A stretch of DNA of 23,634 bases, taken from the IMG/VR virus record IMGVR_UViG_3300036406_000608, positions 1 through 23,634 of that record; one strand, given 5' to 3'. The notes below the pieces were generated by a model. The model made no database searches, was not told where the DNA came from, and was given only the letters and a program-made list of their open reading frames with translations. Below are positions 1-23,634 of the stretch, one piece after another. The position numbers and the translations under genes were made by a program. The first letter of the stretch is position 1; every line of letters begins with the position of its first letter. The stretch is from a virus.

Positions 1-7
1 GGGCCAT
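1..7 (-). CDS. Start of next leftward gene (probably tape measure protein), truncated by window edge
   Basis: An ATG at 7-5 on the minus strand is preceded by AAGGGG with a 5-nt spacer, and it begins two nucleotides after the stop of the frameshifted tail assembly chaperone. Only Met-Ala is visible. In siphovirus genomes the gene after the chaperone pair is almost always the tape measure protein, so the identity is inferred from position alone. Confidence 0.35.
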
Positions 8-9
8 CG

Positions 10-153
10 TCACCCCTTACGTTGAATGACGCGGCGCATAGCGTCAAGGATTTGTGGATCAGTGTGAGCCAGTTCGTTCGGGCTAATCCCGGTAGCAATC
101 GCTAGTTCAGCTATGAACCAGTGTTCGCTACCGGGTCCGAAGGGACCTCGGCT
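10..153 (-). CDS. Second reading frame of tail assembly chaperone (gpT-like, reached by -1 frameshift)
   Basis: After the first chaperone frame stops at 113-111, the -1 frame stays open from about 153 down to a TGA at 12-10. It encodes a 3-prime extension containing HWFIAELAIATGISPNEL and ending AMRRVIQRKG. This resembles the C-terminal part of gpG-gpT-type tail chaperones of actinobacteriophages, which have an aromatic start, a GISPxEL turn and a helical basic end. The -1 frame has a TGA at 156-154, so the shift must happen between there and the TAG at 113-111. Candidate slip points are GGTCCCT (147-141) and GGACCCG (138-132), where an A-site proline codon can re-pair with CCC. The fused product would chaperone the tape measure during tail assembly. 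The exact slip site is inferred. Confidence 0.65.
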   Translation of the reverse strand, partial: SRGPFGPGSEHWFIAELAIATGISPNELAHTDPQILDAMRRVIQRKG

Positions 154-389
154 TCAGAGCCCGCTTCGTAGTCCGTGACCGTGTTCAGCCACGCGTCAAA
201 ATCTTCCGACGCCTGGCCCTGGCGGTGCAGAGCGTGCCACCCCAACCACAAGAAATACTCTTCGCGCTGGTCGACGGTCGCAGCCGACATTACCGAAATG
301 CTGAACTTCCGTTCAAACATGATCCGGTCAATGGGTAGAACCTTGGCCGCGACCGTGCGACCGTCAGCGAAAGTGAACGTGATTTGCAT
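111..389 (-). CDS. Tail assembly chaperone, frame 0 (gpG-like)
   Basis: This is a 92-residue acidic protein following the tail tube gene. It starts at ATG 389 behind a strong AGGAGGGGG Shine-Dalgarno. The N-terminus (MQITFTFADGRTVAAKV) is a short beta-rich segment with a 'primary dimension' of the substrate-like kind seen in many actinophage chaperones, followed by a helical part with REEYFLWLGWHALHRQG, and an acidic tail rich in Glu, Asp and Pro where the frameshift occurs. The family coats the tape measure protein and recruits tube subunits; it is not part of the mature virion. Position between the tube gene and the presumed tape measure gene, plus the overlapping -1 frame, make this assignment good although the sequence itself is divergent. 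Confidence 0.75.
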   Translation of the reverse strand: MQITFTFADGRTVAAKVLPIDRIMFERKFSISVMSAATVDQREEYFLWLGWHALHRQGQASEDFDAWLNTVTDYEAGSEAEVPSDPVANTGS

Positions 390-407
390 TGCAACCCCCT
401 CCTAGGG

Positions 408-803
408 TTAGGCGCTGAACGTGCCGTCAGTGACGGTGCCGGAAACCTGAATGCTGATGTTCGCGGCCACGACCTCACCAACGCTCGAGGACAGCTCAAC
501 GCTCGTGACGATGCCGGAACCCGACACCTTGACGCGACCCGAAGCCGAACCGGCGGGGCCGTACTCCCACGTCTGCGACGTGCCCAGCCAACCGGCAATG
601 GTGGCGTACACGGCAGAGTCGAACATGCCAGATACCGTGATGGTGGCATCCCGAAGACCCGACACAAACGACTTCGTGGACGAACCAAAGGCGCTGGTTT
701 CGGCGGTGTCAGCGGTGCGGGAAACGCTCACGCTGTTGATGTAGGTGGACAGGTCGGTGCTGGCAACCTTGAAGTAGGTGTCCTTACCATGAACGAATGG
801 CAT
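408..803 (-). CDS. Major tail (tube) protein
   Basis: This 131-residue protein starts at ATG 803 with GGAG nine bases upstream. It is rich in Ser, Thr, Val and Ala and beta-strand-like throughout. The N-terminal FVHGKDTYFKV, the middle FVSGLRDATITVSGMFD and the C-terminal ELSSSVGEVVAANISIQVSG match the layout of siphovirus tail tube proteins of actinophages. Such subunits stack as hexameric rings to form the tail tube. It sits directly before the chaperone, the usual place for the tube gene. The upstream gene (816-1514) is a clear paralogue sharing FVH.K, TADTA and ELSSSVGEVV.AN.SIQ, so which of the two is the main tube subunit cannot be told from sequence. Confidence 0.8.
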   Translation of the reverse strand: MPFVHGKDTYFKVASTDLSTYINSVSVSRTADTAETSAFGSSTKSFVSGLRDATITVSGMFDSAVYATIAGWLGTSQTWEYGPAGSASGRVKVSGSGIVTSVELSSSVGEVVAANISIQVSGTVTDGTFSA

Positions 804-815
804 TTTTGTGTGCTC

Positions 816-1514
816 CTATCGGCGGGCGAGTGATGCGGTGAAGGTTGCGGCGGCGCCGGTGCCCGTGAGGGTCCAACTCGCCCGCAGGTAACGGTTGACC
901 GTTCCCGACACAACGACCCGCTGGGACGTGGCGCCGGTAGCGGCAGTGAAAGTGGCCAGGTCAGTCCACGTGGAATTGTTCGTGGAGTGCTGCACTTTCA
1001 CGGTCAGGGTTCCCGTGCAGGCGGGAACGTGGAGGGTGGCTAGGGCGCCATTGCTGGTGCCGGCGGCATCCGTGTGGGTGGAGCCGTTGCCGCCCGCGGT
1101 GACTTCCGCGAGGTCGTACAGGCTCACACCGGTGTCAAACTTCCCGGTGCCCTGAATGCTGACGTTGGCGCCGACGACCTCACCCACAGATGAGGACAGT
1201 TCGTAGGACACGTTGCGGCCCTCGAGGACGATGACAGGGGCGCTGACGGCGAACCCTTCGGGGGCGACGGTGACGGGGTAGCCACTGCCAGCCGCGAACG
1301 TCGCCACGACGGGCGTGTCAAACAGCGGTTCAAACAGGCCCGTGGCCGTCACGTTTGACTCTGAAAGGCCCGCCACGTAGGTGCGGTTCGCCTCAGTCAA
1401 TGCCGTGGTGTCGGCGGTGTCGGCGGTGGTGCTGGTTGTGTACCCGGTCAGGTACGCGGCCAAGGCGCTAGACCCGAATACGAAACGGCTTTCTTTTGCG
1501 TGCACGAACGTCAC
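816..1514 (-). CDS. Second tail-tube-like protein with extra C-terminal beta domain
   Basis: This 232-residue protein begins at GTG 1514, overlapping the stop of the upstream gene by 4 bp. Residues 1 to about 128 are paralogous to the following 131-aa tube protein: shared FVHAKESRFVF, STTADTADT, YVAGLSESNVTATGLFE and ELSSSVGEVVGANVSIQGTG. Residues about 129-232 are an added Thr/Ser/Ala-rich beta domain containing TLTVKVQHSTNNSTWTDL and a terminal TVNRYLRASWTLTGTG segment, a fold often appended to actinophage virion proteins and likely surface exposed. It may be the main tube subunit decorated on the outside, with the shorter copy a variant or tip protein. Paralogy is seen directly; the division of labour is inference. 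Confidence 0.75.
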   Translation of the reverse strand: MTFVHAKESRFVFGSSALAAYLTGYTTSTTADTADTTALTEANRTYVAGLSESNVTATGLFEPLFDTPVVATFAAGSGYPVTVAPEGFAVSAPVIVLEGRNVSYELSSSVGEVVGANVSIQGTGKFDTGVSLYDLAEVTAGGNGSTHTDAAGTSNGALATLHVPACTGTLTVKVQHSTNNSTWTDLATFTAATGATSQRVVVSGTVNRYLRASWTLTGTGAAATFTASLARR

Positions 1515-1918
1515 GCGATCACCTCCACAGTGAACTCAGCGCCGAGGTAGTCCACGTCGCCATACCCGTACACGCCGAGGTTTCCGGCGCTGGTCACTTG
1601 CACGGTGTCGGCGGCACCGCCCAACGTTGAATCCGACTCAATGGCCGTCTTTATGCTTTTGGTTCCGGTGCCTGACGTGTAATCGAACAGGGCCCTCTGT
1701 GCGGCCCGCTCCGAAGCTCGAGCGACCAGCACCCGAACGGTGAACGTGTAAAGGTCGGCGCCACGGGCCATGACCTCGTCAAACTCCACAGCCGTGGGCA
1801 AGCCGATGATGGCGCACGGAATGGGAACCGTGTCCAACACCTCTTCCTGCACCCGCAGTTTGTCAATGGTGCCGAGGTTGTCCGCTAGGCCGCTGATGAT
1901 GTTGGCAAGGTCGGCCAC
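1511..1918 (-). CDS. Tail terminator / tail completion protein
   Basis: This is a 135-residue protein with a GTG start at 1918, two bases after the upstream stop. It opens with a helix (LANIISGLADNLGTIDKLRVQEEV) followed by a strand-rich core with VPIPCAIIGLPTAVEFDEVM and LYTFTVRVLVARASERAAQRALFDY, and ends in a strand (YLGAEFTVEVIA). This layout of an N-terminal helix, 'P-x-A' strand and a 'R-A-Q-x-x-L' helix is common for neck proteins that cap the tail tube and join it to the head (gpU/HK97 gp10-like). Placement between the connector and the tube genes agrees. Other neck roles such as stopper cannot be excluded. Confidence 0.6.
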   Translation of the reverse strand: MADLANIISGLADNLGTIDKLRVQEEVLDTVPIPCAIIGLPTAVEFDEVMARGADLYTFTVRVLVARASERAAQRALFDYTSGTGTKSIKTAIESDSTLGGAADTVQVTSAGNLGVYGYGDVDYLGAEFTVEVIA

Positions 1919-1920
1919 GG

Positions 1921-2520
1921 CTACGCGATCCCGAAACGCCGGAACGGTTCACACAGCTGGCGTGCGTCAGGGTGCAGACCACCTGGGAGGCGAATGGCGC
2001 CCATCATGTCGGCGCCACCCATGACACCTAGGGGAACGTCCCTGGACTTGAAAAGGCGCACGGTCTGCAGCACGCACGCGTCCCGAATCTGCGGGGGAAC
2101 GGTCGGCCAACCCCACACACCGGTGACGCGCACCCAACCAGGGGGAGGGGGCAACACTGTTCCTGGCTTGGCCAGCAGTGACGTGAACGGGCGTAGGGGG
2201 TTTTCGGTGTTGGCGTTCACGGGCTGCTTCAACACACTGTTGGCGCCAAGGCTTGAGAACGTTTCCGCGAAGCCTGAGTATTCGACGCCAACGTCAGTAA
2301 GGGTGACGAGGTCGTCAATCATTACCTGCTGGGAGCGTGCCCGGTACAGGCGGTTCACCGGTGCGGCTTGCGTGCCCGTCTGCCCGAAGTAGCGGTCACA
2401 GTACTGGTCAATGGCACGGGATGCGGACTCAACGACACCGGCTAGGACGAGGTCATCAACGTCGTCGGTGATGCGCAGGGCGTCTTTCACGTCCTCGAGC
2501 AAGGCGTATGTGGCGGTCAT
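1921..2520 (-). CDS. Head-tail connector (adaptor) protein, gp6-like
   Basis: The 199-residue product starts at ATG 2520, which overlaps the preceding stop as ATGA. The N-terminal half has the helical pattern of the HK97 gp6 / SPP1 gp15 adaptor family: TYALLEDVKDALRITDDVDDLVLAGVVESASRAIDQYCDRYF, where short helices carry conserved Asp, Ala and an aromatic pair. The family forms a ring beneath the portal and is the first neck component added after packaging. The C-terminal half contains a Pro-rich loop (LPPPPGWVRVTGVWGWP) and a helix (QIRDACVLQTVRLFKSRD) that fits the second half of the adaptor fold. Its place between capsid and tail genes supports the call. Confidence 0.8.
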   Translation of the reverse strand: MTATYALLEDVKDALRITDDVDDLVLAGVVESASRAIDQYCDRYFGQTGTQAAPVNRLYRARSQQVMIDDLVTLTDVGVEYSGFAETFSSLGANSVLKQPVNANTENPLRPFTSLLAKPGTVLPPPPGWVRVTGVWGWPTVPPQIRDACVLQTVRLFKSRDVPLGVMGGADMMGAIRLPGGLHPDARQLCEPFRRFGIA

Positions 2521-2735
2521 GTGGCGCGTGCCGCCTTACGGGTGGCGCGTGGCCTAGCCGCTGTCTCAGGGGCCTCCACGGTCGCGGTTTCCACGACGGG
2601 GTCAGGGGTTGCCTTGGTGACGGCACCGGCACGCTTCAACTCAGCGTCCACAAGCGCGACGCGCGCGGGCTGGCCTGTGCGCACGTAATGCGCCCGCTCA
2701 CGCTGCAACGCGTCAATGTATCCCTGGTCAATCAC
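2517..2735 (-). CDS. Small basic/helical protein following the capsid gene (unknown function)
   Basis: A 72-residue protein, GTG start at 2735 with GGGAG eight bases upstream. Residues 1-36 form a charged helical segment (GYIDALQRERAHYVRTGQP followed by ARVALVDAELKRAG) of a type often found in small genes between capsid and connector in actinophages. The rest is a flexible Ala/Thr/Pro tail ending in a basic stretch (RPRATRKAARAT) that could contact nucleic acid. No enzymatic motif is visible. It is translationally coupled to the connector gene by a 4-bp overlap, so a role in head completion is plausible but not shown. Confidence 0.6.
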   Translation of the reverse strand: MIDQGYIDALQRERAHYVRTGQPARVALVDAELKRAGAVTKATPDPVVETATVEAPETAARPRATRKAARAT

Positions 2736-2763
2736 GTGGGTTCTCCCATGGTCGGGGGGTGGT

Positions 2764-2802
2764 GTCCCCCGCCCGTGAGGGGGTTGTACACGGGCGGGGG
2801 AC
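2764..2802 (-). terminator. Perfect 14-bp hairpin between capsid and connector genes
   Basis: Arms 2764-2777 and 2789-2802 are exact reverse complements (GTCCCCCGCCCGTG / CACGGGCGGGGGAC) around an 11-nt loop. It lies 28 nt downstream of the capsid stop codon. There is no U-run after it, so it may act as a partial terminator or an RNA-stabilising 3-prime end that sets capsid mRNA above connector mRNA. It is seen directly; the function is inferred. Confidence 0.6.
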
Positions 2803-2829
2803 AGTCCACGGGGTTGTGACGGCTACCTA

Positions 2830-4137
2830 CTAGAAGGTGGGCGCCACGTTGCCGGTGCCGTTGATAACGGCCACGGACTTGTTGTAACGCTCGGTTGCAA
2901 GCGCCACGTAGTTGTACATGCGAACCAGCACGGAACCCTGGTTGGCGTACGTCTCGCGGAAGACCTCCGCGCGGGGCGCACCCTCGAACAGGATGCTGTC
3001 CTCGGGACGGAACACCAAGACGGGGTCCTGGTTGGTGCCGGTGCCGAGGTTCGTGGGGACCAGGGACGACACGTACACGTCCACGCCCTGAATGGTGCCA
3101 ACGAAACCGGAAGCGGCGACGTTGTCGAGCGTGCCCGTGCCGTTGAACCGGCCATTGGCGGCGGGCACAACCAGCGGGCGGTTGGTGCTGTCAAGCGCGG
3201 TGAGGAACCACGCCCAACGGCGCGGGTGCATGACGATGGCCGAAGGCGCGGCGAAACGCTGCGTGTGAATCTGCTGAATAGCGTCAGCAATCTTCGGGTA
3301 CATCTCAGCAACCGTGGGGGTGCTGTCGGTGTACGTCACGTCAATCTTGGACGGGACGTTGAGCAGGCCACGCTTGCCAGCCGCATCCGAGGTGAGCACG
3401 AACGACTCAAGGGCGCGGGCGTAGTCGGCGGCCAGGTCCGAAATGATTACCTGATCCATGCCACCGGCAATGGGGGACTGCTCGAGCAGCTGCAGGCTGA
3501 TGACCTGAATGCCGCCGAGGGTGTGAACAGCCGACGTGGCCGAAGCGGTCACAATGTCGGTGTTCTGGAAACCGGAGTTCTGCGACGACTGCGCAGCAAC
3601 CTCAGTACCCGTGGTGATCTTCGGAAGCGAAATGCTGTCCGTGCCAGCCGGAAGGGCCTGGTTCGGGAGCAGGTCAGCGGCAACGCGGGACGCACGCGCC
3701 AGGCGCACGTACTCGTCCACGAGCCACAGCGGCGGCACGAACTCGCCACCAGAAGTGTCCGTGGTGTTGATGGCGCGAACCTCACGGTCATTGCGCACGA
3801 GGCGGTCCGTGGCGTCACGGTCGCCACGAAGCTGCGCGGCGGCGAGGTCACGGAAGTACGACGTGTCGCCATTCTTGCGGTAGGTGGCCGGCTCCGAAGT
3901 GACCTGCACGGATGCAGTCATCGGGGCAGCGGCAACGGAACGGGACTGGGCATCAGCAAGCGCGTCAATCTCCGACACGCGAACCTCAAGGGCGTCGGCG
4001 GCCTCACGGGCCTCCTTCACCACTGTCAGCTCGTCGTCAGTGATGTCACGGGCCTCAACCTCAGCCGCCTCAACGACGGCCTTGGCCTCAGCCAGCTTCG
4101 CGTCACGCTGCGCAACAAGAGAGTCACGAAGGGACAA
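2830..4137 (-). CDS. Major capsid protein, HK97 fold, with N-terminal delta domain
   Basis: The 435-residue protein begins at a TTG codon (4137) with AGGAG five bases upstream; no in-frame ATG fits. Residues 1 to about 70 are a highly charged coiled-coil (KLAEAKAVVEAAEVEARDI and KEAREAADALEVRVSEIDAL), the internal scaffolding or delta domain of HK97-type capsids. The mature shell domain follows from about residue 100, with FVPPLWLVDEYVRLARASRV, a long central region with AIVMHPRRWAWFL, a loop NGRFNGTGTLDN, and the C-terminal strand-turn elements VLVFRPEDSILFEGAPRAEV and VRMYNYVALATERY typical of phage capsids. The delta domain is expected to be removed by the protease encoded just upstream. 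Length and context (protease, then capsid) are typical. Confidence 0.95.
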   Translation of the reverse strand: MSLRDSLVAQRDAKLAEAKAVVEAAEVEARDITDDELTVVKEAREAADALEVRVSEIDALADAQSRSVAAAPMTASVQVTSEPATYRKNGDTSYFRDLAAAQLRGDRDATDRLVRNDREVRAINTTDTSGGEFVPPLWLVDEYVRLARASRVAADLLPNQALPAGTDSISLPKITTGTEVAAQSSQNSGFQNTDIVTASATSAVHTLGGIQVISLQLLEQSPIAGGMDQVIISDLAADYARALESFVLTSDAAGKRGLLNVPSKIDVTYTDSTPTVAEMYPKIADAIQQIHTQRFAAPSAIVMHPRRWAWFLTALDSTNRPLVVPAANGRFNGTGTLDNVAASGFVGTIQGVDVYVSSLVPTNLGTGTNQDPVLVFRPEDSILFEGAPRAEVFRETYANQGSVLVRMYNYVALATERYNKSVAVINGTGNVAPTF

Positions 4138-4246
4138 AGCATCTCCTAGGGAGTGTGATGGGTAAGGGAAGGGGTCGTGAGGTGGTGACCGTGTCGGGGT
4201 GGATCAAACCTCGACGGGTTCCGGCGTCACGTTGTGCCTGCGTGGA

Positions 4247-4981
4247 TCAGCGCAGGTACAGGGCACGCGCAATGTCAATGCGGCGTGCGGCCCGCGGCTC
4301 AGTGGCCTCGGGAGTTTCGGTGGTGGGGGAGGCGGGCAGTGCGTCCTCTACCGGTTCGGTGACATCGTCAGCCACGTCGTCGTGGTCGTCGTCGTCGTCC
4401 GTGATGTTGACTTCAAGGCTGAGGCTGAGGGCACGCATGATGGTGTCCCTAGCCTCAGGGGTCACGGCGCCGGAACGGACCTCTGCCAGTGCGGCCTCAA
4501 GGCTGTTCAACTCAACAGAAGTGGCTTCATACCATGGGTAGGTGACTATGGAACAGTCCATTAGTTTGCACTCGAGGATTTCCCGCAGCTTCGTTTCAGG
4601 GTCGTAGTTCTCGCGCACCGGAACGAAAGCAAAACTGCACTGGTCAATGTCGGCACGTGCCATGGCGCTGACAAGTTCCTGCACTGTCGGGTTGCTCATG
4701 TCAAGGTTCGGGGCCTCCATGTACAGGCCGCGCTCATCCACGGTCAACATGAGAGTGCCAGACTTTGTGCGGGCAATCGGCACACCGTCATGGTTGACGA
4801 GCAGGCGCACGTCTGCACGCTCGGCAAGGGTCTTGGTGAACGCGCTTGACCGGATCACCTCACCGTGTGACGGCGTATCAAATAGGGCCGCGTATCCGCA
4901 CAAACCCACGGTGCCGTCATGCTCCTGGCGAATCTCCCAGCCGGCTTCAACTGCCCGCCGCTGTAGTGTGCGTTCCGTCAT
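4247..4981 (-). CDS. Prohead (capsid maturation) serine protease, HK97/S78 family
   Basis: A 244-residue protein, ATG 4981, overlapping the portal stop as ATGA. The protease domain covers residues about 10-160: GLCGYAALFDTPSH, the catalytic His 64 in LLVNHDG, the catalytic Ser 116 in QCSFAFVP, and the acidic partner near Glu 137 in LREILECKLMDCSIVTYPWY. This matches the herpesvirus-assemblin-like phage protease family that cleaves the capsid delta domain. The C-terminal part (about 195-244) is a disordered acidic tail including NITDDDDDHDDVADDV, encoded by a GTC/GAC trinucleotide run at about 4376-4400. The last residues are basic. It stands between portal and capsid, the canonical order. Confidence 0.93.
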   Translation of the reverse strand: MTERTLQRRAVEAGWEIRQEHDGTVGLCGYAALFDTPSHGEVIRSSAFTKTLAERADVRLLVNHDGVPIARTKSGTLMLTVDERGLYMEAPNLDMSNPTVQELVSAMARADIDQCSFAFVPVRENYDPETKLREILECKLMDCSIVTYPWYEATSVELNSLEAALAEVRSGAVTPEARDTIMRALSLSLEVNITDDDDDHDDVADDVTEPVEDALPASPTTETPEATEPRAARRIDIARALYLR

Positions 4982-6186
4982 TCGTTTTCGCTTCCGTTCG
5001 GACCCCCAGGCGTTGCCACATCGGGAAGAGGCGGCAAGTTCTCTAGCGCCCGCATTTCATCTGTGGTGAGTAGCGGACGGCCCGTGGCCTGCTGAATCTG
5101 CGCAGCCACGGCATACGTTTGGTAACGCGTCTGAATGTCGGACCTGAGAATGGCCCCGGTCTTGAACTTCACGAACTCAGGACGGGGCAGAAGCGAAGTC
5201 ATGGCCTCTTCCACGCGATGCTGCCACGGCCCAATACCAAACGCGAGGAAGTCACTCACTCGAGATTCACGGTTTTCATAGGTGACGGTGGACCCTGAAC
5301 CGGAAGACACACCCAACATGGTGGGGTCAATCCCGTACACACGGCACACCTGTTCCGCGCTCCATCGTTGGGCGTCAATGAACTGAGACTCATTTGGCGC
5401 CACTTGGATTTGCTCATACTTGACACCCGCCCCCAGCACCGCCGGTTCACGACGACCCTTCACGGCCTGCATGAAACGTGCCTTGACGGTGGAGGCTTGC
5501 TCTTCGGTGACGGGCTGGTCCGTGGTCAGAATCGCCGCCGGCACCCCACCCTCACCGAACCACTGAGCCCCAAACTTTTCAGCCCCGAGGCCCTGCCCAA
5601 TGGACTGCTTCGCATACTCAATGGGGGACAAGCCCACGAACCCACCAGGCAGCAGCAAACCGGGAACGTGCCAAATGTCGCCCAACGGCCACCGCTCATG
5701 CACGGCGCGTTCCCCACCAACGGTGATGTAGTAGACGACCCTGCCCGTGGACTTGTCCAACTCGGGGCGAACAATCTCAGGGTTTATCAGCTCGATGCGC
5801 TTAGGCACCCCATCGGCGCCGTACTCCGTGACCTGCCCGTACGCGTTGCCCCGCAACAACAGGGACGTGAGGACCGCTTCCACCCACGCGGAACGGGGCA
5901 CCAGCGCGGACGGCGAAGTCAACAGGTCAGGCGCCTCACCCACCGGCCTAGCAATGTTGCCGTCATAGCGCACAGCCTCAAGCGGCATCTGCCCCAACGT
6001 GCCCGAAATAAGCCGAATACACGCCCACACAGCTGCGTGACGCAACGCGGAATCCGTAGTCAACGGCACACCCGCATACGTGGACGAACCAGGCTGCTGC
6101 GAGTTCACAGGGAACGGCGGCACCCCACCCCACGCCACATCGGAACGAACCTCACGCGCCGTGGCAATGCGTCGAATCAGGCTCAT
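4978..6186 (-). CDS. Portal protein, HK97 family
   Basis: A 402-residue protein starting at ATG 6186 (ATGA overlap with the upstream small membrane protein gene). It shows the classical HK97-portal pattern: ALRHAAVWACIRLISGTLGQMP near the N-terminus, then LLLRGNAYGQV, LINPEIVRPELD, IWHVPGLL and GLSPIEYAKQSIGQGLGAEKFGAQWF, and the C-terminal clip/stem region with AQRWSAEQVCRVYGIDPTMLG and TYENRESRVSDFLAFGIGPW. The dodecameric ring forms the DNA gate at the capsid vertex and docks the terminase. The C-terminus is short with a Pro-rich tail. Length is at the usual ~400-450 residues. Confidence 0.95.
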   Translation of the reverse strand: MSLIRRIATAREVRSDVAWGGVPPFPVNSQQPGSSTYAGVPLTTDSALRHAAVWACIRLISGTLGQMPLEAVRYDGNIARPVGEAPDLLTSPSALVPRSAWVEAVLTSLLLRGNAYGQVTEYGADGVPKRIELINPEIVRPELDKSTGRVVYYITVGGERAVHERWPLGDIWHVPGLLLPGGFVGLSPIEYAKQSIGQGLGAEKFGAQWFGEGGVPAAILTTDQPVTEEQASTVKARFMQAVKGRREPAVLGAGVKYEQIQVAPNESQFIDAQRWSAEQVCRVYGIDPTMLGVSSGSGSTVTYENRESRVSDFLAFGIGPWQHRVEEAMTSLLPRPEFVKFKTGAILRSDIQTRYQTYAVAAQIQQATGRPLLTTDEMRALENLPPLPDVATPGGPNGSENE

Positions 6187-6335
6187 TCGCTGTTGTCCTC
6201 ACGCTCAGAAAGCCAAGAAATGCCGATGAGCCCCAGGCCCGCGACAACAAACCCCGCCACCGTTGACCACAGGAACGCGCCCGTAGCAATCAGCACAATG
6301 CCCGCCGCGTCCAACAGGAACGGAGTCCGAGGCAT
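6183..6335 (-). CDS. Small membrane protein between terminase and portal
   Basis: A 50-residue protein starting at ATG 6335, 10 nt after the terminase stop, with GAAGGG properly placed; a longer in-frame start at 6368 would overlap the terminase and is less likely. The sequence has two closely spaced hydrophobic stretches (AAGIVLIATGAFLW and VAGFVVAGLGLIGISWL) followed by a charged tail SEREDNSE. Small membrane proteins of unknown role are common at this place in actinophage genomes. No function can be assigned. Confidence 0.6.
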   Translation of the reverse strand: MPRTPFLLDAAGIVLIATGAFLWSTVAGFVVAGLGLIGISWLSEREDNSE

Positions 6336-6345
6336 GGGGTTCCCT

Positions 6346-7785
6346 TCACCAAACACTTGAGGCCACATCCACAGGTCGGGAAGCCGTGGCCTCCGTGTAC
6401 GTCTTCAACGCCACCGTGGCGCTAATCAAAGTTGTGATCTCGGACGCGGCACCCTTACGGGCCCACGCCCACGCATCACCCAACGGGCGTTTACGTGCGG
6501 CACCCACAGCGGCGTTCAACTCGGCCTGGTCACGATGCCGCACCCGCTGTTCCACAACCGCGTCATAGAACGCGCCACAGCCCTGGGCAATGTCCCGCGC
6601 CGACATCGTCACCAGCGGCACCCCCAACTGCTCGAGCTCAGGAATCAGGGACCCGCACGGCCCACCAGGGTCCACCCCGATAGCCAAAGCCCCGTGGCGT
6701 TCCACCAGTTCAGCCAAACGTGGAACCACCCACGACGTGCCCCGCCTGTAGTCAATGACTTCCACACCGGCCATGCCGTCTTCCCGCATACCCGCCGCCG
6801 AGATAGACGCCCAGGACCGGTCAATGGACACGTCAGGCGCGAACACCACCGGGTCTTCAATCTCCGAACCAGGGTCAGCGCACGCCTGCCACGCCTCAAG
6901 GGGGATCACCCAATCCGCACCCGCAGATTCGTCATCCCAAATGCCCAGGCGTTCACGGCGAAACTCACTGATGGGCAGGGCCGCGAACTCACGCCCAATG
7001 AACTCCGCTTCAATGCGGATACCCAACGCGGGATTAGCAGCCGCCCACGCCTCAGGGTCGTCGGCCTGAGCGTTCAACGGCGCCGACCACTCAAAGTAAG
7101 CCAAACCGGGGTCACCGCCCGCGCGGCCACGGTCCCGAATCATCATCAGCTGCGTGCTGTCACGCTTGCCGGCGCTCGAGGTGTACCACACCTGAGGGTT
7201 AGGAAGCGCCGACAACGTCGGCAACAGGGCGCCCATAGCCTCAGACGACAGGGCGTACGACTCGTCAAGGATCACACAGTCCGCGCTGAACCCTCGGCCC
7301 GAACCCGTAGACCTAGCGATGAAACGCAAACGGGCGCCGTCGCGTAACTCAATGCCCTCTTCACCATGCGACGTGCGCACCCGCGCCACACGCTTCCGCA
7401 AATCGTCATTGTTTTCCACAAGGAACATGACCCTGCGGAAAGCCTCCTGCGCTGTCTTGAACTCATGCGCGCTGTGCAGGATCAGGCGTTCCCCAAACAG
7501 AAACAGGCCCGCCAACTCCCGCGCCTCAAGAATCCCATTCTTGCCATTCTGGCGAGGCGTCACCAAACCCACCTCAAATGCCGACCACTTCGGCGGCTTC
7601 CCCTTACCCATAGCCCGCTCACCCAAAGCCCCATGCAAAACGAACTGCTGCCACGGGTCAAGATGCAAACCAGCCGTGGCCGCCAACTCAACAGCCTCGG
7701 CACCAGCCGAAGAAACCGCCTCAGGAATCGAACTAACCCGCGGCCTTTGAGCGCCGCGCGTCGCGCTTTCTCGTGAGCTCGTCAA
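6346..7785 (-). CDS. Terminase large subunit (ATPase-nuclease packaging motor)
   Basis: The enzyme is about 479 residues from the suggested TTG start at 7785 (AAAAGAG upstream); the open frame continues upstream to 7935, but those 50 codons overlap the small terminase and are Arg-rich shadow sequence. The ATPase domain has the Walker A-like TPRQNGKNG (about 76-84), Walker B VILDE (171-175) and the coupling motif YTSSAG (201-206). The nuclease domain has a first Asp in FAPDVSIDRSWASI (about 318), a second acidic motif GVDPGGPCG and a C-terminal GDAWAWARKG motif. It cuts concatemeric DNA and pumps it through the portal. The segment LHLDPWQQFVLHGAL near the N-terminus is typical of actinophage enzymes. 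The start codon is the only uncertain part. Confidence 0.95.
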   Translation of the reverse strand: MTSSRESATRGAQRPRVSSIPEAVSSAGAEAVELAATAGLHLDPWQQFVLHGALGERAMGKGKPPKWSAFEVGLVTPRQNGKNGILEARELAGLFLFGERLILHSAHEFKTAQEAFRRVMFLVENNDDLRKRVARVRTSHGEEGIELRDGARLRFIARSTGSGRGFSADCVILDESYALSSEAMGALLPTLSALPNPQVWYTSSAGKRDSTQLMMIRDRGRAGGDPGLAYFEWSAPLNAQADDPEAWAAANPALGIRIEAEFIGREFAALPISEFRRERLGIWDDESAGADWVIPLEAWQACADPGSEIEDPVVFAPDVSIDRSWASISAAGMREDGMAGVEVIDYRRGTSWVVPRLAELVERHGALAIGVDPGGPCGSLIPELEQLGVPLVTMSARDIAQGCGAFYDAVVEQRVRHRDQAELNAAVGAARKRPLGDAWAWARKGAASEITTLISATVALKTYTEATASRPVDVASSVW

Positions 7786-7984
7786 CGGGGCTCTTTTCGT
7801 TCGGGTTTGGGAGGGCGTCAAGTTCGGCCATGACCTCACGCAACTGACGCGCCAAAGCCGGCACGTCCCTTTCCGCGATTTCCAACTGACGCGCCAGCAG
7901 GTCACGTAACGCCTCGAGCGATGCGCGGCGGTCACCAGTCGCAGCCAAACCCGACAGGCCCTCAGGCTGCTTCCTACGCGGCAT
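7733..7984 (-). CDS. Terminase small subunit
   Basis: An 83-residue protein starting at ATG 7984, with GGAAGGGGG immediately upstream; an alternative ATG at 7999 would leave that site inside the gene. It is helical and charged: GDRRASLEALRDLLARQLEI followed by LARQLREVMAELDALPNP and a basic tail. This fits the short small-terminase type seen in many actinophages, where helices recognise the packaging site and stimulate the large subunit. It overlaps the probable start of the large subunit by about 50 bp. There is no recognisable helix-turn-helix, so assignment relies on the helix pattern and position. Confidence 0.7.
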   Translation of the reverse strand: MPRRKQPEGLSGLAATGDRRASLEALRDLLARQLEIAERDVPALARQLREVMAELDALPNPNEKSPVDELTRKRDARRSKAAG

Positions 7985-8078
7985 GGGGCCCCCTTCCAAA
8001 ATTTGTGGGGAGAGAAAAAGGAAGACGGGCGCGGAGTGAATCAGCGCGTGTCTAGAAAAAACGGAACGGGCTTTGTGT

Positions 8079-8351
8079 TCACCATCGGCGTGACGGGGGG
8101 GTGGGGCTGCTGAATGTGGGGGGGTTGGCTTGGCGGCGGCTGTTGCAGCGTGCGTGGGCGCTGCGTAGGTTGCCAGGGTCTTCGGCTAGTTCCATGCGGC
8201 CTGTGGCTTTGAGGACTGACAAGGGGATGATGTGGTCAACGGTGTCGGCGCCTGGTTGTCCGCAGAGCCAGCACACGTTGCAGGCGTCTAGTACCTGTTG
8301 CCTGATGCGGCGCCATGGTCTGCCGCGTCGGCCTGTGTTAGCGGCTGGCAT
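8079..8351 (-). CDS. HNH endonuclease
   Basis: A 90-residue protein with all parts of an HNH domain: CWLCG (first zinc-knuckle pair), DTVDHIIPLS (catalytic His), EDPGNLRSAHARCNSRR (Asn and the second knuckle Cys). HNH proteins next to terminase genes are needed for specific DNA cutting during packaging in several cos phages, where they act with the large terminase. The N-terminus is basic (GRRGRPWRRIRQQVL). It overlaps the end of the upstream 84-aa gene by 14 bp. Ninety-four bases separate it from the small terminase gene, a possible cos region. Confidence 0.88.
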   Translation of the reverse strand: MPAANTGRRGRPWRRIRQQVLDACNVCWLCGQPGADTVDHIIPLSVLKATGRMELAEDPGNLRSAHARCNSRRQANPPTFSSPTPPSRRW

Positions 8352-8592
8352 GGGTGCGCATCAAACGTAGGCGTTGGTCTAGGAGGTGGTTGACCCATTT
8401 TGTGTAGGTGTGTCCGCGCTCCAGGGTGAGGCTTGACCAGCGCAGTGCTTCGTCTATTTCGTCTATGCGTATGGGCGGCTCTTCGTTGGTGCGGGGCCGC
8501 GTTTGTGTGGCGGCCACTGCGCTCCTTACATGCGAGGGCCCGGTGAACCGTGGTGGGTTTACCGGGCTGGGGCATACGTCGCCACTGGTCAT
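8338..8592 (-). CDS. Hypothetical small helical protein
   Basis: An 84-residue product from ATG 8592. The first half is Pro/Thr-rich and probably disordered; residues 45 to the end contain a convincing amphipathic helical region, IRIDEIDEALRWSSLTLERG followed by HTYTKWVNHLLDQRLRLMRTH. No recognised motif. It lies 23 nt after the zinc protein gene and overlaps the HNH gene, so it is probably part of the same transcript. The Shine-Dalgarno is weak and a different start is possible; the frame remains open upstream to 8676. Confidence 0.55.
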   Translation of the reverse strand: MTSGDVCPSPVNPPRFTGPSHVRSAVAATQTRPRTNEEPPIRIDEIDEALRWSSLTLERGHTYTKWVNHLLDQRLRLMRTHASR

Positions 8593-8615
8593 TGTCCGGT
8601 GTGTCCGTGTGTGTG

Positions 8616-9260
8616 TCAAGGGGTGGTCATGAGTCCTAGTCGGCGTAGTTCTGTTTCGCCCCAGACTTCGCCGCATTGGCGGCAGGACACGGACATGCGC
8701 CCGTAGCGGTCTTGGTAGAGCTTGCCTTGGCAGGGGCCTGTGTCGGGGTGGATTACGGGGCAGGTTCCTACGGGGCGTGGTGCGTGGTCGCCTATCGCTG
8801 AATGTAGGGCGGTTTTGATTTGGCGTAGTTCGTGGGCTAGGTCGGTGATGAACTCTTGTGCGGCTAGCCAGTCAAGGTTTGTGTGGATGAGGTTTGTGGT
8901 TGAGGTGATGGTGTCGGGGCGTGGGGGTTTGTTTAGGTTGCGGGTTTCGCGGATTAGTTGGGCCCAGGCGGTGAGGACGGCGAGGACGGGGGTGAGGTCG
9001 TCGGGGGTTCGGGTGTGGGTGCGTTTGTCGAGTAGGGCGACGATTTCAAGGCGTATGGGGGCGGCGGGGTCTATTCCTCGGCGGCGTTTGGTTTGGTCGT
9101 CGTCGGGGGTGGAGCCTGGTTCGATGAAGTAGGGGAGGAGGGCGGTGGTTTGTTGGATGTCTTCGAGGGTGTGGGTGAGCCAGCGGTGGTGGCCTTGGCA
9201 TATGAGGGTGTTGGGGGTGGGGGTTTTGGGTTCGCGGTGTCCTAGTACGCAGTTGGTCAC
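8616..9260 (-). CDS. Two-zinc-site protein of unknown function
   Basis: A 214-residue protein from GTG 9260 (GTGA overlap with the replication gene). The N-terminus has a Cys/His cluster: C4, H8, then C21 and H24/H25 in ICQGHHRW. The C-terminus is a zinc ribbon: C167 and C177 in CPVIHPDTGPCQGKLY, then C193 and C196 in SCRQCGEVWGETELRRLGL. A helical middle (about 65-155) links the two. Similar proteins occur in Streptomyces-type phages next to replication genes, but their role is not established; DNA binding is likely. The coding strand is extremely A/C-rich (plus strand G/T-rich), giving many Thr, Pro and His codons. Confidence 0.75.
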   Translation of the reverse strand: MTNCVLGHREPKTPTPNTLICQGHHRWLTHTLEDIQQTTALLPYFIEPGSTPDDDQTKRRRGIDPAAPIRLEIVALLDKRTHTRTPDDLTPVLAVLTAWAQLIRETRNLNKPPRPDTITSTTNLIHTNLDWLAAQEFITDLAHELRQIKTALHSAIGDHAPRPVGTCPVIHPDTGPCQGKLYQDRYGRMSVSCRQCGEVWGETELRRLGLMTTP

Positions 9261-9784
9261 GGGGTTGTTTCCTTTGCGATGAGGGCTTCGAGGTCGGCAA
9301 GGGTTTGTTTGAACGGTGGGGGTGTGGGGGTGGGGCCTGTGTCACGGGGGGTGTCACGGCGTGACTCACGGCGTGAGTCACGGGTGGAGTCACGGCGTGA
9401 GTCACGCGACACAGGGGAATGGAATGGAATGGAATGGATAGAAGAACTAGGTGTGTTTTCGTCGTCGTTTGAACGGTGACGTTTGGCGCGTTCCTTCCAG
9501 GCCACTCTGCGGCGTTCTACGGCTTCCTTGGTGTCTTGGTAAGCGTCCCAGTCGTGGAAGGCCCAGCCGCCGTCTACGGGCTTCCAGAGGCCACTGTGGA
9601 CGAGCTCGATGGCGTCGCCTTCGGTGCCTTGGAGCATGGGCAGGATGGCGCGGGAAACAAACCCATCGGTGAGGTGTTTCCCGCAGTAACTTCCGGCCCG
9701 CACCCATAGGGCCACGGCGCTTGGCGGCAGGGCCAATGTTTTGGGATGACTCCAAAACCCGTCATCCACCTTGAACCAAGTCAT
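9257..9784 (-). CDS. DnaT-like replication initiation / replisome organiser protein
   Basis: 175 residues from ATG 9784, overlapping the GIY-YIG gene stop as ATGA; the frame extends upstream to 9847 but without good support. Residues 1-85 (MTWFKVDDGFWSHPKTLAL, ALWVRAGSYCGKHLTDGFV, LVHSGLWKPVDGGWAFHDWD) match the winged-helix N-terminal domain common to actinophage replication proteins that load helicase at the phage origin. A basic helix (RRRVAWKERAKRHR) follows, then a low-complexity region (about 125-150) of tetrapeptides RDSR/RDST/RESR/RDTP encoded by 12-bp DNA repeats, a Pro run and a terminal helix. A gene for an initiator containing its own iterons is the arrangement of lambda O. The role is inferred from domain and context (SSB, RecT, RusA nearby). 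Confidence 0.7.
   Translation of the reverse strand: MTWFKVDDGFWSHPKTLALPPSAVALWVRAGSYCGKHLTDGFVSRAILPMLQGTEGDAIELVHSGLWKPVDGGWAFHDWDAYQDTKEAVERRRVAWKERAKRHRSNDDENTPSSSIHSIPFHSPVSRDSRRDSTRDSRRESRRDTPRDTGPTPTPPPFKQTLADLEALIAKETTP
9337..9408. repeat. Six 12-bp direct repeats (iteron-like), candidate replication origin
   Basis: A GTCACG core recurs with an exact 12-bp period at 9341, 9353, 9365 (as CTCACG), 9377, 9389 and 9401, within units such as GCGTGAGTCACG. Several units contain the near-palindrome GTGA(C/G)TCAC. They lie inside the replication protein gene and keep its frame because 12 is a multiple of three. Direct repeats at a fixed near-helical period are the hallmark of initiator-binding iterons. 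The origin assignment is inference. Confidence 0.65.
9416..9435. repeat. Four tandem GGAAT pentamers beside the iterons
   Basis: GGAAT is repeated four times without interruption and continues as GGATA, directly next to the 12-bp repeats. On the coding strand it is (ATTCC)n and encodes SIPFHS-type repeats. It is locally less GC-rich than the surroundings, as expected for a helix-opening segment beside iterons, but it could also be a simple slippage repeat. Confidence 0.55.
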
Positions 9785-10233
9785 GCGGCACCCACTTTGG
9801 GAACCACGTTGAGCGAATCGGCCACCAGACATGGTTTGCAAACGCAAAAGTCACTTAGAAGTGCGTCAATGGCTGCTTCAATCGGCGCAAACCAAAACCA
9901 CTCAAGGCCAGCACGATGATCCGCAAATGCCCTGTGTAGTTCCTGTTCTAGCTCGCGGTCACCAATGACGTACCCAATAACTGACAGGGTCTCGGCTCCA
10001 CCGTCTGCCAACCAGTCGGGCGCCTTGTGCAGTTGCCTTGACACCTGCGTCAGTCGAGCTTTGACATCCGTGGTTGTGCCAATCTTGATTAGCGGCTCTA
10101 GCGGTTCCGTTTCGGCCAGCATGAAGTAGACGTAATGCGGGCGAAGGCCCCTGTTGGCAATGGTTACGGCCTGGTCATACGCGCGGTCGTTTATGCCGAC
10201 CCCCCAGGACAGGTCATCCTCGGCGGCGGTCAT
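9781..10233 (-). CDS. GIY-YIG nuclease-like protein (T5orf172 / MUG113 type)
   Basis: 150 residues from ATG 10233, which shares the base A with the ssb stop (TAATG). The domain has YVYFML (34-39) as the first strand, LIKIGTTTDVKARL (48-61) with the conserved Lys-Ile-Gly and Arg 60, a helix with Glu 97 and His 100 (ELEQELHRAF), and EWFWF (111-115), all in the order of T5orf172-type GIY-YIG domains. Such small proteins are probably structure-specific or homing-type nucleases in phages. The C-terminus has a Cys-x-Cys-x-x-Cys (FCVCKPC, 129-135) that may hold a metal, and is unlike the rest. The function in this phage is inferred. Confidence 0.75.
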   Translation of the reverse strand: MTAAEDDLSWGVGINDRAYDQAVTIANRGLRPHYVYFMLAETEPLEPLIKIGTTTDVKARLTQVSRQLHKAPDWLADGGAETLSVIGYVIGDRELEQELHRAFADHRAGLEWFWFAPIEAAIDALLSDFCVCKPCLVADSLNVVPKVGAA

Positions 10234-10691
10234 TAGAACGGGATTTCGTCGGATGCGGGCTTTGCGGGTGTCGCCCACGGGTCATCTGCGGGGGACTGGT
10301 TGCCGAACCCACCAGCCTGCCCGAACCCGCCGGCCTGAACGGTCTTGGAAATGACGGCGCTGGCGTACTTGAGCGACGGCCCTAGCTCGTCCACCTCAAG
10401 GGTCAGGTCGGTGCGCTTGTCACCCTCTTTGGTTTCCCACGTGCGGGAGCCGAGGCGACCCGTGGCAATGACCCTGGTGCCTTTCCTGAGGGATTCGGCG
10501 GCGTTCTCGGCGGCGCCACGCCACAGCGTGCACCTGAGGAACACGGTTTCACCGTCAACCCACTCACCGGACTTATCCTTCATGCGCGGTGTTGACGCAA
10601 TGGTGAAGTTGACGACGGCGGCCCCTGAGTTCACGAAACGCAATTCAGGGTCATTGGTCAGGTTGCCGATGATGGTCACGGACGCGGTCAT
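10233..10691 (-). CDS. ssb: Single-stranded DNA-binding protein
   Basis: 152 residues from ATG 10691. The OB-fold starts with SVTIIGNLTNDPELRFVNSG and contains VNFTIASTPR, VFLRCTLWRGAAENAAESLR, KGTRVIATGRLGSRTWETKEG and TLEVDELGPSL, closely following bacterial SSB. A Gly/Gln-rich linker leads to the acidic tip DEIPF, equivalent to the DDDIPF tail by which SSB recruits replication and repair partners. It sits directly before a nuclease gene and the replication initiator and after the PD-(D/E)XK-like gene. It has the AAAGGGGAAACAC leader shared by two other genes. Confidence 0.97.
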   Translation of the reverse strand: MTASVTIIGNLTNDPELRFVNSGAAVVNFTIASTPRMKDKSGEWVDGETVFLRCTLWRGAAENAAESLRKGTRVIATGRLGSRTWETKEGDKRTDLTLEVDELGPSLKYASAVISKTVQAGGFGQAGGFGNQSPADDPWATPAKPASDEIPF

Positions 10692-10693
10692 GT

Positions 10694-10706
10694 GTGTTTC
10701 CCCTTT
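10694..10706 (-). promoter_or_regulatory. Conserved translation leader before ssb (AAAGGGGAAACAC)
   Basis: The 13-nt sequence AAAGGGGAAACAC ends 2 nt before the ssb ATG. The same 13 bases precede the DUF6378-like gene and the first glycosyltransferase gene. AAGGGG serves as Shine-Dalgarno; the fixed extension suggests a strong, uniform initiation box for genes that start a new translational unit. Confidence 0.6.
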
Positions 10707-11169
10707 ACAGGTCGTTGAAGGTGTTTACGGGCAGGAACAGGATTGGTTCGCGGTCGCTCGAGGACTTCACGAGCTGCTTGGTGCCGCCGATGCGGGCGTG
10801 GGTCGCGTCAATGTGGGACACGCGTACCCATTTGATGGTGCCGCACGCGTAGGCGATGACGAACACGGACGGGACACCGGTGCCCACCTCAGCCATGAAC
10901 AGGGTCAGGTACTTCCGCATGTTCAACATGACCGTGTCAAAGGCGTCGGCGTCGTGCTGGCGGGTCTTCAATTCCACGTGGGCGGTCAAACGTGCGTCCC
11001 TTTCCGCGTACCAGTCCACGCCGTGGAGGCGCGGGTATCGGTGCAGGGTGCAGTTCCACGCCGCCTCGAGGCGGGCTTTGACGCGGCGTTCGTTCAGGTC
11101 GTCCACGGGCTTTTCAAACACGGGGGAGCCGTCCGTGTGCACGGTCACTTCACGCTGGTAGTAACTCAT
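10705..11169 (-). CDS. PD-(D/E)XK-like nuclease (putative)
   Basis: 154 residues from ATG 11169, overlapping the 51-aa zinc-finger gene as ATGA. An N-terminal helix carries Glu 35 (RVKARLEAAWNCT), then VDWYAERDARLTAHVELKTR with Asp 52 and E66-x-K68, then a helix MLNMRKYL and a strand SVFVIAYAC. This order of alpha - Asp - (strand) ExK - alpha - strand is that of PD-(D/E)XK enzymes. Phages with a RecT-type annealing protein normally need an exonuclease partner, and this is the only candidate visible in the window. Helicase and polymerase domains are absent. Activity is inferred from the motif only. Confidence 0.55.
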   Translation of the reverse strand: MSYYQREVTVHTDGSPVFEKPVDDLNERRVKARLEAAWNCTLHRYPRLHGVDWYAERDARLTAHVELKTRQHDADAFDTVMLNMRKYLTLFMAEVGTGVPSVFVIAYACGTIKWVRVSHIDATHARIGGTKQLVKSSSDREPILFLPVNTFNDL

Positions 11170-11321
11170 CGGGCACCCGCGACACGGTCGGGTAGGGCGT
11201 AGTGGGTGTTCATGTAGTGCACACCCCACGACTTGAGCCCGCCGATGCCGTCCGAGGCGCACAGCAGGCAACGCCACCTGGCGGTGTTCATGGCGTGCTC
11301 AGACTCAAGCGGGCTACTCAT
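11166..11321 (-). CDS. Small zinc-finger protein (51 aa)
   Basis: An unbroken 51-codon frame from ATG 11321 to TGA 11168-11166. Both ends are coupled by ATGA overlaps: its start overlaps the WhiB stop, and its stop overlaps the start of the PD-(D/E)XK-like gene. The protein contains RWRCLLCASDGIGGLKSWG, then VHYMNTHY, i.e. Cys-x2-Cys, a spacer of 13 and His-x4-His, a typical C2H2-like knuckle found in small actinophage proteins. It could bind DNA or protein. Its size puts it below usual gene-calling cut-offs; the perfect double overlap is strong evidence that it is real. Confidence 0.75.
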   Translation of the reverse strand: MSSPLESEHAMNTARWRCLLCASDGIGGLKSWGVHYMNTHYALPDRVAGAR

Positions 11322-11632
11322 GCCGTACCCGTGATGCGCTTGAGTGACCAGCGTTCAGGGGCCGTGTACCCACCCCAAATGCCGTAAGGCTCATCGTTGG
11401 CCAGGGCAGTGTTCAGGCACTCGCGCCGCACAGGGCAGCCTTCACAAATGGCCTTAGCGGTCCTGACCCGCAACAAACGGCCTTCGTTGGTTTCCCGGTC
11501 GTGGTCATAGAACAGGGCCGTGTCCTCGTCAGCGCACGCCGCGTGCTGCAGCCATTCCCCGTCCCGAACCAGCCGCAACGGGCGTTCCGTGACAGCGGCG
11601 GCCTTGTGGTGTGGTTTGCGTTGCCCGTTCAC
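11318..11632 (-). CDS. WhiB-family transcriptional regulator
   Basis: 104 residues from GTG 11632 (GTGA overlap with RusA). It has WLQHAACADEDTALFY with Cys 33, then AICEGCPVRRECL with Cys 63, 66 and 72, giving the four iron-sulfur ligands in the WhiB spacing C-x29-C-x2-C-x5-C, followed by the G(I/V)WGG turn (YGIWGG, 83-88) and a basic C-terminal region that contacts DNA. WhiB proteins bind the housekeeping sigma factor and redirect RNA polymerase; phage copies (e.g. TM4 WhiBTM4) can block host WhiB function. This supports an actinobacterial host. A role in host control or middle-gene expression is likely. Confidence 0.95.
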   Translation of the reverse strand: MNGQRKPHHKAAAVTERPLRLVRDGEWLQHAACADEDTALFYDHDRETNEGRLLRVRTAKAICEGCPVRRECLNTALANDEPYGIWGGYTAPERWSLKRITGTA

Positions 11633-12054
11633 GACTGCGCCCCTTCCACGAAGATGAGCGCACCAGGGGGCCGGTCGGTGGTGGCGTACAGCTTCCGCGC
11701 ATCCACGCTCTGCACCCTCGAGTCATCCACGATGACGGCGGCCTGCACCAACGCGTCAAGGGTGGAGCGCAGCACCTTGTCAATGTCCGGTGTGGTGGAG
11801 TGCGTGAACGGTGCCGAATCCTTCAACGACCCGTCAGCCCGATAGTGCCCTTTGGGTCGGGGGAAGTAGAACGACACGTCCACGGACACGGGCCCGTCAA
11901 GCATCAGGTTGGCGTAGCCCTGGTTGGTGGTGGCGGCCACGACGGCTTCACGCCACGGCCCCACCTTCGTGGAAGACTCCACAAGAATGCCCCTGCCCAC
12001 GTGCCGCTTGGAGCCCTGCGGGGCGGGCAGCCCCAACACGTCAATGTGGATCAC
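11629..12054 (-). CDS. rusA: RusA-like Holliday junction resolvase
   Basis: 141 residues from GTG 12054 (GTGA overlap with the recombinase). It begins IDVLGLPAPQGSKRHVG, typical of RusA, then VSVDVSFYFPRPKGHYR and the catalytic segment TTPDIDKVLRSTLDALVQAA with Asp 90, Asp 92 and Lys 93, ending in VIVDDSRVQSVDARKLY with Asp 110/111. RusA dimers cut four-way junctions symmetrically. In the phage it would resolve branches left by replication and RecT annealing before packaging. Length and motif order match the family well. Confidence 0.92.
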   Translation of the reverse strand: MIHIDVLGLPAPQGSKRHVGRGILVESSTKVGPWREAVVAATTNQGYANLMLDGPVSVDVSFYFPRPKGHYRADGSLKDSAPFTHSTTPDIDKVLRSTLDALVQAAVIVDDSRVQSVDARKLYATTDRPPGALIFVEGAQS

Positions 12055-12854
12055 GCCGCACCCCCGAGGGACATGACGGCGGCGCTTTTCTGTTCGTCCG
12101 TGATCTGCAGGTAACGCTGCGTGGTGGCGAGGGATGAATGCCCCAGCAGGTCTTGCACGGCCCGCAGGTCGTGGGAGTTGGCGTGCACCTGGGAGGCGAA
12201 CCTGTGCCTGAGGGCGTGGGTGGACAGGCTGCCCAGGTACGGCTTGACCAGGCGCCCCACGTGGGTGGGGGTGACGTGGCCGCCCTGCGTGGACGGGAAC
12301 GCATACCCGCCGCTGCCCTTGACGACCTCGAGGTGCTGCAACAGGGCAGGGTGCACCGGTACTAGGCGGGTTTTGTTTCCCTTGCCGGTGATGGTGAGGC
12401 GCCCCACCTCAAGGTCAATGTGGTCGGCGTGCAGGCCCGCAATCTCGGCGCGACGCAAACCCGCGAACGCCCCCAGCAGCAGCATCAGCCGCACCCGCTC
12501 AGGTGCCTTCGCCAACGCGTCCGACAGCAACGACTCAGGCACCGGCTTAGGCGGGGGCATGGGCACACGGATGGCCATCGTTTCGGCGGCAGGATCGTCC
12601 ACGCGGTGACCGTTGCGACGCGCCCACCCAAAGAAGGTGGTGAGAGCTGAACGGGCTGACCGCCTAGTAGCGGGCGCCCACTTCGGGTTTTCGGACAGCC
12701 ACGCCGCAATGTCCTGTGTGGTGCACGTGTTCAGGTCATACACGGCGGCGAACCGGGTCAGGTAGTTCCGCTTCAACGACATAGACCCTGCCGCGACGTT
12801 ACCGGCCCTGCACCACTGCAGGTAAAGGTCAATGAGTTCCGAACTGGTGTGCAT
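12051..12854 (-). CDS. Tyrosine recombinase (XerC/D-like; possible integrase)
   Basis: 267 residues from ATG 12854, with AGGAGG four bases upstream (a GTG at 12857 is too close). An N-terminal SAM-like core-binding domain (about 1-90, SELIDLYLQWCRAG, SLKRNYLTRFAAVYD) precedes the catalytic domain with Arg 134 (FAGLRRAEI), Lys 158 (TGKGNKTRLV), His 213 and Arg 216 (STHALRHRF), His 239 (LLGHSSLATT) and Tyr 248 (QRYLQI). All six catalytic residues are present. There is no arm-binding domain as in lambda Int, so it may be a simple integrase or a resolvase of phage dimers. It is unusually embedded in a coupled DNA-metabolism operon without a neighbouring att site or repressor that I can see. Confidence 0.92.
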   Translation of the reverse strand: MHTSSELIDLYLQWCRAGNVAAGSMSLKRNYLTRFAAVYDLNTCTTQDIAAWLSENPKWAPATRRSARSALTTFFGWARRNGHRVDDPAAETMAIRVPMPPPKPVPESLLSDALAKAPERVRLMLLLGAFAGLRRAEIAGLHADHIDLEVGRLTITGKGNKTRLVPVHPALLQHLEVVKGSGGYAFPSTQGGHVTPTHVGRLVKPYLGSLSTHALRHRFASQVHANSHDLRAVQDLLGHSSLATTQRYLQITDEQKSAAVMSLGGAA

Positions 12855-12862
12855 CACGCCTC

Positions 12863-13069
12863 CTAGAGAATGAGGTCAGGGCAGGGGTCGAGGATGAGCC
12901 GAATGGACTCATGGATGGCTTCCGCAGCCGTGGGGTCGTTGTGCTGGCCCGCTTCGTAGTGCAGCAAGTTGACGATGCGCTGGCGCTCTTTCACGGTGGC
13001 CGCTTCAACAGCTGCCTTGACCGCGTCGTCCACGGCCCGCTGCACCATCTCGGCGTTGTAAAGGGTCAT
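12863..13069 (-). CDS. Hypothetical small helical protein
   Basis: 68 residues from ATG 13069, overlapping the transglycosylase stop as ATGA; the frame continues to 13099 but the coupled start is preferred. The sequence is helical, opening TLYNAEMVQRAVDDAVKAAVEAATVKERQRIVNLLHYEAG and ending EAIHESIRLILDPC. No known motif. It is followed by the recombinase, whose Shine-Dalgarno overlaps the stop codon of this gene, so the two are probably co-translated. Confidence 0.65.
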   Translation of the reverse strand: MTLYNAEMVQRAVDDAVKAAVEAATVKERQRIVNLLHYEAGQHNDPTAAEAIHESIRLILDPCPDLIL

Positions 13070-13548
13070 GGCCGGCACCCCTTCGGGAATTGCCGCCAAT
13101 ACCGTTCAAACGGCGCCACAATCCAGTTCTGGTGATGCCACGCCGACCACATGCCGTATGACGAAAAGTCATAACTGACCTTGCCTTTGTGGACCCGTAG
13201 GCCCCACGGCTGCCAGCCCTTGTCCCGCACCATCTTCCGCACCGCGGTCAAGTTCTGTACGGGGTCGAACACGTCGGCGGGCCAATACTTCGTGCCCTGC
13301 CACGTGGGGGCGTTCAACTGCATCAGGCCCAGGTCAGGGTACGTGGACTCATTCGGGTTGCCGTTGCTCTCACGCTGCGCAACGGCCCACGCCACCCGAA
13401 CTGATACGCCCTTGAAACCCGCTTTGTGAATCCACTTCACTACGCGGTCCTGGCACACCTTGACCCGCGCCTGAGCCTCGAGTGGGGGAGCAGCGGCAGT
13501 AGTAGCAGGGACAGCCAACAGGACGGCGGCTAACGCCGCCTGCGCCAT
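13066..13548 (-). CDS. Secreted lytic transglycosylase (lysozyme-like, SLT fold)
   Basis: 160 residues from ATG 13548, overlapping the previous stop as TGATG. Residues 1-20 form a signal peptide (AQAALAAVLLAVPATTAAAPP). The enzyme domain has VRVAWAVAQRESNGNPNEST with the catalytic Glu 60, then LGLMQLNAPTWQGTKYW, the canonical G-x-M-Q motif of SLT-type transglycosylases, and a C-terminal SYGMWSAWHHQNW-type region. It cleaves the glycan of peptidoglycan outside the membrane. It lies in the early operon, far from the holin/amidase pair, so it could also serve local wall opening. Its secretion through a signal peptide does not need the holin. Confidence 0.85.
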   Translation of the reverse strand: MAQAALAAVLLAVPATTAAAPPLEAQARVKVCQDRVVKWIHKAGFKGVSVRVAWAVAQRESNGNPNESTYPDLGLMQLNAPTWQGTKYWPADVFDPVQNLTAVRKMVRDKGWQPWGLRVHKGKVSYDFSSYGMWSAWHHQNWIVAPFERYWRQFPKGCRP

Positions 13549-13736
13549 CACACGTCCCCCTCAACAGGCGGTGGCAAATCCACCGGGGCCGGTTCCACCA
13601 GCCCGTGCGCCGTCAAGTACGCGAGAATGGCACCGGAAGGCAGCCGCCCATTGCGGCCCTCGAGCTGAGGCCACCCATTAGCAATGGCCCACACGCGAAT
13701 GTCTGCCGACTTCACACCATCAGGTGTCTGATTCAT
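13548..13736 (-). CDS. Lsr2-like DNA-binding domain protein (C-terminal domain only)
   Basis: 62 residues from ATG 13736 (AGGGGA upstream). The segment DIRVWAIANGWPQLEGRNG then RLPSGAILAYLTAHG matches the C-terminal half of Lsr2 (IRxWAxxNGxxVSxRGRIPxxVxxAY), the AT-hook-like domain that inserts an R-G-R loop in the minor groove; here the loop is G-R-N-G-R. The N-terminal oligomerisation domain of Lsr2 is absent. Lsr2 silences AT-rich foreign DNA in actinobacteria, so a lone binding domain might compete with the host protein or act as a phage regulator. The family match is good; the antagonist role is inference. Confidence 0.75.
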   Translation of the reverse strand: MNQTPDGVKSADIRVWAIANGWPQLEGRNGRLPSGAILAYLTAHGLVEPAPVDLPPPVEGDV

Positions 13737-13766
13737 TACTGATTCCCCTATCTGTAGTGGTTTCGG

Positions 13767-14039
13767 TTACGGGTGGTCGTTATCGGGGGCGTACACGGGG
13801 TCGTCTTCGTCGTCCCGCGCCCACATGGCGTGCATGAACCGCCGCGCCTGGTCGGCCTGCTGGTTCTCAGGAAGGTGCGCAATGTCGCGGGCCGTCGCCT
13901 CATACAGCGCAGCCCGCTGCAACTCCTCGTCAATCAAAGGTTGCGGGTCAAACGCCAAACGCGCCCCAACCTCCACCAGCGAACCCGCCTGAGTGCGGCA
14001 CTTCGCGGCAATCTGCAAAAGCATGTCCGACCCGGTCAC
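13767..14039 (-). CDS. Hypothetical helical protein
   Basis: 90 residues, GTG start at 14039 (GTGA overlap with the membrane protein gene). The sequence is mostly helical with acidic ends: LLQIAAKCRTQAGSLVEVGA, IDEELQRAALYEATARDIAH and a very acidic C-terminus RDDEDDPVYAPDNDHP. No motif recognised. It is the last of a coupled set starting from the RecT-like gene. Confidence 0.65.
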   Translation of the reverse strand: MTGSDMLLQIAAKCRTQAGSLVEVGARLAFDPQPLIDEELQRAALYEATARDIAHLPENQQADQARRFMHAMWARDDEDDPVYAPDNDHP

Positions 14040-14305
14040 TGAGGCCGCCTCTTCTCAGTCCGCATCTGAGGCCGCGGCAAAGTGCGCACGTTCGACTTCG
14101 ACGGCGCCGGCGGTGGGGTCTTCGACTCGCGCACGTTCCACGCGATTCCCTCAAGCAGAATCCACGCAGCAAGCCACGCAAACACCCCAGGCACCAACCC
14201 CACCAACCAGTTGTACGCAAACGCGTTTGTGTCACCCGCCATGAACCCGGTAACAATCGCGCCCACCAGCAGCGCCCACGCCATACGCTTTTCCGGCGCA
14301 CTCAT
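14036..14305 (-). CDS. Small membrane protein with two transmembrane segments
   Basis: 89 residues from ATG 14305 (ATGA overlap with the 30-aa zinc-ribbon gene). Two hydrophobic segments, MAWALLVGAIVTGFMAGD and WLVGLVPGVFAWLAAWILL, are followed by a basic, Pro-rich cytoplasmic tail with many Arg/Lys. The frame is open to 14452, but there the sequence is a shadow of the zinc-ribbon gene. The function is unknown; it could anchor a complex at the membrane or contribute to exclusion of other phages, neither of which the sequence shows. Confidence 0.65.
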   Translation of the reverse strand: MSAPEKRMAWALLVGAIVTGFMAGDTNAFAYNWLVGLVPGVFAWLAAWILLEGIAWNVRESKTPPPAPSKSNVRTLPRPQMRTEKRRPQ

Positions 14306-14394
14306 TGACACACCCCCCGCAGTAGAAACAGTTGACATACGTGGCACGTCGCCACATGACGGTGATGCCCGCACTTCGGGCAACGCGTAATCAC
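14302..14394 (-). CDS. 30-residue zinc-ribbon protein
   Basis: A 31-codon frame from GTG 14394 to TGA 14304-14302, coupled on both sides: GTGA overlap with the RecT-like stop and ATGA overlap with the membrane protein start. The whole product is one zinc knuckle pair: ITRCPKCGHHRHVATCHVCQ with Cys 5, 8, 17 and 20, followed by a short hydrophobic end. C-x2-C-x8-C-x2-C is enough for a stable zinc ribbon. It is too short for standard gene callers. The paired overlaps and clean cysteine pattern support it. Confidence 0.7.
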   Translation of the reverse strand: MITRCPKCGHHRHVATCHVCQLFLLRGVCQ

Positions 14395-15179
14395 AGGGAC
14401 GCCTTAAGTTCGGCGCCACGGGCCGCAAACGCGTCCCGGTACTCATCACCACGACCCGACGCCTTCACGTCCAGCCACAGTTCAGTCAGCGCATCAAGGG
14501 TGGAAGCCTGCGCAATCAGACCCGCCACCATGTCCGAATACGGGGAGTCGTCAACCGGGATGAGCTCCAACGGCTCATCCACGATCTCGGCTTCCATGAT
14601 GTCGTCCACGTCCACCGGGGCGGGCGCAACGAACACAGGCGGCGCCGCCACGTCAGGCACCTCGGCATCCCCACCAATTTCCTCAGGGATGTAACCCGCA
14701 CCCAAAACCACGTCACCGAACAGGGACCGCGACAACCGCGCCACGGCACGCCACTGGCACATATCGGTGGGGTAGTTGCGCCACGCCTGCGACTTCGTCA
14801 AACCAGCCCGCTCGGCATCCTCGAGCGTGAACGAAGCCGCCGCCGTGTCACCGTTGTCGGCACGCTTACCCGTCACCGTGACCCCACGCCCATTCGCGTG
14901 CGGCTCAATGCTGACGTGGTGACCGCGCTGCCGAATCAGCGCCAACATGGCTTCCGGCTTCAACGAAGCAGTGCCCTGAATCACCGTCACCATGCGCATG
15001 GCCGTCAGCGCGTCCCAACCAAACGCACGTCCCATCAGGGCGGCGGCAAGAATGTTCGGCGGGTTCTGCTGGTACTCGCGCGGGATAATCCCCGAAGGAG
15101 CCAACATCTTGGCCTGCTGCATCAGCACGTCAAGTTCACTCGCAGTAGGAGGCCCCGCAGGCACAAGGTCGCCGCTCAT
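14391..15179 (-). CDS. RecT-like single-strand DNA annealing protein
   Basis: 262 residues from ATG 15179 (a GTG at 15182 is also possible). The N-terminal part has ELDVLMQQAKMLAPSGIIPREY, NPPNILAAALMGRAFGWDAL and a beta-rich core with MVTVIQGTASLKPEAMLAL, IRQRGHHV; then AERAGLTKSQAWRNYPTDMC and RAVARLSRSLFGDVVLGAGY. This pattern (K.SGLIP..Y, ..A...G...G., G.P......AL.R..GH, W..YP..M...RA..R..R) is the actinophage RecT family of annealing proteins used in phage recombination and in recombineering. The C-terminal 90 residues are acidic and Pro-rich. It opens the early operon with a small upstream gene. Confidence 0.85.
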   Translation of the reverse strand: MSGDLVPAGPPTASELDVLMQQAKMLAPSGIIPREYQQNPPNILAAALMGRAFGWDALTAMRMVTVIQGTASLKPEAMLALIRQRGHHVSIEPHANGRGVTVTGKRADNGDTAAASFTLEDAERAGLTKSQAWRNYPTDMCQWRAVARLSRSLFGDVVLGAGYIPEEIGGDAEVPDVAAPPVFVAPAPVDVDDIMEAEIVDEPLELIPVDDSPYSDMVAGLIAQASTLDALTELWLDVKASGRGDEYRDAFAARGAELKASL

Positions 15180-15472
15180 CACGGACCCACCGGCAGGTCA
15201 AGGTCCTCACGGCGCTCACTCACAGCCAGCAGCCCCCGCTGCAACTCGTGAATGAGCCACGACCCCGCAGCCTTAGACAGCGTTTCGGGCACGCCATCCC
15301 AATCAGCCCCGAGAATCAGACGGCACGAGTCCTCCCACGTAGGAGGACTCCCCGCAATGCGCTCCAACCTCCGAAGAAACTTCAACTGCTGCGACGTGAT
15401 CCGCTCAAGCGCGGCATACGTCATTGCGCCCCCAACGGGGACATTTCGAGGATTGCTTGGTGGCTTACTCAT
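15179..15472 (-). CDS. Hypothetical first gene of the early operon
   Basis: 97 residues from ATG 15472, with AGGGGG four bases upstream; the frame runs to 15550 but upstream codons are inside the leader hairpins. The centre has ERITSQQLKFLRRLERIAG, and the C-terminus WDGVPETLSKAAGSWLIHEL, a pattern of 'T-x-x-Q-x-x-x-L' and 'LSK-x-A-x-x-LI-x-x-L' helices seen in small phage/actinobacterial proteins resembling DUF3072. It is coupled to the RecT-like gene by a GTGA/TGATG overlap, suggesting an accessory to recombination. No catalytic motif. Confidence 0.65.
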   Translation of the reverse strand: MSKPPSNPRNVPVGGAMTYAALERITSQQLKFLRRLERIAGSPPTWEDSCRLILGADWDGVPETLSKAAGSWLIHELQRGLLAVSERREDLDLPVGP

Positions 15473-15513
15473 AGGACCCCCTCTGGTCCACAGACACGGA
15501 TATGGGTGGGAAG

Positions 15514-15584
15514 GGGGTGGGCGCCGGAATCGGGGGCACACGGCGCCCACCCCAGGCCGGCCCTGACGGGGGGGACAGGGCCGG
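15514..15584 (-). promoter_or_regulatory. Two tandem GC-rich hairpins in the leader of the early operon
   Basis: Hairpin one: arms 15514-15525 and 15542-15553, 12 bp perfect, loop 16 nt. Hairpin two: arms 15557-15565 and 15576-15584, 9 bp perfect, loop 10 nt. They lie between the leader ORF stop (15593) and the first gene (start 15472). Neither has a following U-run on the minus strand. They may form an attenuator or an antitermination target in the 5-prime leader. Confidence 0.6.
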
Positions 15585-15592
15585 AGTCGGTG

Positions 15593-15652
15593 TTACGGGC
15601 GCAGCCTTTGACCGGTCACAAACGGGACACGGTGGGCGTTTCGGTCTTCCAT
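15593..15652 (-). CDS. Possible 19-codon leader peptide
   Basis: ATG 15652 is preceded by AGGGGG at good spacing and opens a 19-codon frame ending in TAA at 15595-15593, encoding MEDRNAHRVPFVTGQRLRP. The stop is 8 nt before the first leader hairpin. A short, well-initiated ORF immediately before tandem hairpins is the arrangement of translational attenuators. It could be a chance ORF; nothing in the peptide shows a regulatory amino-acid run apart from four Arg. Confidence 0.4.
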   Translation of the reverse strand: MEDRNAHRVPFVTGQRLRP

Positions 15653-15776
15653 GAGCGTTCCCCCTGGCTTATGTTCGCCACGTGAGGATGCTTTGCCGAT
15701 AACGTACAGAACGGTCATTTAGCACACGCACGTGGTTTTGGTTATGTCAATACCTAAACCTAATACTGACCGGTCA
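15609..15776. promoter_or_regulatory. Pair of identical 10-bp palindromes TGACCGGTCA (operator-like)
   Basis: TGACCGGTCA occurs exactly at 15609-15618 and at 15767-15776, 158 bp apart, flanking the AT-richer middle of the divergent region. Both are perfect palindromes. The right copy sits just downstream of a possible plus-strand -10 element and next to minus-strand TTGAC elements, as expected for an operator controlling divergent promoters. The regulator is not identified. The intervening span has no other gene. Confidence 0.55.
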
Positions 15777-15784
15777 AATGTCAA
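15738..15784. promoter_or_regulatory. Divergent promoter region
   Basis: This is the least GC-rich stretch of the early control region. On the minus strand TTGACA occurs at 15784-15779 and again at 15750-15745, usable as -35 elements for the early operon, but -10 matches are weak. On the plus strand TTGGTT (15738-15743) and TAATAC (15761-15766) are 17 bp apart before the gene at 15843. An 8-bp hairpin with one G-U pair (15800-15818) lies in that gene's leader. Elements are seen; transcription starts are inferred. Confidence 0.45.
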
Positions 15785-15842
15785 GCATCCTCTAAGGGCG
15801 TGTCGCAGATTGCGGCACTGCCCACTAGGGGAGGTAGTGGCC

Positions 15843-16229
15843 ATGCCATATGCAAGGACCGATGTCAGGACAGCCCTACACGCGGCCCGTGAGGCGGGGA
15901 AACCTGTCGAGGGGCTGATCGCGGGGGATAGGGAAACGGCCCTGCAGCTTGAGCGTTGGGGGTTCCTGCCGGTCAATCAGGAAGCAACGGATAGGCGTGT
16001 ACAGGATTGGTACATCGCTCAGGGTTTAGCGGTGCGGGAGAGCGACACGCCCGAACGCGTTTCTGACACGCTGTACGCCACGCCCGAGGACACGCGCGGG
16101 GACACGCCCGAACGCGTTGTGCGGGGGGTGCCTACGTTGGATGTGTTGGCGGCGGCTGAGTCTGCGTTGGAAACGGCGCGTGTGGCGTTGAGTGTGGCGC
16201 GGACGATAGCGGGGGGGGGTCTTCCCTAG
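15843..16229 (+). CDS. Plus-strand gene of unknown function
   Basis: 128 residues from ATG 15843 behind GGGGAGGT (a longer frame from 15732 covers the promoter and is rejected). The N-terminal part is helical: TDVRTALHAAREAGKPVEGL and RETALQLERWGFLPVNQEAT, then WYIAQGLAVRE, a duplicated stretch with DTPERV twice, and a C-terminal helix LDVLAAAESALETARVALSV. No known domain. It is divergent from the early operon and ends at the bidirectional hairpin, the usual position of an immunity or control gene, but no helix-turn-helix is recognisable. A run of nine G at 16211-16219 lies nine bases before the stop and could slip. Confidence 0.7.
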   Translation: MPYARTDVRTALHAAREAGKPVEGLIAGDRETALQLERWGFLPVNQEATDRRVQDWYIAQGLAVRESDTPERVSDTLYATPEDTRGDTPERVVRGVPTLDVLAAAESALETARVALSVARTIAGGGLP

Positions 16230-16240
16230 ATGAAGAAGGC

Positions 16241-16286
16241 GTGCCCCCCGACTCAACCTGAGGGGAGGCAGGGAGTCGGGGGGCAC
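16241..16286. terminator. Bidirectional terminator-like hairpin between convergent genes
   Basis: Arms 16241-16254 and 16273-16286 are perfect 14-bp reverse complements (GTGCCCCCCGACTC / GAGTCGGGGGGCAC), loop 18 nt. It fills the 60 bp between the stop of the plus gene (16229) and the stop of the minus gene (16290). Such a symmetrical hairpin fits a terminator working in both directions, although no U-run follows. Confidence 0.7.
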
Positions 16287-16289
16287 GGT

Positions 16290-16541
16290 CTAGGGGGCCT
16301 GGTCTTCGTCGTCGTCGTACCAGGGTGGTGCTGGGGGTTCGTGGCGGGTGGCGTCTAGGTCGAGGTGGGCGGTGAATCCGAGGCTGCTGGTGGTGGGTTC
16401 GGGTTCGTCGGGTTTGGTTGTGAGGTTGAGGGTGAGGGCGTGGGTGGTGGCTTGCCGCATGAGGTCGCGTAGTTGACGGTGGGTGAGTTCGTGGCCGTCT
16501 AGGCGTATGTCTACTTCGCCCACGGTGATGCGTATTTTCAT
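16290..16541 (-). CDS. Hypothetical acidic protein
   Basis: 83 residues from ATG 16541 (ATGA overlap with the preceding gene). It starts MKIRITVGEVDIRLDGHELT followed by HRQLRDLMRQATTHAL, a strand-strand-helix segment, and ends in a Pro/Asp-rich tail (PPAPPWYDDDEDQAP). No recognised family. The plus strand is G/T-skewed here as in the 8.9-9.3 kb zinc-protein gene. It is the last gene before the terminator hairpin. Confidence 0.65.
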   Translation of the reverse strand: MKIRITVGEVDIRLDGHELTHRQLRDLMRQATTHALTLNLTTKPDEPEPTTSSLGFTAHLDLDATRHEPPAPPWYDDDEDQAP

Positions 16542-16819
16542 GGGGTGGCCTGGTCGTGGTCGATTTGTGCGGCCAGTGCGGAGTAGCCCGCGATGTCTGT
16601 CCAGTCGTCCATGTTTGGTGTGCCTGCGGTGGCGCGTGCCAGCTTGAGGGCAATCATCATGGTGGCGACGGTGCGGGGCGGGATGTCTTCGCGGCGCAGG
16701 ATGGCACCCCAAAGCCTGCCGATGCGTGCGGCTTCGTCGGTGTAGGGGCCGTGAGTGCCTTGCCTGTCTTTGGTGATGAGGTCGGCGGCGGTGTTGAGGG
16801 TTTGCCGGCGTATGTCCAT
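16538..16819 (-). CDS. DUF6378-like protein
   Basis: 93 residues from ATG 16819, preceded by the AAAGGGGAAACAC box. The sequence has RRQTLNTAADLITKDRQGTHGPYTDEAARIGRLWGAIL with the DR-x-x-T-x-G motif, then VATMMIALKLARATAGTP and DDWTDIAGYSALAAQ, closely following the conserved pattern of the DUF6378 family found in phages (DR..tYG, KlaR, D..vDiaGYa). The family has no established function but is frequent near phage nucleotide and DNA metabolism genes. Confidence 0.75.
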   Translation of the reverse strand: MDIRRQTLNTAADLITKDRQGTHGPYTDEAARIGRLWGAILRREDIPPRTVATMMIALKLARATAGTPNMDDWTDIAGYSALAAQIDHDQATP

Positions 16820-16820
16820 G

Positions 16821-16833
16821 GTGTTTCCCCTTT
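16821..16833 (-). promoter_or_regulatory. Conserved translation leader (AAAGGGGAAACAC), second copy
   Basis: Identical to the 13-nt box before ssb and before the first glycosyltransferase; here it ends 1 nt before the ATG at 16819. It contains the AAGGGG Shine-Dalgarno. Confidence 0.6.
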
Positions 16834-16839
16834 GTGTGG

Positions 16840-18042
16840 TTAGTGCAGGCGCCAGTCAGTGATGGTGTGGTGTGCGGCTTCGAGGACGAGAAGGCCGCGG
16901 CGGGACTGCTGCCCTGTCTTCCTTGTCCACCATGCGCTCAGTCCGACCATGGCGGGGGCGGTGGCTGCCCAGCGCCCCCCGATGTCTTCCACGTAGAGGT
17001 GGTGTCGGTGGCCGGATAGGAGAATGTCACCGGTGTGGCGGGTTCTGCCGAGGGCTTGCCCTGCCCACCATTTCGCTGCAGCTGACGCGGGCCCGGTCCA
17101 TTGGTGGCCGTGCACGCAGGTCAGCACCGTGCCGTCTTGCAGGGCCACGGTCACCATGTCGTCGTCCGGTGCGGGGAACGTGAACGTGACGTGGTCGTAC
17201 CCGCCTACCGCCTTGAGGGTGTCGGCTACGGCGATGACGGCTTCCACGTCGTGGTTGTCGTCGTAGCGGGTTTGCGGGTTTCGGGTGGCTTCGCCGTGGT
17301 TGCCGCCTACGGCAATGACCTGCAGGGGCACTCCGAGGTCGGCTAGGCGTTTGATGAGCTCGAGGGCCACACGCCGGTACACCCTGAGCATTTCGGTGAC
17401 GGTCAGGTCTGTGCGCCACGTGAGCGTGCCGTGCTGGGAGAGGAACCCTTGGACGCAGTCGCCCAAAAATACGGCGGCTAGTTCTGTGACGTGGCCGCGG
17501 CGTATGTCCCGCTTCAACCGGTCCACGGCCTGGTCAAAGGCGGTGAAGAGGGCGGTGAGGGTGTCGTCTGTGGATACGTTGCCGGCGCCCCGGTCGGACT
17601 CACCCAACTGCAGGTCCGCGATTCCCAGGACGGCGGTGACCCCACCCGTGGTGGTCTTGACGGTGGGGCGGCGTTTGCCGATGGCGGCCATAAGTTCGGT
17701 GAGGTCGGCGGGTGTGCTGCTGGGGGGTGCGGGTTCGATGACCCATTTGCGGCGGGTCACTTCAATGGTTTCGGCGTCTAGCCCTTGGCCGCGTCTGATC
17801 CACGCCGCGGGGTCGTGGGACACGGACGCCAGGCGGGCCTTGAATCCTTCGGGGATGCTCACCCCGAGGGTGGCTAGTTCCTCGGCGGCCTGGTCGTCCG
17901 TGGGGACACCAGGGCCGATGGTGACAACTTCGGCTGACCCGTCAGCGGCATAGGTGACTGACGGGGACCAGCCGTTGGGGAGGTGGTGGGCGGGGGCCTG
18001 GTCGCCGCTGCCCGTGTCAGTGAAACGTTCGGACAGGCTCAT
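16840..18042 (-). CDS. Calcineurin-like metallophosphoesterase
   Basis: 400 residues from ATG 18042 (ATGA overlap with the helix-turn-helix gene). The C-terminal two thirds is a metallophosphoesterase: motif I IADLQLGE (Asp 143, with Gln 145 in place of the usual His), motif II FLGDCVQG (Asp 195), motif III GGNHGE (Asn 248, His 249), motif IV HGHQW (His 311, His 313) and motif V LSGHRHH (His 345, His 347). The D-x-Q form of motif I recurs in phage members. Residues 1-130 are a separate, mostly helical domain. The family includes nucleases of the Mre11/SbcD type as well as phosphatases; the substrate here is unknown. It pairs with the HTH gene. Confidence 0.88.
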   Translation of the reverse strand: MSLSERFTDTGSGDQAPAHHLPNGWSPSVTYAADGSAEVVTIGPGVPTDDQAAEELATLGVSIPEGFKARLASVSHDPAAWIRRGQGLDAETIEVTRRKWVIEPAPPSSTPADLTELMAAIGKRRPTVKTTTGGVTAVLGIADLQLGESDRGAGNVSTDDTLTALFTAFDQAVDRLKRDIRRGHVTELAAVFLGDCVQGFLSQHGTLTWRTDLTVTEMLRVYRRVALELIKRLADLGVPLQVIAVGGNHGEATRNPQTRYDDNHDVEAVIAVADTLKAVGGYDHVTFTFPAPDDDMVTVALQDGTVLTCVHGHQWTGPASAAAKWWAGQALGRTRHTGDILLSGHRHHLYVEDIGGRWAATAPAMVGLSAWWTRKTGQQSRRGLLVLEAAHHTITDWRLH

Positions 18043-18287
18043 GCGGCCCCTAAATGTCGGCATTTGCAGGCGCCACGGCGGTGCCTAGAAATGGTGGATG
18101 ACGCCAGGGTGATGCCTTCGGCTTCCAGTTGGGTGGCGATGTCTGTGGCCCGCCACCGTTTGTCTTCGAGGACGGCCCGTAGCGCGGCGGCGTCCTCATC
18201 GTTGAGCTGCTCAAGGGTGGCGGCCACGGAACAGGCTGGCCCTTTCATCAGTGGCGGTCCTGCTTGGAATGCTTTGGCTAGGCTCAC
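18039..18287 (-). CDS. Helix-turn-helix DNA-binding protein
   Basis: 82 residues from GTG 18287, with GGAAGGGG upstream. The N-terminus holds PACSVAATLEQLNDEDAAAL, then ALRAVLEDKRWRATDIATQL, EAEGITLASSTISRHRRGAC. The last part is a helix-turn-helix followed by the RHRRG-A-C-K-C motif. This short protein type precedes the metallophosphoesterase in other actinophages. It likely binds DNA, with the Cys residues perhaps holding a metal, and is translationally coupled to the phosphoesterase. Confidence 0.72.
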   Translation of the reverse strand: MSLAKAFQAGPPLMKGPACSVAATLEQLNDEDAAALRAVLEDKRWRATDIATQLEAEGITLASSTISRHRRGACKCRHLGAA

Positions 18288-18307
18288 GGTTCTCCCCTTC
18301 CGTTTGG

Positions 18308-18964
18308 TTAGCGCCCGAAGAGGCGCTTTGCCCGCATGGTTAGTTGGGCCCGCCTGATGCGGCGCCGCCAGAAACTCAACGGCTGCAGCACGTCGTTTTT
18401 GCGGCCCTTGGTGGGTAGGACGGGGTTGCCGTCGAAGCCGCCGTCTGTCCAGTCACGGTGACGAATTACGTTTTTGACTCCGAGGCCCATGAGGTCGAGC
18501 AGTGCCACGGTGAGTTTGGTGGCGGCGTCTACCTGCTGGGGGGTGAGGCCGTCCACGTCGGTGACCTTGGCGTCTGTGCGCGGGTCGGTGCCTTTGGATT
18601 CAATCTCGATGCCGACTAGGGCGGCGTTGCCTTGTGTGGGGGCGATGTAGTGGCTGCCCAGTTTGAGGGGGCCACCGGCACCAGCGTGGTACGCGCCGGA
18701 ACCGGACGTGCACATGATCTTCCCTGACCTGCCGATGAGGAAGTGTGCGGCGCGGACGGGCGCGTACTGGTTGTTCATCATCCAATAGAGGCTGGGGTGG
18801 TCGCCCTTGGCGCCCCCGTTCGCGGTGTGGTGCAACAGCACACCGGCCCACGGCCCGCTCGTGAACGGGTTGATTCCTTTGGAGTCCCAACCGGGCTGGT
18901 ACTCAACTGTCAGGCCCGCAAGTTTCAGTGCCCGCTTCAACTGTGCGGGTGAGTAGGCGGTCAT
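18308..18964 (-). CDS. Endolysin: N-acetylmuramoyl-L-alanine amidase (amidase_2/PGRP-like)
   Basis: 218 residues from ATG 18964 (ATGA overlap with the holin). Residues about 38-185 are the zinc amidase: WAGVLLHHTANGG with His 45/46, a region with LYWMMNNQYAPVRAAHFLIG, NAALVGIEIESKG, TPQQVDAATKLTVALLDLMG and the second zinc His in VIRHRDW (His 169), ending in NPVLPTKGRKND. It cleaves the amide bond between muramic acid and the stem peptide. The C-terminus is basic (WRRRIRRAQLTMRAKRLFGR), which can help wall binding. The holin upstream supports its lysis role. Confidence 0.92.
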   Translation of the reverse strand: MTAYSPAQLKRALKLAGLTVEYQPGWDSKGINPFTSGPWAGVLLHHTANGGAKGDHPSLYWMMNNQYAPVRAAHFLIGRSGKIMCTSGSGAYHAGAGGPLKLGSHYIAPTQGNAALVGIEIESKGTDPRTDAKVTDVDGLTPQQVDAATKLTVALLDLMGLGVKNVIRHRDWTDGGFDGNPVLPTKGRKNDVLQPLSFWRRRIRRAQLTMRAKRLFGR

Positions 18965-19233
18965 GCCTGCACCTCGTCGTCCTCGTCGCCCCACACGTCG
19001 AACGGTTCAAAGACAATGGAGCCCCTGCCGAACTCAGCGTCCTGCGGGTTGAGCCAGCGCACGATCACCGGCAGGGTGGCGGCGAAACCAGCAGCCAGCC
19101 ACGCGCGAAGGTCGCTCAACTCAACCGCGAAAATGTCGGCGCCGTCCGCAATGAACATGGCCAGGATGATGGCCACGAACGTGCGCAGCCACGACGCAAC
19201 AGGGCTGGTAGCGAACCAGTCAGCGAATGTCAT
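18961..19233 (-). CDS. Holin
   Basis: 90 residues from ATG 19233 (ATGA overlap with the next membrane protein). Two transmembrane segments, WLRTFVAIILAMFIADG and LAAGFAATLPVIVRWLN, are joined by a short acidic loop, with an acidic C-terminus FDVWGDEDDEVQA. This two-helix pattern with N-terminal FADWFATSPVASW is common among actinophage holins directly preceding the amidase. It would form holes that release the endolysin. Confidence 0.85.
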   Translation of the reverse strand: MTFADWFATSPVASWLRTFVAIILAMFIADGADIFAVELSDLRAWLAAGFAATLPVIVRWLNPQDAEFGRGSIVFEPFDVWGDEDDEVQA

Positions 19234-19481
19234 TTGTGTTCGTCCTCCGTTATGTCGAGCTTTGCCATGACGAGGTCAAGGCGCCTAGCGATGTCGGGCA
19301 GGCTTTTGCCGCCGTTGGATGTCGGCTGAATGAGGCTTGTATGGGTGGCGATTTCGTCGCGGATCACGTCCCGCAACCAGCGCGTGTATTTGCGAATGAG
19401 GAAGGCGATTCCTCCCAGCAGAATGGATGCGATGGTGAGCCAGGTCAGCAGCTCGGATGCTTCGTTGAGCCATTCGGGCAT
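19230..19481 (-). CDS. Membrane protein with one transmembrane segment (holin-associated)
   Basis: 83 residues from ATG 19481. A hydrophobic segment LLTWLTIASILLGGIAFLI is followed by a basic amphipathic helix KYTRWLRDVIRDEIA and an acidic end (ARRLDLVMAKLDITEDEHK). Immediately upstream of the holin and coupled to it, it may be a second holin, antiholin or regulatory membrane protein. No further evidence is available; the frame extends to 19559 but without a good start. Confidence 0.65.
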   Translation of the reverse strand: MPEWLNEASELLTWLTIASILLGGIAFLIRKYTRWLRDVIRDEIATHTSLIQPTSNGGKSLPDIARRLDLVMAKLDITEDEHK

Positions 19482-19506
19482 GTGTTCTCCGCGTGCGATG
19501 CAGCCT

Positions 19507-20550
19507 CTAGGGCATGTAGTGGGTGAGGTTGTCCACCAGGCGTTCGTTGGTGGGTTCAAACTCCACGGCTTTGCCGCCGTGGAAGAGTGCTAACTCCCCG
19601 TGCCCCATGTAGTGCGCCGCGATGGCGGCGAGGTCGTGCGGTTTGGCGCCCCACGCTTCGGGTTCGCACAGGTATTCCAACGGCTGGTCTGTGACCTCGA
19701 GGGCCCGCAACGCGGCGGCGAGGGACAGGGCCCACGCGCCACGGTTGTGGTAGTGCTGCGCTAGGTCCACCCATGGTTCACGCCGGTGCGGTGACTCCGC
19801 GGTGGCTTTCAACAGCCACCGTTCAGCGTGGTCGGGCTGCAGCTGCGCGAGGTAGCGCATGGCCTTGGACCGTTCGGCATCCCACGTGGCCTTAGGTAGT
19901 GACAGGTAGCGTTGAAACTCGCCTATGGCTTCGTCCGTGTGCCCGTGGAAGAACAGTTCACGGGCGAGGTAGTAGGCGTTGCGGTCGTCCTGCGGGTCCT
20001 CGGCAACGGCCTGCCGCAACAGCGGAAAGTATTGGGAACGGGATTTGGTGGAGTCAGGGAAGTGGTGGATTTGCAGGGACACCCACCCCTGTGTTTCTTC
20101 CACTAGGGGCGTGATGACCTCGTGAACCGGGTGACGCCACACGTATCCGTGTCGAGTATGAATCTTGTCACCGCCGTACACAAGTCCCGGTGTGCCGTCA
20201 GGGTTCCATGACCACGTGTACCTGTAGCGGGGCCGTGTCCATCCTTCGCGGTGTGCTGTTTCGAGTGCGTCGCGCCAGCCAGGGACCAGCACTTCGTCAA
20301 GGTCAAGCGCGATGCAGTAGTCAATGTGGTCGGGCACGAGGGCTAGGGCGGTGTTTCGGGCGGTGTCGAATCGCCACGGCCTGATGGTGCGTTCATTTAC
20401 GGCCACGCGTGCGTCATGGGCGGCTTCCACGGTGCCGTCAGTTGATCCGGTGTCCATGAGCAGGACGTGGTCCGCGTCGTGTGCGGAGTCGGCCCACCGT
20501 TCGACGTGTTTGGCTTCGTCTTTGGCGATGCTGTAGACGGCTACCTTCAT
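19507..20550 (-). CDS. Family-2 glycosyltransferase with C-terminal TPR repeats
   Basis: 347 residues from ATG 20550 (ATGA overlap with the methyltransferase). N-terminal GT-A fold: KVAVYSIAKDEAKHVERW, DTGSTDGT (33-40) and the metal-binding acidic motif DLDEVL (83-88), then GDKIHTRHGYVWRHPVHEV. From about residue 190 the sequence becomes repeats of helices (DRNAYYLARELFFHGHTDEA, SKAMRYLAQLQPDHAERW, EPWVDLAQHYHNRGAWALSL) typical of TPR-containing protein glycosyltransferases. These often modify surface proteins. The partner enzymes lie next to it. Substrate unknown; virion glycosylation is likely. Confidence 0.85.
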   Translation of the reverse strand: MKVAVYSIAKDEAKHVERWADSAHDADHVLLMDTGSTDGTVEAAHDARVAVNERTIRPWRFDTARNTALALVPDHIDYCIALDLDEVLVPGWRDALETAHREGWTRPRYRYTWSWNPDGTPGLVYGGDKIHTRHGYVWRHPVHEVITPLVEETQGWVSLQIHHFPDSTKSRSQYFPLLRQAVAEDPQDDRNAYYLARELFFHGHTDEAIGEFQRYLSLPKATWDAERSKAMRYLAQLQPDHAERWLLKATAESPHRREPWVDLAQHYHNRGAWALSLAAALRALEVTDQPLEYLCEPEAWGAKPHDLAAIAAHYMGHGELALFHGGKAVEFEPTNERLVDNLTHYMP

Positions 20551-21056
20551 GGGAACACCGCCCAATAAGCGCCGGTTATGGTGCCGACGCGGTGCTCTTT
20601 GATGTGGGGGAACGTGTCGAGGACTTCCTCGTGGGTCCAGTCGTCTTTCACGTGCCGCTCAAACGGGTTGCCGAACTCTTCACCCTGCGGGTAGTGAACG
20701 ATAGGTATTGCTATGAGGGCGTGGCGGGCCTGGGCAGCGACCTTGTCCCACATAGTGGTGGCGTCGTCAGCGGTCATGTGCTCGAGCACGTCCCCGAAGA
20801 TGACCGCGTCATAGGCGAAGTTGGTGCGTCGTCGCACGTCTTCCACGGCCACGGTGTCGTACAGGTCCCGTAGCCCGAACAGTTCCACGTATGCGGGCCA
20901 CACCTCTGACGCGGTTATGTGACCGGTGTAGCCGATGGCCCTGAGCTCTGACGCGTAGGTGCCTTTGCCGGCGCCCACGTCTAGGAGGGTTTGGGCGTTG
21001 CTTCGGATGATGTGGTCAAGGGACCAAGGTGCGTGTTCGCGTGACGATGTGGGCAT
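20547..21056 (-). CDS. SAM-dependent methyltransferase (class I)
   Basis: 169 residues from ATG 21056 (a GTG at 21062 would give a 4-bp overlap with the preceding gene). SAM motif I is LLDVGAGKGTYASELRA, followed by ITASEVWPAYV and the post-motif FAYDAVIFGDVLEHMTADDA, typical of small-molecule or sugar methyltransferases. The C-terminal part is aromatic-rich (PFERHVKDDWTHEEV, YWAVFP). Between two glycosyltransferases it probably methylates a sugar or a glycan on a phage protein. A role on DNA or host surface is possible. Confidence 0.82.
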   Translation of the reverse strand: MPTSSREHAPWSLDHIIRSNAQTLLDVGAGKGTYASELRAIGYTGHITASEVWPAYVELFGLRDLYDTVAVEDVRRRTNFAYDAVIFGDVLEHMTADDATTMWDKVAAQARHALIAIPIVHYPQGEEFGNPFERHVKDDWTHEEVLDTFPHIKEHRVGTITGAYWAVFP

Positions 21057-21058
21057 GG

Positions 21059-21754
21059 TCACCGGACCTGTTCGGCGGCGTAGGCCGCGAGCATGTCCCG
21101 GTGGTGTGCGTCCGTGAGCACGTACCGTTTGATGTGGGGGAGCACGGAACCCGTGTGGGCGTGCACTTGGACACCGGCGGCGCGTAGCCGCTGCATGAAC
21201 GTGAGGTCTTCGCTCACCCAATTCTCGCCTGCGGGCCCGTCCTCAAACCAGCACCAACGCGCACCGACACCTGGGGCCCGCTGTTTTCTGACGGCCTCGA
21301 GGGCGTCCCGGTGCATGAGTAGGCAGCCCGCGCCTGCGGCGTCCACGGGCACGAGCTGGTCGGGCGGGTAGTCGTGGAACGCTGCCCAACGCCCGTCCCC
21401 GTTGTCTTTGTAGATGGCGGGCACGGGCATGGGGTACATGGGTGCGGGATAGGCGGCGAAGCACAGGGCCGACACCACGGGGGCCTTGACGGCGTGGGCG
21501 GCTTCCAGCATCCGGTCAAACGATTCCAGGGGCAGGCGGTGGTCCGTGTCCACCATGAACAGCCAGTGGCTTTTGCTGCCCTCGAGGAACGTTGACACCA
21601 GTTCGTTGCGCGCCCGTGACAGTAGGTTGCCCTGCACCCGTATGAGCCCGCTGACGCGGTTTCGGCGGGTCAGGGTGAGGTGGGCAAGGTCCGCGGCGAA
21701 CGCGCCTTCGACCTGGCCCCCGTCAATGAACCCAATTTCAATGGTTTCCTTCAT
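21059..21754 (-). CDS. Glycosyltransferase (GT-A fold)
   Basis: 231 residues from ATG 21754, with the AAAGGGGAAACAC box directly before it. After a helical N-terminus (QGNLLSRARNELVSTFLEGS) comes HWLFMVDTDHRLPLESFDRM with the D-T-D metal motif (69-71), then VVSALCFAAYPAPMYPMPV, GAGCLLMHRDAL and a segment VSEDLTFMQRLRAAG near the end with an E-D pair, all features of GT-A glycosyltransferases. It is the first gene of the three-gene modification cassette. The donor and acceptor are unknown. Confidence 0.8.
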   Translation of the reverse strand: MKETIEIGFIDGGQVEGAFAADLAHLTLTRRNRVSGLIRVQGNLLSRARNELVSTFLEGSKSHWLFMVDTDHRLPLESFDRMLEAAHAVKAPVVSALCFAAYPAPMYPMPVPAIYKDNGDGRWAAFHDYPPDQLVPVDAAGAGCLLMHRDALEAVRKQRAPGVGARWCWFEDGPAGENWVSEDLTFMQRLRAAGVQVHAHTGSVLPHIKRYVLTDAHHRDMLAAYAAEQVR

Positions 21755-21767
21755 GTGTTTCCCCTTT
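21755..21767 (-). promoter_or_regulatory. Conserved translation leader (AAAGGGGAAACAC), third copy
   Basis: The same 13 nt as before ssb and the DUF6378-like gene; here directly abutting the ATG of the glycosyltransferase. A second AGGGGAAAA occurs just upstream. Confidence 0.6.
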
Positions 21768-21848
21768 GTTTTCCCCTAGTGGTGCTGTGCTGAATGCAGC
21801 GGTTACGGACATCGGGACTCGCCCTAATCGGACATTCTCTGATTAGGC

Positions 21849-21878
21849 TTGACGGGTGTACCTACACGGGACTACGGT
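21849..21878 (+). promoter_or_regulatory. Promoter of the plus-strand regulator module
   Basis: TTGACG (21849-21854) and TACGGT (21873-21878) are separated by 18 bp, fitting an actinobacterial sigma-70-type promoter with a degenerate -10. It lies 30 bp before the ATG at 21908 and contains the operator-like repeats. A 7-bp inverted repeat CCTAATC/GATTAGG lies just upstream (about 21823-21847). Confidence 0.55.
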
Positions 21879-21888
21879 GTACCTACAC
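21855..21888. repeat. Two tandem copies of GGTGTACCTACAC (operator-like)
   Basis: GGTGTACCTACAC is repeated exactly at 21855-21867 and 21876-21888, start to start 21 bp (two helical turns). Each copy is a near-palindrome GTGTA-CC-TACAC. They overlap the spacer and the -10 region of the promoter, an ideal place for repression. The ribbon-helix-helix protein encoded downstream is the likely binder. Confidence 0.65.
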
Positions 21889-21907
21889 CACGAGACAGGG
21901 GGACGAC

Positions 21908-22126
21908 ATGAACACTCGACACACCACCATCAGCCGCGCCAAGGTCGCGCAGGTCGGCAAGGCGTACACGGACACATGGCTTGGCACTCAGGTTGTCTTC
22001 ACGGCCTATGACGGCACCCGCACGGTAGGCACCATCACCCGCTGGGATGACCTGTACCCCGTCGCCACCTTTGCCGATGGCACATGGGCGCGGCTTGGCC
22101 TTGACGTTGAGGTCGTCAATGCCTAA
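21908..22126 (+). CDS. Small protein of unknown function, first gene of plus-strand module
   Basis: 72 residues from ATG 21908 with AGGGGG upstream; a longer frame from 21794 covers the promoter and is rejected. Residues 1-24 are basic and helical; residues 25-72 alternate strands (GTQVVFTAYDGTRTVGTITR, YPVATFADGTWARLGLDVEV) suggestive of a small beta-barrel or SH3-like fold. It overlaps the next gene by 8 bp. Function unknown; together with an RHH partner it could be a toxin/antitoxin-like pair or a switch protein. Confidence 0.7.
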   Translation: MNTRHTTISRAKVAQVGKAYTDTWLGTQVVFTAYDGTRTVGTITRWDDLYPVATFADGTWARLGLDVEVVNA

Positions 22127-22262
22127 CGCCCCAAAGACTCCCAGCCGTAATGTGCGCGTGCCAGACGACCTCTGGCACGCTGCCATGTCCAAGGCACTAG
22201 ACCGTGGCGAGTCCCTGTCGGATGTCATACGGCGTGCCCTTGAGAAGTACGTCAAGGGCTAG
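22119..22262 (+). CDS. Ribbon-helix-helix (Arc/MetJ/CopG-like) DNA-binding protein
   Basis: 47 residues from ATG 22119, overlapping the previous gene by 8 bp. After a basic arm (NAPKTPS) comes RNVRVPDDLWHAAMSKALDR then GESLSDVIRRALEKYVKG: one beta strand (RNVRVPD) that enters the major groove as a dimer and two helices. This is the minimal RHH fold. RHH dimers bind tandem short repeats, matching the duplicated GGTGTACCTACAC in its own promoter, so autoregulation is likely. The last 66 bp overlap the 3-prime end of the convergent dcm gene. Confidence 0.82.
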   Translation: MPNAPKTPSRNVRVPDDLWHAAMSKALDRGESLSDVIRRALEKYVKG

Positions 22263-23387
22263 AGCCGCCTGCTGGGGCACGACGCCGTTGCCTAATGCCT
22301 TGAGTTGGTCATTGCGGCTGATGCCTATGGCGGGGTCTGTGACGTGCCCGTCTGGCAGGCCCATCATCCATTCCACGAAACGTGGGGCTAGGCGGGGATT
22401 CCCTGTACGTCCAGGCTCAGTTGGTGCTGGTGCGGGTCGTCCGATGACGTGTTCCCATCGGGCGATGACGGGGCCATAATCGCCCCAGGCAAAAGGCGAT
22501 TGCCCTCTATGACCGTTCGCAGGTTCGGTGTGAAATCGTCCCTCTGAAGGTTGCCCATTTCTGCCAAGGGTGTGGGCAGTAGCCTCATGGCCTCTATCGC
22601 CAGCGACCTGCCATGCGGGGCTGGCCTGCCGTCCGACGACTTCTGACGGGGCGCCCAGTCGTCCCACCATTCTAGCGTCTTGCCCTCGCCCATGTCGTTC
22701 ACGGCTGGCGTCGGGAGCAAAGTCGTCGGACCCGCAGGCGCACCCACAATTACCTTGGCCGCATCCAACAGCGTCATGCCGTGACCCCATGCGGGGTTGT
22801 AGCCCCCCGAGGCGTGCTCGGTTGTCGGCGTCGGCAGCATCTGAACGCTGCGAGGTAGCGACGCCTGCCCCGACCAGGCCGCTGATGGGCTGCCTTTCCC
22901 GTCCCTCGCGTTGGGGGTAGGCAAGGATGAAGAGTCGAGCACGCTGATGGCAAGCTCCGGCGTCGGATGCTCGCACAATTCCCCATTGTGCAGACCACCC
23001 CACGCTGGCAAGGTCAGCGAGGACAACGTCAAAGCCCAGAGTGAGGTGGCCTCGGACGTTTTCCAAGACTGCGAGTCGTGGTCCCATTTCGCGAATGGCT
23101 CGCAGGACGTGGGGCCAGAGGTGTCGCTCATCGTTGGTGCCTTTCCGCAGGCCGGCGTGGCTGAATGGCTGGCATGGGTAGCCGCCTGTCAGCACGTCGA
23201 CGGGCTCAATGGTCGTGAAGTCCACCTGAGTTACGTCGCCGTAGTTGGGCACGTCGGGGTGGTGGTGGGCAAGGATGCGGGAGGGCGCCTTGTCGTACTC
23301 GACGTGCCACGCGACCTGGCCGCCCAGCACCGAGCTGACGGCCATGTCTAGGCCGCCGTAGCCGCTGAATAGTGAGCCGATTCGCAC
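22197..23387 (-). CDS. dcm: DNA (cytosine-5) methyltransferase
   Basis: 396 residues from GTG 23387, which has GGGGAGGT seven bases before it (the frame runs on to 23432). Motif I RIGSLFSGYGGLDMA, motif IV GGYPCQPFSHAG with the catalytic Cys 72, motif VI VLENVRGHL, motif VIII CHQRARLFILAY, and at the C-terminus WGDYGPVIARWEHVIGRP, FVEWMMGLPDGHVT and motif X LKALGNGVVPQQA. Between about 160 and 310 the protein is a low-complexity Gly/Arg/Ala/Asp-rich stretch with repeated A-D-A, unlike a normal target recognition domain; this is the region with the nested second reading frame. It methylates cytosine in an unknown sequence and would protect phage DNA from restriction. Confidence 0.94.
   Translation of the reverse strand: MRIGSLFSGYGGLDMAVSSVLGGQVAWHVEYDKAPSRILAHHHPDVPNYGDVTQVDFTTIEPVDVLTGGYPCQPFSHAGLRKGTNDERHLWPHVLRAIREMGPRLAVLENVRGHLTLGFDVVLADLASVGWSAQWGIVRASDAGACHQRARLFILAYPQREGRERQPISGLVGAGVATSQRSDAADADNRARLGGLQPRMGSRHDAVGCGQGNCGCACGSDDFAPDASRERHGRGQDARMVGRLGAPSEVVGRQASPAWQVAGDRGHEATAHTLGRNGQPSEGRFHTEPANGHRGQSPFAWGDYGPVIARWEHVIGRPAPAPTEPGRTGNPRLAPRFVEWMMGLPDGHVTDPAIGISRNDQLKALGNGVVPQQAALALDVLLKGTPYDIRQGLATV
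22388..23131 (-). CDS. Nested +1-frame ORF inside dcm: LPTP-repeat protein (possible overlapping gene)
   Basis: A 247-codon frame from ATG 23131 (GGAAAGG eight bases upstream) to 22388, on the same strand as dcm and wholly inside it. The product starts MSDTSGPTSCEPFAKWDHDS, has LPTP at residues 70-73, 99-102, 139-142 and 185-188 each followed by a polar/acidic segment, an unusual KTLEWWDDWAPRQKSSDGRP and a tail with SSPDGNTSSDDPHQHQ. From memory, LPTP-repeat proteins of this kind are annotated with phage cytosine methylases. But LPTP in this frame is the shifted reading of A-D-A in Dcm, and long shadow frames are common in this GC-rich DNA. It may be real, a conserved shadow, or both. Confidence 0.4.
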   Translation of the reverse strand: MSDTSGPTSCEPFAKWDHDSQSWKTSEATSLWALTLSSLTLPAWGGLHNGELCEHPTPELAISVLDSSSLPTPNARDGKGSPSAAWSGQASLPRSVQMLPTPTTEHASGGYNPAWGHGMTLLDAAKVIVGAPAGPTTLLPTPAVNDMGEGKTLEWWDDWAPRQKSSDGRPAPHGRSLAIEAMRLLPTPLAEMGNLQRDDFTPNLRTVIEGNRLLPGAIMAPSSPDGNTSSDDPHQHQLSLDVQGIPA

Positions 23388-23495
23388 AGGTGATACCTCC
23401 CCGACTGCGAGGATGGCACAGGCGGCTGACATTGCGGCGTGTCGGAAAAGTGATTAGCGACGAGGGTTTATCGGTTTCGTCAATTGGCAAGTTCG

Positions 23496-23537
23496 CGCTT
23501 CTCATAATCGGAGCTCATCACCCGCTAATGAGAAGCG
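23496..23537. repeat. 10-bp perfect inverted repeat upstream of dcm
   Basis: CGCTTCTCAT (23496-23505) and ATGAGAAGCG (23528-23537) are exact reverse complements, 22 bp apart, 110-150 bp upstream of the dcm start. The spacing of 32 bp between arm starts is about three helical turns, so two protein dimers or a looped site are possible. No gene is seen in 23388-23634. Confidence 0.55.
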
Positions 23538-23612
23538 GCAGGGTCGTGCCGTTTCGGCGCCTGGTCGAGTTGCTGCTCGGCGTCTGGGCTAGTAATCGGC
23601 AGGGGCGTGCCG
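23536..23612. repeat. Two copies of a 16-bp hairpin-like repeat CGGCAGGG(T/G)CGTGCCG
   Basis: Copies at 23536-23551 and 23597-23612 differ at one base. Each has CGGCA/TGCCG arms around a 6-nt centre. They are 61 bp apart, start to start, and lie upstream of the dcm gene, next to the 10-bp inverted repeat. They may be regulator-binding sites or stem-loops. Confidence 0.55.
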
Positions 23613-23634
23613 ATGTCCGAAACTCTTACGTTAG

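Follow-up and report, generated by a model that had tools for sequence, protein, structure and literature searches.

In single-chain C5-cytosine methyltransferases, the target-recognition domain (TRD) usually lies between motifs VIII and IX of the same chain; two-subunit members do without it. In the multi-specific C5 methyltransferases of Bacillus phages (SPR and its relatives), the variable region contains several short recognition units arranged in tandem. The small gene of EcoHK31I is reportedly nested in the large gene in another frame, a description attributed to Lee et al. in 1995. M.EcoHK31I (YGGCCR) consists of two polypeptides; motifs I-VIII and X are on the large chain and motif IX is on the small one, and the predicted recognition domain was placed in the large chain (PMC3404938). 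M.AquI (CYCGRG) is also two-subunit, and part of its recognition region is on the second polypeptide (PMC3404938). The actinophage methylase group has been studied in detail twice, and an unrelated out-of-frame HNH insertion was described (PMC9957025, PMC11855218). Text searches of these two papers gave no mention of a subunit, a nested gene or LPTP, and no report of the LPTP frame described below was found in the open-access literature.

The window analyzed here is the whole 23,634-nucleotide stretch of the IMG/VR record IMGVR_UViG_3300036406_000608. It is a phage record, and PHROG profile matches indicate genes for terminase, portal, capsid and integrase. Its dcm-like gene, here called alpha, entirely contains a second open reading frame, beta, on the same strand in the +1 frame (Table 1). 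An earlier sequence-only reading had proposed this nested LPTP frame; its coordinates and length were correct, and the strand is minus. The four LPTP motifs and the W-W-D-D-W segment that it had listed are both present in the beta translation, the former starting at amino acids (aa) 70, 99, 139 and 185 and E-W-W-D-D-W occupying aa 154-159.

Table 1. Features of the nested methyltransferase locus in the window.
Feature	Position	Strand	Basis or remark
alpha, dcm-like C5-cytosine methyltransferase	23432..22197	minus	411 codons/aa; Pfam PF00145 and phrog_363
alpha catalytic part, motifs I-VIII (aa 16-173): LFSGYGGL, PCQPFS, ENV, RASDAGACHQRARLF	22914..23387	minus	PF00145; invariant columns of alignment A2
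nested beta gene, +1 frame, 247 codons/aa, four LPTP motifs	23131..22388	minus	openness, third-position divergence, phrog_1008
beta start ATG, across alpha codons 101 (GAT) and 102 (GAG)	23131-23129	minus	NAT conservation at alpha 101
SD-like GGAAAGG, encoded by alpha Arg-Lys-Gly	23146-23140	minus	present; no excess over synonymous recoding
stretch coding in both frames: motif VI-VIII region of alpha, N-terminal segment of beta (aa 1-72)	22914..23131	minus	GC3 drop, fourfold-site divergence
LPTP module 1, beta aa 70-98	22838..22924	minus	translation
LPTP module 2, beta aa 99-138	22718..22837	minus	translation
LPTP module 3, PAVNDMG...EWWDDWAPRQ type, beta aa 139-184	22580..22717	minus	module type known from other loci
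LPTP module 4, beta aa 185-213	22493..22579	minus	translation
alpha motif IX (NPRLAPRFVEWMMGLPDG), again in alpha frame	22329..22400	minus	motif scan; phrog_1008 C-terminal part
alpha motif X (GNGVVP, aa 381-386)	22275..22292	minus	motif scan; invariant columns of A2

The best explanation, with a probability of roughly 0.78, is that the locus encodes a single C5-cytosine DNA methyltransferase as two overlapping polypeptides, with the target-recognition region carried by the nested beta subunit. The 411-aa alpha would provide motifs I-VIII, a poorly conserved stretch, and then motifs IX and X. The 247-aa beta, starting at the ATG inside alpha, would provide an N-terminal segment followed by LPTP modules in the target-recognition position. 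Beta would be translated separately from its own start, bind alpha, and supply sequence specificity in trans. The genomic context suggests that the methyltransferase may protect the phage DNA from host restriction.

The C5 motifs I, IV (PCQ), VI (ENV), VIII, IX and X are all found in alpha, in order, and are conserved in A2. The phrog_363 profile matches alpha over aa 11-396 (E 1e-69), and PF00145 matches aa 17-176 only (E 1e-35). The alpha reading of aa 177-310 is rich in A, D, G and R and has no Pfam domain after aa 176, in agreement with the low complexity in place of a recognition domain noted in the sequence-only reading. The usual single-chain TRD between motifs VIII and IX is absent from the alpha frame, and the conserved frame there is the +1 frame. 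Beta has no Pfam or NCBIfam match. A tblastn search of the phage collection with beta returned no match at 1e-5, while the dcm query returned 1578 records; since beta is short and repetitive, profile or locus-based comparison is needed instead. The profile search, one of the checks proposed earlier, connected the nested protein with a phage methyltransferase family: beta aa 1-201 match positions 61-235 of phrog_1008 ("DNA methyltransferase") with E 9e-19. Positions 226-320 of the same profile match alpha aa 311-399. Beta proteins of other loci also match phrog_1008. In phrog_1008 the LPTP part runs on into motifs IX-X, whereas the window has them in two frames. The profile matches thus indicate that a single known family is distributed over two frames in the window.

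Relatives (loci labelled L###) were gathered from IMG/VR, phage records and bacterial genomes, and a motif scan revealed several layouts. Motifs IX and X are both in alpha in about 48 loci including the window. In about 29 loci, motif IX is in beta and motif X mostly in alpha, which is the motif split of M.EcoHK31I. The window differs from M.EcoHK31I in that alpha has both IX and X, beta lacks IX and is a string of LPTP modules, and the conserved frame of the recognition region is that of beta. Plasmids searched with one of the IX-in-beta relatives yielded many C5 methyltransferases, none identifiable as EcoHK31I. M.AquI resembles the window in having the recognition region partly on a second chain, and the layout of L044, where IX and X are both in beta, is similar to it. 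However, the small chain of M.AquI has IX-X and half of the variable region, while the window keeps IX-X in alpha and its beta is fully nested. The SPR-type enzymes share the serial short units in the variable region, but they are a single chain in one frame, and the role of the LPTP units in specificity is putative. M.EcoHK31I is the precedent; a beta with the TRD only, the shuffling of modules between frames, and the breadth of distribution appear to be new.

A long +1 ORF with LPTP motifs is observed at the equivalent place in nearly all viral relatives. Because conserved codons cast conserved shadows, the openness of this frame was compared with synonymous recoding of alpha using the codon usage of each locus. 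Among 73 representatives, one per 80%-identity cluster, 52 have the +1 frame open throughout alpha codons 103-174, against 10.6 expected (P 4e-38, with representatives treated as independent, which is only roughly true). The +2 control is open in 7 representatives against 12.3 expected. Counting all loci, 73 of 87 have an open +1 frame (13.7 expected) and 17 an open +2 frame (15.9 expected). For the window itself, only 0.5% of the recoding trials kept the +1 frame open. At fourfold-degenerate alpha sites, pairs with an open +1 frame show a divergence of 0.283 before the overlap and 0.200 inside it (P 1e-4), a region-versus-region comparison that within-gene recombination, frequent in these methylase genes (PMC9957025), could skew. 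Pairs with a closed +1 frame show no drop in the overlap (0.464 vs 0.458). The suppression is weak in the window's own clade. Ordinary Dcm genes used as controls (L196, L203, L211-L214) have no such nested frame. The sequence comparisons show both frames to be under selection and together indicate that beta is a real gene and not a shadow. The proposal of two conserved overlapping frames, a methylase and a second protein, was thus borne out by openness, synonymous sites and profile; the homologues searched for stops and for normal synonymous variation, as the earlier reading had advised, mostly kept the nested frame open and showed reduced variation in dcm over the overlap.

The frame that is conserved changes along the gene. 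In the window, GC content by alpha codon position is 67/44/86 ahead of the nested start and 76/63/56 beyond motif VIII, where the GC-rich position is the third position of beta. At codon 101, the site of the nested ATG, alpha GC3 drops from 84% to 62%, and it recovers to 72% after the nested stop. Most relatives show the same shift to the third position of beta, and AT-rich ones such as L051-L053 show it in the opposite sense; codon-position GC tracks beta in the recognition region and alpha on either side. Aligned as DNA in a frame-neutral way, the recognition region shows 641 substitutions: 406 at the third position of beta, and 111 and 124 at the other two. Between the window and L007, the corresponding numbers are 12, 1 and 1. 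An alignment of the region in the beta frame gives 67% identity for beta and 48% for the alpha reading. Both frames are constrained at codons 101-173, beta is the conserved frame after motif VIII, and dcm alone is conserved after the beta stop. From the substitution and GC patterns, the alpha reading between motifs VIII and IX is a drifting shadow. The earlier suggestion that either frame may be the shadow of the other is thus divided: neither is at codons 101-173, and the dcm frame is after motif VIII. Even so, 64 of 69 cluster representatives keep alpha open over the beta tail, against 5.3 expected from synonymous recoding of beta (P 1e-99), as do all 21 AT-rich loci (0.1 expected). Alpha has to be read across this region to get to motif X and, in the window, to motif IX too.

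Two classes of nested start are seen. The ATG proposed earlier lies at the same point in many loci, and NAT at alpha codon 101 is found in 24 of 39 cluster representatives, above the expectation of 11.8 (P 5.5e-6). Among loci without the early ATG, AGA or AGG is used in ENVRG in 13 of 22 (1.84 expected, P 1e-9), and with these rare codons an AGAGGA-like site stands some seven bases ahead of a GTG. This second start, with the AGA codon in ENVRGLLS, lies some 30 codons downstream of the ATG position; members of the class include L017, L019, L021, L022, L029 and L101. The conserved starts support separate initiation of beta. The GGAAAGG site named earlier is present, but its use as separate evidence for initiation was dropped, as the Arg-Lys-Gly codons of alpha yield it anyway and anti-SD pairing before the beta start across homologues is no stronger than synonymous recoding predicts (p = 0.27).

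The openness of the alpha tail and the position of the starts bear on programmed frameshifting, in which ribosomes would make one enzyme by leaving alpha past motif VIII for the LPTP frame and re-entering alpha before motif IX. The order of parts in single-chain relatives is identical to that expected from such a product, and phrog_1008 covers the LPTP frame plus motifs IX-X. However, the layout of the window needs two shifts, and frameshifting leaves unexplained the openness of alpha over the whole beta tail, the conserved beta start upstream of motif VIII, and the constraint on beta in the overlap upstream of the putative shift. It is unlikely, although it survives best among the alternatives to a two-polypeptide enzyme.

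In L038, L106, L130 and L134, a single alpha-frame chain contains motifs I-VIII, LPTP modules, IX and X in this order. Module 3 of the window (LPTPAVNDMG...EWWDDW) is of a type that 13 loci have in the beta frame and that L031 and L134 have in the alpha chain. Modules that can stand either on a chain of their own or within the methyltransferase chain are, in all likelihood, parts of one enzyme, which would place the recognition region on beta. It is most likely, from this placement, that beta makes the DNA-target-recognizing part of the enzyme. Four loci (L096, L101, L089 and L067) have LPTP modules in the alpha as well as the beta frame of a single gene: a short beta carries modules of its own, and more modules follow in the alpha frame ahead of motif IX.

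Structure prediction gave no confident fold for LPTP, either in beta or in the single-chain relative L038. The beta model is poor (pLDDT 59.5, pTM 0.28) and has no match in PDB; aa 12-57 are modelled with moderate confidence as a small beta-beta-alpha-beta-beta unit, and the rest has low confidence. The L038 model is a C5 methyltransferase matching M.HhaI (Z 22.4, rmsd 4.2, 250 residues), in which the LPTP modules lie between motifs VIII and IX and the LPTP stretch is modelled as disorder. That no recognition-domain fold is predicted for beta would fit a separate accessory protein, for example an inhibitor, a chaperone or an anti-restriction factor, overlapping dcm by happenstance. The same LPTP modules, however, occupy the recognition position in single-chain methyltransferases, and beta itself contains motif IX in the EcoHK31I-like loci and both IX and X in L044. 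An accessory protein is thus improbable, marginally more so than frameshifting. The "accessory protein" of the sequence-only reading was right as to a second protein, and "accessory" is better replaced by a subunit carrying the target-recognition region.

The beta N-terminus does mirror alpha motifs in places, as WKTS mirrors LENV, and the SD-like site is accounted for by alpha codons, as would be expected if beta were an unexpressed shadow of conserved dcm codons. This is very improbable, being contradicted by frame openness, third-position divergence, codon-position GC and start-codon conservation, and by the control Dcm genes without the nested frame. Least probable of all is an out-of-frame homing endonuclease insertion of the ShiLan-domain type (PMC11855218): actinophage methylases of this group, the same host gene group, do contain insertions of this kind, in which an HNH reading frame is concealed out of frame within the methylase, but these are mobile insertions with an endonuclease and beta is neither, having no HNH or other endonuclease match in Pfam, PHROGs or NCBIfam, beginning within conserved motifs with no insertion boundary, and being present in nearly all relatives, bacterial genes included.

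The nested LPTP frame extends to bacteria. LPTP-like motifs occur in the +1 frame of about 51 of the 80 bacterial loci retrieved with an alpha alignment, and the carriers belong to Actinomycetota, Pseudomonadota, Bacteroidota, Bacillota, Verrucomicrobiota, Planctomycetota and Chloroflexota. Ordinary Dcm genes of this bacterial set, used as controls, lack the frame. To our knowledge, few long, fully nested gene pairs on one strand are conserved across phyla. The nested pair is old, and the parts of one enzyme would be divided between its two frames. We would give even odds to a widespread C5 class in which specificity resides in exchangeable LPTP modules encoded in a frame different from that of the catalytic core; the modules would move between loci and frames, and specificity could be swapped by recombination with both frames kept open. 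The two-chain design would offer a direct way to test specificity supplied in trans.

Nearly all inspected phage records annotate dcm alone and miss the nested frame. By our reading of these loci, the nested gene is missed by annotators in many phages and bacteria. The "low-complexity" Dcm stretch would be a wrong-frame reading of the recognition region, so specificities are not predictable from the annotated protein. The record of Rhodococcus phage ReT1v-2 (L085, LC859274.1) annotates the nested frame (1775-2449) as "hypothetical protein"; only a C-terminal scrap (2527-2679) is annotated as DNA methyltransferase there, and the alpha frame is open but not annotated whole.

Another class of nested +1 ORF was observed in other Dcm genes (L133:2203-2691, L135:2308-2751 and L209:407-856). 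It ends with LSxVLETG..FFLS..AC.GILRRAEKRGK.LP, and neither Pfam nor PHROGs gave a match for those of L133 and L209. These ORFs possibly encode another kind of recognition subunit. Near the methyltransferase gene of the window, predicted glycosyltransferases are found on the minus strand at 19507-20565 (phrog_13126) and 21059-21754 (phrog_34859); a link of these genes to DNA modification is conceivable from their location. On the plus strand, a 47-aa ORF at 22119-22262 (MPNAPKTPSRNVRVPDDLWHAAMSKALDRGESLSDVIRRALEKYVKG), ribbon-helix-helix-like by eye, converges on dcm with a 66-base antisense overlap with its 3' end.
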